Made by a program: the position numbers and the translations under genes
The notes under the pieces: model-generated
Seen by the model: the letters and a program-made list of their open reading frames with translations, nothing else
Told to the model about the DNA's origin: nothing
The model's database searches: none
Assembly: GCA_023268155.1 (NCBI GenBank)
Contig: JALNKM010000002.1
Span: 62,001 to 126,000 of the forward strand
DNA length: 64,000 nt
Reading direction: 5' to 3'
Source: Candidatus Geocrenenecus huangii
Lineage (GTDB): Archaea; Thermoproteota; Nitrososphaeria_A; Caldarchaeales; Wolframiiraptoraceae
In this document: piece after piece, positions 1-64,000 of the stretch
Position numbering within the stretch: position 1 is the stretch's first letter
Layout: each line of letters begins with the position of its first letter

Positions 1-214
1 ATGGGTTTACAGTGTATGGATTAACTACGCCTAGACCTATCCAGACTCTATCAATGTTCTTCAATAAATGTGAAGCTATGATAAAGCTACTTCTATTGTG
101 TGGATGCTCGCTTAGCCATACGCCTGGAAATCCGAGATCGCCGATAATATATGTTAATAAGTCGATCTTCCATAAAGGATCTTTTGGGACGACTTCTACT
201 GTGAATACCGTCAT
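1..214 (-). CDS. LLM-class F420-dependent oxidoreductase, N-terminal part
   Basis: Only the first 71 codons are in the window; the gene runs off the left edge. The reverse-strand frame begins MTVFTVEVVPKD and contains GVWLSEHPHNRSS and IGLGVVNPYTVNP, the pattern of the first two strands of luciferase-like TIM barrels such as methylene-H4MPT reductase and other F420-dependent oxidoreductases (family knowledge). Its ATG (214-212) overlaps the TGA of the upstream 89-aa gene in an ATGA junction, so the two are translationally coupled. The substrate cannot be told from this fragment; a flavin rather than F420 is also possible. Confidence 0.75.
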   Translation of the reverse strand, partial: MTVFTVEVVPKDPLWKIDLLTYIIGDLGFPGVWLSEHPHNRSSFIIASHLLKNIDRVWIGLGVVNPYTVNP

Positions 215-480
215 CTCGGGTTTTCAGCCCCCAGCTCATCTAGTATCTTCTTGAACTTTGCAGGCTCAGCTATTGACACAGCATATACGAGTTCTCCTAT
301 GAGCTCATCTCTGCTAAATCCTCCCTCCCTATAAGCTTTATTTATCTTCCATCCAACATCATCTGGAACCATCTCCAAATTAACAGAGGACAACAGTATG
401 TCAAGTAATTCTTCCACTAGAGATCCTCTATCCTCGATTGATAGTTTCCTGATAATTTCTAGGAATCTATCTATGCTCAT
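211..480 (-). CDS. Small hypothetical protein coupled to the F420 oxidoreductase
   Basis: An 89-residue acidic, helix-rich protein with no Cys, no transmembrane segment and no motif I recognise. It is supported as a gene by the ATGA overlap with the next gene on the same strand and by an AT-rich upstream region with TATA-like sequence. The residue pattern (LLDILLSSVNLEMVPDD, GGFSRDELIGE) suggests a small soluble alpha-helical protein. Function unknown. Confidence 0.6.
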   Translation of the reverse strand: MSIDRFLEIIRKLSIEDRGSLVEELLDILLSSVNLEMVPDDVGWKINKAYREGGFSRDELIGELVYAVSIAEPAKFKKILDELGAENPR

Positions 481-750
481 GTATCCTCGTATAGCTTAAG
501 AAAATGTAGGGATTTAAAAATACTAGTATATAAAAAGCAGGGTTTAGAGACCTATCTGAAGGGTGTTTGGCAACCCAGTTAGCATCAAATCCTACAAACC
601 TCGTTGTAGGCCTTTAGGGGCCTATTCTCTGAGAGTCTACATATGCGTGGAGACGATGAGTGAGACCTAATAGCTTTAGTTATCCGATGTACTGCATCTC
701 ATAGAGTTTGTGGACAGGCTAAAAGTCTTCTATATCATCTTGACTGATAA

Positions 751-1122
751 CGTAGTGATGGTTTCAGAGCTGAGGAACCAGGTGAGTTTGGAGATTCCGT
801 ATTTTATAGGTGTCCTGAATGCGGTGCTGAGTTCTCTCTCAAAGACTTTAAGAAAGATCGTAGATAGATTAGTCGAAGGAGGGAAATCCATTAAGACGTA
901 TCTGTAGGAGATGTAAGAGAGATAGATTATATCATCGGTTATGATATAATGATGATAGGATACTGCATTACAATCTACGATGGCAAACCACGATATTATA
1001 GAGATGAAATATGCGATCGAATCTTTGAAGAGAGAAAGAAGTTCATATGTCCGAGATGCTACTTCACGTCATCCAATCTAGAAGATATAGTAGAAGTAAG
1101 GAATGATACACGAGTGAAGTAG
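751..1122 (+). pseudogene. Decayed or frameshifted zinc-finger protein (three CxxC knuckles)
   Basis: Three neighbouring stretches in two frames together make a sensible zinc protein. At 751-867 one frame encodes FYRCPECGAEFSLKDF and stops at TAG. At 873-944 another frame encodes PLRRICRRCKRDRLYHRL. At 895-1122 the first frame is open again and encodes KFICPRCYFTSS; this last part alone could be a 57-residue ORF from ATG 949. The order CPEC...CRRC resembles the zinc knuckle at the N-terminus of many HNH-type proteins. Two compensating indels near 865-873 and 905-945 would restore one protein of about 120 residues. It may be a decayed gene or contain sequencing indels. I do not see a clear start. 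Confidence 0.45.
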
Positions 1123-1208
1123 CGATAAAGATTAGTAAGTAAGATGTATTGTATGTGTTGCTAAGCTCTTAAATTTAAAGCTTAGACATTATTACATTTG
1201 AATGGAGA

Positions 1209-2285
1209 TTGGGAGAATATTGGTTTAAGTATGGGGTTACAGAAGTTTTCGCAGATATAAGTGACGAAGTTAGAGTTGATAAGATATCTACATCATACTC
1301 TAGTTTGAAATATGACTATTCCGTAATCTCGAAGATAGCTAACGAAATCGCCGAAGGTGAGAATATAGCCTTAATCTTTGATTATTCGTCTTCCAGAGAT
1401 CTCGATCTGCTGAAGTCCCTAATCGCAGAGCTTGAGGCTAAAGGGGTTGAAAAGAACAAGTTCAGGATCTTGGCTTCTTCATGGAGGATTAATCGGAAAA
1501 TCTTAGAGAAAGAAATAGAGGAGATCTTGAAACCATATAGAGGCAACATAATCTACCCATGGAGCGAGAGCAAAGTAGAGTATAAAGGGTTCATGATCTC
1601 GAGAAGTATTATTGACTCACAAGTTAAAATCTACATATCTACGATTCTCCCACACGGTATACTGGGATTTCCATCTATAAGCAACTCACTTAAACTTTCA
1701 GGGTGGATTAATGGAGATATAATGGATGATAGTAGTTACTGGTTTAAGTTAAGAGATGAATTAGATTTTATGGGGGTCTGCATCGCAGGCGATAATGTTT
1801 ATTCTGGATATCTGTATGAGATTGAGAATGAATGCCTTAAGAACACCGTGGATAAGTATACCGTGAAGGTCGATTATGAGGCAGACATACTGCTCGTAGA
1901 TGGATTAGGATGGCCGTGGGACTCGACGCTTGAGGACAGCTTACATATAGTAAACCTGGTATGCGAGGGGGTTCGAGAAGGAGGGTTGATCGGTTTAATA
2001 TCTGAGTGTAGAGAGGGGCTTGGAAGCAGCGTTTTCATAAAAGCATTGCTCTCCAAGACCTTCGAGGAAGATACTTTAGGTGTGAAAACACTCAAAAAGA
2101 CCATGGAGTTGTTAGAGAAGAAGAAGCTTGCTTTTGTAACGACAATCCCTAGAAGCATCCTCGAGAAAACACTTAATTCAAGAGGTTTCGACACCGTTCA
2201 AGACCTGTTAACGTATGCTTTTAGGATTTACAGTAAACAAGCTGTAGTTAGAATAGTTGATGGAAGTATTCGTCTTATCAAATAG
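1209..2285 (+). CDS. LarA-like (DUF2088 family) protein, likely without racemase activity
   Basis: A 358-residue protein with the outline of the lactate racemase LarA family. It has an N-terminal nucleotide-like segment (ALIFDYSSSRD, about 54-64), LPHGILGFPS (147-156), and a C-terminal half with DGLGWPWD (231-238) and SECREGLGSS (265-274), matching the family pattern of a hydrophobic strand, a D-rich turn and a C-x-E-G-x-G loop. The usual G-H-R type motif after the first domain is replaced by ASSW, so the His that acts in LarA is not where expected. It starts at TTG 1209; an ATG at 1202 lies in another frame and stops after eight codons. The family call is an inference from scattered motifs. 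Confidence 0.55.
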   Translation: MGEYWFKYGVTEVFADISDEVRVDKISTSYSSLKYDYSVISKIANEIAEGENIALIFDYSSSRDLDLLKSLIAELEAKGVEKNKFRILASSWRINRKILEKEIEEILKPYRGNIIYPWSESKVEYKGFMISRSIIDSQVKIYISTILPHGILGFPSISNSLKLSGWINGDIMDDSSYWFKLRDELDFMGVCIAGDNVYSGYLYEIENECLKNTVDKYTVKVDYEADILLVDGLGWPWDSTLEDSLHIVNLVCEGVREGGLIGLISECREGLGSSVFIKALLSKTFEEDTLGVKTLKKTMELLEKKKLAFVTTIPRSILEKTLNSRGFDTVQDLLTYAFRIYSKQAVVRIVDGSIRLIK

Positions 2286-2309
2286 AGTAAACTGGTCTAG
2301 AATAAGAGG

Positions 2310-3413
2310 CTAACTTACAATAAAGAATCTGAGCGGTACGAAGGTTAACGCTAGTATTATGAAGACTAGTGGTATAGCTGTTTTCCGTCTTTTAGAGAGT
2401 GGTGAGACTTGGTCTAGTGGAGGTATGTCAGGTGTTCTAGGCATTAACAAGAGTATAAGAATCGCAAAGAAGAAATATCCAGTAATAGCGAATATTACAA
2501 CGGAGACGTATCCCGCGATCCTATGCTGCCTCCTGCTTAGGAAACTTCTGAAAACTCTACCACCATCAAGTTGCCAAGCGGGGAAAAGGTTTAAAGCAGT
2601 TACAAGCATTCCAAGCCATGCTGCGAACCCTATCGTTGAAAATAGCGGAACCATATCCGGTCTACCGAATAGTGGGCGTGCAAGATAGAATATTAAAGGT
2701 GAAGGTAGGAGGAAACCGCCCTCGGCTAGAACTTGATTAATTATCGTATCATATTCTGTTTCTGGAATCCATCTAGCCGTCATAAAAGAGACGAGGAGTA
2801 CCCCTATACTTACTATAAAGCCTCCTATAGGTCCGCTAATACCTATGTCGAACATATCATCTCTATTGATTATAGGGCTTTTCTGGAAGATCAGAGCACC
2901 GAAAGTCGGAATCATAGTAGGTATGCCTGGGATGAAGTATGGTGGACTCGACTCCATGTAGTCTATCTTCGCAGATATCTTGTGGCCGAGTTCATGTACC
3001 CCTATTATAGACATCAAGGCAACTGCGAAGAGTAATGCGTCTATAAACCTATCTAGGAACCCCGTCTTACCTGTAATGATCTCATACACGGTCGTAGTAG
3101 ATCTCAGGTATCCGTCTATAGATATTGTTATCAACGTTGCTATGAAGAGCAGTAGAGGAAGTATACGGGACTTCGGTATAGGTATCTCAACCCGAGGTTT
3201 CGGGAATATTCTTATAATTATCTTACCATCTTCTCTAGTTGCTGTAGGGACTAAATCATGTTGTTTAAGCTCTTTATAGAGATGTCTAAATTTCTCTTTT
3301 ATGTCTTCATCATATACTCTAAAAGTCAGGATTCCTGCATCTAGATACACGTCTAGGATGGTAAAGTATCTCCCAACTATAGTTTTGACAGAGTCAAGAT
3401 CGTTTACATACAT
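2310..3413 (-). CDS. Site-2 protease family intramembrane metalloprotease (M50)
   Basis: A 367-residue membrane protein. An N-terminal soluble domain of about 80 residues is followed by several hydrophobic segments. The zinc motif HELGH is at 140-144 within a membrane helix, and the second metal-ligand motif NLFPAWQLDGG is at 275-285, both typical of M50 (S2P) peptidases, which cut membrane proteins inside or near the bilayer. The start ATG at 3413 is preceded by an AT-rich intergenic region. It is transcribed towards the LarA-like gene. The substrate is unknown; regulated cleavage of a membrane-bound factor is the usual role in the family. Confidence 0.9.
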   Translation of the reverse strand: MYVNDLDSVKTIVGRYFTILDVYLDAGILTFRVYDEDIKEKFRHLYKELKQHDLVPTATREDGKIIIRIFPKPRVEIPIPKSRILPLLLFIATLITISIDGYLRSTTTVYEIITGKTGFLDRFIDALLFAVALMSIIGVHELGHKISAKIDYMESSPPYFIPGIPTMIPTFGALIFQKSPIINRDDMFDIGISGPIGGFIVSIGVLLVSFMTARWIPETEYDTIINQVLAEGGFLLPSPLIFYLARPLFGRPDMVPLFSTIGFAAWLGMLVTALNLFPAWQLDGGRVFRSFLSRRQHRIAGYVSVVIFAITGYFFFAILILLLMPRTPDIPPLDQVSPLSKRRKTAIPLVFIILALTFVPLRFFIVS

Positions 3414-3740
3414 TGCTTATTCCTTTACCCTTAACCACTTAAATGTATTATTTGTATTTTAAACCTTTCTGGAAACACTGAATTTAAGTAATAGACATAA
3501 CACATCAAAGTTTGTGGAACACTTTTCCAAGTCTCTATTCAAAATTGTAGACTAGAGATATAAATGAGACTCTCTTAAGATGCACCTATAGTTAAAGAAC
3601 TAAGAAGAATCGGAGATCTAACTTATCATTAATCTAAGACCTTCTAGCAGTATTCTACAATATTACATTGACCACAATGGATCTTACTTAGTTGAATATG
3701 AGCAATATTTATGCCTTGGAATTTTTAATGTATTTCTGGA
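3414..3740. other. Intergenic region without a recognised gene
   Basis: This 327-base AT-rich stretch lies between divergent genes and should hold both promoters. Near its right end there are TATA-like runs (around 3700-3730) ahead of the acetyltransferase. I found no convincing ORF or RNA. Confidence 0.5.
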
Positions 3741-3743
3741 TTG

Positions 3744-4253
3744 GTGACTGTGGAAGCAAAACCTGAGAAGCCCTTCATTACTAGAGAAGCTTCAGAAAAA
3801 GACCTGATCGCGGTTATGAACATTAATCGGATATGTCTCCCAGAAAATTATACGTACGGGTTCTTCGAGATGATTCTTCATTCTTATCCTAAGAGCTTCC
3901 TAGTAGCTGAAATTGATGGACACATAGCAGGATACATTATGTGTAGAGTTGAAAGAATATTATCAAGATTTCAAAGATTCAAGATCTCTAAAGCAGGTCA
4001 CGTAATATCTATAGCCGTACTGCCTGAATACAGAAAGATAGGGATAGCTTCTTCTCTACTTAAGAATGCCATGAAGGTCTTGAGAGAAGTTTATGGCTGT
4101 AGCGAGATATTCCTCGAGGTAAGAGTCTCGAATATCCCTGCAATAAACCTGTATGAAAAAATTGGATTTATAAAAGTAGATATTATCAAAAAATATTACA
4201 TAGACGGTGAAGATGCATACGTGATGGCTAGAGAACTGACAAATATAGATTAA
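3744..4253 (+). CDS. rimI: GNAT N-terminal protein acetyltransferase (RimI/Ard1-like)
   Basis: About 169 residues with a single GNAT fold. The acetyl-CoA binding segment appears as VISIAVLPEYRKIGIASSLL (motif V-x-x-x-R-x-x-G-I-x-x-x-L), followed by LEVRVSNIPAINLYEKIGF, the hallmark of RimI and archaeal Ard1/NatA enzymes that acetylate protein N-termini. The frame opens with TTG 3741 directly followed by GTG 3744; GTG is the more likely start. It is followed by the gene for ribosomal protein eS26, which fits a role near translation. Confidence 0.85.
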   Translation: MTVEAKPEKPFITREASEKDLIAVMNINRICLPENYTYGFFEMILHSYPKSFLVAEIDGHIAGYIMCRVERILSRFQRFKISKAGHVISIAVLPEYRKIGIASSLLKNAMKVLREVYGCSEIFLEVRVSNIPAINLYEKIGFIKVDIIKKYYIDGEDAYVMARELTNID

Positions 4254-4323
4254 GCTTCTTAGCTATTTGTCCCTAACTTCGTCTCTTTCGCCTCAACCTT
4301 AAGAAGGAAATCTTTGTTAGAGA

Positions 4324-4665
4324 TTGTTTAAGAGGGAAACTATAATAAGATGTTTTTACTGTTTTAGATGGGTATCTAGGTTGCCATATAAGAGGAAGAA
4401 TAGGGGTAGGAGGAAAGGGGATAAAGGAAGCGAGCCGGCTGTTCAATGCGATAATTGTGGAGCATTCGTTCCCAGAAGCAAGATTCAGAGAGTTACAACA
4501 CGTGTCTCCCTAGTAAGAGGAGATCTAGCTAGAGAACTCAAGCAAATGGGTGCATATATCGCTGAAAACGTCGTAGTCAAGAATCTATGCATAAGCTGTG
4601 CAATTCACTACGGAATCTTAAAAGTGAGAGCAAGAGAAGAAAGAAGACCGAGACAATTTCTGTAG
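4324..4665 (+). CDS. rps26e: 30S ribosomal protein eS26
   Basis: This 113-residue basic protein contains PYKRKNRGRRKGDKG, QCDNCGAF with a zinc CxxC, and LCISCAIHYG with the second CxxC, the conserved layout of eS26 (R-R-N-x-G-R-x-K, C-x-N-C, C-x-S-C-A-I-H). eS26 sits near the mRNA exit of the small subunit. It starts at TTG 4324 in the frame that gives full length. In archaea eS26 is found mainly in TACK and Asgard lineages, which helps place the organism. The C-terminal tail is rich in Arg and Glu. Confidence 0.9.
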   Translation: MFKRETIIRCFYCFRWVSRLPYKRKNRGRRKGDKGSEPAVQCDNCGAFVPRSKIQRVTTRVSLVRGDLARELKQMGAYIAENVVVKNLCISCAIHYGILKVRAREERRPRQFL

Positions 4666-4766
4666 ATGTTCTCCATGTAGGTTTTCTCTTTATAGCTATA
4701 CTGGTTAGATCTGACGGCTACTACTAGCCAGAGTACTAACATCAACATTATAACCGACCGAATAGA

Positions 4767-6206
4767 TTGTTAGTTAGACTGCGGATGTTTAGAGTTGATG
4801 ATGTAGCCGTACGTCTTCTAAGCTATGGTCCATCAGCAAAAATCGAGGGAGTCGAACTAGGTCCAGATATATTGATAGCTCTTGAAGGATTAGGAACGTT
4901 CAAAGGCGTAACCATCGAGGACAGATTCAAAGAACTTCAAGCTAAGAGTAGAGACCTCATAGACGTGGCCTCAAATATGCACAAGGAATCTACTAGACGT
5001 GGACATGCTTCTCTTACAACGTCTCTAATACTACAATTCGAGGTAAATCCGTGTAGTAGAGTTTCAACAATTCTTCTTGCAGCACAGCCTTTCGGCTCAT
5101 ACTTACAGGAGTCTCAGAGAAGAAGACAGGTAAAAATAGATGATTTCATCATACCTCCAGAGATAGTTAAAGTAGAGAGGTATTCGAGGATCTACCATGA
5201 AGTGATCTATCATGCTTGGAAATGCTACAGGTCCCTTATCGATAAAGGGGTGCCAATAGAGGATGCACGTTACCTTCTCCCGTTATCTTCTCGAACATCG
5301 ATATTCGTAACTGGGAGCCTTGAATCATTCATCTGGCTAATATACTCTTCAGAGAATAGGGATGCATGGTATTTTCCATCAGAGTTAAAGAAGATAGGAG
5401 AATTAATCAATAAGACGGCCTCGAGTGTTTCTCCATTACTTACTTCAGCCCGCCTCTCATTTAAGCCTCTAAGTTACGTCTATCCATATCCAGACTTATA
5501 CAAGCGAGAAGATAAGGCAATAGAGGAAATAATCAGGAAGCATCACGTACCTAATCAGCTAATACTCTTAGACTTCAGAGTTGAAGAAGGAATAGATGGT
5601 CTAATTCAACATGCTTTAAAGAATCCTGAATGCATGAATTCTCTAAATCCGCTAATTTATGCTGTAACTCTTGAACCGCTCTCACTTGCAGCATATCATC
5701 AATCTATAAGGCATAGAACCGTTCCGACATCGGTTGAATCGATCTATAAAGCAGTGGAGAGGGCTGAGAAAAAACCTGAAGCTAACGTCATTATCCCACC
5801 AACTATAAAATCTAGAGAGGAAACGGTCAACATATTTAATGATGTTGTCTACAGATTATTAGAGGCATACTCAAATCTAATAGCTGAGAATTTACCTCCG
5901 TCAGAGGCCATATATCTTTGCCCTCAAGCATTAAGGATATACGCTGTAAGGAGGTATGATGCATTCAATCTACTCTGGCCACAGGGATACATTGGTACAA
6001 GAACGTGTAGCTACGCTCAGTGGGAAGAGAGAATGATTGCTTACAGTATATGGAGGGGTATAGAAAAGTTTTCACCCGACATAGGTAGGTTAATGGGGGA
6101 AAAATGTAAACATCTAGGATACTGCCCAGAGAAGGATTGGTGTCAAATAATAAAGAAATACTTTCCCGACTATAATGATGAAATACATAGGAAGATGATG
6201 GAATAG
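4767..6206 (+). CDS. thyX: ThyX-like FAD-dependent thymidylate synthase, duplicated form
   Basis: ThyX makes dTMP from dUMP with methylene-folate-type donors and FAD. This 479-residue protein is about twice the usual length of ThyX and reads as two ThyX-like halves. The first has RGHASL (78-83) and ESQRRR (115-120). The second has SIRHRTVPTSVESIY (323-337), a version of the R-H-R-x-x-S-x-N-E-x-S-x-R-Y signature. Similar long ThyX proteins occur in TACK archaea. The degenerate signatures leave open which half is catalytic. The start may be Met1 (4767) or Met7. Confidence 0.75.
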   Translation: MLVRLRMFRVDDVAVRLLSYGPSAKIEGVELGPDILIALEGLGTFKGVTIEDRFKELQAKSRDLIDVASNMHKESTRRGHASLTTSLILQFEVNPCSRVSTILLAAQPFGSYLQESQRRRQVKIDDFIIPPEIVKVERYSRIYHEVIYHAWKCYRSLIDKGVPIEDARYLLPLSSRTSIFVTGSLESFIWLIYSSENRDAWYFPSELKKIGELINKTASSVSPLLTSARLSFKPLSYVYPYPDLYKREDKAIEEIIRKHHVPNQLILLDFRVEEGIDGLIQHALKNPECMNSLNPLIYAVTLEPLSLAAYHQSIRHRTVPTSVESIYKAVERAEKKPEANVIIPPTIKSREETVNIFNDVVYRLLEAYSNLIAENLPPSEAIYLCPQALRIYAVRRYDAFNLLWPQGYIGTRTCSYAQWEERMIAYSIWRGIEKFSPDIGRLMGEKCKHLGYCPEKDWCQIIKKYFPDYNDEIHRKMME

Positions 6207-6237
6207 CATTGTCAATTCTGCTTTAAGGAATACATAG

Positions 6238-7035
6238 TTACTCGAGGCTTACAACCTCGATTACCTCTCCATCAACAATTTTTACCCCTCTCGGAACAAT
6301 GCCGTAGAATCTACATGAGAAGATCGTTTTTAGCCTTCCATTAAATAATTCTCCATACCCTTCTGGGTAAGGTTCATGTGCTCGAACAAGCATCTTAAGA
6401 TTATTCTTCTCCATAAAAAGATTGAATGCTCTCCAACCATATAGCTTGGCCCCTCCTCCTCTCCAACTAGGTGTAAACCATTCAACATCCTCTGAAGGAT
6501 CATTCCACAATAACTGGAAACCTATCATGTTCCTAGGACTAAGCTCACCTTTAGGTATAGTGTTTACTTCTTCGATTTTATCCAGGCCCTCGGGTACACC
6601 ACCATGTACAGCGAATACTTTCTTATGGATTAGAGCAGCATAGGGTAGCTTCGAGAAAAGTTTTGCAAAGGAATCATATAGGTCTGGACCATACCTAGAA
6701 TACACGACGTCCATAAACCCATACCATCTATTTATCTCGACGGTCTCATGATTTCCTCTTAGCATTAATAGATTATCTCCCCAGCTGAGTTTCGATTCTA
6801 GAAGTTTAACGATGTTCTCTACCTGTCTGGGACCTCTATCAACGTAATCTCCTAGGAATAGTAGTTTAAGCCCTCCTCTCTCAGCGATCTTAAAAGCATT
6901 AGTAGTGGTTTCTTCATCTCCATGAGTATCTCCAACAACTAGAAAATCTCCAAATTCTTGGACTACTAGCTGTGGCTCACCCTCAAAGAGAGGCTCAGAA
7001 GATTCTATCAGATTCTTAATCACTGCTTTATTCAT
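6238..7035 (-). CDS. PPP-family serine/threonine protein phosphatase
   Basis: A 265-residue metallophosphatase with the full PPP signature: GDTHGD (35-40), GDYVDRG (62-68), RGNHE (93-97), then HGG (VHGGVPEG) and RAHE (VRAHEPYPEG), which together bind two metal ions and phosphate. It is soluble and without extra domains. Archaeal PPPs act on phosphorylated proteins, but no partner kinase is near. It is convergent with thyX and lies downstream of sucD on the same strand, with about 80 bases between. Confidence 0.9.
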   Translation of the reverse strand: MNKAVIKNLIESSEPLFEGEPQLVVQEFGDFLVVGDTHGDEETTTNAFKIAERGGLKLLFLGDYVDRGPRQVENIVKLLESKLSWGDNLLMLRGNHETVEINRWYGFMDVVYSRYGPDLYDSFAKLFSKLPYAALIHKKVFAVHGGVPEGLDKIEEVNTIPKGELSPRNMIGFQLLWNDPSEDVEWFTPSWRGGGAKLYGWRAFNLFMEKNNLKMLVRAHEPYPEGYGELFNGRLKTIFSCRFYGIVPRGVKIVDGEVIEVVSLE

Positions 7036-7114
7036 AACTCGAAGATAGAGTAATCAATGCTGTCTAATCAATCTATCGTAATATCAAAGTATTAAGAAAA
7101 AATTCTGTTATGTT

Positions 7115-8002
7115 TTAGCGGCCGGCTTTCTTAAGAACTTTCTTTAGAAGCTCAGGTATCTGGGATGGTAGTTCAGCCACTTCTACTCCCGCTTCTTTGA
7201 GTGCTTTGATTTTGCTAGTTGCGTCCCCCACGCCCATGGATATTATTGCTCCTGCATGGCCCATTCTCTTACCTGGCGGAGCGGTCCTACCAGCTATGTA
7301 GGCCACTACGGGTTTCTCGTAATCTTGCTCTATTATGTATCTTGCAGCTCTCTCCTCCATGTCTCCTCCTATCTCTCCTATCAAGATGACTGCGACTGTT
7401 TCTTCATCTTCCCTAAACATCTCTAATGCATCTATGAAAGATGTTCCCGGGACTGGGTCTCCGCCTATACCTATAGATGTACTCTGACCTATCCCTGCCT
7501 TAGTCATAGCGTAAGCTATCTCGTATGTTAGAGTACCGCTCCTAGAGACTATGCCGACTCTTCCCTTAGAAAATACGTGCCCAGGCATTATGCCGACTTT
7601 CGATACTTCCGGCGAGATCACACCTGGACAGTTAGGTCCAATAATTGTTACGCCGCTCAGCCTTGCATATCTAACGAATCTCATTGTTTCATGGACTGGG
7701 ATGCCCTCGGTTATCACGACTATGAGGTCTAAGCCCGCATCGATTGCTTCATAGACGGCGTCCGCTGCAAACCTCGATGGAACAAAGATTATAGAAGTGT
7801 TTAGTTCTTGGTGTTTTCTAACTGCTTCCATTACGTTATCGTAGACCGGTACTCCCTCGACTACTGTTCCACCTTTGCCTGGTGTCACTCCTGCAAGTAT
7901 CTTCGTTCCATAGTTTAGCATTGCTCTTGTATGGAAGCTCCCTTCCCTACCAGTTATCCCCTGAACAACGACTCTCGTATCGGAATCTATTAGGACCGTC
8001 AT
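7115..8002 (-). CDS. sucD: Succinyl-CoA synthetase (ADP/GDP-forming), alpha subunit
   Basis: A 295-residue protein with the N-terminal CoA-binding domain ([15 protein letters not shown] near residue 13, [10 protein letters not shown]) and the ligase domain with [10 protein letters not shown] and the active-site histidine in [10 protein letters not shown], which is phosphorylated during turnover. It interconverts succinyl-CoA and succinate with ATP formation. The start ATG overlaps the last codons of sucC by four bases (7999-8002), so the two subunits are coupled. Confidence 0.96.
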
Positions 8003-9132
8003 CTTCTCCCACCCAGCTCTACAGCTTTCCTAGCTGCTTCATCCATTTCTTCTAGAACATACATCCTGTTTTCTTCAAGGATTCTTCTTCCTTCTTCTTC
8101 GTTCGTTCCTTTAAGTCTTACAACAATCTTCTTCATCGCTCCAGTTTTTTCTAATGCTCTAACTATTCCATTAGCTACTTCATCGCATCTAGTTATTCCG
8201 CCGAGTATGTTGATGAAAACCACCTCCGTCTTCGGATGTTGGAGTAGTAGGCTCACGGCTCTCTCAACGAGGTCTGCCCTAGCCCCTCCACCTATATCTA
8301 GGAAGTTTGCGGGTCTCCCTCCGAGAACATATACTGAATCCATTGTGGCCATAGTTAACCCCGCTCCATTGCATAGTATCCCAATATTCCCATCTAATTC
8401 TACATAGCTGAAGTTCATCTTCTTCGCTTCAGCTTCATAGTATGTTAGGTCTCTAACTAACTCGCTTGAAAACTCCGGATACTTGTATAGAGCATTATCA
8501 TCGAGGATCACTTTTGCATCTATTGCTTCTAATCCACCCTCAGGAGTTAGAGCAAGAGGGTTTATCTCGGCAAGCTCGCAGTTATAGTAATCAAAGACTC
8601 GGTAAAGGTTAATAATTATTTCTTGAGCTTTCTTTAATGCTGGCTCACTTAGCTCAAGAAATCTAGCTGCTTGTCTTGCTTGATAGTCTCTAATCCCTAT
8701 TATTGGGTCAACGACGATTCTGAGTATCTTCTCAGGCTTTGTACGGGCCAGTTCTTCAATATCAACTCCACCTTCAGGTGAAGCCAAGATGACTGGCGCT
8801 CCAATACTTCTATCAATAATAATACTTAGGTATAGTTCTCTATCTATATCTACGGCTCTGGAAACTATTATCTTGTTTACCTTCTCTCCCTTGATTTCTG
8901 ATCCAAGCATTTGCTTAGCATAACCGTATGCTTCATCAGGGTTATCTGCAAGCTTAACCCCTCCAGCTTTGCCCCTACCCGCAACCAAGACTTGCGCCTT
9001 AATAACTACTCTGCCAGCAATCTCTTCCGCAGCTTCCCGAGCTCCTTCAGGAGTAGACACAGTCTTGAACCTAGGTACAGGAATACCGAACCGAGTAAAA
9101 ATATTTCTAGCCTCATACTCGTACAGCTTCAT
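7999..9132 (-). CDS. sucC: Succinyl-CoA synthetase, beta subunit
   Basis: A 377-residue protein with an N-terminal ATP-grasp domain ([18 protein letters not shown] near 43-60, [16 protein letters not shown] near 194-209) and a C-terminal domain with [13 protein letters not shown] and [19 protein letters not shown], all typical for SucC. The length matches the family. It is the first gene of the sucCD operon; its start lies about 100 bases from the mscS stop. Together with sdhABCD elsewhere in the window it supports a TCA branch between succinyl-CoA and fumarate. Confidence 0.96.
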
Positions 9133-9231
9133 ACAGCATAGATGGTATGAACTATATAATGAATTTTATTCATACATTATATTCCTGATTAACTATGGGG
9201 GGAATCTTCTAACTCTTAACGGTTGCGAGTT

Positions 9232-9849
9232 TTATTCCTTGCTCTTCGGCTTTATGTATATTTTACTACCTATGATTGTATTGTTTGGAACCAATATTTT
9301 CACACCATCGGACTTCATGAGTACCGTGAAGAGTGTTGAAACATCTTCTACAACGCCTTCTTCTCCACCGAGAACTGCGGTGTCTCCAATCTTGACAGGC
9401 CTTGCTATTAATAAGAGTAATCCTGAAATTGCTTGGCCAAGTACTTGCTGTGAGGCAAACCCTATAACCATCCCTATAAATCCTCCTAGAGCCACTCCAG
9501 CTGCACCTCCTGCTACGCCTCCAGCTATACCTGCCAGAAGAGCCCCCACACCCACGATCTTAACAATGTTCCTTACCGCCGCGGATGTTGAATGATCATA
9601 TTTTGCTCTCATAGACCAGTAGAAAAATGTTGCAATGCTATTAACTATCAAGTACCCGAATCCTACTGCGAGAAGTATGTTCACGTATCCTAGGTAGTCT
9701 ATGAGGTTTATCTCATATCTTAATAGAAGGTCTTTGAAGACCCATTGTATAACAGCGGCAACGGCTACGTACGATCCAATGTATAGAATAGTTTTTACTA
9801 AAGAGGTGGTTGTCTTCTTCGCAATCTCGGATTTAGTTAATTCGAGCAT
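9232..9849 (-). CDS. MscS-family small-conductance mechanosensitive channel
   Basis: A 205-residue membrane protein with an N-terminal helix near 15-35, two further hydrophobic helices, and a glycine- and alanine-rich pore helix (GALLAGIAGGVAGGAAGVAL), followed by the MscS beta domain sequence IARPVKIGDTAVLGGEEGVV. The strongly Gly/Ala-packed TM3 is the mark of MscS pores. It is shorter than E. coli MscS because the C-terminal alpha/beta cage is nearly absent. It acts as a pressure-release channel in the cytoplasmic membrane. Confidence 0.88.
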   Translation of the reverse strand: MLELTKSEIAKKTTTSLVKTILYIGSYVAVAAVIQWVFKDLLLRYEINLIDYLGYVNILLAVGFGYLIVNSIATFFYWSMRAKYDHSTSAAVRNIVKIVGVGALLAGIAGGVAGGAAGVALGGFIGMVIGFASQQVLGQAISGLLLLIARPVKIGDTAVLGGEEGVVEDVSTLFTVLMKSDGVKILVPNNTIIGSKIYIKPKSKE

Positions 9850-9969
9850 GTAGATGTCTATAGTTAATATCGGATAAATATTTTTCCATCCGAATAATCC
9901 TTACGAGAATGTTCGTTGATAAGAGAGTATCCTTATATTTTGATGAGACCATGTTAAGAAGATGACTAC

Positions 9970-10854
9970 TTGAAAGCGTCATACATTATTGAGAGGATCG
10001 GAGTCTACTACTCTGTTACTAAGCCCAGAGTTTGGTATCTACTAGCATATACTGCTTTCGGCGGATACATAGCAGGCTCCGGAGCAACCGTAGACTGGGT
10101 TAAAGCATTTATAGCGACTCTATCAGTTATACTTGCCTCTGCGGGCTCTGAAGCGATAGCGAACTTCATTGAAAAGGATATTGATGCATTGATGGAAAGA
10201 ACTAAGAATAGACCATTACCATCTGGAAAGATTAGACCTGAATGGAAAGCGTTGATTCTAGGATTAATCTTAACCAGCCTCGGAGCATATATAGGATACA
10301 CTATCAACTTGCTAGCCCTAATCTTCATCTTAATCGGAGTACTTGACTACGTAGTCATATACGTAATGCTATCAAAGAAGAAGACGCCTCTAAACATTGT
10401 ACTTGGCAGCGTTGCAGGAGGAGCCCCTACGATGGTTGGATATGTCTCAGCTGCTAATCAGATAACTCTGGATTCTGTAATCCTCGCAGGAATAGTCGTC
10501 TTATGGATACCGAGCCATATTTGGAGTCTAGCCTTAAGATACAAAGAAGACTATATGAAGGCAGGGATACCGATGCTCCCAATAGTTATCAGTGAAGATA
10601 AAGCAATAAGATGTATTTCGTCTACAGCAATCATATTGATGATTTTCTCAATACTAGTACACTTCATTAATCCTTTAAAATACGGATATATCTATCTGGC
10701 CTCAGCAACAGTCTCCGGGTCAATCCTACTATACTTTGCCCTCAAACTAATATATAGACCTAGTAAGACCCTGGCGTGGAAAATGTTCAAGTATACTTCC
10801 CCTCACCTTGCAGTTATCTTTACTGTAATAATTATTGAATCGCTACTAGCATAG
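9970..10854 (+). CDS. ctaB: Protoheme IX farnesyltransferase (heme O synthase)
   Basis: A UbiA-family polytopic membrane enzyme of 294 residues that attaches a farnesyl-type tail to heme B, the first step towards heme O/A of terminal oxidases. The first prenyl-diphosphate motif is seen as NFIEKDIDALMERTKNRPLPSG (about 59-80; N-x-x-x-D-x-x-x-D), and the heme O synthase pattern PLNIVLGSVAGGAPTMVGY follows near 137-155. About seven to nine hydrophobic helices. The start is TTG 9970; the ATG at 9962 is in another frame with an immediate stop. No oxidase genes are in the window. Confidence 0.9.
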   Translation: MKASYIIERIGVYYSVTKPRVWYLLAYTAFGGYIAGSGATVDWVKAFIATLSVILASAGSEAIANFIEKDIDALMERTKNRPLPSGKIRPEWKALILGLILTSLGAYIGYTINLLALIFILIGVLDYVVIYVMLSKKKTPLNIVLGSVAGGAPTMVGYVSAANQITLDSVILAGIVVLWIPSHIWSLALRYKEDYMKAGIPMLPIVISEDKAIRCISSTAIILMIFSILVHFINPLKYGYIYLASATVSGSILLYFALKLIYRPSKTLAWKMFKYTSPHLAVIFTVIIIESLLA

Positions 10855-10925
10855 AGTAGGAAAACTAACAGTAATAGAATTAGATAATGTTTTATGCCAC
10901 CTAGTATAATCTAGTAATGTAGTAG

Positions 10926-11456
10926 GTGAACAATGAGATTATGAGAGAAGATAAAGTCGGCGAGAAGATAAGCTTTCATCTAGTGGAAGATGCTTGGAAT
11001 ACTCTGAGAACAGAGTTCAGTAGAATAATTGGAGAAGAAGAGGCAATCTTGGTAACCGTTTTTAGATTTTCTTCACCTTCTCACAAAATGGAAGAAGAAT
11101 CTGAAGAAGAGAGAAAAATGCATTTTGAGACCCCCTTCGTGAAGGATGTCAAGAAGATCGTCAAGAAGATAAAAGAGAAATTCAAAGCTGAATCTCATAT
11201 ACATCTACATCCGAGGCATGGATCGGTAACCTTCATGATGGTGTCTTCCGGAGAACTTCTAGTAGATAATTTTAGAAGCATAGTCGCTGAAGCATCCACA
11301 TGTGAAGAGTGCGTCCTTGAATATTTAGAGGGCGAGGTAAGAATAGGAGAAGAAGTAGCCACGTTATTCTACGGTTCATCAGCAAATGTAATTTTTATTC
11401 TCCCAGCGGCTGATGGTAGAAAATTAAAGCTTATTGAGGCGGTTATGTCAATCTAA
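10926..11456 (+). CDS. Hypothetical acidic protein
   Basis: A 176-residue soluble protein from a GTG start with no family I recognise. Its middle contains SHIHLHPRHGSVTFMMVSSG, a His-rich stretch that could bind metal, and there are two Cys in STCEECVLE. A Glu-rich linker (EEESEEERKMH) separates the first strand from the rest. It is convergent with and overlaps the nitroreductase gene by 14 bases. A function cannot be given. Confidence 0.6.
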   Translation: MNNEIMREDKVGEKISFHLVEDAWNTLRTEFSRIIGEEEAILVTVFRFSSPSHKMEEESEEERKMHFETPFVKDVKKIVKKIKEKFKAESHIHLHPRHGSVTFMMVSSGELLVDNFRSIVAEASTCEECVLEYLEGEVRIGEEVATLFYGSSANVIFILPAADGRKLKLIEAVMSI

Positions 11457-11955
11457 GTTTTTCACCATATCTTTCAGAGAAAACGATCTCTGATAATTCC
11501 CTTCTACTCTTTACTCCTTTTATCTTCTTCACTGGGTAGCCGAAGCCTATTATCGCGGCTATCGTCAGATTGTCCGGGATACCGTACTCTTCCTTCATCT
11601 CTCTTTCTCTTACTCCAGTGTATATGCATGAACCAACTCCCATACTCCATGCTGTAAGCTGCATGTTCTGGATGGCTCTACCAGCATCTATTAAGTGGAA
11701 TGGATATTTTGGGTCTGTTAGAACTATTATTGCGAAGTCTGCTCCCGCAACCCATTTGCCTGTTGTGCTTAGTTCTGCAAGCTTCTTTAAGTTATCCTCA
11801 TCCTCTACCAAAATGAACCTCCAATGCTGTAGGTTTAACCCTGTAGGGGACATCCTGGCAGCTTCTAGAATTCGGAGCTTAACATCATCTGGAACTCTTT
11901 CACCTAAATATTCTCTAACCTCTATTCTGGAAACAATGGCCTCGAAAACTTCCAT
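11443..11955 (-). CDS. Nitroreductase-family FMN oxidoreductase
   Basis: A 170-residue protein with the classical nitroreductase pattern: SRIEVREYLGERVPDD near 9-24, ARMSPTGLNLQHWRFILVED (33-52, FMN contacts), DAGRAIQNMQLTAWSMGVGSCIY near 91-113, and IIGFGYPVKK towards the end. Such flavoproteins use NAD(P)H to reduce nitro groups, flavins, quinones or to act on cofactor precursors; the substrate is not evident. The length is that of the small archaeal members. Confidence 0.9.
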   Translation of the reverse strand: MEVFEAIVSRIEVREYLGERVPDDVKLRILEAARMSPTGLNLQHWRFILVEDEDNLKKLAELSTTGKWVAGADFAIIVLTDPKYPFHLIDAGRAIQNMQLTAWSMGVGSCIYTGVREREMKEEYGIPDNLTIAAIIGFGYPVKKIKGVKSRRELSEIVFSERYGEKLRLT

Positions 11956-12017
11956 ACAATACTTTACCGCTAGGTAGATTAAAAATATTTTTAGATAGTC
12001 TCCTGCTTAAAGGTGGT

Positions 12018-13592
12018 TTATTCTTGTTCTGTCGTTTCTAGTATTCTTCTATAGTATTGTCTTACCGATTTACCTTCTCTACGTTCCCACTCTTCTATGG
12101 GGGTCCCGTAGAATCTTTGAATTCTATCCCTGTACCAATGGGATAGTACGTTGAATGCGCAGAAGGGAATAGCACGGTTATCTGGTGTTAGATAGTGGAT
12201 CCCACATCTCATTACTCTTTCTACATCGTAGTTATAGAGATCCATGAAATGCATCATTCCCAAGAACAAGCTTCTCCTATGCCAGTCTCCTACACTCTTA
12301 TAGTCATGCTTAACTATCATTTCGTAGATCATCCTTTTAACATTTATTCCCTCAGGTTGCTTGTCTTCATGAATGTATTTTCCGAAATCCCAAAGTATTT
12401 TCGCCGCGGTTATGAACCTACTCTTCCCAGATTGTAATTCTTCTGCTCTATCTTGAAGATATTTTATCAATCCATCAATATCTATGAATTGTGTTATCGG
12501 GACTAGTCTATCGCCATCTTTAAATACATATGTTCCTGCACCGCATACGAAATGCGTTGAAAGCTCGTATTTCGGAGACTTTACAAGCGCCTCAATCATG
12601 TGGGTTAGAGGAGTGCATGCTGGAACTGGGAACCAGGCTTCTCTCGGTATCTCACCATTTGTCTGCTCCTCTATCTTGATTATACAGTCGGGTATAGTTA
12701 TCCTATATTTTTCTCTTTCTTTGTAGGTTAATCTACCTGTTAAGGATACGGGTTGGAAGTTAACAGACCTTATGATATCTATATTCTTGAAACCGAATCT
12801 TATTATATCTCCAAGCTCATGGTCGTTGACCCCGCGAATTATTGTAGGTACAAGCACTATGCCTACATTCAGCTTCCTAGCATTCTCGATAACTTTAGGT
12901 ACTTCCCAATGATTTTTCGGGTTAGTCCTAGGTGTAACACCGTCGAAGCTTAGGTAGAGATTGCTTACACCCGCTTCCTTTACTTTCTTAAAGAACTCGA
13001 AATCATATGAAAGCCTGATACCATTAGTGTTAAGTTGAATGTGGTCGACACCTTCTTCTTTTATTACTTTAATGATCTCGGGTAGGTCATCTCTTAGAGC
13101 AGGCTCCCCACCGGTGATCTGAACAGAATTCCCTGGAACAGGATATTCCCTCCTAAGGATTCTAACCATTTCTCTAATCTGGTCGATCGAGGGCTCATAC
13201 ACATACCCAGCGCGCTCAGCAAAGAAGAAACAGTACCAACAATAGAGATCGCATCTATTCGTTACTACTATGTTAGCTAAGGCTGTGTGGCTCAGATGAC
13301 CTGGACAGAGTCCGCAGTTAGCTGGGCAGGCATATCCCAAGATATTTATGTTCGGGTTACCTGTACCCTTACCATCATGTGCGTACTTATTGAATCTCTT
13401 ATACATTTCAGCATCGCCATAGTAAAGTTCGACGATCTTGCCGTGGGTAGGACATTCTTTCTCCAAGAAGATCTTGTTGTCTCTCTCAACTACCTCGGCT
13501 GGAATAACTAGGCTACATTCTGGACAGACGCTAAGAGTAGTTTTCAAGACTTGTTTAACCTCGCTTACCTCGTTAATACTCTGCCTCAACAT
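12018..13592 (-). CDS. Radical SAM enzyme, tetraether lipid synthase (Tes)-like
   Basis: A 524-residue radical SAM protein. The N-terminus carries cysteine-rich clusters (VCPECS at 22-27, ACPANCGLCPGH near 88-99), followed by the radical SAM motif CDLYCWYC (114-121) and ITGGEPALRDDL, the SAM-binding GGEP. This order and the CFFFAERAGYVYEPS stretch match the MJ0619/Tes group, which joins two archaeol chains into tetraether lipids; related enzymes (GrsA/B) add cyclopentane rings. The C-terminal domain ends in a conserved region with CGIHYLTP and PFCAFN. Tes itself versus a related C-C bond former cannot be settled from sequence alone. Confidence 0.8.
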   Translation of the reverse strand: MLRQSINEVSEVKQVLKTTLSVCPECSLVIPAEVVERDNKIFLEKECPTHGKIVELYYGDAEMYKRFNKYAHDGKGTGNPNINILGYACPANCGLCPGHLSHTALANIVVTNRCDLYCWYCFFFAERAGYVYEPSIDQIREMVRILRREYPVPGNSVQITGGEPALRDDLPEIIKVIKEEGVDHIQLNTNGIRLSYDFEFFKKVKEAGVSNLYLSFDGVTPRTNPKNHWEVPKVIENARKLNVGIVLVPTIIRGVNDHELGDIIRFGFKNIDIIRSVNFQPVSLTGRLTYKEREKYRITIPDCIIKIEEQTNGEIPREAWFPVPACTPLTHMIEALVKSPKYELSTHFVCGAGTYVFKDGDRLVPITQFIDIDGLIKYLQDRAEELQSGKSRFITAAKILWDFGKYIHEDKQPEGINVKRMIYEMIVKHDYKSVGDWHRRSLFLGMMHFMDLYNYDVERVMRCGIHYLTPDNRAIPFCAFNVLSHWYRDRIQRFYGTPIEEWERREGKSVRQYYRRILETTEQE

Positions 13593-14126
13593 AATCTATC
13601 CTAAGATTGCTGAACATCTAATTAAAGTATTTCCAAACTAACCCTAATAAGAAAGTTAAGAATGTCTGACTCATAAAGATGATGGTCAACTACGAAATGC
13701 TAGGATAGAAATAGTAGAAGATCGATATCTTTCTCCACTACCCTCTTACAAGCATCAATCCTCGGTAATCAAAGATAAACAAATGTGGTATTCTTGGACC
13801 CCATAATTTTATTCTTCTTAGATCTTGAAGCTTCTATAATACTCCATCTGAAAGAGATGACGCAACAAATAAAAAGACTTGTAATTACTCTAAATAATTC
13901 ACACTTAAAGCTTCTCTCATAATCTATTCAATAAAATACTCTAAAGAACACTTTCAAACTAGTTGATAATGGTTGTCTAGAAACTGGGGAAAACTGAAAC
14001 ATAAGAATCATATAGCCAATTTCATAAACACACTATCTAGTTCTCAAAAGATAAATTGAAAAACTAAAAATTCAAGATCAAAATCTAAATATAACCATAA
14101 CGTAAAAATTAATGGAGACAGCGTAG
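13593..14126. other. AT-rich intergenic region, no gene recognised
   Basis: This 534-base stretch between the tes-like gene and the tRNA has short A/T runs and frequent stops in all frames. It should hold the tes-like promoter (left) and the tRNA promoter (right; TATA-like sequence around 14085-14110). I see no convincing ORF. CTGA and ATGA sit close together at 13851-13863, but without matching terminal boxes, so I do not call a C/D RNA. Confidence 0.5.
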
Positions 14127-14243
14127 CCCGCGGTAGCTCAGCCTGGTAGAGCGTCCGGCTGTAGCCATACCTGCGCAGGTATGGTCACAACTACCAGGCT
14201 GACAGAAACCGGATGGTCGCAGGTTCAAATCCTGCCCGCGGGA
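14127..14243 (+). tRNA. tRNA-Tyr (GTA) with a 43-nt intron
   Basis: The acceptor arms CCCGCGG (14127-14133) and CCGCGGG (14236-14242) pair fully, the discriminator is A 14243, the D arm is at 14136-14153 and the T arm GCAGG-TTCAAAT-CCTGC precedes the 3' acceptor. The anticodon GTA is at 14161-14163. The intron lies at the canonical 37/38 site, 14165-14207. The bulge-helix-bulge is visible: CTGT pairs with ACAG, with three-base bulges AGC and AAA, and splicing gives the seven-base loop CTGTAGA. C1-G72 is the archaeal tRNA-Tyr identity pair. The mature RNA is 74 nt; CCA is not encoded. Confidence 0.95.
14165..14207 (+). other. tRNA-Tyr intron with a 20-base palindrome and a D-loop complement
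   Basis: The intron opens with CCATACCTGCGCAGGTATGG (14165-14184), a perfect palindrome that would form a tight hairpin. After it comes CTACCAGGCTGA (14191-14202), which is exactly the reverse complement of the D arm of the same tRNA, TCAGCCTGGTAG (14138-14149). The four bases CTGA at its end are also a box D sequence. The rest provides the 3' half of the splice motif. Confidence 0.85.
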
Positions 14244-14430
14244 TATTCTATATACTATCCCATCTTTTGACGATGCTCTTAATCTTCTGGCTGCTTCAAC
14301 ATGCGCTCTGAAATATCAAGTATTAATCCTTACAACATATTCTTGTTACATTTCCTAGAGTGATTAACATTTCTTTTTATCTAAAGGGATGCTACAAAGA
14401 GAATTGAAGTCACGGAATTCGTTATCTTAG

Positions 14431-14773
14431 TTATTTAAGCCTCGCTCTAGCAATAGCAGATAAGTAGATCTTTCTTCCATCTTTCTGGATTATGAGACCT
14501 TCAAGAGCAAAATTCTCAGCTACTTTCATTATCAAAATATCTAACCAGAACTTATAATAGATGATTCTATACCCAGCGATTAGATCAGAAGTTATCGCCC
14601 TCGGTTCTAGGTTCTCTCTAAGAAATCTTTCATCAAGAACTACGACGTCTATAACCTTCCCTGTTACAATTTTTCAATATTTTAGCAATTTCTATCTCTA
14701 GTCAGGTTTTTTCACGTATATCGAAAACTTTATCTATAACTATTATACATCCAGAACTCTGGCTTTCATCGAG
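14431..14773 (-). pseudogene. Remnant of a MntA-like nucleotidyltransferase
   Basis: On the reverse strand the last part reads KVIDVVVLDERFLRENLEPR, then AITSDLIAGYRIIYYKFW and a C-terminal tail ending ARARLK at the TAA (14433-14431). This fits the C-terminal half of minimal nucleotidyltransferases of the MNT/HEPN type (v-D-V-V-x-L ... I-x-G-x-x-I-Y). Upstream the coding sense continues in another frame (GCIIVIDKVFDIREKT, then LEIEIAKILK) separated by a one-base shift in an A5 run near 14674-14678 and an in-frame TGA. The GS-x-A-R and D-x-D catalytic region is missing. It looks like a decayed gene; no HEPN partner is seen. Confidence 0.45.
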
Positions 14774-15130
14774 TTATAGATGCCGCTATAATTTTTTATA
14801 TTTCTAGATCCTGAAATGTCTAGAAATATAATAAAATAATTCCGGAGTTAAGTTTGATTAATGCTTTGGTATAATTTTCTCATCTATAGTCTAGGTAGCA
14901 TTATTATTTCTCTAAATCATGGTTCTAGAATAGGAATCTGCTTGAAGAATACATGCTATAGAGATCTTAGATTGATCTCATGAATATTTTATTGTGGTTA
15001 AGTAGCTATGAGGAGAATGCGTATGTGTAAATGGTTCAGGTACATTATGAATGTATGCATGGGCGTATAACTTGACAGTATATATGTAGGCATTTACATA
15101 TTCTTTACTAGCTAACTAAGGTGTGAGACC
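14774..15130. other. Intergenic region upstream of fixC
   Basis: About 360 AT-rich bases without a convincing ORF. The right end has TATA-like sequence (around 15080-15100, tatatgtaggcatttaca) and GTGTGAGACC just before the fixC start. The left part may hold the lost 5' end of the nucleotidyltransferase remnant. Confidence 0.4.
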
Positions 15131-16420
15131 TTGACTGGATTAATTGATAAAAGTTTTGACGTAGCAATCATAGGTGCTGGGCCCGCGGGTTTGTCAGCTG
15201 CATATACTCTTGCGAAGAACGGGTTGAAAGTAGTTGTTCTCGAAAGAGGGCGGACGCCTGGTTCAAAGAACCTTTATGGTGGAAGAATTTACGTTAAACC
15301 TCTTGAAGAAATTTTTGAAAATTTTAGACAAGAAGCACCTATCGAGAGATGGGTTAAGAGAGAACGCTTCAGCATAATGTCTAGAGGAGAGTTATTTACC
15401 CTAGAGTATAGTTCTCAAGATACCACAAGCTTCGTAGCTTATCTATCCAAGCTTACAGGCTGGATGGCCAAGAAAGCTGAGGATGCTGGAGCAGTGATAG
15501 TTACAGATGTACGTGTAGACAGCATTCATCTAGAAGATGGCGTAGTAAGAGGAGTGATATCCGGCGAGGATATACTACGAGCCGACGTAGTAGTAGATGC
15601 AGAGGGAGTAAATAGGCTAGTTCTTGAAAGACTGGGATTAGTGAATAAGCTAAGTACAACCCAGGTTGCTCTAGGCTTGAAGCAGGTTATACGACTAGAC
15701 GCTGATAAGATTGAGGCTAGGCTTGGTCTTTCTCCTGGAGAAGGCCTAGCATGGCTCATAATAGGGGAAGCAACAGGATATCTCCCCGGAGGAGCATTCA
15801 TCTACACTAATTCTTCTACTATCAGCATCGGATTCGTGGTATTCCTAGATGAAGCATGTAAAAGAGTCCACAAACATGTATTCGATGCTCTTGAAGAATT
15901 TAAGCAGACCCCAGCGATCAAGAATATCATAAGTGATGGTGCACTGATCGAGTATGGCTCTCACCTAACACCTGAAGCAGGGTTGAAGATGGGACCCACA
16001 AAATTATATGGTAATGGTTTACTGATAGTTGGTGATGCGGCTGGACTCCTCTTAAATCTTGGATACACTATTAGAGGGGTAGACTTTGCAGCTTATAGCG
16101 GATATCTAGCGGCGAAGACTATCCTGAAAGCTCATAGTGAAGGAGGCTACAGAGAAGAGAACCTCTCAATGTATCAGAAACTTCTCGAAGAAAGTTTTAT
16201 CATAAAAGAACTTAGGAGGCACAGAAATACCTCTAAGATTCTGAAATCAAGTGAAATGTTTACAATGTATCCCGTAATGATGTTAGATGTAGCTGGAAGG
16301 CTTTTCCAAATACAGGATTCCTCTCCAACGCTAATGCAAGCATTGAAAGAATCTATAAAAGGTAGGGCGTCCCTAGCGAAAATTATCTGGGATACGTTCA
16401 AGTTGGTGAGGGCACTATGA
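15131..16420 (+). CDS. fixC: FixC-like electron-transfer flavoprotein:quinone oxidoreductase
   Basis: A 429-residue FAD protein of the geranylgeranyl reductase/FixC superfamily. The FAD dinucleotide fold GAGPAGLSAAYTLAKNG is near 15-31, followed by VVLERG and, later, GNGLLIVGDAAGLLLNLGY, the second FAD motif; TIRGVDFAAYSG follows. FixC passes electrons from electron-transfer flavoprotein to quinone. It starts at TTG 15131 after GGTGTGAGACC, and its end overlaps fixX in an ATGA junction (16417-16420). The direct link to a FixX ferredoxin separates it from the lipid-acting geranylgeranyl reductases. No fixAB genes are in view. Confidence 0.88.
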   Translation: MTGLIDKSFDVAIIGAGPAGLSAAYTLAKNGLKVVVLERGRTPGSKNLYGGRIYVKPLEEIFENFRQEAPIERWVKRERFSIMSRGELFTLEYSSQDTTSFVAYLSKLTGWMAKKAEDAGAVIVTDVRVDSIHLEDGVVRGVISGEDILRADVVVDAEGVNRLVLERLGLVNKLSTTQVALGLKQVIRLDADKIEARLGLSPGEGLAWLIIGEATGYLPGGAFIYTNSSTISIGFVVFLDEACKRVHKHVFDALEEFKQTPAIKNIISDGALIEYGSHLTPEAGLKMGPTKLYGNGLLIVGDAAGLLLNLGYTIRGVDFAAYSGYLAAKTILKAHSEGGYREENLSMYQKLLEESFIIKELRRHRNTSKILKSSEMFTMYPVMMLDVAGRLFQIQDSSPTLMQALKESIKGRASLAKIIWDTFKLVRAL

Positions 16421-16716
16421 GTGAAGCAAAAGTACTAAAGAAGATGAAGATCGACGAAGCCTTGAATACAAACGTATGGGATGTCGATCACAAGCCGCAC
16501 ATAGTCGTAGACTATGAAAAATGTAGAAAAATATGCGACAAGAAGATCTGCACCCTTCTCTGCCCAGCAGGATGCTACACTTTAACAAGTGGCGAGATAC
16601 TCTTCAGCTACGAAGGATGCCTTGAATGTGGAACATGTAGAGTAGTCTGCCCAAATGAAGCAGTAACATGGAATTACCCCCTAAGTGGAAGAGGGGTCCA
16701 ATACAGATACGGTTAA
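16417..16716 (+). CDS. fixX: FixX-like ferredoxin
   Basis: A 99-residue partner of FixC. The iron-sulfur region starts with CRKICDKKICTLLCPAGCY and continues with CLECGTCRVVCPNEAVTW, the C-x-x-C-x-x-C-x-x-x-C-P ligand set of a [4Fe-4S] cluster; the WNYPLSGRGVQYRYG end is typical for FixX. It is coupled to fixC by a four-base overlap. FixCX together resembles electron-transfer flavoprotein:ubiquinone oxidoreductase split into two chains. Confidence 0.92.
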   Translation: MSEAKVLKKMKIDEALNTNVWDVDHKPHIVVDYEKCRKICDKKICTLLCPAGCYTLTSGEILFSYEGCLECGTCRVVCPNEAVTWNYPLSGRGVQYRYG

Positions 16717-17033
16717 ATAAAGATGGCGGAGCCATATCGAGAATTCAGAGAGCCTATTCAACGAGAGCTTGTAATGGCCCACAACAGCTGTAACAAAAGC
16801 GAATACACTAATTAATGATGCTCTCAATCTTACAATTTTTCAACGCCAGCAACGTCTGCAGGTTATTGTTCATACAGAATGCTCACTTCAATTTACCAAC
16901 TTATATTCTCTTAAAAGTCTTCAGATTTTGTCTCTATTTAGCGATAATCGGCCTTATCTCTGAAAATTTCTCTACTTTTCGTTTAATTAGATATTTATTG
17001 CGTATCTATTTGCCGGAGCTTGCGACTAGTTGT
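16717..17033. other. Intergenic region between convergent genes
   Basis: This stretch of 317 bases separates fixX from the convergent NTPase gene. A 30-codon ORF (16724-16816, MAEPYREFREPIQ) and a 94-codon hydrophobic ORF exist on the plus strand, but neither has a family resemblance and the second runs into the NTPase antisense. No gene is called. Confidence 0.4.
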
Positions 17034-17606
17034 TTATTTTGTTCCGTAGAGTATCTCCTCCGCGGTTGGCCATTTAACGTTATAGTAGCCTATGTTTAAT
17101 CTAGGTATGAGAGCGGAGAGTACTGATTGCATACATAGATCTATTCTAGCAATTTTCTCTCTCGTTAAGTATCCTACGGCTCCAATAGTATTACCTATAT
17201 CCTTTATCCCTGATCTTTCTTCAATTATCTGTTCTGCCTCTTTATACTTCTTTGAAACAACTCCTTTGACTACTTCTACAGGAAACTCGAAACCCATGCT
17301 TACACCAATAGTAACTAGATGACTTCTGTCTATTATCGCACATAAATGTTTATCCATGTATCCAGTTATGCTCCAGGGAGCCTCGACCAAGCCTGCCTCT
17401 ATACCAACACCATAATCATAATCGCCTGAAGAGATTGCCTGCAGACTTCTTGAAACAGCATATTTGATAGTTTCAAGATATCCGATCGGTTGAGGAATAG
17501 AATGTACATCAATACTCTCAACTAAGAAATCGTCGAAGAATAGGCTGAAGCATCTTCTAACAGCCTCGACCTTAACAGGGTTCCTCGAGCCTACCGAGAC
17601 CTTCAC
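17034..17606 (-). CDS. Inosine/xanthosine triphosphatase-like (DUF84, YjjX family)
   Basis: A 190-residue protein beginning MKVSVGSRNPVKVEAVRRCF, the N-terminal S-x-N-P-x-K-x-x-A motif of DUF84 enzymes, with DYDYGVGIEAGLVE in the middle (family G-I-E-x-G) and DIGNTIGAVGYLT towards the end (family pattern G-x-I-G-x-L-T-x-G). They hydrolyse ITP and XTP and so keep deaminated purines out of nucleic acids. Length and motif order are normal. It stands alone. Confidence 0.85.
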   Translation of the reverse strand: MKVSVGSRNPVKVEAVRRCFSLFFDDFLVESIDVHSIPQPIGYLETIKYAVSRSLQAISSGDYDYGVGIEAGLVEAPWSITGYMDKHLCAIIDRSHLVTIGVSMGFEFPVEVVKGVVSKKYKEAEQIIEERSGIKDIGNTIGAVGYLTREKIARIDLCMQSVLSALIPRLNIGYYNVKWPTAEEILYGTK

Positions 17607-17770
17607 GTAATAAGAAGAAACTGCTCGAGCAATAAAGATTGCTAAACAAAATAGGGTCAGGGATTAAATACAGTTTCCACGAGAGTTATTCGTTCCCACC
17701 TATATCTCAGTTTTTATTTCTTTTTATAGAAATCTTATTTCAATCCTTGACCTTTTTCTAGGTGGTACAT

Positions 17771-17869
17771 ATGCCGAGATGTCAGCTATGTGGTAGAAAG
17801 ACAGAGAAACTTTACTATATCGAGGGGAAGAGAGTATGTGATAAATGTAGGTTTAAAGCAAAATCTTGA
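17771..17869 (+). CDS. 32-residue zinc-knuckle peptide
   Basis: A very short ORF, MPRCQLCGRKTEKLYYIEGK then RVCDKCRFKAKS, with two CxxC pairs spaced for one zinc knuckle. The start is preceded by GGTGG about five bases upstream, and TATA-like sequence (ttttatttctttttata) lies about 50 bases further up. The Cys spacing (C-x2-C-x17-C-x2-C) and basic ends suggest a nucleic-acid or ribosome-binding zinc ribbon. It has no family assignment from me; tiny archaeal zinc proteins of this type are common and mostly unstudied. Confidence 0.65.
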   Translation: MPRCQLCGRKTEKLYYIEGKRVCDKCRFKAKS

Positions 17870-17987
17870 ATCATACAACATCACCATTTAAAATGCTAAA
17901 TGATTTCACGATTTAGAGGATCCACGTATCTTGAGGAGAACTAGATACCTTATTCTTTGAAAACATGGAGAGACTACATTAGAAACG

Positions 17988-18278
17988 TTACTTTCTTAGT
18001 TCTTTCTCCGTATCTCTTCTCTTTACGGCTTTATCGAATACTATCCAGTTTCTATACCACTCCTCATTTTCTTTCTTCAATAATTCTAGAATCCAGCTTG
18101 TTAATTCTTTAGCCGTAATCTTCTCAAGCTTCTTCTCCAAGATCCGTGCCTCGACAATCTTAGCAATACTCCTTGCCGCCTCGATTGTGGCGCCCGATTT
18201 TAGACAACTTACAACGATCTTCTCAGGTATGAAGACTTCCTCACTCCCATCTCTTTTAACAACGACTATACGGACCAT
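17988..18278 (-). CDS. Free-standing ATP-cone domain protein
   Basis: A 96-residue protein that starts MVRIVVVKRDGSEEVFIPEK, the typical opening of the ATP-cone (V-x-K-R-D-G-x-x-E-x-F), and continues with SGATIEAARSIAKIVEARI and the helical tail. ATP-cones sense ATP/dATP in ribonucleotide reductases and NrdR, but neither a reductase nor the NrdR zinc ribbon is fused here; the last 25 residues are a charged tail. Divergent from csa3 with about 150 bases between. Role unknown; it may act as a nucleotide-sensing partner. Confidence 0.8.
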   Translation of the reverse strand: MVRIVVVKRDGSEEVFIPEKIVVSCLKSGATIEAARSIAKIVEARILEKKLEKITAKELTSWILELLKKENEEWYRNWIVFDKAVKRRDTEKELRK

Positions 18279-18431
18279 CGTATAAGAAAACGTAAACCAT
18301 GTATAAAAGAGTTTTAATAAAATATAGAAGTTCTAGAGAGCTTTCATGTCATGCGTAAAGATTAGTCTGAGAGGCGTCTATCCTGTTCCGCCTAGAAGAA
18401 AATAAGTTTTTAGACCTCCGTTAATATTATT

Positions 18432-19082
18432 TTGAATGAGAATTTGAGAAAGCTTTTTATCGCTACTCTAGGCTTTGACGAAAAGTTTATCATCAGATCG
18501 TTAATAAGAAATGGATTATCTAATGGCGACTCAATTCTAATTTTCGCTCCCAAAGGATACCTGCAAGATGATAAATCTAGTAAAGCAGCTGAAGCTATAA
18601 AAGAGATAGTTACGAAGATCCTTCCAAACGTTGAATTGAGAATTGAGGAATATGATCTTCGAGAAGACTTTGCCAGAGAGATCCATAGGGCTAGAAGCTT
18701 AATCCAGAATTATGAATCCAATGAAGTAATCGCATGTCTATCAGGTGGGATGAGAGCATTAATACTTGGAGTAATCTCAGCTCTCATGACGCTTGATGGT
18801 TACAGGATAGTTATCGAAATAGAATTTGAGAATCTGGAAAACTATGTAAGGATACCTCTGCATACATTAAAGATACCATACAACAACAGATGGCTAACCA
18901 TATTAGAACATCTAGAGTCTGGAAAGTCTATTAGGGCAATATCTAAAGACGTGGGATTGTCTGCCGCAACGATCAGCCGGATAGTAAACGAAATGAAAAG
19001 CTATAAGCTAGTTGACGAAGAAAATCAGGTTACAGAAGACGGGTTCTTCTATATGAAAATCTATAAAAAGCTGTTTCGATGA
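18432..19082 (+). CDS. csa3: Csa3-like CRISPR transcription regulator (CARF-wHTH)
   Basis: A 216-residue protein with an N-terminal CARF Rossmann fold (KLFIATLGFDEKFIIRSLI, ACLSGGMRALILGVISAL near 95-115 with the SGG nucleotide-binding loop) and a C-terminal winged helix (SIRAISKDVGLSAATISRIV near 172-191). Csa3 proteins regulate type I-A cas and adaptation genes and are thought to respond to cyclic oligoadenylate. The start is TTG 18432; it opens the cas locus, separated from csa5 by its own promoter region. Confidence 0.9.
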   Translation: MNENLRKLFIATLGFDEKFIIRSLIRNGLSNGDSILIFAPKGYLQDDKSSKAAEAIKEIVTKILPNVELRIEEYDLREDFAREIHRARSLIQNYESNEVIACLSGGMRALILGVISALMTLDGYRIVIEIEFENLENYVRIPLHTLKIPYNNRWLTILEHLESGKSIRAISKDVGLSAATISRIVNEMKSYKLVDEENQVTEDGFFYMKIYKKLFR

Positions 19083-19128
19083 TGTGAAACAAAATGTTCT
19101 TTCTTATGAAATATTAATACAGACGAAA

Positions 19129-19136
19129 GATTTATA
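19129..19136 (+). promoter_or_regulatory. TATA box of the type I-A cas operon
   Basis: The sequence GATTTATA at 19129-19136 is centred about 28 bases before ATG 19161. That spacing puts transcription start at or next to the ATG, so the first effector gene is probably leaderless. It supports ATG 19161 over TTG 19140 as the csa5 start. Confidence 0.55.
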
Positions 19137-19160
19137 CCTTTGTTCGATGAATATGATTGT

Positions 19161-19538
19161 ATGAACCCTGAGGCAGAGGAAAGTGTGGAGGAAAAGTTTA
19201 GTGAGATAGTTAACATGCTGAGATTCTTCTCGAAGATAAGAAGATACAGTTTTCTCGATAGAATAGGAAATGCATTAAACTATGAAACTATCGAGTTTGC
19301 TTTATGGGAAGCGATCAGAACCTTCAGGTCAATATATGATTCAGCAAAGATAGAGAAGATAGATAATAAAGAACGTAGATACTATGAAGAAGATGGAAAA
19401 ACATACATCTTGCCTAAGATCCCTGAAGAGTCTCAGATTATTGAATTTTTAAGACTTGCCAGAGAAGAAATAGGTGTGGCTAGAAGATTAGCGATCAGAG
19501 CTTTGAGTTTTCCATATATTGTTAAAGAAGAAGAGTGA
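19161..19538 (+). CDS. csa5: Csa5-like (Cas11a) small subunit of type I-A Cascade
   Basis: About 125 residues, highly charged and helical, with a conserved-looking core NMLRFFSKIRRYSFLDRIGN and a later REEIGVARRLAIRALSFPYI. Position directly before cas7 and size match Csa5, the small subunit of archaeal Cascade. The frame is open from TTG 19140, but MNPEAEESVEEKFSEI from ATG 19161 fits the TATA box spacing better. The identity rests mainly on gene order. Confidence 0.75.
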   Translation: MNPEAEESVEEKFSEIVNMLRFFSKIRRYSFLDRIGNALNYETIEFALWEAIRTFRSIYDSAKIEKIDNKERRYYEEDGKTYILPKIPEESQIIEFLRLAREEIGVARRLAIRALSFPYIVKEEE

Positions 19539-19549
19539 GGTGAAGGTAC

Positions 19550-20524
19550 ATGTTTGTGAGCGTAGGGGCTAGATTTGAGGCAAATGTTGAAGCATTAAAT
19601 ATGGTTGAAACTGCTGGAAACTACTCGAAGCATAGGAGGGTGCCATACATAGTCGAAGACAAGGGAGCGATAAAGATAATCTACGTTCCCGCTGTAAGTG
19701 GAGAAAGCATTGCTCATGCATTCCAAGAACTATTAGCTGAGGAAGCAGCAGCTGAAAATCAAAAAGTATGTAGAAAATGTGCTAGAGGAGAGTTCTTGAA
19801 GTCAATGGATGAGGAGAATGCTGCTGAAAAGTTTGAAGATAAGAAAACACCTTCCGTAGCAGAAGAGATAGAGAAAGGAATTGTAAAGAATTGCACGGTA
19901 GAAGATGTTGGTGGGTTCCTATACGCAGGTAAACCGCCTGTCAAAAGAACATCTTCTTTCCAGGTTAGTTACGCACTACCGATAAAGAAGATGGCTGTAT
20001 ACTCTACTGTTGAACCTCAACTACATGCTAGACATGCAATAATCGCTAAAGTTGAGGAGAAGAAAAGAGAGGTGGGAACTGCTGCTGAGCAGATGCTATA
20101 CTATGTAGAGACCGGTACCGCTATCTATGCTTTTACACTCAACATAGACCTAAAAGCCATAGGTATAAGCGCAATAACAGGCAATCTCTTAATATCTGAA
20201 GATGAGGTAAAAGCTAGAAGAAGATCAACTATACGTTCTCTGGCAAGAATGCTTTCATCTGGTCAGTTTGGTGCGAAGCTTTCAAGATTCCTGCCTTTAG
20301 GAGGCATAATATCGCTTGTGGCCTCAGTAACCGAGAAACCCTTTACAATAACATCTCCAATATACGATGGGTTTGAAGACAATACTATGAAGAGACTTGA
20401 AAAAATAGCGAGAGAATTTAATGAAGAGTATAGATACTTCGTAATGGGGAGAGAGGGGCTCGATACGCCAGAGCATGTCATGACACAGCTACTACAATAC
20501 TTGAAGAGCAGAGACATAGTATAG
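19550..20524 (+). CDS. cas7: Cas7 (Csa2) crRNA backbone protein of type I-A Cascade
   Basis: A 324-residue DevR/Csa2-type protein. The N-terminus SVGARFEANVEALNMVETAG near 4-23 and HRRVPYIV, VPAVSGESIAHAFQELLAEE are the classic Csa2 signature. An insertion holds CRKCARGEFL, a possible zinc site. Multiple copies coat the crRNA in Cascade. It follows csa5 by 11 bases, preceded by a GGTGA ribosome site (19537-19541), and cas5 follows after six bases. Confidence 0.95.
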   Translation: MFVSVGARFEANVEALNMVETAGNYSKHRRVPYIVEDKGAIKIIYVPAVSGESIAHAFQELLAEEAAAENQKVCRKCARGEFLKSMDEENAAEKFEDKKTPSVAEEIEKGIVKNCTVEDVGGFLYAGKPPVKRTSSFQVSYALPIKKMAVYSTVEPQLHARHAIIAKVEEKKREVGTAAEQMLYYVETGTAIYAFTLNIDLKAIGISAITGNLLISEDEVKARRRSTIRSLARMLSSGQFGAKLSRFLPLGGIISLVASVTEKPFTITSPIYDGFEDNTMKRLEKIAREFNEEYRYFVMGREGLDTPEHVMTQLLQYLKSRDIV

Positions 20525-20530
20525 ACCTCG

Positions 20531-21265
20531 GTGCCGAAGAAGATGCCTCTGTCTTTGATGGCTACGTTGAGAAGCCACGGAGTCATCGCGCTCCGAGTTT
20601 CCCCTCAGAGTAAGATGAGGATCTCTTTCAAACATCCTCCCCCTACATCTATTATCGGTGCTTTAGCGTATCCCCTCTTCAGAGATAGTAGGATAGAAAT
20701 AGTAGCTAGCGGAGATGATGGAGTAAAGTCGACGGCCGATGAGCTTAGGAGAATGCTGATATCTGTAGCGGTGAGCAGTAGGGGTGGGTTAATGTATGGG
20801 CCTTTATTCAAGATAAACAGACTCTATCATGGTGTTGCTGAATCGGCGGTAACATCTCTCCCGATAACCGTTACTTACTCAGAATATGATTCTCCGATAA
20901 AGGTGGTATATGTCTTCGATGACGAAAAGCTGACGAATTATACAGTGGCTGAGCTTGAAAGAGCAGCCTGGGGTATAACAAGGCTAGGATCTAGAGAAAG
21001 TATCGTGAACGTTGAAGATGTAAAAACATCTAGAGTAGAGATATCGGAGATGGAGACCGTGAAAACCTCCTTCAGCTACTCTTTAGAGAGAGTAGAAAAT
21101 GTTAAAGGCAGACATGACGTAGAGATGGTTGTTGATTGGAGAATCAGCGAGATAGGAGATTACTCTAGAGTTGGCAGAATCAGAGTAGCATATCCTCTCG
21201 AAGATAACATTGTTGAGGGGAAATTAAAGGTAGCTTTTGTTGATGGTGAAGCGGTGATAATATGA
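20531..21265 (+). CDS. cas5: Cas5 of type I-A
   Basis: A 244-residue RAMP protein. MPLSLMATLRSHGVIALRVS at the N-terminus and KHPPPTSIIGALAYPL near 37-52 match the Cas5 family (P-x-P-T-x-x-G-A-L), and the RAMP glycine-rich loop region lies before the end. Cas5 holds the 5' handle of the crRNA. It starts at GTG 20531 (the next ATG, 20543, would also be possible) and overlaps cas8 by four bases. Confidence 0.9.
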   Translation: MPKKMPLSLMATLRSHGVIALRVSPQSKMRISFKHPPPTSIIGALAYPLFRDSRIEIVASGDDGVKSTADELRRMLISVAVSSRGGLMYGPLFKINRLYHGVAESAVTSLPITVTYSEYDSPIKVVYVFDDEKLTNYTVAELERAAWGITRLGSRESIVNVEDVKTSRVEISEMETVKTSFSYSLERVENVKGRHDVEMVVDWRISEIGDYSRVGRIRVAYPLEDNIVEGKLKVAFVDGEAVII

Positions 21266-22521
21266 ATCCTGCCGAGATAGTTGGCAGAATACCATTTACA
21301 GGCCTATTAAGAGAATTAATCACGATAGGCTTACTTGAATTGGTGAGGGCGCGCATCTTTACATCGAAAGAGTCAGAAATCCAGGAAAGAATAACAGAGT
21401 ATATGGAGAAGCTATCAGATAAGTTTAAATCAGATTTCTCAGGCATGTCCTCCAGTAAGATCGTACTTAATGATAGAAGTGCATACTTCATAAAAAGTAA
21501 GAGGCTTACGAAATGGTATGGGGAAAGTGGGGTACCGCAGGATTACATAGGTTTAATGATATATGTGCTAGAAAACACCTCGAAGCTCCTCAAGAAAAAG
21601 AAGATAGATTTCATAGAGAGCTTAAATAACATTAGCATAGGTAGAGAAGTAGTTTTGGGGAGAAAGTATCATGACTCATTAGCGATCGTTCCGGCAGTAA
21701 TTAAACAAGCAGAATTCTATGAATTCCAACATGAGTTTTTAAAGCCGACTGCTGGAGAGAAACCTGAGATACTCTTAGACCCGATATGGTTTGCTGTGCT
21801 GGCCATAGGCTTCTTAATATGCTTTGCAGGATACTATGGAGGAGGATATTACTTTATCACAAGAGAAGGGGTAGAGGCGATCTTCGGCGATGCCGAGAAA
21901 ACACAACAGGTATACAATGCAGTTACAAATTTGACAGCTACACATGTAAAGATAAAACCTCTACCATATAGTGAAGAACTATATGAATTAAGGTTAAGTT
22001 ATGGATTGGCTTATTCGAAAATTGTTATTGATCGAGAAGCCTTTCCTCTAAAGGTCTACGAGATATCGCTAGTTGGAAATGCATATACATGTACTAGGGT
22101 GATTCTGATAGATTTGACAAAGACCATTGAGTATCTGCAGGCTTACATCGACAATCTCCACACCCCGAACCAGGCTTTCTTCCAAGTGAAATTAAAAAAC
22201 AATCAATATGATAATCCAATACATGCTCTGTTAGAGCTAGCTGAGAGAGAGATTCAGAAACCAGTCAAAGGAGATAGTAGCATGTTGCTCTTGACATTTG
22301 TAAAAGATCTCTATAGAGCAATACATGTTGGAAGTCCAAGCTTGATGGAAGAAACTTTATTGAGGATGTTGAGAATCTCCCATTCTATCTTGACCACTAA
22401 GGAGAAGGTAGATCCCTTGTTGAGGGAAACATTCAAGAAATTCATGTACGAACCACATGTCTCAGCAGTTATTAATGCATGTAAAGGTAGAATATATGAT
22501 AGATCTGATCTCAATATATGA
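21262..22521 (+). CDS. cas8a: Large subunit Cas8a (Csa4-like)
   Basis: A 419-residue protein with few diagnostic motifs. Its place between cas5 and cas3, its length, and the central hydrophobic, Gly-rich segment AVLAIGFLICFAGYYGGGYY near 180-199 fit the Cas8a2/Csa4 large subunit that recognises the PAM and recruits Cas3. ATG 21262 overlaps the cas5 TGA. The 3' end overlaps cas3' by 26 bases. Assigned by context; the sequence itself is divergent. Confidence 0.7.
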   Translation: MNPAEIVGRIPFTGLLRELITIGLLELVRARIFTSKESEIQERITEYMEKLSDKFKSDFSGMSSSKIVLNDRSAYFIKSKRLTKWYGESGVPQDYIGLMIYVLENTSKLLKKKKIDFIESLNNISIGREVVLGRKYHDSLAIVPAVIKQAEFYEFQHEFLKPTAGEKPEILLDPIWFAVLAIGFLICFAGYYGGGYYFITREGVEAIFGDAEKTQQVYNAVTNLTATHVKIKPLPYSEELYELRLSYGLAYSKIVIDREAFPLKVYEISLVGNAYTCTRVILIDLTKTIEYLQAYIDNLHTPNQAFFQVKLKNNQYDNPIHALLELAEREIQKPVKGDSSMLLLTFVKDLYRAIHVGSPSLMEETLLRMLRISHSILTTKEKVDPLLRETFKKFMYEPHVSAVINACKGRIYDRSDLNI

Positions 22522-24097
22522 TGAAGTAAAGCAGAGATTAAATGGTGAAGAACGTCCACTAATTAGAGATGTATTGAAGAGTATCGAGCAAGTTGATAAA
22601 CCATTCCTCTACATAGTGAAAGCACCCACCGGATACGGAAAGACAGCGATAAGCATTTCATGCGCAGTATACTCTATCTTTAATTCTTCTTTATTCACTA
22701 AAGTCGTACACATACTTCCAATGAGGTCGATAGTTGAAGACGTATATTTCAGAGCTTCAAGGATAATGGGGAAGGAAGCTGTAAAAGAAAAAATGATGGA
22801 TGTAGAAGAAGAGAAGCTAGAAGTATTCCACTTGTTCCCGTTGAATGTTACTACCGTTGATACTTTTACGTGGGACGTAATGAAGCTTAACACAAAGAAG
22901 ATCGGGTTGATCAGGGAGGAAAAAGCATTCGGCTACGATTATCTTACTCAAGGATCATTAATGGATTCTCTACTATTCTTCGATGAAGCACACTACATTC
23001 TAGAAGATGAGCATATGAAGATCGTATTCGCAGTGATATTAGAACTACTACTAAGATATAAAACCTCCTTAATAATCTCGACAGCTACATTATCGAAGGG
23101 ATATGAAGAGTACTTCTTAAGCTTAGCAGAGGGATACGGATACGATTTTAAGATTTTTGCACCTGAGGACTCGGATCCGTTCATAAAAAGAGAAGAGGAG
23201 AAAGATTTCAATATACACCTTGTTGATAATGATGTGGAACTAGTTGATAACATTGCTAGGTTGATAGACTTAGATAAAGTAAATTTGGTAGTAGTTAACT
23301 CGCCATACACCGCTGTCAGCGTATATGATAGACTGAGTTCTTCCTATGAAGTAGACCTATTCTTACTTCACGGTAATATGAAGAAGAAACATAGAGAGAA
23401 TGTTCTTGAAAAGATTAGGATGTATTCTCGAGCTAAAACTCCAAGCATTATTATAACAACTCAAGTTATAGAGGCTGGAGTCGATATTTCTTCGGACGTA
23501 TTAATCACTGAGTTATCTGTAGCGCAATCTCTTATACAGAGGATGGGGAGGGTAGCTAGATACAATGAAAAATTTGCAGACATCTATATCCTGAAAAGCC
23601 CGGGAGAACCTTATCCAGCTGATAAGATCGAGAAGACATGGAGGCAGCTCAAAGAAGATGCTAAGCTAATCCATCCGAGAATCCCTTCTACATACTATAA
23701 CTTGCTGAATCAGATTCACGGAAGAATCCAGCAAGAAGTTGACATAAGGCTATCTCCTAATTACACCAAGGCTATGAAACAATTATTGATAAAACTACTT
23801 GATATACGTGTGAGAGCGCCAGAGATACTTGGTCAGGTCGAGAGTATTATTAGACAGCAAGCTTTTCTAAGAGAGTTCACTATACCTGTAAAAGTTGAAG
23901 ATGAGTATATTCTCTTCTCGCCTAGAGAGGTAGAAAAGATGTTCCGAAAGAATCTGATCGAAGTTAGAGCAGGTCATGGACCCGTAGACCCGTCTCGAGA
24001 CTTTTACAAGTTAGCTGAAGAGTTTGCTTTAGGTAAGAAATCAGCTGAAGTGGTCTATATAGGAGAATATGATTGGGTTAGAGGTATACTTCCATGA
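22496..24097 (+). CDS. cas3': Cas3' superfamily 2 helicase
   Basis: An SF2 DNA helicase of about 533 residues. It has Walker A (KAPTGYGKTAIS), the Walker B DEAH box (LLFFDEAHYI), motif III (ISTATLS), and motif VI (QSLIQRMGRVARY) preceded by VIEAGVDISSDVLITE, the Cas3 pattern. It unwinds target DNA for the nuclease. The start is most likely ATG 22496 (MIDLISIYDE); the longer frame reaches back to 22457 inside cas8. No HD domain is fused; that is the next gene, as usual for I-A. Confidence 0.93.
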   Translation: MIDLISIYDEVKQRLNGEERPLIRDVLKSIEQVDKPFLYIVKAPTGYGKTAISISCAVYSIFNSSLFTKVVHILPMRSIVEDVYFRASRIMGKEAVKEKMMDVEEEKLEVFHLFPLNVTTVDTFTWDVMKLNTKKIGLIREEKAFGYDYLTQGSLMDSLLFFDEAHYILEDEHMKIVFAVILELLLRYKTSLIISTATLSKGYEEYFLSLAEGYGYDFKIFAPEDSDPFIKREEEKDFNIHLVDNDVELVDNIARLIDLDKVNLVVVNSPYTAVSVYDRLSSSYEVDLFLLHGNMKKKHRENVLEKIRMYSRAKTPSIIITTQVIEAGVDISSDVLITELSVAQSLIQRMGRVARYNEKFADIYILKSPGEPYPADKIEKTWRQLKEDAKLIHPRIPSTYYNLLNQIHGRIQQEVDIRLSPNYTKAMKQLLIKLLDIRVRAPEILGQVESIIRQQAFLREFTIPVKVEDEYILFSPREVEKMFRKNLIEVRAGHGPVDPSRDFYKLAEEFALGKKSAEVVYIGEYDWVRGILP

Positions 24098-24801
24098 ATC
24101 ATGTCTGCTTAGCATACTTCCCTAGATCTCCTGATGAACGCGGCCAAACAATAGAGGAACACATCATTAGAGGGCTCGAATTCTTGGAAGAGATGTATCT
24201 GGAAAGAGGATTCGCTGAGTATCTTGTTAGATTGGCCAAGTATTTTAAGGTTGAATTATCTCTTACAGAAAGTCGAAACGCCATTTATGCTTCATACATA
24301 TTCCATGACCTGGGAAAGATATCTAAAGAATATCAAGAGAAGAAATCAGGCTTCAGCGGCCATGAGATCATTTCAGCTTATTGGGTAATGGAGCACGGCA
24401 GCCAGTTAGCTCTCGGAAAGATGCTCTACCACGTTGCGTTAGCAATATACTTACATCATCATGACATGAGGAGGGGAACTAAAACACTACAAAAGGTTAA
24501 TTTATGCAGCGAATGTCTTAGAAAAATCCTAGATATATACGAGGGAAAGACATCTATCAATTTAGCAAGTTATAAAACGAGATTCAGAGGAGAGCTCTCT
24601 TCTGGATTAACTAGGTATCTTAATAGGATCGAAAAAGAGGATGTCAGGTTATCGTATCCTTTACTACAGGTAGTCCATGGAGTGGATAACTATTCAGCAC
24701 TCGAACGAGAGGGAAAACCATCGGTTCTATCGACCGAGGTCAGAAAAGTCGTCGACGCCGTCCGATTATTAAGAGAAGATTTTGGAAGAGTATTTAGATA
24801 G
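24094..24801 (+). CDS. cas3'': Cas3'' HD nuclease
   Basis: A 235-residue HD-domain protein. Metal ligands appear as YIFHDLGKISKEYQEKKSGFSGHE (HD at about 71-72, second His in GHE), then YLHHHDMRRG and VVHGVDNYSAL with the final Asp. This is the Cas3'' subunit that degrades the unwound strand with Mn/Mg. ATG 24094 overlaps the helicase stop by four bases. It ends the cas operon. Confidence 0.92.
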   Translation: MNHVCLAYFPRSPDERGQTIEEHIIRGLEFLEEMYLERGFAEYLVRLAKYFKVELSLTESRNAIYASYIFHDLGKISKEYQEKKSGFSGHEIISAYWVMEHGSQLALGKMLYHVALAIYLHHHDMRRGTKTLQKVNLCSECLRKILDIYEGKTSINLASYKTRFRGELSSGLTRYLNRIEKEDVRLSYPLLQVVHGVDNYSALEREGKPSVLSTEVRKVVDAVRLLREDFGRVFR

Positions 24802-24847
24802 CAAGTAAATTTAATAGAGCAGCTTTTCATAATATTTATCGATTTAT

Positions 24848-25441
24848 TTGGATAAGATATTCAAGATCAGTTTTAACGGAGTTAATAGCTATCTAATTAA
24901 TAGCAGGGATGAAGCATGCTTAGTAGATGCCTCGATGCCTGTCAGCATCTTGATGGAGACCATAAGCGGTATCCGAGATTACTTCAAGTTCAAGTATATT
25001 TTACTAACTCATGGACACCTCAACCATGTTAGATATGTTTCCGAGGTTAGATCCCTGTCAAACGGGAAAACCTATATCCATGTTGATGATCGACCACTTC
25101 TCCGAGAAGAGGGAATAGGGATAGACGATGTCTACACATTAAGAGGCTTCGATAAATTTAAGGTCGGAGATATAGAGATCATCGTTTATCATACTCCAGG
25201 TCATACAGATGGATCTGTCTGCTTCTATTCTAGAGAGCTTAACGCAATCTTTACGGGGGATACGTTGATGAAGGGCGGTTTTGGAAAGATTAGGGGACCC
25301 CACTCAATGAGTAGGATGCTTAAGAGTCTGAAAACAATATCTAGGTTGATACCTCCAGATACTACCGTCTATCCAGGTCATGGCTTCGAGACTAGGCTAG
25401 AAGATGAAGCATGGCTAGATGGATTAGATATGCTCTCATAG
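24848..25441 (+). CDS. Metallo-beta-lactamase-fold hydrolase (glyoxalase II-like)
   Basis: A 197-residue MBL protein, start TTG. It has the core LLTHGHLNHVRYV, then VYHTPGHTDGSVCFYS and AIFTGDTLMKGGFGKIRG, and ends with VYPGHGF, so the zinc His set is present. The motif reads H-x-H-x-N-H, with Asn where most members have Asp, the ligand of the second metal. It may therefore bind one zinc or be adapted to another reaction. It follows the cas operon by 46 bases but shows no cas link otherwise. Confidence 0.88.
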   Translation: MDKIFKISFNGVNSYLINSRDEACLVDASMPVSILMETISGIRDYFKFKYILLTHGHLNHVRYVSEVRSLSNGKTYIHVDDRPLLREEGIGIDDVYTLRGFDKFKVGDIEIIVYHTPGHTDGSVCFYSRELNAIFTGDTLMKGGFGKIRGPHSMSRMLKSLKTISRLIPPDTTVYPGHGFETRLEDEAWLDGLDMLS

Positions 25442-25451
25442 ATCATCTATA

Positions 25452-26015
25452 TTACTTTGTTCCTCTCGTTATGATGTGACCCGCAAACAGTAGAGCCCAT
25501 GAAAAAACTGGGTAAACTATCATCCTCTCCATTCCTCCATGCCCTAATCCTAGATAGATCCCGAATGCGAATAGTGATAGAGCAGTTAACGATATTATAC
25601 CTAATACGACGGAGATTAATGAAATTGGCTTAGGCGTAAATCTGTAGACTGCTATAGCGGAGATACCTGCGAAGATAAATGTTGTTGCAGACATAATGGT
25701 GTGTAGTTCGTATGGGCTTCCTTCCGGGAATACTCCTACTCCAGTCGCCCCAAACCCTGTCAAGAATAAGAGAATAGATAGTAGTCTACTCTTGTATTCT
25801 CGGTAGAGAAGTATCGAGGAGATGACTACAAGTATGCCTAGAAATTCTATCGAATTGTTGAAGATAGGTGCTGTTAAGCCGACACCGAGATCGCTAATAT
25901 AATTGTGAGCCACATTATAACCTGGGTAAAGTGCTTCACACACAATCATGAATACCATGAACTGAGTTACACCTATAGCTATCAATAAACCTGATAACAA
26001 TCCATACCTAGGCAT
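25452..26015 (-). CDS. DUF998-family membrane protein
   Basis: A 187-residue protein with five or six transmembrane helices. The family sequence YPGYNVAHNYISDLGVG lies near 30-46 after the first helix, and VGVFPEGSPYELHTIMSATTFIF near 104-126. DUF998 proteins are widespread and of unknown role. It is convergent with the MBL gene and is followed by a start region facing DUF2148. Confidence 0.85.
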   Translation of the reverse strand: MPRYGLLSGLLIAIGVTQFMVFMIVCEALYPGYNVAHNYISDLGVGLTAPIFNNSIEFLGILVVISSILLYREYKSRLLSILLFLTGFGATGVGVFPEGSPYELHTIMSATTFIFAGISAIAVYRFTPKPISLISVVLGIISLTALSLFAFGIYLGLGHGGMERMIVYPVFSWALLFAGHIITRGTK

Positions 26016-26106
26016 ACTTTATAATAGTTTCAAGCCTTTTTAAATTTTCCTAAAAAGAGGGAAGATACAGTTAAGAATATTATTAATTATCTGCGGTAGC
26101 GTCAAC

Positions 26107-26616
26107 TTATTTGGGCGGAGGCCACACTCTGTCGAAGTATTTGTTCTTTGAAGACACGTTCAGCGGGATGGCGAAAGCATACTCTGCATCTATGAGTTTA
26201 AGTTCTTGTGCTGCTACACCAGCACTAAACATAACCCTATTATCAACATTATGTATCGACGCTGTCTTCACTGATGATCCTATCGCTATCCCTAGATTGA
26301 TTATACTATGCAAAGTATCTGCATCTATCTTCCAGAATGGTGGAGTCCTAAGATTCAACGTAGCTATCTTGCATCCAATCAATACTACAGCTTTGCTGGC
26401 CCTAATGTTTTGAGCATCTCTCTTAAAGAAGTCTCCATAGTATTCCGAAAGTTCCTCCATCTTCTTAGCCAGCGATTCTAGTTCCTCATCTCTATCAAGT
26501 ATTCTCACGACAATATTGTCTACCCCTCTAGCTTTCGGAGCAGTGATAGCTGAGACGGCCATAAGCTTAGCGACCTCAACTATTGTTTCCTTAACAAGAT
26601 CTCTATTCTCGGTCAT
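26107..26616 (-). CDS. DUF2148 (ferredoxin-domain) protein lacking the Cys cluster
   Basis: The 169-residue protein contains the DUF2148 hallmark ITAPKARGVDNIVVRILD near 19-36 and ASKAVVLIGC, plus NLGIAIGSSVKTASIHNVDNRVMFS, which matches the second conserved block. Most members have four Cys for an iron-sulfur cluster; here only one Cys (IGCK) is seen, so the cluster is probably missing. Function unknown for the family. Confidence 0.8.
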   Translation of the reverse strand: MTENRDLVKETIVEVAKLMAVSAITAPKARGVDNIVVRILDRDEELESLAKKMEELSEYYGDFFKRDAQNIRASKAVVLIGCKIATLNLRTPPFWKIDADTLHSIINLGIAIGSSVKTASIHNVDNRVMFSAGVAAQELKLIDAEYAFAIPLNVSSKNKYFDRVWPPPK

Positions 26617-26750
26617 GACTGAGACACCTGACTCGATGGTAATCTACGAATTAATATCATTTGAGTCTTTCTTTCACAGATTATATAAGCTTCTTATACA
26701 CTTCTTTAAATGGAGGGTTCGAGAAAGAGATATACGTGAATTCTACAGGT

Positions 26751-27338
26751 ATGCCGACTATTAAAGAGATGGTTGGTTTAGCATCTTTCTCTGTTGTCTC
26801 CGGCGTAATATTCGCTGCTTTAAGCCACTTGGTAGCTCCAACTGTAATGCTGGTCGCAGGCCATGTAGGCGTGGCCATGATATATGGTATATGGTTTATA
26901 GGTGGAACCCTCCCCGCATATATCCTCAGGAAGAGGGGCTCAGCATTCTTAGGGGAAACCATAGCTTCAATAATAGAACTACTTCTTGTAAGTCCTTACT
27001 CTATACTACTCTATTATTATGGCCCCGCACAAGGCCTAATGAGTGAAATAGCATTCTGGATGGGTAGGTACAAGTCGTGGAGTTGGAGAACAATGATACT
27101 CGCAGGGATGCTACCCGTGGTAGCCGCATACCCATTCGACTGCATGGTTAGCCCATTCTATCCAGCATGTAGAAACCCAGGCTACCCCCTATATCTACAC
27201 CTTGCAATAGTTTCCACAATGCTTTTAAGTGGAGCAGTCTTCGCAGGCATACTTGTAAAGATCGTTGTAGATAAACTTGTTAGTGCAGGAGCTTTAAGGG
27301 GTTGGCCAGTTGCTCGAGATAAAATCAATGAAAGCTAG
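26751..27338 (+). CDS. ykoE: ECF transporter substrate-binding S component (YkoE-like)
   Basis: About 195 residues and six hydrophobic helices. The segment GETIASIIELLLVSPYSI and then GPAQGLMSEIAFWMGRYKSWSW match the YkoE family, whose members take up hydroxymethylpyrimidine or thiamine with an energising ECF module. The frame is open from 26661, but ATG 26751 (MPTIKEMVGLASF) begins exactly at the conserved region, so I prefer it. It overlaps the ATPase gene by 29 bases. Confidence 0.8.
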   Translation: MPTIKEMVGLASFSVVSGVIFAALSHLVAPTVMLVAGHVGVAMIYGIWFIGGTLPAYILRKRGSAFLGETIASIIELLLVSPYSILLYYYGPAQGLMSEIAFWMGRYKSWSWRTMILAGMLPVVAAYPFDCMVSPFYPACRNPGYPLYLHLAIVSTMLLSGAVFAGILVKIVVDKLVSAGALRGWPVARDKINES

Positions 27339-28617
27339 AAGAGACACATGGAGAAGCCCAGAGGTGAACCTAACATTAAGAAGAGGGGAGATAGCAGCTA
27401 TCATCGGCCTCAGCGGTTCAGGCAAGACCAGCATCTTACTGTCATTGATAGGTTTACTACCCTACGATGGAGTGGCGGAGTACGGTGGAGTAGAGATCAA
27501 GTTGATAGACAAGACGTATCTCAGGTCGAAGATTGCATATGTCCCAGACGAGCCCGAATCCTATCTACTCAATAGAAGAGTATTCGATGAAGTAGCCTTT
27601 GGACCTGAGAACCTTGGTTGGCATCCTAGGAAGATCATTGAGTCAACAATTAAGGCTCTAGAGATAGTTGGGCTGCTGAATCTATACGATAGTGAGGTAT
27701 CAGCTTTAAGCGGGGGCCAGAAGCAGAGATTAGTTATCGCGGATGCACTGAGTATCTCCCCCGAGATAATACTGCTTGATAATCCTTTTTCAAACATTGA
27801 TTGGGAGGCTAAAAAAACAATATCAAAAACATTAGAACAACTTTGCGGTGAAGGGATCTCAATAATCTTAACCGGATACTCTTTAGAAGAACTACATCTT
27901 AAACCAGACAAAACATTATTCATAGGAGAGTTCGGAGAACCCTATAGTAATGGTGATGGGAACGTTTCCCATCACCCTTCTGAGAGGACGAGGAAACTAT
28001 TGGAAGTTAGAGATGTATCGTTTAGCTATGATAAGATACGAAACATTTTGAGAGGTGTCTCTTTTTCTGCAAATGCAGGCGAGATCATCTCAATAATTGG
28101 AAGAAACGGTGTCGGTAAAACTACACTTCTAAAAATTCTGGCGGGGATATATAGGCCTGATAAAGGAATAATCTCTATAAATGGTGTTAGACCGAATAGC
28201 CGTCTCTCAACATATGTTAGCCAGAACCCTTCGGCCTTCTTAACGGAGACAACGCCTAGAGAAGAATTGTCCATGCATAGAAAAATAGATATGATAAATT
28301 TTCTAGAAGAGATCGGCTTATCATACCTGCTTGATAGACCAATATATACGTTAAGCCTAGGAGAAAAACGCGTGATCTCTATCTTATCTGGATTGTCTAG
28401 GGGGACATTATTGTTATGCTTGGATGAGCCCACGTCGGGACTGGACTACAAACTGAGGCATGTAGTAGGAGAGATGCTGAGAAAGGCTACAGAAAGCGGA
28501 ATGATGGTAATCACTGCTACACATGACATATCTTTCGCTGAAGCTTATTCTGATAAAATACTGTTACTCGAGGATGGTGTAATATATGATGATTGGAGGA
28601 GAATCCTCGATGGATGA
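27310..28617 (+). CDS. ykoD: ECF transporter ATPase with two ABC domains (YkoD-like)
   Basis: A 435-residue fused double ATPase. The first domain has Walker A GLSGSGKTS near 33-41, the signature LSGGQKQRL and IILLDNPFS. The second has GRNGVGKTT, the altered signature LSLGEKRVIS and LCLDEPTSGLD. Such fused pairs energise ECF importers. It starts at TTG 27310 or ATG 27328. The second signature (LSLGE) is less standard than the first. Confidence 0.93.
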   Translation: MLEIKSMKARRDTWRSPEVNLTLRRGEIAAIIGLSGSGKTSILLSLIGLLPYDGVAEYGGVEIKLIDKTYLRSKIAYVPDEPESYLLNRRVFDEVAFGPENLGWHPRKIIESTIKALEIVGLLNLYDSEVSALSGGQKQRLVIADALSISPEIILLDNPFSNIDWEAKKTISKTLEQLCGEGISIILTGYSLEELHLKPDKTLFIGEFGEPYSNGDGNVSHHPSERTRKLLEVRDVSFSYDKIRNILRGVSFSANAGEIISIIGRNGVGKTTLLKILAGIYRPDKGIISINGVRPNSRLSTYVSQNPSAFLTETTPREELSMHRKIDMINFLEEIGLSYLLDRPIYTLSLGEKRVISILSGLSRGTLLLCLDEPTSGLDYKLRHVVGEMLRKATESGMMVITATHDISFAEAYSDKILLLEDGVIYDDWRRILDG

Positions 28618-29320
28618 CGCTCTCCTAATCTATACCAAGCCAACTTCAAAGATTAATCCATTAATCGCGAACATTTTCCTATTAATAGTCGTAAGTGCCG
28701 CAACAATAGAGCCCAACATACATATCTTAACAGTAATACTTCTATTGACCGTTCTTGTAACCATCATGATTTCTCGTAAACCTATACAGATCTTGAAGAT
28801 AATGCTTATCGTTGTACCGTTCGGTCTAGGCCTCGGCGTATTCTATGGGTTAGTTGGACAGGAAAAGATGCATACAGCGATCCTGACAATAATGATGAGG
28901 GTCGAGATACTAGCTACAGGCTCAGCTATACTCTACTATGGAGTTGACCCATGGGAGCTTCCAACAATCTTGATAAATAAACTCAAGATCCAGCCCTACA
29001 TATCGTACACAATTGCTATAGCTTTTACGATGTATCTACGACTCGCCATAGACCTTAAGGAGATAACCGAATCCCTAAAATCCAAAAATATAATACGTAA
29101 CCACCTGGACTACATACTCAGGATCCATAAAATACTATATGTATTGATCTACCATGCAGCCCGTAGAGCGGATGAATTAGAGATTGTGTTGGAAGCTAGA
29201 AATTTTAATCCATCAACTAGGAGTACTAGGAAGAATCTAACAATAAGGCCTAGTGAAATACTACTTATTGCGGTAACTCTAGCAATGATCATAGGTGTTA
29301 AGATATTTTTAAACCAGTAA
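28610..29320 (+). CDS. ykoC: ECF transporter transmembrane T component (YkoC/CbiQ-like)
   Basis: About 236 residues with several hydrophobic helices, ending a three-gene ECF operon. The coupling region shows YHAARRADELEIVLEARNF near 183-201, matching the A-R-G/A-x-x-x-x-R-G motif of EcfT that contacts the ATPases. ATG 28610 overlaps the ykoD stop (GATGGATGA) and is preceded by GGAGGAG with eight bases spacing, which fixes the start over the upstream ATG 28586. Confidence 0.85.
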   Translation: MDDALLIYTKPTSKINPLIANIFLLIVVSAATIEPNIHILTVILLLTVLVTIMISRKPIQILKIMLIVVPFGLGLGVFYGLVGQEKMHTAILTIMMRVEILATGSAILYYGVDPWELPTILINKLKIQPYISYTIAIAFTMYLRLAIDLKEITESLKSKNIIRNHLDYILRIHKILYVLIYHAARRADELEIVLEARNFNPSTRSTRKNLTIRPSEILLIAVTLAMIIGVKIFLNQ

Positions 29321-29356
29321 GATTGATATATCTTAAGATGAACATTCATTATTAGG

Positions 29357-29788
29357 ATGGAGCCCTACCTTCCCGTATCGATATTGCTTACATCACTAAT
29401 ATCAATCATAATCATAATATGGGCAGTTGGAGAAATAAGGTCTAAGGAGAATCCTAGAATCGACTTCAGAATTGAGAGATACATTATCTCTCACAAATAC
29501 GCCTTTCCATCTCCTTATCCTTTAATCCTCGTAGGCTATTACAATAGATTAGAGAACAGCGTAATGTTATCGATCTCGAGCATAATCTTAATGGTTTGGA
29601 GAAAAATCTTGAAAGAATATGTCACGGATTCAGAGATCCTCGAGAGGAAATTCATCAACGAATTTACCAAGGAACTGAACACGGTCTTGATACATGAGCT
29701 CACCGAGTGGGCTATACATCAACTAGAGCTAAAGAGAATCTTGACACATGCTACGTGGAACCCGTATATAAGAAAACTAAATGAATAA
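29357..29788 (+). CDS. Membrane-anchored small protein with HELTEW motif
   Basis: A 143-residue protein with one N-terminal transmembrane helix (LPVSILLTSLISIIIIIWAV, 4-23) and a soluble part ending with VLIHELTEWAIHQLELKR. The string H-E-L-T-E-W-x-x-H is a plausible zinc-ligand set like that of short archaeal minimetalloproteases, though not a full HExxH. It follows ykoC by 36 bases on the same strand, so it could be an accessory of the transporter. Family not recognised. Confidence 0.6.
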   Translation: MEPYLPVSILLTSLISIIIIIWAVGEIRSKENPRIDFRIERYIISHKYAFPSPYPLILVGYYNRLENSVMLSISSIILMVWRKILKEYVTDSEILERKFINEFTKELNTVLIHELTEWAIHQLELKRILTHATWNPYIRKLNE

Positions 29789-29821
29789 GAATCTAAACTT
29801 ACTCTGAAGATAATAAACCGA

Positions 29822-30046
29822 TCATGCTAATTCTTTTTCCGGCTGAGTGGTTTTCAACATCTCTCTTTTTGCCAACGACGTCAAATACCCTGCAATCTTG
29901 TTTCTAATCTTTTTGGAGACCCGCCCTGTCACTACCTGACCAACGAGAACCTTATTTTTCTCGAAATCCACAGATATCTGCTCTCCAAGTGCTTTCAATA
30001 CCTCCCTTGCAAGAACCTTGACTTTCCGGATTCTGACTTTACCCAT
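29822..30046 (-). CDS. rps17e: 30S ribosomal protein eS17
   Basis: The protein starting MGKVRIRKVKVLAREVLKAL and containing VSKKIRNKIAGYLTSLAKRE is eS17 (family pattern M-G-x-V-R-x-x-x-V-K-x-x-A and K-x-L-R-N-K-I-A-G-Y). The start is ATG 30046; a longer frame to 30109 adds a 21-residue leader that is not in the family. About 74 residues, the usual archaeal size. Small-subunit protein. Confidence 0.93.
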   Translation of the reverse strand: MGKVRIRKVKVLAREVLKALGEQISVDFEKNKVLVGQVVTGRVSKKIRNKIAGYLTSLAKREMLKTTQPEKELA

Positions 30047-30109
30047 TTCCTCAGCACTGAAGAATGATCTTAAAGAAGGATAATAAAAACATTCTTGAAA
30101 TCTAAGCAA

Positions 30110-30439
30110 AATGAATACAAATTAACGTTTTGTTCTTCTCTTTAAGACATCTTTACAAGCTAAAACATTTAATATATGTTCATCATATTAGTCATTGGGA
30201 GACACTCAACATTATGGGTTGTAATTATATTCCCAACATCAATTATGTTTTCACATTCTCCTACTATTACTGGACTCAGAACATGTCCTTCATTACCTAA
30301 TCCTAGCTTCTCTTTCTTTAAATTTTATGACGGCCTAACCTATCCCTACACAAGTTACGAACTAGTAGTAAAAGAGTAATGTTTTTAATGTAATATGCAT
30401 GAAAAGTAATTAACAGGGATAGATTTATATATAAAAATA
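30110..30439. other. AT-rich intergenic region; no gene called
   Basis: This stretch of about 330 bases has a 67-codon plus-strand ORF (30176-30379) and, opposite to it, an open frame without a start codon encoding LGNEGHVLSPVIVGECENII. The latter has a more protein-like composition, so the region may contain a gene remnant on the minus strand. The right end carries TATA-like elements. Confidence 0.35.
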
Positions 30440-30469
30440 GGGTCAATTTTTATATATTAAGATTGATCC
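30440..30469 (+). promoter_or_regulatory. Inverted repeat over the promoter of the AbrB-like gene
   Basis: GGGTCAAT (30440-30447) and ATTGATCC (30462-30469) form a near-perfect inverted repeat (seven of eight bases) around the TATA-like TTTATATATTA (30449-30459). It lies 19 bases before the ATG of the AbrB-like gene. This arrangement suggests an operator for self-regulation. The neighbouring AGATTTATATATAAAA (30421-30436) is another TATA element. Confidence 0.5.
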
Positions 30470-30487
30470 TATTAGGCGGGTGTTTTC

Positions 30488-30694
30488 ATGCTTCAGGCGA
30501 GGAGCTCTCTGAGGAAGAAGATTCATGTAAGCGGAAATGAATACTATTACATTCATATACCTTCAAAACTTGCACATGACAGCCAGTTTCCATTTAAGGA
30601 AGGGGATGAGCTTAGAATAGCTGTTGACACTTCTAGGAGGAGAATGATAATTGAGAAAGTTAATAATAGAAGGAAGCAGAAAAACAAGAGGTAG
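30488..30694 (+). CDS. AbrB/SpoVT-like small DNA-binding protein
   Basis: The 68-residue basic protein has the swapped-hairpin pattern of AbrB-like proteins: RKKIHVSGNEYYYIHIPSKL, then FKEGDELRIAVDTSRRRMII. The C-terminal tail (NNRRKQKNKR) is very basic. AbrB-like proteins are DNA-binding regulators or antitoxins; no toxin partner follows, since the next genes are sdh on the other strand. The inverted repeat over its TATA box fits autoregulation. Confidence 0.75.
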   Translation: MLQARSSLRKKIHVSGNEYYYIHIPSKLAHDSQFPFKEGDELRIAVDTSRRRMIIEKVNNRRKQKNKR

Positions 30695-30706
30695 GAGTTC
30701 AATATA

Positions 30707-31513
30707 TCATACTACGGACTCAACTGCATGATGTCTTGAAACTAGTTGTGTCTCCTTCTTTTTCACTAGTTTGAAGATACTTGCAGAGGCTATCATTCGT
30801 TTTAGTAGTTGGATAGATTTTGCAGGATCTATTCCCTTCGGGCAAACACTACTACATGCTACTGCGAAGTGGCATCTCCAACATCCATGTTCTGAATCTA
30901 TGATGGGTAATCTATGGTGAAGCCCCATATCTCTTGAATCAGCGGAAAACCTAAAAGCTTTATTCAGTATCATCGGAGTTAGGAATAGAGAGTCGGTTGA
31001 ATATGTAGGACATGCTGAAGAACATAAGCCGCATTCTATGCAATCAGCAAACTGTAGATATTCTAGTAATTCTTCAGGCTTCTGTAAATACATTCCCGTA
31101 GGATTAAGCATTTCTAGAGTATCATCTCTAATTATGTACGGTTTAACCATCTTCTCTTTGTTAAATAAATCAGAAAAATCTGTTATAAGGTCTCGGACTA
31201 TTGGATAATTATTGAGTGGTTCAACAACCACTACTCTCGTGTTCAATTCTAAAACTCTTGTAAAGCATGCAAGCCTCTGTTTGCCGTTAATCATCATACC
31301 GCATGAACCACATATAGCCTGTCTGCAAGAATATCTAACCGCTAGAGATGGGTCTTGTTCTTCTTTAATTTTTAGGAGAGCATCTAACACTGTTGAGCCT
31401 CTGTCTACTTCTACTTCATAGATCTTCCACTTCGGAGAGGTGTCTATGCTCGGATTAAACCTGAACACTTTAAATTGAACCTTTCTTAATTCACTCATCC
31501 TCTTCACCACCAC
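30707..31513 (-). CDS. sdhB: Succinate dehydrogenase iron-sulfur subunit
   Basis: A 268-residue subunit with the three cluster motifs: [2Fe-2S] CRQAICGSCGMMINGKQRLAC near 59-79, [4Fe-4S] CIECGLCSSACPTYS, and the third cluster CWRCHFAVACSSVCPKGID. Start ATG 31513, or ATG 31498 (MSELRKVQFKVF). The order on the strand is A-C-D-B, and the start overlaps the sdhD stop by ten bases (31504-31513). Carries electrons from SdhA flavin to the membrane part. Confidence 0.96.
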   Translation of the reverse strand: MVVKRMSELRKVQFKVFRFNPSIDTSPKWKIYEVEVDRGSTVLDALLKIKEEQDPSLAVRYSCRQAICGSCGMMINGKQRLACFTRVLELNTRVVVVEPLNNYPIVRDLITDFSDLFNKEKMVKPYIIRDDTLEMLNPTGMYLQKPEELLEYLQFADCIECGLCSSACPTYSTDSLFLTPMILNKAFRFSADSRDMGLHHRLPIIDSEHGCWRCHFAVACSSVCPKGIDPAKSIQLLKRMIASASIFKLVKKKETQLVSRHHAVESVV

Positions 31514-31827
31514 TTAAATAACACTAGTAGGAAATATAGTCCAGAGATGAAGAAGACCACCCCTATAATGAATAGTGTCGTTGAGATAATCTTCCCGCTA
31601 CTTGATCCTGGAAACAACTCTACTAATATTACTCTTAGACCATTCATTGAATGGTAGAGTACTGCGGCCAAGAATATTCCAAGGCTCATAGGATACCATA
31701 CCGTTTCTTTAATCCATTTGAGGGATACTAGGTTATTAGATATCAGATGGATGGCCCCTGTTACTAGTATGAGGAATCCTGTAACGTAGTGTATAAGCAT
31801 CTTAGTTGATTCCTTCATTCCTACCAC
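31504..31827 (-). CDS. sdhD: Succinate dehydrogenase membrane anchor SdhD
   Basis: 107 residues, three transmembrane helices. GAIHLISNN near 19-27 and LYHSMNGLRVILVE near 57-70 are the typical His-containing helices of succinate dehydrogenase anchors. The order in the operon and the overlaps with sdhC (seven bases) and sdhB support the call. The two anchor subunits C and D are distinguished only by order. Confidence 0.85.
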   Translation of the reverse strand: MVGMKESTKMLIHYVTGFLILVTGAIHLISNNLVSLKWIKETVWYPMSLGIFLAAVLYHSMNGLRVILVELFPGSSSGKIISTTLFIIGVVFFISGLYFLLVLFKWW

Positions 31828-32249
31828 CCCAAGAGGTTTAATGCAACCATTATCCAGAAGTACAGTAAGACTATGAATGCTGCCAAGACTAAATATAATG
31901 CTAACCTCTGTGCTCCGCTTAACGAGGTCATCTTATATGGGTATACGGCTCTCTCGGGCTTACCTACTATGAACCCGTATTCGGCCAGTACGAGTCTTAT
32001 ACCGTTAAATGTATGGAACACAACTATTATTCCAAGTATGATTAGGACTGATTTCCCTATCAATCCCGGCGGCTCCCACAGTATTCCAGTAGTAGCATAG
32101 ATTAATCCGACATTCAGTATATGCGAAAGAAGAAACACTATTATCCCAACTCCTGAAATCCTCTGTGCAACATACATCAATTTCTCTATCGAGTATCCTC
32201 TAATCTTTAACCATCCAAGAATACCTTGCTTATTCTCTTTCCTACTCAT
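31821..32249 (-). CDS. sdhC: Succinate dehydrogenase cytochrome b subunit SdhC
   Basis: 142 residues, three transmembrane helices, with the cytochrome b556 signature: YVAQRISGVGIIVFLLSHIL near 26-45 and VFHTFNGIRLVLAEYG near 75-90. The His in SHIL and FHTFNG are the expected heme and quinone contacts. Lies between sdhA and sdhD. Confidence 0.9.
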   Translation of the reverse strand: MSRKENKQGILGWLKIRGYSIEKLMYVAQRISGVGIIVFLLSHILNVGLIYATTGILWEPPGLIGKSVLIILGIIVVFHTFNGIRLVLAEYGFIVGKPERAVYPYKMTSLSGAQRLALYLVLAAFIVLLYFWIMVALNLLGW

Positions 32250-32265
32250 TTTCTCCTCCCCCTCA

Positions 32266-33981
32266 TTAGTATTTTCTTTCTTTTGGTTCCCATCTAGTAA
32301 TCTTTACTGGGATGTACTCTAGCGTAGGTCCTTCAGGTGTTCTATATGCTAAAGTATGTTTAAGCCAGTTGGCATCGTCCCTCTTAGGGTAGTCTAGACG
32401 GTAGTGTGCCCCTCTACTCTCGGTTCTCGCAAGAGCTGAGACGAGAACAACCTCTGCTACTTCAAGCATAGCGTCTAGCTCCAATACGTTGATAAGATTC
32501 TGGTTGAATTCTTTACTCTTATCAGCCACATTACCTTTGCCGAACCTTTTTCTAAGCTCTCTTATCTTCCTTAACCCCTCTTCCAGGCTTTTTCCATCTC
32601 TGAAAACGTATGCATGCTGGGTCATCGCGCTCTGCATCTCCCTCCTAATCAAGTATGGGTCATCTCCAAACCCACTCTTCAATATTTCATCAAATATTCT
32701 TTTTTCTTCTTTTTCTGCCTGAGCTGTGGGTATGCTCCCGCTGTTACTCTTCTTTAGAACATATTCTGCCGCATTCTTGCCTGTTATATAGCCATATACT
32801 AGGCAGTCTGTTGTTGAATTGCATCCAAGCCTATTAGCCCCATGTATGCTTACACAGTTTACTTCTCCAGCGGCCCACAAGCCTTTGACGGGTGTTTGAC
32901 CATTTATATCTACGTGGACGCCGCCCATAGTGTAGTGAGCCACAGGTCTAACTGGGAGAGGTTCATTAACAGGATTTATTCCAGCAAATTTCATGCCTAT
33001 CATTTTTATCTCTGTAAGCTTCTCGTTTATGACTTCCTCACCTAGATGTGTTAAGTCTAGGTGGACGTAATCTAAACCATTCGGCCCCTCAAAGCCTCTG
33101 CCCTCCATTATCTCTCTCATCATCGCTCTTGAAACTATATCTCTTGGAGCCAGCTCCATCCTCTCCGGAGCATACTTGGACATAAATCTCTCACCCTCCT
33201 TATTTCTTAAGTATCCTCCTTCACCTCTGGCAGCCTCTGAAATAAGTATGCCTGAAGGGACCAGACCCGTTGGATGAAACTGTATAAACTCCATATCTTT
33301 TAACGGTATACCCACTCTATACGCCATGCACATACCTTCAGCTGTAGCTGAGTGCCCATAAGTCGTAAAGGAGTACAATCTGCCCGCCCCGCCTGTCGAC
33401 AGTACTCCTGCTTTTGCTTGGAAGACGTAGAGATCTCCGCTTTTCATCTCCAAGGCTGTGAATCCCCTAAACTCGTTATCTTCAACGAGTATCGAGGTTA
33501 CAAACCATTCATGATAGAATGTTATATTATCATATTTAAGACATGTATTGTATAGTGTCTGCATGGCGTGGAGCCCAGTCTTATCGGAAGCGTAACATGC
33601 TCTATCGAAGCTATGTCCTCCGAAGGGTCTCTGATCAATCCTACCATCCAATCTTCTACTCCAGGGCATCCCCCAATGTTCTAACCTAAGAATCTCTCTT
33701 GGAGCGAGCCTTACAAATAACTCTACAACATCTTGGTCTGCCAGATAGTCTGAACCCTTAACGGTATCGAATGCGTGTAGGTCGAAACTATCGCCCTCCT
33801 CAGGATAGATGACTGCGGCGGTACCTCCAGCATATGCAACTGAGTGGCTCCTCATCGCATGGACCTTACTTAAAACAGCTACCTGGATCTTTGGGTCAGT
33901 GCTTGCTGCTTCTATAGCGGCTCTAAGACCAGCCAGTCCCGATCCCACAATAACGATATCGGTACTTATCCTATCTATCAA
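32266..33981 (-). CDS. sdhA: Succinate dehydrogenase flavoprotein subunit
   Basis: A 571-residue flavoprotein: FAD-binding GSGLAGLRAAIEA (13-25), the covalent FAD histidine site MRSHSVAYAGGTAA near 44-57, the active-site region FIQFHPTGLVPSG and the arginine EAARGEGG, then HYTMGGVHVD and ANRLGCNS near 380. First gene of sdhACDB. With SucCD it links succinyl-CoA to fumarate. Fumarate reductase activity cannot be excluded. Confidence 0.97.
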   Translation of the reverse strand: MIDRISTDIVIVGSGLAGLRAAIEAASTDPKIQVAVLSKVHAMRSHSVAYAGGTAAVIYPEEGDSFDLHAFDTVKGSDYLADQDVVELFVRLAPREILRLEHWGMPWSRRLDGRIDQRPFGGHSFDRACYASDKTGLHAMQTLYNTCLKYDNITFYHEWFVTSILVEDNEFRGFTALEMKSGDLYVFQAKAGVLSTGGAGRLYSFTTYGHSATAEGMCMAYRVGIPLKDMEFIQFHPTGLVPSGILISEAARGEGGYLRNKEGERFMSKYAPERMELAPRDIVSRAMMREIMEGRGFEGPNGLDYVHLDLTHLGEEVINEKLTEIKMIGMKFAGINPVNEPLPVRPVAHYTMGGVHVDINGQTPVKGLWAAGEVNCVSIHGANRLGCNSTTDCLVYGYITGKNAAEYVLKKSNSGSIPTAQAEKEEKRIFDEILKSGFGDDPYLIRREMQSAMTQHAYVFRDGKSLEEGLRKIRELRKRFGKGNVADKSKEFNQNLINVLELDAMLEVAEVVLVSALARTESRGAHYRLDYPKRDDANWLKHTLAYRTPEGPTLEYIPVKITRWEPKERKY

Positions 33982-34041
33982 TATAGACTCACATAAGTAG
34001 TCGCTTGACTGGAATATATAATTCTTTTCATAGAATAACTA

Positions 34042-34518
34042 TTATGAGGAATTGAGAGAAGCAATCATCTTATGCCTGGTCTTTTTTCCTAGTTCTAGAG
34101 ATTTGCTAATCCTCTTGATTAGGTTTATAGGTTTTAGGTCTCTCATGTTAAAGAGGTGAGATCTACACCTACAATCTGAAGCTCCGAATCTACTGATACT
34201 CTCTGAGCCAATATCTTCTATGAATCTCGCTAATCTACATTCATATTTCTTGGGTAAAGGATATGCTACCGCATAGAGAACTTTAACCTTACATGAAGAA
34301 GCTAGATAATCTATATGCCATCTCATCATCTTCCTCTTCTCGAAGTGTCTCCTAATCCTGGCTTCCACATTATTCTGTGCCGAACCTACATATACATACA
34401 AGCCTGCTGGAAAACTAATTAAACCTATTGATCCCACCTTGATATTAACTTCTTCAAGCACCTCTAAGAATAAGAGGTAAACCCCCTTCACTAGAAGGTA
34501 GAATGGAATAGAGAACAT
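34042..34518 (-). CDS. DUF123 GIY-YIG-like protein
   Basis: The DUF123 pattern is clear: KGVYLLFLEV near the start, IGLISFPAGLYVYVGSAQNN (the G-Y-Y-V-Y-V-G-S motif of GIY-YIG nucleases), RRHFEKRKMMRWHIDYLASS, and RFGASDCRCRSHLF at the end. The family has the GIY-YIG fold with H-W-H-I-D-Y-L; its activity is unproven. The start MFSIPFYLLVKG at ATG 34518 gives the family length; a longer frame reaches to 34599 into the ybaK gene. Confidence 0.88.
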   Translation of the reverse strand: MFSIPFYLLVKGVYLLFLEVLEEVNIKVGSIGLISFPAGLYVYVGSAQNNVEARIRRHFEKRKMMRWHIDYLASSCKVKVLYAVAYPLPKKYECRLARFIEDIGSESISRFGASDCRCRSHLFNMRDLKPINLIKRISKSLELGKKTRHKMIASLNSS

Positions 34519-34568
34519 ATATTCTTTCCTAGACGGTCTCCCCAGAAAATATATAAGAGAATTAACAC

Positions 34569-35051
34569 ATGATAGTAAGAAAGATAATGCTTGGCACAAG
34601 GAATTTAGAAGAATATATGGAGAAGAATAAGATTAGAGGAGAGATAATCCATCTTAGACCTAGTGAAGCGAGGACATCTATTAGTGCGGCGAGAGCTGTC
34701 GGGTGTAGTCTCGGTCAGATAGCGAAGAACATTCTACTCGTCGGCGAGAAGAATAAGATTTTAGTCATAACTTCAGGTGATAAGAAGGTAAATTTGAAAA
34801 AGGTCTCAGAGATCTTTGGAGGAAGATTCAGACTTGCGACTCCAAGAGAAATTTTAGAAGAAACTGGATATGGTGTTGGCGGAGTCCCTCCCTTCGGACA
34901 CATAAAGGAAATAAAGACCATAATCGATCCTTCGATTAAAAGATACAGTTTCGTCTACACGTCTGGCGGGTCTGAAGATACTTTGATGAAGATAGATGTA
35001 GATGAACTGATAAGAGCATGTAATGGAGAAATACTAAGCGTTTCTGAATAA
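34569..35051 (+). CDS. YbaK/ProX-family aminoacyl-tRNA deacylase
   Basis: Family motifs: AARAVGCSLGQIAKNILLVG near 42-61, TSGDKKVNLKKVSE near 68-81, GYGVGGVPPFGH near 100-111 (the G-x-x-P-x-G-H loop) and TSGGSEDTLMKID. Such proteins hydrolyse mischarged tRNA, for example Cys-tRNA-Pro, in trans. Start at 34569 or the ATG at 34587 (MLGTRNLEEYM). Divergent from the DUF123 gene. Confidence 0.9.
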   Translation: MIVRKIMLGTRNLEEYMEKNKIRGEIIHLRPSEARTSISAARAVGCSLGQIAKNILLVGEKNKILVITSGDKKVNLKKVSEIFGGRFRLATPREILEETGYGVGGVPPFGHIKEIKTIIDPSIKRYSFVYTSGGSEDTLMKIDVDELIRACNGEILSVSE

Positions 35052-35162
35052 GGCATGATAGGCAAGCCATACATCGGATATACATCCTTATTGATAGAAA
35101 ATTGAGATGTAGTAATCGAGATAAAGATTTAACTCAGAGAAAACCAATTATCTTTTTAGAGG

Positions 35163-36239
35163 GTGATGATAGAAGTATCAGGTAGGCCTGCACGATTGTA
35201 CCGTACTTCTCAAGATGGCAGATTGATCTGTACAGCATGTGCACGTTATTGTAGGCTTAAGAATGGTCAAATAGGGTTCTGCGGTATAAGGAGCAACATC
35301 AATGGGACATTGTATCTCCTGGTCTACGGTAAGATAATATCTGCGCATGTAGACCCTATAGAGAAGAAGCCGGTTACACACTATTCTCCGGGGACGAAGA
35401 TATTCTCAATAGCTACAACTGGGTGCTCGTGGATGTGCCAGTACTGTCTAAACTTTGATATAAGTCAAAGAAGGAAAGTCGAGGGGGTAGATGTAACCCC
35501 TGATAAAATAGTTAAGATGGCTAAGAAGTATGGTAGCCACGGTATAGCGTACACATACAATGAGCCGTCTATCTATATGGAGTTCGCTCACGACATCGGC
35601 GTCATAGCTAGAAGAGAAGGATTGATAAACGTGTTCGTTACGAATGGTTACTGGCCCGACGGTGTAAATGAGGCGAAAGATTTCCTAGACGCAGCAACGG
35701 TAGACTTCAAAGGCAATGGAGAAGTAGAATTTTTGAGAAAATACGTAGGAATACCAGATCCAGAACCTATATTCCAGACCTTGCTTGAACTCAAGAATAA
35801 AACAAAAGTCCACATAGAGATTACAGACCTAGTGGTACCGAAGATTGGGGATAGTCTTGAAGCAGCAAAGAAGCTAGCAGAATGGGTGTACGAAAACCTG
35901 GGACCGGATACGCCTATACATTTTCTGAGATTCCATCCAGACTATAGACTACTACATCTTCCATTAACTCCTGTTGAGGTCCTGGAAAAGCATTACAAAA
36001 TAGCTAGAGAGGCAGGGTTGAGATATGTGTACGTCGGTAACGTCCCTGGTCATCCATACGAGAATACGTATTGTCCAGAATGTGGGAAGATAGTTGTCGA
36101 GAGGAGGGGATTCGATATTCTCGGATGGTATCTAGATGAAGAAAATAGATGCAGATTCTGTAAATACAGAATAGCGATACATGGTAAGCCTCCACCAGAC
36201 TATAGAACATCTAGGTTTATACCAGTCTTCTTTGAATAA
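35163..36239 (+). CDS. AmmeMemoRadiSam-system radical SAM enzyme
   Basis: A 358-residue PflA-like radical SAM protein. [20 protein letters not shown] near 19-38 precedes the radical SAM motif [14 protein letters not shown] (CxxxCxxC) and ends with a zinc-ribbon C-terminus ([22 protein letters not shown]). This layout is that of the AmmeMemoRadiSam radical SAM member, usually beside AMMECR1 and Memo proteins; neither is in the window. Start GTG/ATG at 35163-35168 with GGGTGATG. Substrate unknown. Confidence 0.85.
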
Positions 36240-36309
36240 GGTAAACGACAGCTGGGGGCCACTGGGGAGAATATTCGTATCGAGTAGGCCACATTATCAT
36301 AGGTGGAGA

Positions 36310-37488
36310 CTACTTTGAATCTAGCCCCCAGGTCAAGCTGCTTGAACCGTATCCTAATAAGTTTAGGTTAGCTGCATTTACGTGTTTCAAATGTTTTCTC
36401 GCTGCTTCTAAGCATTTATGGAATTGCCTCTCAGGTGTTACTGGGAGATCTCTCATCATGAAGTCTGGGTGGAATATTAGTAGACAGTACGGGATTTCGG
36501 GGTCGAGGCTTGCAATAAATTCTGCTATCATCTCAACTTCTCTCTCATCAACATAGTATGGAACTAAGAGTGTTGTAGCCGTTAGGATGGGTATGCTCTT
36601 CCTCTTATCATAGAATTTTTTATAGACTAGTTCAAAGTTCCTAAGTGTCTGGTCATTATCTCTACCTGCTAGAGCTTTATGGATCGCGGGCGTATATGCT
36701 TTCAAATCGAATTTTATGTTTCCACCAGTTTCAAAAGTTATCTCACCCACCCTTCTGACCAGGGAAGGGTTTCCACTCCCATTCCATTCAAAACATATCC
36801 TCAAGATCCTACTTGATTGTTTCTCCTCAATTATTCTCCTAGAGGATTCTATGGCGAAGGGGAGTTGAGGTTCAGGAGAACCTCCGAACCAGCACCAGCA
36901 AGTAATCCTGCTATTCTTTAAACTCACATCAACGATCTCGTCTACCGTCGTCTTCTCAACCCCCTTCAAGAATTTGTGATTCCAGTTCTGGCAGAACAAA
37001 CAATCAAAACTACATCCATATAAGAATAATGCAAGATTGTAGTATCCTATCTCTGCAGTGTTTCTTACTGCATACTTTGGGTAGCCGCATCCAGTCCCAG
37101 CAGGACAGAACCATGAAGCACAGCAGTTCGTAACGTGGGGGTCAAGGTAATAGTGGAGCAGGGCAGTTCTATTATCCACCCTTTGTATAAGCTTACCAAG
37201 CTTATTCATTCTTAAACCACAATATCCCTTCTCCCCTTCACCCATGATACAATTATTTGCACATAGCTTACACTCGATCCCTCCTCTTGTTCTAGGAGGC
37301 TCGGGTGGTAGACCATACTTCAATCTGACCTCGCCATGCTTCAACATAACGTATGAAAGAGATTCCTCAGGTCTGTTTCTCAGACAATCTACACATACTC
37401 CTATCGAGTCAGAGATAAATCTAGACTTCACTTTACATATAGCGCATTCTTTTTCCACCATTGACTTATAACCAAGATTGTAAAGCAT
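36310..37488 (-). CDS. PflA-like radical SAM protein with N-terminal zinc-binding Cys
   Basis: A 392-residue radical SAM protein. The N-terminus has CAICKVKS and CVDCLRN zinc-type pairs, then CKLCANNCIMGEGEKGYCG near 71-89, and the cluster motif YGCSFDCLFCQNWNH. It resembles the preceding AmmeMemo-type enzyme in plan but is clearly a different paralogue. They are convergent with about 70 bases between. The reaction is unknown, probably activation of a partner by a glycyl or other radical. Confidence 0.82.
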   Translation of the reverse strand: MLYNLGYKSMVEKECAICKVKSRFISDSIGVCVDCLRNRPEESLSYVMLKHGEVRLKYGLPPEPPRTRGGIECKLCANNCIMGEGEKGYCGLRMNKLGKLIQRVDNRTALLHYYLDPHVTNCCASWFCPAGTGCGYPKYAVRNTAEIGYYNLALFLYGCSFDCLFCQNWNHKFLKGVEKTTVDEIVDVSLKNSRITCWCWFGGSPEPQLPFAIESSRRIIEEKQSSRILRICFEWNGSGNPSLVRRVGEITFETGGNIKFDLKAYTPAIHKALAGRDNDQTLRNFELVYKKFYDKRKSIPILTATTLLVPYYVDEREVEMIAEFIASLDPEIPYCLLIFHPDFMMRDLPVTPERQFHKCLEAARKHLKHVNAANLNLLGYGSSSLTWGLDSK

Positions 37489-37621
37489 ATCTCTACGTTA
37501 TAGATAATTGGAAAAGCAATATATTTGTATAGACTCTAATAAATGTATGAAAATCATCTATCCATATAGTTTTAAGCATTAGCATCTAACACATAAATAT
37601 ATTAGATGTTCTGGTGGAAGT

Positions 37622-39013
37622 CTATAATTTATATTCTTCGTGGATGGCTCTCACTGCTTCGTATCCATCCTCTTCTCTTACTACGAATGATATGTTTAGT
37701 TCAGATGAGCCCTGAGCGATCATTCTAATGTTTATGCCCTTCTTCGCTACGGCTCCGAAGACCCTGCTCGCTACTCCAGGCGTCCCCTTCATCCCTTCTC
37801 CAACGACTGCGATCACGTTTACATCATCTTCAGATTCTATGTCTTCAACTAATCCTGTTCCCAGAAGGGCGGTTTCAAGCTTGTTTAAAGCTTTAGTCAA
37901 CACATCTCTCTTGATCACTATGGATACACTGGATTCCGAAACACTCTGAGATATCATCATGACATTTATGTTTTCTCTAGCAAGTGTTTCAAGTATCTTC
38001 GCTACTGTCCCCGGTCTACCAACCATGCTTGCACCCCTCACGCTAATCATGGCAGCATCCTTAACGAGCAACACAGCCTTAACGATCATATCGCTCTTCT
38101 CAGGTTTAAGGGATATCAAAGTTCCTTGATGAGAAGGGTTAAACGTATTCCTAATCCTAACCTTCATGTTAGACTTCATGGCAGGTTCAAGAGCTCTTGG
38201 GTGAAGTCCTTTTGCGCCGAAGATCGCCATTTCGATCGCTTCGTTAAAAGATACTGTGGATAGAACTTTAGCATCCTTAACTATACGAGGATCGGCTGTC
38301 ATTAATCCATCTACGTCACTCCAAAGCCATACCTCGTCTGCGTCGAGGCAGTATCCAAGTATCGTCGCAGTATAGTCGCTTCCACCTCTACCTAAAGTTG
38401 TTATAACTCCTTCCTCATTCACTGCGATGTATCCTGTTATAATGGGGGTTATCCCTCTATCAAGGAGTGACCCAACCCTTCTCTTAACCTCAAGCTTGCT
38501 GATCTCCATTAGCGGGCTAGCTTCTCCAAAATTAGAATCAGTTATTATCCCAGCATCCCCTCCATCCAAGTACTTACAGGTGGTTCCCAGTTCCGTCAAA
38601 GCTCCCCACATGATCCTCGTAGATAATCTCTCTCCGAAGGAGACAACGTAATCTCTTGATCGAGGTGTGGCCTCTCTTAGATAGAGTATGCTTAGAACGG
38701 CTCTCCTCAAATCCTCAATCAATTCCTTAACGATGCTTTTCACATCATTTTTTATTAACTCGTCATTCAAAGCGTCATCTACCGCTCTATAATGCTTATC
38801 GGATAAGTTACTCAATGTAATCTCTACGTCTCTTACTCTACCTCTCGAAGCCTTATCTATGAGTGCAAACAAAGTGTCTGTTACACCTGCCATAGCCGAG
38901 CATACAACTATGACTTCATTATTCTCCAAATATTCTTTAACGAGTTTTGCAGCATTCTTTATTCTTCCACCATCTCCAAGAGATGTTCCTCCAAACTTCA
39001 TTACGAGCCTCAT
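37622..39013 (-). CDS. lysC: Aspartate kinase
   Basis: A 463-residue kinase beginning MRLVMKFGGTSLGDG, the K-F-G-G-T-S nucleotide motif, with VVSFGERLS near 124-132 and TLGRGGSDYTATIL near 213-226, and two C-terminal ACT domains (MVGRPGTVAKILETLARENI, then GVASRVFGAVAKKGINIRM) for feedback control. It makes aspartyl-phosphate. Directly follows hom on the strand without a gap, so the pair forms an operon for homoserine. Confidence 0.96.
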   Translation of the reverse strand: MRLVMKFGGTSLGDGGRIKNAAKLVKEYLENNEVIVVCSAMAGVTDTLFALIDKASRGRVRDVEITLSNLSDKHYRAVDDALNDELIKNDVKSIVKELIEDLRRAVLSILYLREATPRSRDYVVSFGERLSTRIMWGALTELGTTCKYLDGGDAGIITDSNFGEASPLMEISKLEVKRRVGSLLDRGITPIITGYIAVNEEGVITTLGRGGSDYTATILGYCLDADEVWLWSDVDGLMTADPRIVKDAKVLSTVSFNEAIEMAIFGAKGLHPRALEPAMKSNMKVRIRNTFNPSHQGTLISLKPEKSDMIVKAVLLVKDAAMISVRGASMVGRPGTVAKILETLARENINVMMISQSVSESSVSIVIKRDVLTKALNKLETALLGTGLVEDIESEDDVNVIAVVGEGMKGTPGVASRVFGAVAKKGINIRMIAQGSSELNISFVVREEDGYEAVRAIHEEYKL

Positions 39014-40033
39014 CTATATCTTCACCTCTATGAGCTTTTTCTTAATCTCTATCAAATCTCTCAGGATCGCTGTGGCGGTTTCTCTTCCTCCCGCACCTCT
39101 TCCAAGAATCACGTGTACGCCGGAATTCATGGTAGTAAAGGAGACAGCATTCATTGAATATCTTATAGCAAGAGGGTCTTCTCTCCTAATTCTAGTAGGT
39201 TTAACTTCCAATCCACTATCTACCCTACCTATCAATCTGTATGTTTCTCCATCTCGGATAGCTTCGTTTATTTCTTTTCTGCTTAATTTTTCTATTCCTT
39301 TTATACTGACGTTGATTAACGTTGCTTTAATTCCTAAAATCTCGTTTGCAAGTATCACTAGCTTGGCCGCCGTGTCGAGCCCTTTAATGTCCAAACTCGG
39401 GTCTTTCTCTGCGTAGCCTTTCTCTTTCGCTTCACGTAGAGCTACATCGAATTCTAGACCATCCTCCATTCTAGAAATAATATAGTTTGTTGTCCCATTT
39501 AACACTCCTTCTATCTTGACTATCTTGTCTCCTCTAGCACATTGTCTCGCAAACTCTATCACCGGTAGCCCACCACCTACCGACCCACTAAATTTTAGAA
39601 TAACATCTTTGTGTTGTGCAAGTTCTTTCAGTGCAGGAAGCGCCAACGCTAGTGGCCCCTTATTAACGGTAACAACATGAAGCCTCGATACTAAAGCTTT
39701 CCTAATGTACGTATAGCTTGGCTCACCGTCAATTAAATTTGTTGGAGTTGCATCTACTAGAACATCTATGTCTAACTCATCTAGCAAGTCTAGCACGTTT
39801 ACTCCCGGTCTACCGTACTCGGCATGTAATGAGATAGAACCATTCCTCTTCTTTGTCTTTATCATTTCTTCGAGGTTGAGACCCTTCTCATATACTGCTG
39901 CTCCTCCACTATCAACTATTCCTACAATACGTATGTTTAACCCTTCTTCTCTTCTATATCTCTCAGAGTTCTCTAATAGTATCTCTGCAAGACTTCTACC
40001 TACGATCCCAAATCCTGCTAGAAGTATCCTCAG
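39014..40033 (-). CDS. hom: Homoserine dehydrogenase, no canonical start codon
   Basis: The protein makes homoserine. From ATG 39865 it would lack the NAD(P) fold, but the frame is open upstream and encodes LRILLAGFGIVGRSLAEILL and IVGIVDSGGAAVYE, the Rossmann motif G-x-G-x-x-G. The catalytic part has VLNGTTNYIISRMEDG and KEKGYAEKDPSLDIKGLDTA. In frame there is no ATG, GTG or TTG before the TAA upstream; the best start is CTG (40033-40031), preceded by GGAGGTG with seven bases spacing. About 339 residues, with no C-terminal ACT. Upstream of aspartate kinase. Confidence 0.9.
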   Translation of the reverse strand: MRILLAGFGIVGRSLAEILLENSERYRREEGLNIRIVGIVDSGGAAVYEKGLNLEEMIKTKKRNGSISLHAEYGRPGVNVLDLLDELDIDVLVDATPTNLIDGEPSYTYIRKALVSRLHVVTVNKGPLALALPALKELAQHKDVILKFSGSVGGGLPVIEFARQCARGDKIVKIEGVLNGTTNYIISRMEDGLEFDVALREAKEKGYAEKDPSLDIKGLDTAAKLVILANEILGIKATLINVSIKGIEKLSRKEINEAIRDGETYRLIGRVDSGLEVKPTRIRREDPLAIRYSMNAVSFTTMNSGVHVILGRGAGGRETATAILRDLIEIKKKLIEVKI

Positions 40034-40041
40034 CCTCCGGC

Positions 40042-40048
40042 ACCTCCG
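40042..40048 (-). promoter_or_regulatory. hom: Strong Shine-Dalgarno site before the CTG start of hom
   Basis: On the minus strand GGAGGTG lies seven bases upstream of CTG 40033-40031. It is the full complement of the archaeal 16S 3' end (CACCUCC), so translation is likely to begin at the non-canonical CTG. The alternative ATG a few bases before this site is in another frame and hits TGA after seven codons. Confidence 0.6.
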
Positions 40049-40212
40049 TACATAGATTGTTTACTATTCGAGGGCGTCGTAGAGAAAAGATTAGATCTAG
40101 GTTTGATAACCCCCTCTCATTACACCTTCAGTATCTTACGATTAGCATCTGTATTTAAGTATTTCTATGAGGCAACATTCTTTTTATACGAATAGATAGA
40201 ATAACTCAAAGA

Positions 40213-41019
40213 ATGTTCGAAGATGTATTGTTAAGTTTTCTATCAGGAGTTATTCAAGGGGTTACTGAATGGCTTCCGATAAGCAGTAAGACTATGTTGT
40301 TCTTCTTATTCCATCTATGGGGGATATCTACACAGGATTCATACATGCTTAGCTTGATGCTTAACGGGTCCACGATAGCGGCGGCCTCCATTTACTTTAG
40401 AAAAGAATTAGTAAGATTACTGGGTTTATCAAGAAAAGCCGACTCGAATCTCAGCCTACTCATGTTTTTGGTAGTCTCAACGTTTGTTACTGGAGTATTA
40501 GGAGTGATCCTTCATAGATTCTCACTCAGCTTTATAACGGAGTTAAGTTCAAGCGGTCTACTCATTTTCATAGGATGTATGCTGTTCGTATCTGCCTTGG
40601 TAAATTGGTTGAGGATGAAAATGAATCCCATCGAGAAGACTATGAATGATGTAAACTTAAGGGATGCATTTATTACAGGGGTAGCGCAATCCTTCTCCGT
40701 CCTACCCGGTATCAGTAGAAGTGGCGTAACAATACTAGTTCTCGTTATTAGGAGATACAATGTTAAAGATTCCTTAACGATCTCATACTTGATGAGTATA
40801 CCTGTAACACTGGGTGGAAGCATTTATGCTTACATAACTTACCCAAAAGTCTTCCAGATGCTGAATGTTTATGAAGCCTTATTCTCAGTGATTGTAGCGA
40901 CAATAGTCTCGTTAGCTATGATATCCATATTGCTTAGATTATCTCAAAAACTTAAACCACACCTATTCTTATCAACGTTATCCATCATAACTATTCTCTC
41001 AGGACTCCTCTTCCGCTAA
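40213..41019 (+). CDS. uppP: Undecaprenyl-diphosphatase-like (UppP/BacA)
   Basis: A 268-residue membrane protein with the BacA signature: SGVIQGVTEWLPISSKTML near 11-29 (E and S residues of the active site) and SVLPGISRSGVTI near 161-173 with the catalytic R-S. Eight or so helices. In archaea it probably recycles polyprenyl diphosphate used in glycosylation. The 3' end overlaps the ferritin-like gene on the other strand by 21 bases. Confidence 0.9.
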   Translation: MFEDVLLSFLSGVIQGVTEWLPISSKTMLFFLFHLWGISTQDSYMLSLMLNGSTIAAASIYFRKELVRLLGLSRKADSNLSLLMFLVVSTFVTGVLGVILHRFSLSFITELSSSGLLIFIGCMLFVSALVNWLRMKMNPIEKTMNDVNLRDAFITGVAQSFSVLPGISRSGVTILVLVIRRYNVKDSLTISYLMSIPVTLGGSIYAYITYPKVFQMLNVYEALFSVIVATIVSLAMISILLRLSQKLKPHLFLSTLSIITILSGLLFR

Positions 41020-41751
41020 CTCTATCAAGCTTCCAAGTATTCTTGCATGTTTTCTCTCATCTGCCTCCACGGACTCAATCAAGACTTTTAAGAGTTTATG
41101 TGGAAGATACGATTTTACTTCATCTAGGCTGTGGACGTGAGCGACCTCTTCTTTATCCAGCAATGATTGAAGAATGTTCTTCTCCGGCACTTCTATCTTT
41201 ACATCTTCGCCCCTCTCGAGTATCGAGATCGTGGACATTAGAATGTCAGCATGCTTAATACTATCGCTCGCTATCTGTCTAAAGATCATTCTAGTAATCT
41301 CGTTATCTATCTTGGAAGCCGTCTCCATGAATTTCTCAGCTGCTTCATGTTCTGCTTGAGCTCTCTCACGAAGCGTTCGGATAAGCTTGGTCTTAGCTTG
41401 CTCCAAACCATACTTTATTCTTCCCTTCTTCTCTTCTTCCAGTATTGATGAGATGGTCAATGCAAGCTCATATAGTTCCGCTTCAGAAATTTTCCCACCT
41501 TTGGAGATAATGTTCTCGACCGATTCACTGATAAGCTTACTAGCTCTTGGGTCTTCTAGAAGCTTAAGCAGTCTCCCCCTTCTACCGCTCATGTAATGTG
41601 TTACAGCTGCTGGGCTCACTCTAAGTATTTGAGAAGCTTTCCTCTTACTATAACTGTATTTCTCTACAAGTATCTTTATCATCTTGGCCCTAATTGCAGG
41701 GACCAACTGCTCAGACCGGATAGACATCACTCGAGTATAGTTATCTTCCAA
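40999..41751 (-). CDS. HTH regulator fused to a ferritin-like four-helix domain
   Basis: A 250-residue fusion. Residues about 20-55 are a helix-turn-helix (YSKRKASQILRVSPAAVTHY), similar to archaeal COG2522-type regulators, followed by a helical linker. Residues about 125-245 have the ferritin/rubrerythrin arrangement of Glu and His (RAQAEHEAAEK with E134/H135, DSIKHADI with H167, EEVAHVHS with E201/E202, ESVEADERKHA with E229/E232/H235), suited to a di-iron site. It is divergent from feoAB across a 127-base region with an inverted repeat. I infer an iron- or oxygen-sensing repressor of iron uptake. Start TTG 41751, or ATG 41727 (MSIRSEQL). Confidence 0.72.
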   Translation of the reverse strand: MEDNYTRVMSIRSEQLVPAIRAKMIKILVEKYSYSKRKASQILRVSPAAVTHYMSGRRGRLLKLLEDPRASKLISESVENIISKGGKISEAELYELALTISSILEEEKKGRIKYGLEQAKTKLIRTLRERAQAEHEAAEKFMETASKIDNEITRMIFRQIASDSIKHADILMSTISILERGEDVKIEVPEKNILQSLLDKEEVAHVHSLDEVKSYLPHKLLKVLIESVEADERKHARILGSLIELAEEES

Positions 41752-41780
41752 AGTTAAAAACTTGTGTTTTATATTCTTTG

Positions 41781-41815
41781 TTTACACTGTAAATTCAGTA
41801 TTTTTACGGTGAAAA
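41781..41815. promoter_or_regulatory. Candidate operator between the HTH/ferritin gene and feoA
   Basis: TTTACACTGTAAATT (41781-41795) and TTTTTACGGTGAAAA (41801-41815) are inverted relative to each other (twelve of fifteen bases; core CACtGTAAA and TTTACgGTG). They lie between two outward TATA boxes: AATATAAAAC on the minus strand (about 41766-41775) for the regulator and CTTAAATAC (41819-41827) for feoA. A dimer bound here could block both promoters. Confidence 0.6.
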
Positions 41816-41878
41816 ACTCTTAAATACGGATTTTCCCTCCTAACAGCTAGAAAGAATAGATGAGGTTAATGAAGTAAT

Positions 41879-42133
41879 ATGAGAGGAGATAAGCTAGACA
41901 ACGTCCTCCCATTATCGGTTGTCAAAGAGGGGAAGACCGTTAGAATAGTTAAGATCATTGGTGGAGGAGGATTGGTTAGAAGATTATATGAAATAGGTCT
42001 CCTACCTGGAGTAGAAGTAATGATTGTAAGAAATAGTGGGTTTGGGCCGGTCATAATCAGAAATAATGTTAGTGGGACTTTCTGCCTAGGTTTCGGGGTA
42101 GCAAAGAAAATCATTGTTGAGGTGGTGTCATGA
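41879..42133 (+). CDS. feoA: Ferrous iron transport protein A (FeoA)
   Basis: 84 residues with an SH3-like fold: GKTVRIVKIIGGGGLVRRLYEIGLLPGVEV near 19-48, the FeoA consensus (G-x-x-x-x-V-x-x-I-x-G-G-x-G-x-x-x-R-L-x-E-x-G-x-x-P-G), and GFGVAKKIIVEVV. It interacts with FeoB. It ends in an ATGA overlap with feoB. Confidence 0.94.
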   Translation: MRGDKLDNVLPLSVVKEGKTVRIVKIIGGGGLVRRLYEIGLLPGVEVMIVRNSGFGPVIIRNNVSGTFCLGFGVAKKIIVEVVS

Positions 42134-44205
42134 GTTGCCATGAATCAAGGGCAGGTTCCACACTTAAAGCTAGGCAAAAAGCAATTAAAATCGGCATTAT
42201 CGGAAATCCAAACGTTGGCAAATCAGTTTTATTCAATAAACTGACTAAAGGAAAAGCATGGGTTGGGAATTGGCCGGGCGTAACAGTAGAGAAGAAAGTT
42301 GGGAAGCTCACTTTAGATGGAATAAGCTTCGAGTTAGTTGACCTACCTGGAATATATGGTTTAACCGCTTATAGTCAAGATGAGCTTATCGCGAGAAAAT
42401 TCCTACTTGAAGGAAAACCGGAAATTGTAATTCAGGTTACCAATGCTATCAACTTGGAGAGAAACCTCTACCTAACTATCCAGCTGCTTGAAATGGGTTT
42501 CAAATTAGTCATAGCATTGAATATGGCTGACCTAGCGGAGAAAGAAGGTGTAAAGATAGATGTAGATGGATTAAGAAGAGAGTTGAGAACCCCTATAATT
42601 CCCACAATCGCTGTGAAAAATTTCGGATTAAACCAGCTTATAGAAACGATTAAAGAACAATTAGATAAACCAGCTCCATTCTTTAAAATTGATTATGGGC
42701 CAGAGATAGAAGAAGCTATAGAAAAAATAAGGAGGCTCATTGATTCACCTATTAGAAGGCTAGGTTTAAAGATTGACCCAAGATGGTTAGCAATTCGATT
42801 ACTTGAGGATGATAACGATATAGTACAAAGGCTTAGAGATATGGGGTTTGAAGATATCGTTTCTGAAGCTCGACATATTAGAGATGAACTGCAAGCTCAA
42901 TTAAATGAAAGCGTTGAGGTCTTGATTATTGAGAAGAGATACGAGTATCTGCTTAACTTGTCAAGGAAGTATGTTAGAAGGAAAACTGCCGAGAAGAGTC
43001 TTACGGACTTGACAGATGGGCTAGACAAGGTTTTAACACATCCAATATTGGGCTTAATGGTGTTCGTATCTATTCTTTACCTACTGTTTAAATTCTCATT
43101 CGATGTCGCATCCTCCTTAACCGAAGTAATCAGGGTAACCTTCTCTCAACATATACATGATCTTGTAAAAAATTCTCTCCATCCAGAATTTATTTCATCT
43201 CTATTTGTAGACGGGGTTCTAAACGGTGTCGGAACTATATTGATATTTATTCCAAATCTTTTATTCTTGTTTATAGGCATCTCTACACTCGAAGATACCG
43301 GATACATGGCTAGAGTCGCTTTCTTATCTGATAGATTGATGAATAGGCTTGGTTTAAGCGGGCGAGCGATGATACCATTATTGATCGGCTTCGGATGTAA
43401 TGTTCCAGCGGTAATGTCAACTAGGGTTCTCGGATCCGATAGGGAGAGAAGACTATCGGTCTTCATGATACCTTTCATGTCATGCAGCGCTAGACTTCCA
43501 ATATTTCTCTTACTCACTCTCGCATTCTTTAGAGAGAACCAGCTCATAGTAATTCTAAGCATGTACTTCCTAGGCGTCTTTATAGCAGTATTAACGGCTC
43601 TTCTATTCAATAACCTATTCTACAGAAAACAGGTAGCCGGATACGTTATGGACATGCCTCCATATCTTAATCCCTCGATCAGAAACATTCTAGCTAAGAG
43701 CTGGGAAAGAATAAGATCATTCTTGATGAAGGCTGGAACCATAATCTTGTTAATGTCAGTCGTTATATGGGTTCTCAGTGTAACAGGTCCTGAAGGATAC
43801 ATAGGACCAGAAGCTTTAAGAGATGTCGAACTTCTATCACGTAGCTGGATAGCCTCTTTCAGCAGGTTTCTAGAACCATTATTCAAACCATTAAACTGGG
43901 ATTGGCGGATAATAGCGTCACTAAGTTTTGGTTTCATAGCTAAAGAAGTAGTGGTTTCTTCACTGGCGGTCTTATACAATGTAGGTGTAGAAAGTCTCCC
44001 TACTGTTCTTTCAGATTCTCTTACCCCCCTAGCAGCATACTCTCTCATGACTTTCGCTCTTCTCTATACTCCATGCATGGCCACAGTTGCAACGATGAGG
44101 AACGAAGTAGGATTACGATACACTCTACTCATGGTACTCTACCAACTATTAATTGCATACACCGCTGCTTACTTGATCTTATCGATTGGAGGGATGGTTA
44201 TTTGA
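42130..44205 (+). CDS. feoB: Ferrous iron transporter FeoB
   Basis: A 691-residue iron permease. N-terminal G domain: GNPNVGKS (25-32), WVGNWPGVTVEKK with switch I, DLPGIYGL with G3, and NMAD (G4). Two Gate motifs follow in the membrane part: GFGCNVPAVMSTR near 419-431 and LLYTPCMATVATMR near the end, with the conserved Cys. It imports Fe2+ under low iron. The start overlaps feoA (ATGA); the TTGA at the end couples it to the next membrane gene. Confidence 0.97.
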   Translation: MSCHESRAGSTLKARQKAIKIGIIGNPNVGKSVLFNKLTKGKAWVGNWPGVTVEKKVGKLTLDGISFELVDLPGIYGLTAYSQDELIARKFLLEGKPEIVIQVTNAINLERNLYLTIQLLEMGFKLVIALNMADLAEKEGVKIDVDGLRRELRTPIIPTIAVKNFGLNQLIETIKEQLDKPAPFFKIDYGPEIEEAIEKIRRLIDSPIRRLGLKIDPRWLAIRLLEDDNDIVQRLRDMGFEDIVSEARHIRDELQAQLNESVEVLIIEKRYEYLLNLSRKYVRRKTAEKSLTDLTDGLDKVLTHPILGLMVFVSILYLLFKFSFDVASSLTEVIRVTFSQHIHDLVKNSLHPEFISSLFVDGVLNGVGTILIFIPNLLFLFIGISTLEDTGYMARVAFLSDRLMNRLGLSGRAMIPLLIGFGCNVPAVMSTRVLGSDRERRLSVFMIPFMSCSARLPIFLLLTLAFFRENQLIVILSMYFLGVFIAVLTALLFNNLFYRKQVAGYVMDMPPYLNPSIRNILAKSWERIRSFLMKAGTIILLMSVVIWVLSVTGPEGYIGPEALRDVELLSRSWIASFSRFLEPLFKPLNWDWRIIASLSFGFIAKEVVVSSLAVLYNVGVESLPTVLSDSLTPLAAYSLMTFALLYTPCMATVATMRNEVGLRYTLLMVLYQLLIAYTAAYLILSIGGMVI

Positions 44206-44603
44206 AGACGGTGGCAGGCTACGGGTTGATCATAGGCATAACATACATATCATCTACACTCATCTTCTTAATAGAGAATATGTCTGGAACTCGATTGTTG
44301 ATTCCTCAGCTTCTCCCGGAGGATGGGGGGATGGCTTTCTACTTCATAACGGTTGGAAGCTTATATGGATATGCATACTTCAAGTCTAGAGAAAAAATAT
44401 TCGAGACCGTGCTCTTGGTAGCATCAATAATGTCTATCGCAATAATGTTAGTCCAGCTACTGAATTCCACGCTCAACTTGATGATTACACTTACCTCAAA
44501 TGCTTGGATAATAGCAACCTACAACCTCTCAAGAATAGAGATTATCTTAGGATTGTTGTCTATACCGCTCCTACTAAGGATAAGGAGGGATATCTACGAG
44601 TAG
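44202..44603 (+). CDS. Small membrane protein coupled to feoB
   Basis: About 133 residues and four transmembrane helices (LIIGITYISSTLIFLIE, MAFYFITVGSLYGYAYF, ETVLLVASIMSIAIMLVQLL, IEIILGLLSIPLLL). The start TTG 44202-44204 overlaps the feoB TGA (44203-44205); the longer open frame upstream lies inside feoB. No conserved motif is known to me. The coupling to feoB and the downstream feoC-like gene suggest an accessory role in iron uptake. Confidence 0.65.
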   Translation: MKTVAGYGLIIGITYISSTLIFLIENMSGTRLLIPQLLPEDGGMAFYFITVGSLYGYAYFKSREKIFETVLLVASIMSIAIMLVQLLNSTLNLMITLTSNAWIIATYNLSRIEIILGLLSIPLLLRIRRDIYE

Positions 44604-44625
44604 TCAACACCTGCTACATAGAATA

Positions 44626-44880
44626 TTGATGCTACTCATATCTGGATGCATGGACTTAAACACTTTGAAGAACAAACTTAGTACTAGTAGAGAGGAGTTA
44701 GAGGTAGGTCTAACCATTCTCGAAACACATGGATACATCGAGAAGACCAGTTTCGGGGAAGCATGTAGAACATGCACTCTCTACAGTGAATGCAGAAGTC
44801 GAAACCCACAACTCTACAAAATAACAGAAAAAGGCATGAAGCAGGTCAAAAGGGAGACAGAGAAAACAGACAATAAATAA
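44626..44880 (+). CDS. feoC: FeoC-like winged-helix protein with Cys cluster
   Basis: 84 residues. The N-terminal half is a winged helix (MDLNTLKNKLSTSREELEVG, LETHGYIEKTSF), followed by ACRTCTLYSECRSR, three Cys in a C-x2-C-x5-C pattern. FeoC proteins have the same plan with a Cys cluster for Fe-S binding and control FeoB. Position after feoAB agrees. Start ATG 44626 or a later Met (MDLNT). Confidence 0.75.
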   Translation: MMLLISGCMDLNTLKNKLSTSREELEVGLTILETHGYIEKTSFGEACRTCTLYSECRSRNPQLYKITEKGMKQVKRETEKTDNK

Positions 44881-44959
44881 TTCAAACAGGTAAGAACCAT
44901 TAATACAATTCAGAATAGCTGTTTACTACATCCTAGAGACCATTATCACTGAGAAGTGG

Positions 44960-45101
44960 TGCGGGGGGTGGGATTCGAACCCACGAACCCTTCCGCCCTT
45001 TACTCATTGGTCTACGGGAGCGGGTTTATCCTCTCTAGACTCTTTTTTAATAAAGTATGATCTTGAGCCCGCCGCCGTTGACCTGGCTTGGCTACCCCCG
45101 C
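44960..45101 (-). tRNA. tRNA-Leu (CAA) with two introns
   Basis: On the minus strand the 5' acceptor GCGGGGG (45101-45095) pairs with CCCCCGC (44967-44961), the discriminator is A 44960 and CCA follows in the genome (44959-44957). The anticodon CAA is at 45065-45063 in loop CTCAAG|A. The first intron, about 36 nt (45061-45026), sits after position 37. The 3' part is about 20 nt too long for a type II tRNA; a second intron of about 22 nt (45012-44991) in the variable arm, after CTCCCGTA and before GGGTTCG, restores an 84-nt tRNA. The T arm GTGGG-TTCGAAT-CCCAC is perfect. Boundaries of both introns are approximate. Confidence 0.88.
44991..45012 (-). other. Second, non-canonical intron in tRNA-Leu
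   Basis: Between CTCCCGTA and GGGTTCG in the variable arm there are about 22 extra bases (GACCAATGAGTAAAGG then GCGGAA). CCG pairs with CGG across a three-base bulge TAG on one side and AAG on the other, a relaxed bulge-helix-bulge. Removal leaves a normal variable stem CCC/GGG. Confidence 0.7.
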
Positions 45102-45424
45102 ATCTCCATATAATAGCTATTCTACTTGTTTTTAGGCTTATACATGCTGCCTTAAGAAAGTTACTGTGTCGGCAGATAATCTAGATAAGCCGTGTAGTTA
45201 AAAGATGCAAAGTGTTTTGTTTAGTATAGGATTCTACAAAGCTCATCTCAGAATACTTAGAGGATTATCGAAAACCGTCAATGTAGACGTGGTTTAGAGT
45301 AAGTTCACCATCATTCTAGATCTCCCTCCTAGCCTCAAGAGTAGAAGTAGCACAATCTCTATCGAATAGCCTCTTAAAGTCATAGCAGCATCCGGCACCG
45401 AAAGCTTAGAATAGAAATTGAATG
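45102..45424. other. Intergenic region between tRNA-Leu and the ccdA-like gene
   Basis: About 320 bases. The left end should carry the tRNA promoter. There is a 31-codon plus ORF (45205-45300, MQSVLFSIGFYKAHLRI) without ribosome site, and no other convincing gene. Confidence 0.4.
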
Positions 45425-46102
45425 CTAAGGTGCGCCTATGAATATAAGTAGTAGAAATAGTAGTCCGATAAAGGTTATTGTTACTCCTAAGAGTAACTTT
45501 AACTTCTGCTTATTTTCTTGATGCCAGCGGCGGATACCTACTATAACCTTCTTACTAGAGGCTATGTAAAGTATGGCGGCTAGAGGTAATATGGATAAAA
45601 TATTATAGATAGCTAGGAGTAACATTGAGTATGGAGCGCCCGCTATTATTGAGATGAAGGCTGGGTAGACTCCTCCAGTGCATGCGCATGGAAGATTATG
45701 GAATCCTGCGAGAAACCCTGCGACGAAAGAGGATACGTAACCAAGCTTCCACATATACGTGATTGCTTTCTCACTAATTATGGAAGACCTGTTAAGTGGC
45801 AGGATCTCTACCCCAAAATATGATAGTATATTGACTGCCCCAATAATTATCATGAGAGAAGTGCTTACCCGCGTGAGGAGATGCGGGAGAGTTGGAATAC
45901 TTAGAGAAATTGTTAACATTCCTAAGCCCAATAGCATATACGATGAGAATACTCCAAGAATGTATAATGTTCCTAAAATTAAGATTGTAGACCTTTTAGC
46001 GCCTAAAGAATATGAAAGTGATATGAAAAGAGCTAGAAGGCTTAAATTGCATATATTTAATCCATCCAAGACCCCTAAAAATAGGAGATACAGATAATCC
46101 AT
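45425..46102 (-). CDS. CcdA/DsbD-like thiol membrane transporter
   Basis: 225 residues, six transmembrane helices with a C-terminal hydrophobic tail. The two half repeats of the CcdA fold each carry Cys near a Pro/Gly break: DGLNICNLSLLAL near 13-25 and NLPCACTGGVYPAF near 135-148. The P-C-x-C-T-G-G-V-Y string is typical of DsbD/CcdA, which pass electrons from thioredoxin across the membrane to keep outer thiols reduced. It is the last gene of a probable metal operon. Confidence 0.78.
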   Translation of the reverse strand: MDYLYLLFLGVLDGLNICNLSLLALFISLSYSLGAKRSTILILGTLYILGVFSSYMLLGLGMLTISLSIPTLPHLLTRVSTSLMIIIGAVNILSYFGVEILPLNRSSIISEKAITYMWKLGYVSSFVAGFLAGFHNLPCACTGGVYPAFISIIAGAPYSMLLLAIYNILSILPLAAILYIASSKKVIVGIRRWHQENKQKLKLLLGVTITFIGLLFLLLIFIGAP

Positions 46103-46111
46103 ATTTACCGC

Positions 46112-46354
46112 CTAGAATCTATAGACTACTGCTTTTAAATTACTGAGTAGCTCAACTTTCACTCGATCACCAGGAGATAGGCATGGCTCTTCAACCATGT
46201 TATGAGTATACTTGAAATGTATAGTCTCCCCGGAATCCATCATAATTACCGCTCTACACGTAATAGACTCTACATGCCCTTTGCAGTCAAGGTCTGCTTG
46301 AACTATACCCAGCCCACCGACTAGAACATTATTCACGATCTCACCATTAAACAC
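46112..46354 (-). CDS. Small hypothetical protein in the metal cluster
   Basis: 80 residues, probably all beta. It has three Cys (LDCKGH, SITCRAV, EEPCLSPGD), one near SPGDRVKVELLSN, which looks like an OB/TOBE-type strand. Ten bases separate it from the ccdA-like gene, so it is in the same operon. Unknown role; a small metal- or thiol-binding protein is possible. Confidence 0.6.
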   Translation of the reverse strand: MFNGEIVNNVLVGGLGIVQADLDCKGHVESITCRAVIMMDSGETIHFKYTHNMVEEPCLSPGDRVKVELLSNLKAVVYRF

Positions 46355-46392
46355 GTCTCCAGAAACCGTTCTAGAATGAGAGCCAGTCTGAT

Positions 46393-46527
46393 TTATATTC
46401 GAAGGTATAGAAAAGCTAGTATGCCGATAACGATGACGAACATCAAGAATGCTGAAAACAGTATGTATCGGCCAGTTCTTTTGTTGTAAGATTTCATCTT
46501 CCTCGAAGAATATGTTCGGCTCCTCAT
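46393..46527 (-). CDS. 44-residue single-pass membrane peptide
   Basis: A short ORF starting MRSRTYSSRKMKSYNKRTGR and followed by a single hydrophobic helix (YILFSAFLMFVIVIGILAFL). The start ATG is preceded by GAGGTG with nine bases spacing. It lies in line between the Met/His-rich gene (33 bases before) and the 80-aa gene. Basic N-terminus and one helix suggest a small membrane subunit. Confidence 0.55.
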   Translation of the reverse strand: MRSRTYSSRKMKSYNKRTGRYILFSAFLMFVIVIGILAFLYLRI

Positions 46528-46559
46528 CTAGATGCGCACCTCAACCTATTCTTCGACTG

Positions 46560-47297
46560 TTACTCTTCTAGTTCCTGTATGAAGTCACCATGCCAAGAAT
46601 GGTACCAGACTGCCCCTGTAAATTCATTTACGCTTAACATGCCATGCATCCGCCCATCGAGTTTATAATCCATTGTATAGTAGCCGTAGAACCTTGTCGG
46701 CTCCTCTACCTCTATTCTTCCAGGATAGATACTTGAGAGATATTCGTACGCTATCTGCATTGCTTCATCGTCTGTTACCCTAGTCGTGAAAGATGTAATA
46801 GTCTGTGACCCCATCATATGCCACATCCTATAATGCATTCCATACTTCGTATTCCACATCATGTTGGGGCCAGGCTCAGGCATTATCGCTCCTGTGTACG
46901 GGTCCACGAGGAGTTCAAAAGCTCCAATGCCGGTATCTTCTTCTATTACGATGGCGTAGAAGTTGTTTGTGAACTCCATAATTTCTTTGACATAGAAGCC
47001 TCGACCTAAGCTTGATATATAGTAATTTAACCTCGATTTAACATCATTTATATCGAGTCTCTGAGTATTATTCGATGGAGACCACCAGCCGCCATGCATT
47101 GGGCATCCAAATCCTCCATACCACCAACCTCCACGCATCTGCTGTGGATACTTATATGCCTGTGCTCTCGACGACATTAACATCACGTCGGTCCCCATGG
47201 CGACCGCAGTTACTGTTAAGAAGCCTATTGCCCCTATTAATGCTACTGCAAGAGCTATTGCGATTATCAACAGGTTAGAATTTTTTAGGTTCCTCAT
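46560..47297 (-). CDS. Secreted or anchored Met/His/Trp-rich PepSY-like protein
   Basis: About 245 residues. An N-terminal hydrophobic helix (LLIIAIALAVALIGAIGFL) acts as signal or anchor. Then comes a stretch rich in Gly, Trp, Cys, Met and His (GGWWYGGFGCPMHGGWW), followed by two PepSY-like repeats (YVKEIMEFTNNFYAIVIEED; DDEAMQIAYEYLSSIYPGRI), with further Met/His (MHYRMWHMMGS, GRMHGMLS) between. The Met/His/Cys content suggests copper or another soft metal at the outside. Start ATG 47297 (MRNLKNSN), nine bases after the YHS gene. Confidence 0.7.
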   Translation of the reverse strand: MRNLKNSNLLIIAIALAVALIGAIGFLTVTAVAMGTDVMLMSSRAQAYKYPQQMRGGWWYGGFGCPMHGGWWSPSNNTQRLDINDVKSRLNYYISSLGRGFYVKEIMEFTNNFYAIVIEEDTGIGAFELLVDPYTGAIMPEPGPNMMWNTKYGMHYRMWHMMGSQTITSFTTRVTDDEAMQIAYEYLSSIYPGRIEVEEPTRFYGYYTMDYKLDGRMHGMLSVNEFTGAVWYHSWHGDFIQELEE

Positions 47298-47305
47298 ATT
47301 CCCAC

Positions 47306-47512
47306 CTAGCAACAACGATTGAAGGAGTGAGTGTGAGACTCATTATTAGAGGGCGTATTAATGTATCTTTCTGGATTCTTCTCGAATTCAGTTTTACAGT
47401 ATTCTGAGCAGAAGTAGTATGTTTCTCCGAGATGCGTACTTTTAATGCTTCCTTCTTTCTTCACCTTCATGCCGCAGACCGGATCTCTAACCTCTTCTCT
47501 TCTCCTAAACAT
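47306..47512 (-). CDS. YHS-domain protein
   Basis: 68 residues: RDPVCGMKVKKEGSIKSTHL, then YYFCSEYCKTEFEKNPERYI, the YHS metal-binding domain (D-P-V-C-G-M ... Y-x-F-C-S-x-x-C-x-x-x-F), with a C-terminal tail holding three His and two Cys (SHTHSFNRCC). YHS domains are found in copper and mercury handling proteins. First gene of the operon with the PepSY-like gene; an inverted repeat lies in its upstream region. Confidence 0.88.
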   Translation of the reverse strand: MFRRREEVRDPVCGMKVKKEGSIKSTHLGETYYFCSEYCKTEFEKNPERYINTPSNNESHTHSFNRCC

Positions 47513-47578
47513 GGATCTTTCATCTCTTTATCCATATCCGAGTATATAACCAACGCGTATTCTTTATAACAATTTGTA

Positions 47579-47635
47579 GTTATCTGCAGCTATGGTCAAA
47601 TAGAATCTTAGAATCAATTATTAACTGCAGATAAC
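47579..47635. promoter_or_regulatory. Inverted repeat upstream of the YHS operon
   Basis: GTTATCTGCAG (47579-47589) and CTGCAGATAAC (47625-47635) are perfect inverted repeats of eleven bases, 35 bases apart. They lie between the RHH gene (ends 47678) and the YHS gene (starts 47512). TATA-like sequence (TTATAAAG on the minus strand, about 47562-47570) follows towards the gene. Two copies of one binding site for the neighbouring RHH protein is a likely reading; a long hairpin is the other. Confidence 0.5.
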
Positions 47636-47677
47636 GTTTAGGATTATTTAGAGGTTGATTACCTGTATAACGGTTAG

Positions 47678-48220
47678 CTATTCGTAGAGATCCGCCTTCT
47701 TTAACTCGATTACTACGGCATGGTCGCTTAGAGAGAAGTATACATCTACTCCTATCCTCTCAAATATAGGCTGTATATAGTGGGCTATGAAGATAGAGCC
47801 TTTTGAGCCTAAAGTATGTGTAAGCGTGATAATATACTTATCTTCTTTAATGACTTCACTGTATTCAAATAAGTTCGCATACCTCGATAAAGTCTTTAGA
47901 TAATCGATTACTGATTCAAGTGATAATGTACCTTCTCTGGCCAGTATGAATGTCTCCGAGACGTCTTTACCCGCATTATAACTTGCTCTTATCAATTGCT
48001 CCTCTGGGGCAACGCTCAATATATGCCTAAAAGCTAAATTAAATAATTTAACCACACTAAGTTTTTCTGCATATCTATCAAAGTTTACGTAAGAAAGAAG
48101 GATCTGGTTTACTAATGCGTTCACGCTGATGTTATGTCTTTGAGCATCCTCTTGAATTAACTTTAAAGCTGCTTCACTTATCCTAAACGACCTAGTTACA
48201 GTTTTCTCAAGCTCTGTCAA
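47678..48220 (-). CDS. RHH-type transcription regulator with sensor domain
   Basis: 180 residues. The first 50 look like a ribbon-helix-helix with basic strand (TVTRSFRISEAALKLIQEDA, NISVNALVNQILLSYVNFD). The remainder is an alpha/beta domain (LSVVKLFNLAFRHILSV, YIITLTHTLGSKGSIFIAHY, IGVDVYFSLSDHAVVIELKK) without recognised family. Such archaeal RHH-plus-sensor proteins often control metal or stress genes. It is upstream of the YHS operon on the same strand. Confidence 0.7.
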   Translation of the reverse strand: MTELEKTVTRSFRISEAALKLIQEDAQRHNISVNALVNQILLSYVNFDRYAEKLSVVKLFNLAFRHILSVAPEEQLIRASYNAGKDVSETFILAREGTLSLESVIDYLKTLSRYANLFEYSEVIKEDKYIITLTHTLGSKGSIFIAHYIQPIFERIGVDVYFSLSDHAVVIELKKADLYE

Positions 48221-48316
48221 GCTGTAGAAACCTTATACTGAACTAGATTATAAACATCTCTTTAAATCCAAGAAAACCTTAAGAGCTCCAGCTATTTGTT
48301 AAAGCTTGGTATTTCT

Positions 48317-48460
48317 ATGGCTAGAGATCCGGTTTGTGGAATGATGGTGGATGAAAAGAAAACAAAATATGTTTTTGAATATAAACTCAGAAGATACTAT
48401 TTCTGTTCTGAAGCTTGCAGAGATCTGTTTAAGAGTAATCCAGAGAAATACATAAAATAA
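48317..48460 (+). CDS. Second YHS-domain protein
   Basis: 47 residues: MARDPVCGMMVDEKKTKYVF, then RRYYFCSEACRDLFKSNPEK. It is a bare YHS domain and a paralogue of the one at 47306-47512, divergent from the RHH gene. The C-S-E-A-C pair and D-P-V-C give three to four metal ligands. Confidence 0.85.
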   Translation: MARDPVCGMMVDEKKTKYVFEYKLRRYYFCSEACRDLFKSNPEKYIK

Positions 48461-48506
48461 ATAGGATAGCCGTTACCATGAGAATAATCGGACTCAATAT
48501 CTCTGA

Positions 48507-48785
48507 TTATTTTCTTGAACTAGTTTTCTTTATTACTATTCTCCATAATGCTTCATTTAGACGTTCTACACTCAGTACTTCATGACCTCTCTCAATAACT
48601 GCTTCTTGAATAGTTTTAGTTGATGGCTGGTTATCGAATATTACTTCCAGTACTTCACCTTCTCTAATCTCTTCTAAAGTCTTAATAGTGTAGAGAGTTG
48701 GATATGGGCAAGGCAAACCTAAAATTTCTAGTTTATATCTACCTAGCCCGACTTCACATACTTCTACCTTCATGGATAAAGTCAC
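48507..48785 (-). CDS. tusA: TusA-family sulfur carrier
   Basis: 92 residues; the TusA hallmark is LGLPCPYPTLYTIKTLEEIR (family C-P-x-P, the active Cys in CPYP), followed by VIFDNQPSTKTIQEAVIERG. TusA passes persulfide sulfur. It overlaps the end of the sulfite reductase gene by 32 bases, and its start may be Met1 or Met5 (48773). Its position suggests a role in the sulfur path of this operon. Confidence 0.9.
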   Translation of the reverse strand: MTLSMKVEVCEVGLGRYKLEILGLPCPYPTLYTIKTLEEIREGEVLEVIFDNQPSTKTIQEAVIERGHEVLSVERLNEALWRIVIKKTSSRK

Positions 48786-50196
48786 CTTCTAGAAGCCTAT
48801 CCGCAAACTCGTGAAAATCTGTCAAACCACTATTCATAAATTTTCTTAAAATGTCTTCTATTACGAGACTTACCTGCTCGCTTGGAATGTTTCTGATAAG
48901 TAACTTAGAAATCTTTGACTCCCTACCTCTAACATAGAGGTTAAAACATGGTATTGAGACTCCGTTCTTGCTGATAGTTGTCGACTGTAAACCTATATCT
49001 GAGACAATATGCTGTGAGCAAGAATTGGGACACCCACTTATAGAGATGCTTACATCAAGTTTTTCTAGATCTTTACCAAATTTATTAATTAAATAGTCTA
49101 ATAAGGTGGTTGCTCTTTTCTTACTGCTTTCAAAACTTTTACCACAGAAATCACTTGGACAAGCTCTCGTCCTAATCTTAATCGATGGTTGTTCCGAATC
49201 TAAGCCAAGTGTCTTCAATTCTTCTTTAACCTTCATTAACTCATCTTCTGGAATATGCACGAGTACCAGTTTCTGAGCTGGGGAAACCCTGATCTCATCA
49301 CTATATCTTTCAGCTATCTCAATTATTTTCTTGAATTGATTAACGTTTAATATGCCTGTAAATGTTGGCACCATTAGAGAATATAATCGAGGGTCCTTCT
49401 CCTGTGATATGATGTTATGCTCTCCCCACTCTAGACTTATCTTACTACAATCAAGATATTGAAAGCTTTTTGACATCTTTTCTTGAATTAATTCTTTAAC
49501 CATGTTTAAGCCAACCTCCCTAATCAGCCATTTAAATCTAGCAGTGGCTTTCCTATCTCTAAGACCATGATCTCTATAAACTTCAACTACTGCTCTTATG
49601 AATTCTAATACTTCATCTAGCGGAACGAAGACATTCAATGGTTGAGCTAAAGATGGTGGAAATCCTAAACTCCCTCCTACTAGAGGTGTAAATCCAAGCC
49701 CATGCTCTGACTCGACCGCTACTAGTGCCAAGTCATTTACCTCAGGTTTAATGCAGTTTATTGGACATGAAGATACTCCTATCTTAAATTTCCTCGGAAG
49801 GTCTAAGTATTCTTTCCTTCCAGTAAACATCTCTACGGCTTTCTTAACTATTGAACTGGTTTCAATTATCTCATGAGGTTGGATGCCTGTTAAGGGGCAG
49901 GTAACAATATTTCTAACATCACCATACCCTGCTTTGGGATAATATTGTCCACACATGTCTGTGCATAATCCAGCTTCTTCAAGCTTTGAGAAGATACTAG
50001 GCGCGTCTTCATCCTTAATCCAATGCAACTGTATATCTTGTCTTGTGGTTACCTCGAGATAGTCTCTTCCATATTTTTGAGATAGCTCAGCAATAATTCT
50101 CGCCTGATCAATTTTTAGAATTCCAGCAACTATCTTTATTCTCAGGAAGTAGGTTGAACCGTTTCCCTGTTCGTAGCCTAACGCATATTTACCCAA
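48754..50196 (-). CDS. Siroheme sulfite/nitrite reductase
   Basis: A 480-residue enzyme with two ferrodoxin-like halves (FLRIKIVAGILKIDQARII; SLMVPTFTGILNVNQFKKII) and the siroheme/[4Fe-4S] motif TRACPSDFCGKSF with SGCPNSCSQHIVSDIGLQ (C-x5-C...C-x3-C). The substrate-side residues include TRQDIQLHWIK near 51-61. Sulfite is the likely substrate because TusA and a cysteine-synthase-like gene are near; nitrite cannot be excluded. It starts at TTG 50196, although the frame is open 17 codons further (ELTTLDEYLGKYA). Confidence 0.85.
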   Translation of the reverse strand: MGKYALGYEQGNGSTYFLRIKIVAGILKIDQARIIAELSQKYGRDYLEVTTRQDIQLHWIKDEDAPSIFSKLEEAGLCTDMCGQYYPKAGYGDVRNIVTCPLTGIQPHEIIETSSIVKKAVEMFTGRKEYLDLPRKFKIGVSSCPINCIKPEVNDLALVAVESEHGLGFTPLVGGSLGFPPSLAQPLNVFVPLDEVLEFIRAVVEVYRDHGLRDRKATARFKWLIREVGLNMVKELIQEKMSKSFQYLDCSKISLEWGEHNIISQEKDPRLYSLMVPTFTGILNVNQFKKIIEIAERYSDEIRVSPAQKLVLVHIPEDELMKVKEELKTLGLDSEQPSIKIRTRACPSDFCGKSFESSKKRATTLLDYLINKFGKDLEKLDVSISISGCPNSCSQHIVSDIGLQSTTISKNGVSIPCFNLYVRGRESKISKLLIRNIPSEQVSLVIEDILRKFMNSGLTDFHEFADRLLEGDFIHEGRSM

Positions 50197-50254
50197 ATAT
50201 TCATCGAGAGTGGTTAGTTCTTCTAGGTTGAGCTTCTCTCACCGCGGGATTTTT

Positions 50255-50269
50255 TATAACGTCGTTATA
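50255..50269. promoter_or_regulatory. 15-base palindrome between sulfite reductase and cysteine synthase-like genes
   Basis: TATAACG-T-CGTTATA (50255-50269) is a perfect palindrome around one central base. It overlaps the minus-strand TATA box (TTATAAAAAA, about 50250-50258) of the reductase gene. Such a site suits a dimeric repressor or activator of the divergent pair. Confidence 0.5.
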
Positions 50270-50351
50270 TTTATACCTTATGAACCTACTTAACGGCTAT
50301 AGAAGAGCTGAATACTAATAAAAGTTTAGGTCGTCTCAACATTAGGAGAAG

Positions 50352-51497
50352 ATGTATTCTAATGTCTCAATTAATGAATTATTGGAAAACCTTAATAAAA
50401 GCTGGTTGAAGCCTGTTAAAAATAAGGTCATTAAGCTGGATAATGGAGTCTCCATTATTGTAAAGTTAGAATATCCTGAAGATTTTATGAATGACCCATT
50501 AAGAACTATTAAGAGGAAGCCTGCTACGATACTCTTCGAAGACCTCTTCAATAAAGGCTTCCTAAAGCAAGGTAGAACAATAATTACTGCATCTTCAGGA
50601 AATTTCTTAAGAGAATTAGCTTTGCTATCTTTGAGACGTGGATTTAAGATAATAGGTGTAACTCCTCCAAGAATACCATATGAAAATCTAAGGATATTGA
50701 CAGCCCTTGGGGTGAATGTAATCCATATAACAGAAGAGTATGATCTGTGCCCACGAGAGACGACGGTTTTCTATACGAGAGCCTTAGCAGAGAACAATAG
50801 GTATATGCTGGTGAACGCAGACCAGTATATTAGCTGGCAGAATGTCATGTCCCACGTATACACAACTTGGAGAGAAATAAAAGAGGTGGGAGAAATAGAC
50901 TATGCATGCATACCGCTTGGAAGTACTGGAACATTTATGGGAATATCTCTTGCCTCAAACGTAGAAGGGAAGAAGGTTCAACTCATCGGAGTTCAGCCAA
51001 CAAGATATCATCATATTCCAGGTGTTCATTATATTGTAGGTGGCTGTGAGTGGAGCCCAGAAATATTCTCACCCCTATTAGCCAACAATATAGTTACAGT
51101 AGATGATGTAGATGCCTACGCAGGCTTAATGATGCTGTGGGAGAAGGGAGTATATGCTGGACCATCCACCGGCATGGTGTACGTACAAGCATTAAAATTA
51201 GCAGAAACAATTAAAGATGGCCGAGTCTTAATAATCTCCGCTGACTGCATATTCTCATATAGGGACTACGTGTTAAACTACTTGAGAGAGATAAAAGATC
51301 AAGTTATCTCAAGATATCCACATCTCTATGAGGTATACCTGAAGTATGTTGAGTGGCTTAGAAGGTTACCAGATATAGAGGAGAGGATCAAGCTTGTAAA
51401 GGAGGTATACGGCAGCAAAGAAGAAGGTAGAGTATACAAATTCGAGAATGTTGAAGAATTATTAAAGACATCAAGGAGCTTGCAGGCTTTATTATAA
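50352..51497 (+). CDS. PLP-dependent cysteine synthase-like enzyme
   Basis: A 381-residue fold-type II PLP enzyme. The PLP lysine lies in LRTIKRKPATILFEDL near 50-65, in the place of the usual S-V-K-D-R-P-A, so Asp is replaced. ITASSGNFLRELALLS gives the phosphate-pocket S-S-G-N, and IPLGSTGTFMGISLAS the G-x-x-G-T. A C-terminal extension of about 70 residues is extra. It is divergent from the sulfite reductase, so cysteine or homocysteine formation from sulfide is a likely role; the donor substrate is unknown. Confidence 0.78.
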   Translation: MYSNVSINELLENLNKSWLKPVKNKVIKLDNGVSIIVKLEYPEDFMNDPLRTIKRKPATILFEDLFNKGFLKQGRTIITASSGNFLRELALLSLRRGFKIIGVTPPRIPYENLRILTALGVNVIHITEEYDLCPRETTVFYTRALAENNRYMLVNADQYISWQNVMSHVYTTWREIKEVGEIDYACIPLGSTGTFMGISLASNVEGKKVQLIGVQPTRYHHIPGVHYIVGGCEWSPEIFSPLLANNIVTVDDVDAYAGLMMLWEKGVYAGPSTGMVYVQALKLAETIKDGRVLIISADCIFSYRDYVLNYLREIKDQVISRYPHLYEVYLKYVEWLRRLPDIEERIKLVKEVYGSKEEGRVYKFENVEELLKTSRSLQALL

Positions 51498-51582
51498 TAG
51501 CAAATCAATGCAAATGCAACATTTAGAGAATAATGTTAAAGCAGAAAATTTATTAACAGGAATATTTTCATAGAAGATAAGT

Positions 51583-52835
51583 ATGGAGGTTGATAAGAAC
51601 TCTCAAGAAAAATAGGTCTGAAATGTAGAGATTGCAGTAAAGAATATCCTCCTATAATTCAATACATTTGCCCAAATTGTTTTGGTGCGTTAGATGTAAT
51701 TTATAAAGATCTAGATAAGATAGATTTCAATCCCGAAAAGATCTCTAGAAGAGGGAAAGATCTTTGGAGGTACATAGAACTATTACCTATAGAGGATCTC
51801 GCGAATATAATATCGCTTGGTGCTGGATTTACATCATTACTTAAATCGAGCAAGCTTTCCAACTCTTTAAACTTAAAAAAATTATATTTGAAGGAAGACA
51901 TCACGAATCCAACTCACTCTTTCAAGGATAGGGCGGCAAGCGTCGCTATCTCAAAGGCATTAGAGTTTAAGCTAAATGCGGTGGGGTGCGCGTCTACTGG
52001 AAATTTAGCAGCTGCTACCGCTGCACATGCTTCTAGAGCTGGTCTGCCATGTTATATCTTTGCTCCAGTGGGAGTTGAGAGGGAAAAATTATCTCATGCA
52101 CTATCCTATGGGGCTAGAATAGTCTTGGTAGAGGGTACTTATGATGAAGCAAATTGGATAGCTTCTAGGTTTGCTGAAGAACATAATGTAGGTATAGTTA
52201 ACGTAAACATTAGACCATACTATGTTGAAGGATCTAAAACATTAGCATTTGAAATATGCGAGCAGCTCGGATGGAGGTCTCCAGACCACATAATCATCCC
52301 TATGGCTAGCGGGGCTCTCTTAAATGCTATAGATAAGGGTTTGAATGAACTGAAAACTTTAGGATTAATAGATGGAGATGTTAGGATATCGGGCGTCCAA
52401 CCTGAAGGCTGTTCACCTATAGTCTCAGCATATAGGGAGGGTAGAGAGTACATCAAACCTGTACGCGATATTAACACTATTGCAGTTAGTTTAGCCATAG
52501 GTAATCCTGGAGATGGAGTATATGCATTAAGGACTATACATAGAACTAGGGGTACAGCAGTTTCTGTTACTGACCAAGAGATACTTGGAGCAGTTAGAGA
52601 CTTAGCTCGATTAGAAGGATTATTCATTGAGCCCGGTGGAGCAGTAACTATTGCAGGACTCAGGAAAATGGTAGAAGAAAGATTGATAGAGAAAGATGAA
52701 GAAATAGTTTGTTTACTTACTGGAAGTGGTTTAAAAACTCCTCACATCATACAACATTACGTTCCTCAGCCTTTTATCATTAAGCCATCTATAGGTGAGC
52801 TTAAGAAGATGTTGGAGGTTGAGAAGCTTGCCTAA
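51583..52835 (+). CDS. thrC: Threonine synthase, with a one-base frameshift at its start
   Basis: The coding frame is long and clear: LKCRDCSKEYPPII and CPNCFGAL (N-terminal zinc ribbon), SLGAGFTSLL, LYLKEDITNPTHSFKDRAAS (PLP lysine in SFKDR), GCASTGNLAAATAAHASRAG, and LTGSGLKTPHIIQHY. No ATG, GTG or TTG exists in this frame before 51888. ATG 51583 with a TATA box 30 bases upstream starts a frame that reads MEVDKNSQEK and hits TAG; one more A in the A5 run 51608-51612 would join it to the zinc ribbon. It forms threonine from phosphohomoserine, fitting lysC and hom. Confidence 0.85.
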
Positions 52836-53100
52836 AGTAAAATTGGTGCTCCCATCTATTCTTGCTTGTAGCGGGGATAAGGTTCGGGAAATAGAAGCGT
52901 CAACAATAAGAGATGTCGTTGAATATCTCTGTAGCTTGAGACCTGACATTAAGAGTAGAATAATTTCACATGATGGGGAGATTAATACGTTCCTCAATTT
53001 CTATGTAAATGGTGTTAATGCATACTTTATTAAAGGAGTGGAGACAGAACTTAAAGATGGGGATGAGGTCTCAGTGATACCTGCTCTAGGAGGAGGATAA
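52828..53100 (+). CDS. ThiS/MoaD-like sulfur carrier
   Basis: About 90 residues ending in GG (SVIPALGGG), the C-terminal glycine pair that is adenylated by E1-like enzymes. VKLVLPSILACSGDKVREIE and LNFYVNGVNAYFIKGVETEL, then LKDGDEVSVIPALGGG match the beta-grasp fold. The start TTG 52828 overlaps the thrC stop. The partner E1 follows after four bases. It may donate sulfur for molybdopterin, thiamine or tRNA thiolation. Confidence 0.88.
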   Translation: MPKVKLVLPSILACSGDKVREIEASTIRDVVEYLCSLRPDIKSRIISHDGEINTFLNFYVNGVNAYFIKGVETELKDGDEVSVIPALGGG

Positions 53101-53104
53101 GAGA

Positions 53105-54175
53105 GTGGTTGAAGAATTCACAGACAAGGAATTCGAGATGTATTCTAGACAGATCGTTTTGAGCGCCATCGGGTATCAAGGTCAAGAGAAGTTAAAAAAA
53201 GGCAGAGTAGCTGTAGTTGGAGTAGGAGGTTTAGGAAGCCCGGTTGCAACGCTTCTAACAGCTATGGGCGTAGGATACATCAGGATAATAGATAGAGACA
53301 TCGTTGAAGTATCAAATCTTCATAGACAGCACCTATATACGTTTAAGGATGTAGGATATCCTAAAGTTGAGGTTGCTGCAAAAAGATTAAGAGAGCTGAA
53401 TCCATATATTGAGGTCGAGCCATTTCCAATATTCATAGATGATTCCACAGTATTGGAAGCTGTTAGAGATGTAGATGTAGTAGTAGATGGGTTGGACAAT
53501 TTTAAGGCTAGGAGAGCGGTTAATAAAGCCTGTTACAAACTATCAATACCCTACATATACGCATCAGCCATAGAGACTTACGGCTCCACTACAACTATAA
53601 TCCCTGGGGTGGGGCCATGCTTAGAATGTATTTTCCCAAACGTATCTGATGAAGGCCTACCTACATGCTCTACCGTAGGAGTTCATCCATCAGTACTACA
53701 GATAATCTCAGGTATAGAGGTTTACGAGGTGGTTAACATCTTGACCGGTAAGAGTCCACGTCTCCTCGGAAAGCTACTAATATATGATCTAAGAGAATTA
53801 ACTTCGAGTTTAGTGGATGTAACTAAGTCGAAATACTGCTCGGTATGTGGTGGATTAGGAGTAGAGAAAGAAGAAGTGAGGTACCCTGTAGTTGAAGAAG
53901 TATGCGCTCGAGGGGGTCTAGCGACTTTCATGGTAAATCCGGGGAGAATTATACGGCTCAACTTAGAGGAGCTACTGAGTAGGTTGAATTCTCCAAAGTA
54001 TAAATTGATTACGAGAAGCCAGCTTGGTATGACCTTACAGATCGATAGCAAAATTAAATTCAGTCTCCTTCATTCAGGCATAGCGGTAATTGAGGGAGTA
54101 GAATCCGGCGAAGAGGCTCTCAGAATATATAGGGACATAATGGAAAACGTTATAAAAATTGAGACCGAAATATAA
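53105..54175 (+). CDS. moeB: E1-like ThiF/MoeB adenylyltransferase with a C-terminal extension
   Basis: A 356-residue enzyme of the MoeB/ThiF/HesA family: ADP loop VVGVGGLGSPVATLLT (37-52), SNLHRQHLYTFKDVGYPKVE near 71-90, zinc Cys CLEC and CSVCGG, and the adenylation-thiolation Cys in GLPTCSTVGV. Residues after about 260 form an extension (VVEEVCARGGLATFMVNPGR, then a beta-grasp-like GIAVIEGVESGEEAL) not present in MoeB. It activates the preceding GG-ending carrier. The start is GTG 53105. Confidence 0.9.
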   Translation: MVEEFTDKEFEMYSRQIVLSAIGYQGQEKLKKGRVAVVGVGGLGSPVATLLTAMGVGYIRIIDRDIVEVSNLHRQHLYTFKDVGYPKVEVAAKRLRELNPYIEVEPFPIFIDDSTVLEAVRDVDVVVDGLDNFKARRAVNKACYKLSIPYIYASAIETYGSTTTIIPGVGPCLECIFPNVSDEGLPTCSTVGVHPSVLQIISGIEVYEVVNILTGKSPRLLGKLLIYDLRELTSSLVDVTKSKYCSVCGGLGVEKEEVRYPVVEEVCARGGLATFMVNPGRIIRLNLEELLSRLNSPKYKLITRSQLGMTLQIDSKIKFSLLHSGIAVIEGVESGEEALRIYRDIMENVIKIETEI

Positions 54176-54265
54176 TGCAGTCGATGATGTACTCCCACAT
54201 TTAATAGTCTTAGGAGCCGGACTAATCTTAGTCCTAATAATATGTGGTGTTCCAAGTTCTTGTTT

Positions 54266-54943
54266 TTAGGGTTTCAGGATTGTTCCTACTTGTTCTCCCT
54301 TAAGAGCTCTTTTAAGGTTTTCAGGCTTTCTCCCGTTTAAGTATATTGTTGGTATGCGGCTTCTAGCAATAATCTTTAATCCTAGTAAGTCTACAAGTTT
54401 GTATTCTCCAGCTTCATGAGAGTACTCTACAATCTTCTTCGCCAAATCGTTTACAGAGATTTCCTTCAACAGTTCTGCATCTGGGTTCTTCTTAGGGTCT
54501 TCAGCGTATATTCCATCTACATCTGTAGCTATTATTAGTTTTTCCGCATTTATCGTTTCTGCAACTAGTGCTGAAACAGCTACTGTTGATTGTCCTGGTT
54601 GAAGACCTCCCATGACAACTATCTTTCTACTCGTAGTGTATTCTCTAACCTGCTCGAGAGTTTTAGGTACGATCGGATACGCTAATTCACCGAATAAACC
54701 TATCAACAGCATAGCGTTTATCCTAGTTATCTTTATCCCAACCTCATCGCATAATCCTTCGCTTAATCCAAGCTTACGTGCTGATTCGACATAGCTTCTA
54801 GCAGGTTTCCCTCCACCTACAACTATCACCCATCTTCCGCCATCGTATATTTCTTTAAAGATGTACAGGTATTCCTTGAGAAGGCCGATATCTAAATCAT
54901 CGTCGAAGATTACGTGCCCACCTATCTTTACAACTATATTCAA
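54266..54943 (-). CDS. pyrH: UMP kinase (archaeal type)
   Basis: 225 residues with the amino-acid-kinase fold: MNIVVKIGGHVIFDD at the start, VVGGGKPARSYVESARKLG near 41-59, MGGLQPGQSTVAVSALVAE and ATDVDGIYAEDPKKNPDAEL near 140-159. It phosphorylates UMP and is the archaeal pyrH variant. It lies just downstream of tuf, with about 50 bases between. Confidence 0.92.
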   Translation of the reverse strand: MNIVVKIGGHVIFDDDLDIGLLKEYLYIFKEIYDGGRWVIVVGGGKPARSYVESARKLGLSEGLCDEVGIKITRINAMLLIGLFGELAYPIVPKTLEQVREYTTSRKIVVMGGLQPGQSTVAVSALVAETINAEKLIIATDVDGIYAEDPKKNPDAELLKEISVNDLAKKIVEYSHEAGEYKLVDLLGLKIIARSRIPTIYLNGRKPENLKRALKGEQVGTILKP

Positions 54944-54997
54944 TTCTAACCAATTATAGACCGGGGGTTGTTGGATTAAAGTATTGTTATGTTTATT

Positions 54998-56296
54998 TCA
55001 GGGTCCCTTCTCTGTTATCTCTCTAACTATTCCAGCAGCGATAGTCATTCCACTATCTCTTATAGCAAACCTACCGAGTTCAGGGAAATTGGCATATGTT
55101 TCTAGGGCTATAGGTACTAGAGGTCGGAGTCTTACTCTTGCAGCATCACCTGTCTTCAAGAAGCTTGGATTCTTCTCTACTACCTGGCCAGTCCTCGGAT
55201 CTATCTTCTCGATCAGTTCGACAAATTTTACCGCTGTCTGAGCAGTATGGATATGCATTACAGGAGTATATCCAACGGCTATAGCTGTCGGATGATATAT
55301 TATAATCATCTGTGCTATGAATTCTTTGGCCACCGCGCACGGGTTATCTACATGGCTTACAACCATGCCTCTACTTATCTGAGACTTGTCTACACCTTTC
55401 AATGCGAAGCCTATATTGTCTCCAGGGATTGCTTGCTGTAGAGGTTGATGATGCATCTCTATAGACTTCACCTCTCCTTTAACACCCGCAGGCATTATTA
55501 TTATCGCGTCACCTGGCTTAAGTACGCCTGTCTCTACTCTTCCAACAGGCACTGTTCCAACACCTTTAATTGAGTAAACTGCCTGGATAGGTAGACGTAA
55601 TGGTTTATCAATAGGCTTCGAAGGTTCTTGGAATGAGTCTAAAGCTTCCAACAATGTCGGTCCATCATACCACTTCATCTTATCACTTTTCTCTATTAGG
55701 TTGTCTCCAATCCATCCAGAGACGGGTATAAAGTTTATCTTCGAAACATCGAATCCGATCCTCTTCAACAGGTCCGTGACTCCCTGCTTGACTTCGTCGT
55801 AACGCTCTTTAGCATAATTTACTGTTGAGTCATCCATCTTATTTATCAATACCGCTATCTGCTTTATCCCAAGCATGAATAGTAGGAAAGCATGCTCCCT
55901 AGTCTGGCCTCCAGGAGATATTCCTACTTCATATTCACCTTTCTTCGCTGAGACAACTAGTATTGCGCAGTCTGCTTGGCTGGCTCCGGTGATCATGTTC
56001 TTGACGAAGTCTCTATGCCCCGGGGCATCGATCAAAGTGAAGTAGTACTTCTTTGTTTCAAAGCTTTGGAATGCAAGGTCTATTGTTAGCCCACGTTCCC
56101 TTTCTTCCTTGATCCTATCGAGGATCCATGCATACTTGAATGTTTCTTTTCCAAGTTTTCTAGCTTCTTCTTCGTATTGTTGGATTATACGCTGGTCTAC
56201 TACTCCTAGCTTCGTCAAAAAGTGACCCATAGTCGTCGATTTGCCATGGTCTACATGTCCCACCACTATTAGATTCAAGTGTGGTTTAGAAGACAT
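54998..56296 (-). CDS. tuf: Elongation factor 1-alpha (EF-1A)
   Basis: A 432-residue GTPase: GHVDHGKST (13-21), DAPGHRDFVKNM near 93-104, INKMD (NKMD) near 155, and VSGWIGDN. The length and the EF-1A insert KGEYEVGISPGGQTREHAFL are of the archaeal/eukaryotic type. It carries aminoacyl-tRNA to the ribosome. Start ATG 56296. Next upstream is rps7, after a 206-base region. Confidence 0.98.
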   Translation of the reverse strand: MSSKPHLNLIVVGHVDHGKSTTMGHFLTKLGVVDQRIIQQYEEEARKLGKETFKYAWILDRIKEERERGLTIDLAFQSFETKKYYFTLIDAPGHRDFVKNMITGASQADCAILVVSAKKGEYEVGISPGGQTREHAFLLFMLGIKQIAVLINKMDDSTVNYAKERYDEVKQGVTDLLKRIGFDVSKINFIPVSGWIGDNLIEKSDKMKWYDGPTLLEALDSFQEPSKPIDKPLRLPIQAVYSIKGVGTVPVGRVETGVLKPGDAIIIMPAGVKGEVKSIEMHHQPLQQAIPGDNIGFALKGVDKSQISRGMVVSHVDNPCAVAKEFIAQMIIIYHPTAIAVGYTPVMHIHTAQTAVKFVELIEKIDPRTGQVVEKNPSFLKTGDAARVRLRPLVPIALETYANFPELGRFAIRDSGMTIAAGIVREITEKGP

Positions 56297-56502
56297 TACA
56301 AAGCACCTCTTACCTTTCTTTCAAGAACACTAAGATACTTGGGATTATATAAATTTACTAGGTAAACGGAGAGATGGGGGAAGGAACACTGAACGAATAT
56401 CCCGATATTCTAATAGAAGTTGATTGATCTTTATATAAACTTATTCGATTTTAATTAATCTTAACAGATAATTGTTATTGACTGATTTATCTTAGGTCTA
56501 TG

Positions 56503-57084
56503 TTAGCGGGATGCGTAAGCCATCCTCTCTAATTCAACCTTCTTTCTTATAGCGTAGCTTTTACTATCATTCTCCGCCGCCATGATTACCTCATCTGCTA
56601 AAGCTTCTTCAACTTTCTTTTTACTTCTAAATGCTGATTCTCTAGCTGCTTGAGCAATATATCTTAAAGCTAGGTCTAGCCTTCTCTGTGGAGATATATC
56701 AACTGCTTTGAGATAGAGTATTCCTCCATAGATTAATTTTGTTACGTCTTCGCGTGGTGCAGCGTTCTCGATAGCTCTTACCAAGACTTCTAATGGGTTT
56801 CTACCAGTCCTCAGGTATATTATCTCGAAAGCATTTCTCACTATCTTTAATCCTTTAGTCTTTTTTCCACCGTTTCTTCCAGGTCTCATAAACATGTTGG
56901 CAAGTCTCTCAACGATATTTACTTCTGCTTTCCCGAATCTTCTATGCTCATGTCTTCCGCCTGAATGAGGTATGATGGTTGGCTTAAGATTGATGTACCT
57001 TTTTAAACCAGGATCTTTTACTTCAACCCCCTCTATACTCCATTTACCGAATATCTTAAACTTCTCGACTAGCTCCTCTGACAT
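56503..57084 (-). CDS. rps7: 30S ribosomal protein uS7
   Basis: 193 residues. [20 protein letters not shown] at the start, then [20 protein letters not shown] (family G-G-R-H), [20 protein letters not shown] and [20 protein letters not shown], the classical uS7 sequence (V-D-x-S-P-x-R-R-x-x-x-A). Binds 16S rRNA at the decoding head. Length as in other archaea. Confidence 0.97.
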
Positions 57085-57156
57085 CCTATTGTCATAATTA
57101 TGTCTGATAGCTTATTCTTAAACCATTCACATGAAACGTATATATTCTGAGGTTTT

Positions 57157-57948
57157 TCAACCAAATGTCAAAGTCTTAAAGTGTAGGCCATTCTTTAATG
57201 CCTCTATCTCTACTGCTTGTGCTATTCCTGAAGTCTGTATCTTTAAGCCTAGTACTTGCTCTATCTGGAATATTCCCGCTTCGTTCTCCATATCAACGAT
57301 TATCTTAACAGGTCTTTTTTCATCTTCGCTCTGAATTATCTCAACCTTCTTTATGGCTAGTGCTGAGAGGGCATGAATATCTGATTTACCATGTTTGTAC
57401 GGTATCCTAGCTCTTCCTCCAGCCATGTCGGTTCCATCAGCTACTTTTGATACTCCAGCTTCTAGGCTTAAAGCTCTCTCCCTTTCATCATGTGCTAAGA
57501 TGCAGTGAAGTATTTCAGGGGTTAGCCTGTATGGTTTAACGTTGTCCTTATAGATCTTCATAAGTATTCTGGGTAGGAAGCGGGATGCTAAAGCTACACC
57601 GGTAACGTGATGCAGGCTTCTATGGATAGCATTACCTATATCGTGGAGATACGCTCCCATCATTGCTACAAGCCTAGAATCCACCTCGTCTCCAACCGAG
57701 TCTTTAACGATAGATGATGTATAACCATTCTCTAAAAGTATGTCCATGATCTCTAATGCTGAGCCTGCGACGATCCTTGAATGCACGGGTCCATGATCAT
57801 TGTACATGAGCCTCTGAACAGCAGTAACATTCGCCATCAAGAGGTAGGACTGGACTTCCACACTTTCTTCTAGTATTGTGAAAGCCTTCTCAAGTATTGG
57901 GTAGCTTTTTACTTTCTGCTTTACTAATGTTGGAGAGACAAGCACCAT
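57157..57948 (-). CDS. HD-domain metal-dependent phosphohydrolase
   Basis: 263 residues. H in NDHGPVHSRIVA near 50-61, AYLHDIGNAIHRSLHHV near 93-109 with the HD doublet, LAHDERERALSLEAG and VADGTDM near 168-174 as the last Asp. These are typical for HD phosphohydrolases on nucleotides or RNA. It sits between rps12 and rps7, where it is not usual in the str operon. Substrate unknown. Confidence 0.88.
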   Translation of the reverse strand: MVLVSPTLVKQKVKSYPILEKAFTILEESVEVQSYLLMANVTAVQRLMYNDHGPVHSRIVAGSALEIMDILLENGYTSSIVKDSVGDEVDSRLVAMMGAYLHDIGNAIHRSLHHVTGVALASRFLPRILMKIYKDNVKPYRLTPEILHCILAHDERERALSLEAGVSKVADGTDMAGGRARIPYKHGKSDIHALSALAIKKVEIIQSEDEKRPVKIIVDMENEAGIFQIEQVLGLKIQTSGIAQAVEIEALKNGLHFKTLTFG

Positions 57949-58114
57949 GCACTTGCACCACCTGCATCAAACCCTATAACCTCATAAATTATCTTCTTCA
58001 TGCATTCTGAATAAAGGTATCGATCTGTTAGCACCATGACAACAAGATTACTGTAAAGAAGTTTTTAACGATTTTGCTGATCCAATATCTCGAGAAATAC
58101 AATATTTGTAGAAG

Positions 58115-58543
58115 CTATCTTCTCGGCTTCTTAACTTTACCTAGAATGAGTAGTTTTAGTGGTACATCGTTTACGAGTTCAACTTTGTATCTTACTCCAG
58201 GCAGATCTCCCATGGATCTCCCTAGTGTTCCACCTATGCCGGAGATTATTACTTCGTCATGCTCATCTATTACGTTTAATGCTCCATCCCCTGGGCAGAA
58301 TGCTGTTACTACTTTACCATTCTTTATGAGTTGCACTCTTACAGCTTTTCTTACAGCTGAGTTAGGCTGCCTCGACTCTATGCCTACTTTCTGGATAACA
58401 ATTCCTCTTGCCATCGGTGCTCCTTCTAGAGGATCTACCTTCTTCTTAAGTTGGAGCATTCTCACGCGATATTCTCTCTGACTCCATCTAAACTTCTTTC
58501 TATTCTTCTTTAGTTTTCTCGATGCATGCTCCCCGTTACCCAT
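58115..58543 (-). CDS. rps12: 30S ribosomal protein uS12
   Basis: 142 residues: [20 protein letters not shown] at the start, [20 protein letters not shown] (the decoding-loop P-N-S-A), [20 protein letters not shown] and [18 protein letters not shown]. Matches archaeal uS12 in full length. First of the group on this strand; nusA and ppdK lie upstream. Confidence 0.97.
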
Positions 58544-59084
58544 TCCAAGAATCTGATATTAAACAGTATTTCATAAACCTTTACCTATACATTGAAGAGG
58601 ATGGAAAGCTTCAACTCGAGGCGGCATCCCAGTTCCTTGAGAAATACGTAGTCGATATTTTGCAGTATCTAGGTTTTCGATGCCCTGCCAGCTAGAGTAA
58701 TGTCGTTGCACTATTGACCTACTTAACGTTACCCTTAACTATCCCTCAATAATAATTCTAGGAGTATTTTCTAGCAAGAATATTCTCTGAAAAATCATTA
58801 GAAATTTTAAAAACTAGATACATTTAAGGAGAGAATACTAGGGAGGATAATCTAGGACCAAGGAAGAACCTAGTATCGGAGGCAGCGCAGGGGTCAGCAT
58901 CGCAGCAACTCTCACGTCTATGTTAAACATTATGAGCTAGGCATGGTCTCCCAGTAAGTAATTATTAGAAAAATTAATATCCATTTTCTAGGATGAATTA
59001 TTTGCGGTATAGATTGGAGAAGTATAGGTTCCCTAGTGAAGAGTGTATTAGAACGTATAAAGAAGAATTGAATAAGAATAAAGC
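58544..59084. other. Intergenic region with repeat hairpin and gene-like fragments
   Basis: No clear gene. ATACTAGG (58835-58842) and CCTAGTAT (58869-58876) can close a stem-loop, and a TATA-like ATTTTAAAAAC (58804-58813) is 26 bases before it, so a short transcript could start there. Downstream, one frame reads SIGGSAGVSIAATLTSML, like a piece of a Lon-type serine protease, but it has no extended context. A 57-codon ORF at 58523-58696 is antisense to rps12 at its start. Confidence 0.3.
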
Positions 59085-59243
59085 TTACGAAGAAGCTGCT
59101 GCTTCATGACGAAACGTAATAAATTCCAGTCTTTCATCCTTGTATATTGTGTCCAAGAATGGATACAGCTGGTCTCCAGGAACGCCAAACACATATTTTA
59201 CATTTTCTTGTATTAGGCATCGTTTTAATAGTTCTCCACCAGT
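59085..59243 (-). pseudogene. Remnant of a ThDP-dependent enzyme (acetolactate synthase-type N-terminus)
   Basis: The reverse strand reads TGGELLKRCLIQENVKYVFG, then VPGDQLYPFLDTIYKDERLE and FITFRHEAAASS before a TAA. This is the start of the Pyr domain of thiamine diphosphate enzymes: G-x-x-L-V-x-x-L-x-x-x-G-V-x-x-V-F-G-V-P-G, and R-H-E-x-A-A with the conserved Glu. Only about 52 residues remain of more than 500. There is no in-frame start near, and nothing of the rest downstream. A truncated fossil gene between rps12 and ppdK. Confidence 0.65.
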
Positions 59244-59356
59244 TACTCTAGATACAAATCTACATTTTTGAGTAGGCTTAGAGTGTTTATATGATTTCCG
59301 TATATGAATGTTGGAAAGCTGGGAGATTTTAAATGGATGTTTTAGTATATGCTGGT

Positions 59357-62056
59357 TTATACTGTTATTTTTACGGCGAGTTCTTTTAATCTTGCTTGGG
59401 CTGCTGCTAGCCGTGCTATCGGTACACGGTATGGTGAGCAGCTTACATAGTCTAATCCTGCTTCCTCGAAGAGCCTTATACTGTCAGGGTCTCCTCCATG
59501 TTCTCCGCAGATTCCTACGATTAGCTTAGGGTTAGCTTGTTTTCCTTCCTTCGTCCCTATCTTGACAAGCCTTCCAACTCCTTTCTCATCTATCTTCTCG
59601 AATGGGTTGTGGGATAGAATCTTCTTGCCGAGATACTGGGCCATGAACTTGGCTTCTGCATCATCTCTACTGAAGCCGAAGGTCATCTGTGTTAAATCGT
59701 TTGTTCCAAAGCTAAAGAAGTCTGCGACCTTGGCTATCTCTGAAGCTGTTAGAGCTGCTCTAGGAGTTTCTATCATTGTTCCTACGTGGAATTCTATTCT
59801 GTCTCCATATTCTTGGAACACCTTCTCTGCTTCATCTTCTACTATCTTCCTTAGAATGCTCAGCTCGTTAGCCTCGCTTACCAAAGGTATCATTATCTCT
59901 GGATGCACCTCTACACTTTCCTTCTTCAATTCTAAAGCAGCCTCAAGTATTGCTCTGGTCTGGATGCGGTATATCTCTGGATATGTTATTCCGAGCCTAC
60001 ATCCTCTATGACCTATCATTGGATTATGCTCTGCAAGCTGTAAGGCTCTCTTAAGTATACGCTCCTTTTCTTGTAGAAGCTTCATGGCTTTCTTATATCC
60101 CTTCTTACGGCTCTTAGCCTTAATCCTCAATTCTGTAACTTCCTGTATTAGCTCCTCCATCCTAGGCAAGAATTCATGTAGAGGCAGGTCGAGTAACCTG
60201 ACTGTAACCGGGTATCCAGCCATCTCTCTAAAGATCTGTTTAAAGTCTGACTTGAACATTGGTAGAAGCTTCTTTACAGCATTCCATCTTTCCTCTTCTG
60301 TCTCAGCAAATATTAACTCGTAGACTATTGGGAGCCTGTCAGGAGCGTTAAACATTCTCTCAGTTCTCGCTAGCCCTATTCCCTCGGCTCCGAATTCTCT
60401 TGCTTTACGTGCCGCGGCAGGAGTCTCAGCATTCGCTCTAACTCCAAGCCTCCTAATCTCGTCGGCCCAGCTGAGCAGGATCTGTAGTTCGCCGCTCAAC
60501 TCGGGCTCTATCGTCGGGACAGCCCCTAGATAGACGTGGCCTGTTGTTCCATCAATAGTTATTACGTCGAATTTCCTCACTTGCGCTCCATTAACAGTGA
60601 AGACTTCTTTATCTAGGTCGATCTTGATCATTTCCGCTCCTACTACCGCTGGCTTACCCATCCCGCGAGCAACCACAGCCGCATGGCTCGTCATCCCACC
60701 TCTACTCGTCAAGATACCCTGCGCAGCAATCATTCCATGTATATCTTCAGGCTTAGTCTCGGGTCTAACAAGTATCACTTTCTCGCCCTTAGACCCCAGT
60801 TCTGCTGCTTCATCTGCAGTGAATACTACTTTTCCTGTAGCTGCTCCGGGAGACGCGTTAAGACCCTTCGCTATAGGTTTAGACTTGACGTTCGGGTCGA
60901 TTCTAGGATGTAGGAGCTGGTTTAGGTCGTTTGGCTCAATTCTGGATATTGCTTCTTCTTTCGTAATTAATCCTTCATTCACCATTTCTACAGCTATCTT
61001 AACAGCTGCCTGAGCTGTTCTCTTCCCATTCCTCGTCTGGAGGAGGTATAGTTTACCTTCCTGTATCGTGAACTCGAAGTCTTGCATTTCCCTAAAATGT
61101 TTTTCAAGGATTTCAGATACTCTTAGAAGCTCTTCATAGACTTGTGTTAGCTCATTCTTCAACTCCTCTAGCGGTTTAGGTGTTCTAATTCCCGCTACAA
61201 CATCTTCTCCTTGAGCATTCAGCAAGTATTCTCCATAGAGTTTCTTCTCCCCCGTGGACGGATTTCTAGTGAATCCTACACCTGTGCCGGAGTCGAATCC
61301 AAGATTCCCGAAGACCATCATTTGGATATTTACAGCGGTATACAAGTCTTCAGGAATATTGTATGTCTTTCTATAGACTATCGCTCTAGGATTATTCCAT
61401 GATTTGAAGACCGCTTCAATAGCCATCCGCAGCTGCTCCCATGGATCTTGGGGAAACTCTATTCCAGCCTCCTTCTTAATCAATTCTTTAAATTCCTCGA
61501 TAATTTTCTTCCATTCTTCTGCGGATATTTCTATGTCATGTTTTATTCCAAGCTTCTTCTTATGCTCTTCAATTATTTCATCGAATTTTTCATCTTTGAC
61601 TCCTAGAACTATCTTGCCGAACATCTGGATCAATCTACGGTAGGAGTCATACGCGAATCTCTCATCCCTTGTTTCTCCAGCTAGACTCTTAACGATCTCA
61701 TCATTCAATCCTAGGTTTAAGATTGTGTCCATCATTCCCGGCATAGAATATGGAGCCCCAGACCTGACAGACACTAGAAGAGGCCTCTCGGTTGAGCCGA
61801 ATCTTCTCCCAACTCTTTCCTCTATGATTCTGAGCTTCTCTCTTACCTCATCTATTAAGCCGTCTGGGAATCTTCCGGTAGAATAGTATTCTCTACAAAC
61901 GTAGGTTGGGATATTTAATCCAGGTGGTACAGGCAGCCCTATTCTAGTCATTTCTACTAATCCATATCCTTTACCGCCAAGCTCGAATTTCGTTAAGCCT
62001 ACAGCTTCTTCAAACAATAGTACTCTGGGTTTATTCTCAGACATATTCAAAAACAC
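59357..62056 (-). CDS. ppdK: Pyruvate, phosphate dikinase
   Basis: 899 residues. The nucleotide-binding domain begins LFEEAVGLTKFELGGKGYGL and VSVRSGAPYSMPGMMDTILN; the swivelling phosphohistidine is in GILTSRGGMTSHAAVVARGM; the PEP/pyruvate barrel shows GIGLARTERMFNA, IGHRGCRLGITYPEI and IEFHVGTMIETPRAALTASE with FFSFGTNDLTQMTFGFSRDD. It interconverts pyruvate + ATP + Pi and PEP + AMP + PPi. The length is that of the family. It lies between nusA and rps12, unusual for a str-type cluster. Confidence 0.98.
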   Translation of the reverse strand: MFLNMSENKPRVLLFEEAVGLTKFELGGKGYGLVEMTRIGLPVPPGLNIPTYVCREYYSTGRFPDGLIDEVREKLRIIEERVGRRFGSTERPLLVSVRSGAPYSMPGMMDTILNLGLNDEIVKSLAGETRDERFAYDSYRRLIQMFGKIVLGVKDEKFDEIIEEHKKKLGIKHDIEISAEEWKKIIEEFKELIKKEAGIEFPQDPWEQLRMAIEAVFKSWNNPRAIVYRKTYNIPEDLYTAVNIQMMVFGNLGFDSGTGVGFTRNPSTGEKKLYGEYLLNAQGEDVVAGIRTPKPLEELKNELTQVYEELLRVSEILEKHFREMQDFEFTIQEGKLYLLQTRNGKRTAQAAVKIAVEMVNEGLITKEEAISRIEPNDLNQLLHPRIDPNVKSKPIAKGLNASPGAATGKVVFTADEAAELGSKGEKVILVRPETKPEDIHGMIAAQGILTSRGGMTSHAAVVARGMGKPAVVGAEMIKIDLDKEVFTVNGAQVRKFDVITIDGTTGHVYLGAVPTIEPELSGELQILLSWADEIRRLGVRANAETPAAARKAREFGAEGIGLARTERMFNAPDRLPIVYELIFAETEEERWNAVKKLLPMFKSDFKQIFREMAGYPVTVRLLDLPLHEFLPRMEELIQEVTELRIKAKSRKKGYKKAMKLLQEKERILKRALQLAEHNPMIGHRGCRLGITYPEIYRIQTRAILEAALELKKESVEVHPEIMIPLVSEANELSILRKIVEDEAEKVFQEYGDRIEFHVGTMIETPRAALTASEIAKVADFFSFGTNDLTQMTFGFSRDDAEAKFMAQYLGKKILSHNPFEKIDEKGVGRLVKIGTKEGKQANPKLIVGICGEHGGDPDSIRLFEEAGLDYVSCSPYRVPIARLAAAQARLKELAVKITV

Positions 62057-62229
62057 TCCTATCTTTTTTTGTTATACTCTATATTTAATGTTTCGCTAAT
62101 TATTCAAGAGTAAAACTAATATTTGAGTAGCGTTTAATAATGCAAAAGTCAAAATTAAAAGTAGGCCTAGATCATTCTCTCTGCTAATATTTAATATTTT
62201 CTCGTATGTAGTATCTACAATATTCTCGG

Positions 62230-62664
62230 CTAGGTTACGATGACGTTATCGATCTGGTGATGCCTCTTAGCTATTAAACGTATAAGCTCTATTGTTTTAC
62301 CGTTCTTGCCTATTGCTACTCCTTTATCTTTAGGATCAACTGTTACAACTGCTATCTTCCTTCCGTCTGTTCTCTCGGTAACTCTGATAGGCTCGATTAC
62401 TTTAGCTGGAAGAAGTGCATTCTCAATGAACTTGGAGGGGTCTGGAGAATACTCTATGACTTTTATCTTCTTCTTAACAATTCTAGAGAATTGCTGGATC
62501 TTTACACCTTTTCCCGATAAAACTTTCTTAAGTTCTCCATCGCCAACTATGAAGACCATTATGTCGCCTGAATCTATGCAGTCAATAACAGATGCACCTG
62601 TAGCTGCTTCAAACAATGACATATACTTGATCTCCTTGTCAGTTAATCTTACTCCTTCACTCAA
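62230..62664 (-). CDS. nusA: NusA-like KH-domain transcription factor
   Basis: 144 residues: RLTDKEIKYMSLFEAATGAS, CIDSGDIMVFIVGDGELKKV, and KDKGVAIGKNGKTIELIRLI, the KH GxxG loop (GKNG) typical of archaeal NusA. Archaeal NusA is this short two-KH protein, usually beside rps12. Start ATG/GTG at 62664. The ppdK gene starts 174 bases downstream. Confidence 0.93.
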   Translation of the reverse strand: MSEGVRLTDKEIKYMSLFEAATGASVIDCIDSGDIMVFIVGDGELKKVLSGKGVKIQQFSRIVKKKIKVIEYSPDPSKFIENALLPAKVIEPIRVTERTDGRKIAVVTVDPKDKGVAIGKNGKTIELIRLIAKRHHQIDNVIVT

Positions 62665-63008
62665 GACTACGCAACCTCAACGCAATCTTCGAATTATTAT
62701 TTCATCAACCATTATAAAAGCTTAAAGCTAGAGACACAGTTAAGTGGATTCTCCTAGATTTACTTAGCTGGCCTATCATAACGTTAAGACTGATCATCTT
62801 CATCCTAGAAGATAAAAGATCAGATTATGTAAACGGAACTCGAAGTTACATTCACATTTGTACACAGTTGCCTGTCTTATTAATACATGGCTTGCTAATA
62901 GTTACATGAGATACCGATGCGGATTATAATATCATCGCATAAGGAGCGCTTAATATGCTGAGGCGGTATTAGGAAAAAATATAAGCCTGTGAGATCCATA
63001 CATATACT
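62665..63008. other. Intergenic region upstream of the aor gene
   Basis: A 344-base region between divergent nusA and aor; it holds both promoters. A TATA-like AAAAAATATAAG is at 62974-62985, about 30 bases ahead of the aor start ATG 63009. No gene is seen. Confidence 0.5.
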
Positions 63009-64000
63009 ATGACTAATGAAAAACTGTATTGTTATACTGGGAGGCTTCTAAGAATCAACTTAACAAGTAAAGGCTTCAGTATCGAGAAGACGAGAAGAGA
63101 CTTCGTCGAGAAATATATCGGGGGTAGAGGGTTAGGCATCAGATATCTACTTGAAGAAGTTTCTCCGAAGATCGATCCTCTGAGCCCTGATAATAAGATA
63201 ATCATTTCTACTGGTCCACTTACCGGAACCATCGCCCCCCTCTCTGGAAGATACCCAATCATTACCAAGTCCCCTTTAACAAATACCGTGTGTGATAGTT
63301 ATAGTGGATCATACTTCGGTGTTAGGATGAAGTATTCCGGATATGATTTACTGATAGTTGAAGGCAGAGCTGATAAACCCACTTATATTGAGATTACGGA
63401 AAAAGGCGTAGAATTTCATGATGCCAAGAACTTATGGGGTTTAGGAACTCTTGAGACGTCGAGACGTATTAAAGAAGAATTAGGAGATGAAAATGCTAGT
63501 GTTCTAGCTATCGGTCCAGCTGGAGAGAACCTCATCAGATTCGCATCCGTCGTTGATAGCGGATTATGGGTGCATGGGAGAGGGGGGGCTGGAGCAGTAT
63601 TTGGATCTAAGAATCTTAAAGCACTGGTGGTTAGGAACATTAAGGGTGATGTCAGACTATACGACCCAGATAAATTCAGGGAGACCGTGGTCGAGTTAAC
63701 ACGGAATAGAGTAAAGACCTCGGAGAATCTATGGGCGCAGACCGATGGTACACCATTAATAGTTGATATTTCACATAATGCTGGAGTTCTACCAACATAC
63801 GGCTTCATGTCAGGATCATTCGAATACCATGATAAGATCAACACGGATAGAGTGAAAGAGGCCACAGCTAAGAAGTACGCTTGCCCGTATTGTCCACTCG
63901 CATGTAAAAGGATACTGAAATTCGACTCTAGACTGATCAAATCTCCAGAATATGAAACATTAGCAATGCTCGGCTCCAACACTGGTTTGAGAAATCTTAA
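63009..64000 (+). CDS. aor: Tungsten-dependent aldehyde:ferredoxin oxidoreductase, N-terminal part
   Basis: 330 codons to the right edge, still open. YCYTGRLLRINLTSKGFSIE, YIGGRGLGIRYLLEEV and SPLTNTVCDSYSGSYFGVRM are family blocks; RGGAGAVFGSKNLKALVV follows and YACPYCPLACKRI has the first three Cys of the [4Fe-4S] site. These enzymes oxidise aldehydes with a tungstopterin and reduce ferredoxin. ATG 63009 is a good start 24-34 bases from TATA. The fold is at least the AOR family; the precise substrate (general aldehyde, formaldehyde, GAP) is unknown. Confidence 0.93.
   Translation, partial: MTNEKLYCYTGRLLRINLTSKGFSIEKTRRDFVEKYIGGRGLGIRYLLEEVSPKIDPLSPDNKIIISTGPLTGTIAPLSGRYPIITKSPLTNTVCDSYSGSYFGVRMKYSGYDLLIVEGRADKPTYIEITEKGVEFHDAKNLWGLGTLETSRRIKEELGDENASVLAIGPAGENLIRFASVVDSGLWVHGRGGAGAVFGSKNLKALVVRNIKGDVRLYDPDKFRETVVELTRNRVKTSENLWAQTDGTPLIVDISHNAGVLPTYGFMSGSFEYHDKINTDRVKEATAKKYACPYCPLACKRILKFDSRLIKSPEYETLAMLGSNTGLRNL

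Follow-up and report, generated by a model that had tools for sequence, protein, structure and literature searches.

A fusion of an N-terminal HTH domain to a C-terminal ferritin-like domain, encoded opposite the feo operon, appears to be a hitherto undescribed kind of iron-sensing switch in hot-spring archaea. Judging from sequence comparisons, we put at roughly 70% the probability that this protein represses iron uptake in response to iron, and in relatives Fe-S assembly as well, with a modified ferritin-like site as its sensor. The gene is located in a 64,000-nt stretch of DNA, hereafter called the window, which is part of a 1.7-Mb archaeal draft genome (G000). Among named relatives, Candidatus Geocrenenecus arthurdayi (protein 87% identical) and a MAG filed under Nitrososphaerales are the closest; the genomes of the relatives are mostly draft assemblies, in which the ORFs were called mechanically.

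The preliminary description of this locus had placed the fusion gene in divergent orientation to an operon consisting of feoA, feoB, a membrane protein gene and a feoC-like gene, and all of these were found again as ORFs and by profile matches (Table 1). The small membrane protein of the operon has no match in Pfam, and the winged-helix gene that follows feoB is kept in the genomes G001, G002 and G004. The fusion had been described as a protein of 250 residues, and an HTH/ferritin-like ORF is indeed present at 40999-41751 on the minus strand, but its start is probably the ATG at 41727 rather than the TTG at 41751, which would add 8 residues. The shorter product is favored because in the three closest homologues the first residue corresponds to residue 8 or 9 here (the closest reads MSIRSEQL), and because the TATA-like box upstream of the regulator would set the start of transcription near position 41745. 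Near feo, by eye, the minus strand also encodes an exported protein that is rich in Met, His and Trp and has PepSY-like sequence (46560-47315), and adjoining it a small protein that resembles the YHS metal-binding domain (47306-47512).

Table 1. Coordinates of the regulator gene, its domains, the putative control elements and the facing feo operon in the window.
Feature	Position	Strand	Basis
HTH/ferritin-like regulator gene	40999..41727	-	ORF; probable start ATG 41727, 242 aa
C-terminal ferritin-like helical domain, residues 116-249	41005..41406	-	PF02915, 9qq4 profile, AF2 domain model
N-terminal HTH, lambda-repressor/XRE-like, residues 11-90	41482..41721	-	HTH_3 in 18/27 family members
TATA-like box of regulator, ATATAAAA	41767..41774	-	direct reading; putative
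Operator 1, TTTACACTGTAAA, perfect 13-bp palindrome	41781..41793	.	abuts BRE/TATA of regulator promoter
Operator 2, TTTTACGGTGAAAA, imperfect palindrome	41802..41815	.	abuts BRE/TATA of feoA promoter
TATA-like box of feoA, TTAAATA	41820..41826	+	direct reading; putative
feoA	41879..42133	+	PF04023 E=5e-16
feoB	42130..44205	+	TIGR00437 619.9 bits vs cut-off 315.65
Small membrane protein gene, feo operon	44202..44603	+	listed ORF from 44073; homologues suggest start near 44202
FeoC-like winged-helix protein gene, Cys-rich segment CRTCTLYSEC	44626..44880	+	HTH_34 E=2e-4, below curated cut-off

The proposal that the C-terminal half of the protein is ferritin-like is supported by profile matches to ferritin-like families, and the closest folds of a moderate-confidence model are bacterioferritins. 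The Rubrerythrin profile PF02915 matches the C-terminal domain of the window protein above the gathering score (E=7e-5), as it does 17 of the 27 members of the fusion family. A profile built from 23 domain sequences matched the archaeal mini-bacterioferritin 9qq4 in the PDB across the entire domain (E=0.0017), in a match list that also contains designed four-helix bundles, and the ferritin matches of a single-sequence PDB search were only weak (E=0.11). Furthermore, an AF2 model of the domain from a five-sequence alignment has long helices as expected (pLDDT 73), and nearly all of its top 50 PDB folds in Foldseek were ferritins or bacterioferritins, although the scores are weak, the best match having E 0.08 at a probability of 0.97. 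The full-length AF2 model had no significant fold match in the PDB; with pLDDT values of 70-73 from an alignment of 5 sequences, moderate confidence can be placed in the AF2 models. No viral relatives of the fusion were found in IMG/VR, and PHROGs gave no match to it.

The pattern of conservation within this domain suggests a metal site. In 27 proteins from three phyla the residues R130, E134, A161, D163, H167, A168, E201, D231, E232, K234 and H235 are invariant, and these columns are reproduced when the domain is aligned alone. Residues E134, H167, E201, E232 and H235 align with E16, H52, E91, E124 and H127 of 9qq4, in which the iron ligands of the ferroxidase centre include E16, E49 (helix B), H52, E91, E124 and H127 (PMC13168243). 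Five of the six di-iron ligands of the canonical set, E, ExxH, E, ExxH, are invariant in the family, whereas the sixth, which corresponds to E49, is Ser or Cys and directly follows the invariant D163, and the helix-B motif reads D-S/C-x-x-H and not E-x-x-H. The Glu/His spacing of ferritin-like proteins previously ascribed to the domain accordingly holds for three of the helices (A, C and D), whereas helix B departs from it. Because the helix-B Glu is replaced in this manner beside an invariant Asp, we interpret the predicted site as a modified di-iron site rather than a canonical one. A sensor based on an Fe-S cluster with Cys ligands is unlikely, since the window protein has no Cys at all and none is conserved across the fusion family.

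A standalone ferritin-like protein with a DSxxH / DExxH signature as in the fusion is encoded elsewhere in the same genome (L003, 1.44-1.97 kb; G000:C7 near 249528). Similar standalone proteins (L070, L071 and L073) end in HGAPGG.

The assignment of the N-terminal domain draws mostly on the family as a whole. The best family match to the HTH_3 profile has E=4e-7, whereas the window protein by itself matches HTH_31 only, below the cut-off (E=0.009), and the best match of the full family profile in the PDB is the Pli0006 HTH protein (E=5e-5). The DtxR/IdeR domains (Fe_dep_repress N-terminal and metal-binding dimerisation) have no match in the window protein and a weak, HTH-only match in 2 of the 27 members, and a profile search for the Fur domain (PF01475) gave no match in the window protein or the family. 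Standalone homologues of the HTH region occur in most relatives. In the window's own genome, such a homologue of 124 aa with a Cys-rich tail, CQLHKGIEPFIDTSECKVCFE, is located beside SMS-type SufBC (smsBC) genes (L002, 1.48-1.86 kb; G000:C15 near 210345). Its HTH is archaeal, XRE-like and homologous to that of the fusion, with 33% identity over 76 residues, but it carries the Cys motif at its end in place of the ferritin-like domain, and it is possibly an Fe-S-sensing sister regulator.

The region between the regulator gene and feoA had been reported to contain one inverted repeat (41781-41815) between two outward TATA boxes. TATA-like boxes do lie outside the repeat on both sides, but the repeat itself consists of two copies of a palindrome, located about 21 bp apart from centre to centre, or about two helical turns. 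The consensus of these putative operators is a 13-bp palindrome, TWWAC-NNN-GTWWA, the centre of which is usually R-S-Y. Operator 1 by itself is within chance, with 0.10 perfect 13-bp palindromes expected and P about 0.09. In a comparison of the three closest species, both palindromes and the TATA region stand out as the main conserved blocks. Across 34 loci, the 170-bp regions upstream of the fusion contain 40 WWACNNNGTWW sites, versus 2.7 expected from Markov shuffles, and the density elsewhere in those loci is 0.042 per 170 bp. At 36 aligned sites, the operator core either overlaps an AT-rich, TATA-like box or follows it at a distance of about 7-14 bp, so that the operator would cover the promoter between TATA and start. 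A conserved operator that overlaps the promoter core at genes for metal homeostasis, as is characteristic of the class of metal-responsive repressors, is thus found here.

Of 61 relatives, about 34 were found to carry the full-length fusion, and a count of full-length profile matches across the phylum gave about 50 genomes out of 398. The linkage of the fusion to feoAB extends to these relatives, as the preliminary description had supposed: the two are divergent in all 13 genomes, those of the window's family, in which both are readable side by side (the window, L037, L038, L039, L042, L044, L046, L049, L051-L054 and, by eye, L043). FeoB is mostly missing in family f4 and genus g9, and in the FeoB-less genomes of these groups the fusion faces or precedes an ABC operon of the PhnD/PhnC/PhnE type (PF12974). 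In the genome G029, it is an FTR1/EfeU permease (TIGR00145) that faces the fusion, and the sister G033 has the ABC operon where G029 has FTR1, between the same downstream genes; the two transporters have thus been swapped behind the same operator (L041, 5.0-5.8 kb, versus L040, 3.4-5.9 kb). Likewise, a homologue in the Micrarchaeota, 33% identical, adjoins a gene for an FTR1 permease. As read from gene order, the linkage to iron uptake persists while the type of transporter changes.

Other surroundings were also observed. No transporter is located beside the fusion in genus g6 of family f2, where the neighbours are methyltransferase-like and CitG-like genes, and the fusion of family f13 has neither an adjacent iron gene nor the palindrome; it is found beside a glucanotransferase gene or other genes in these genomes (L239-L251). 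At L072 (G016:C8:17482-30095) lies another feoB, riddled with stop codons and next to a remnant that resembles the fusion; it represents a decayed copy of a feo/regulator locus.

Yet another line of evidence comes from the sites at other genes. It had been asked whether the repeat is conserved in relatives; it is, and it recurs at the promoters of Suf genes and of other iron transporters. In eight genomes of family f4, ATAACRSYGTTAT occurs 26 times, with 2-4 sites per genome, versus 3 for the reversed-pattern control. These sites are distributed over the fusion/transporter promoter (8), sufB (8), sufC (7), a mercaptopyruvate sulfurtransferase-like gene (2) and a MoeB/MoeZ gene (1); all sites other than those at the fusion were inspected, and the targets were identified by NCBIfam on one representative each and by sequence likeness for the rest. 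In family f2, the palindrome directly precedes 11 of 12 sufB genes, and none was found at sufC. Two genomes that encode a 70%-identical SufB but not the full-length fusion have no palindrome in front of that gene. G022 and G042 do have the sufB site, although their assemblies, which are incomplete, yielded no full-length fusion. In family f1, SMS-type SufBC mostly takes the place of SufB. No operator was found ahead of the SMS-type SufBC genes in the window's family, except that the palindrome precedes the sufC of G006.

For the window's own genome, only feo and the regulator gene can be assigned to the predicted regulon with confidence. The pattern TTTACRSYGTAAA is perfect only in the intergenic region between the regulator gene and feoA, and occurs with one mismatch in 8 places, versus 2 for the control; two of the 8 are operators 1 and 2, one of the other six is upstream of a tRNA-thiolation-type gene and three are within ORFs. 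The site at the Cys-rich tRNA-thiolation-type gene (L252, position 1501; G000:C7:111947), TTTACGGCGTGAA, is located 35 bp upstream and marks a possible further target. A broader pattern, TWWACNNNGTWWA, was rejected for defining this regulon, being too loose with 70 sites versus 31 for the reversed control.

In genomes without the fusion, the palindrome sites inspected are mostly within ORFs. Single palindromes were also seen at three loci: L203 has one near a standalone HTH gene, L205 has one 76 bp ahead of an SMS-type sufC, and in L206 the palindrome immediately precedes a gene for a 439-aa protein, which has a standalone HTH on its downstream side. A similar operator may be used by the standalone HTH family.

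Taken together, the data suggest a model in which the XRE-like HTH binds the TWWAC-NNN-GTWWA palindrome, presumably as a dimer. Operators 1 and 2 would each contact the promoter core of one of the divergent genes, and the fusion would thereby repress both feoAB and itself. In archaeal promoters, a protein bound at the BRE/TATA side blocks TBP/TFB or polymerase, and an operator placed over the promoter in this way would be expected to cause repression. The C-terminal bundle would bind iron at the modified di-iron site, which keeps E134, H167, E201, E232 and H235 and has the invariant Asp163 beside the replaced helix-B Glu, and the occupancy by iron, perhaps also its oxidation state, would set the affinity for DNA. 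The iron-loaded form most likely favors DNA binding, because genes for uptake must be off when iron is plentiful, and by analogy with Fur and DtxR the apo form would release the DNA. The loss of the helix-B carboxylate may leave the iron labile, as a sensor requires. The earlier idea that the ferritin-like part senses iron or oxygen and that the HTH represses feo is upheld insofar as the placement of the operators predicts repression, whereas the signal and the loaded form are what we infer.

We also considered the possibility that the fusion is a repressor for redox or oxygen stress, in which oxidation of an iron-loaded site by O2 or H2O2 releases the suf and iron-uptake genes and iron is a cofactor, as in PerR. 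Ferritin-like di-iron sites react with both oxidants, the absent helix-B Glu could change the redox chemistry, and targets such as suf, rhodanese and MoeB/MoeZ fit a response to Fe-S damage. However, what adjoins the fusion most constantly is a set of genes for iron transport (feoAB, FTR1), the induction of which by oxidants would be harmful, and members of the window's lineage are described as anaerobic thermophiles (PMC9246946). A role in the oxidant response is thus possible but on the whole unlikely, and we favor iron as the signal. Whether the signal might be Mn or Zn instead, with the linkage to iron as a secondary feature, is a question raised by ZnuABC-type genes that adjoin the fusion in G024, G027 and G039, and by the fact that Mn can occupy ferritin-like sites. 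Such a response seems improbable to us, since FeoAB, FTR1 and Suf are systems for iron and Fe-S clusters that recur in three families and in another phylum, and the Znu operon lies on the fusion's other side, away from the shared operator region.

It could further be argued that the palindromes belong to the standalone HTH homologue (~124 aa, with the Cys-rich tail and beside smsBC here) and not to the fusion, given that this homologue is present in most relatives and that in L203, L205 and L206, which come from genomes lacking the fusion, single palindromes are located near it or near iron-sulfur genes. Yet the genome-wide clustering at Suf and transporter genes was seen in genomes that have the fusion, the inspected sites of fusion-less genomes are mostly within ORFs, and sites are present at the fusion gene itself, which makes this assignment doubtful. 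Least convincing is the notion that the C-terminal domain serves for iron storage, as a ferroxidase or as a scaffold, and that the HTH only tethers it or regulates its own gene, with no sensing involved. In its favor, the domain resembles an EncB-type encapsulated ferritin (E=1e-5), with a score that falls far short of the curated cut-off. Against it, the canonical helix-B Glu is absent, a conserved operator and a regulon extend beyond the fusion's own locus, and a general scan of the neighbourhoods brought no encapsulin gene to notice. We therefore retain the interpretation of the fusion as an iron-responsive repressor.

Several known systems resemble parts of the proposed switch. Fur and the DtxR/IdeR/MntR proteins exert an iron-responsive repression of feoAB and suf-like targets through a palindrome that overlaps the promoter, as predicted for the fusion, but they are winged-helix proteins, whereas the fusion has an XRE-like HTH and a predicted ferritin-like four-helix sensor. 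The Fe-S cluster repressors IscR, RirA and SufR share with the fusion the Suf operon and iron uptake as targets; unlike them, it has no Cys, with none conserved in its family, and is not of the Rrf2 type. The mini-bacterioferritin of Ca. Methanoperedens (PDB 9qq4) and the rubrerythrin/ferritin-like superfamily have the four-helix domain and align at five of the six ferroxidase ligands, but the fusion differs from these in the Ser/Cys and invariant Asp of helix B, in the attached HTH and in that no storage shell is expected. To our knowledge, the known iron-responsive transcription factors (Fur, DtxR and IscR/RirA types) never use a ferritin-like fold as the sensor. The nearest precedent in principle is provided by FBXL5 and BRUTUS/HRZ, eukaryotic iron sensors with a di-iron hemerythrin-like domain (PMC12022348). 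A di-iron four-helix domain as the iron sensor, predicted in the fusion, is common to both, although in the eukaryotes it is a hemerythrin fold on ubiquitin ligases and here a ferritin-like domain on a DNA-binding archaeal protein. A full-text search limited to open-access PMC found no description of an HTH/ferritin-like regulator. Other ways of sensing iron and of controlling uptake by FeoB have been suggested in a review of the iron genes of archaea (PMC8351635).

The fusion offers a concrete candidate, consisting of a protein, an operator and target genes, for which an in vitro check would need no more than a single protein and a 35-bp DNA. We lean toward the broader hypothesis that it represents a new class of iron-sensing transcription factors with a ferritin-like di-iron sensor, a counterpart of Fur and DtxR in the Caldarchaeales and some other archaea, which controls iron uptake and Suf through a palindrome. 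This hypothesis includes the prediction that the PhnDCE-like operon encodes an iron importer, because the operon and FTR1 swap behind the same operator in sister species, and the PhnD/PhnC/PhnE-type ABC transporter may thus import iron rather than phosphonate. If true, the operators would mark this transporter as an iron importer that stands in for FeoB or FTR1.
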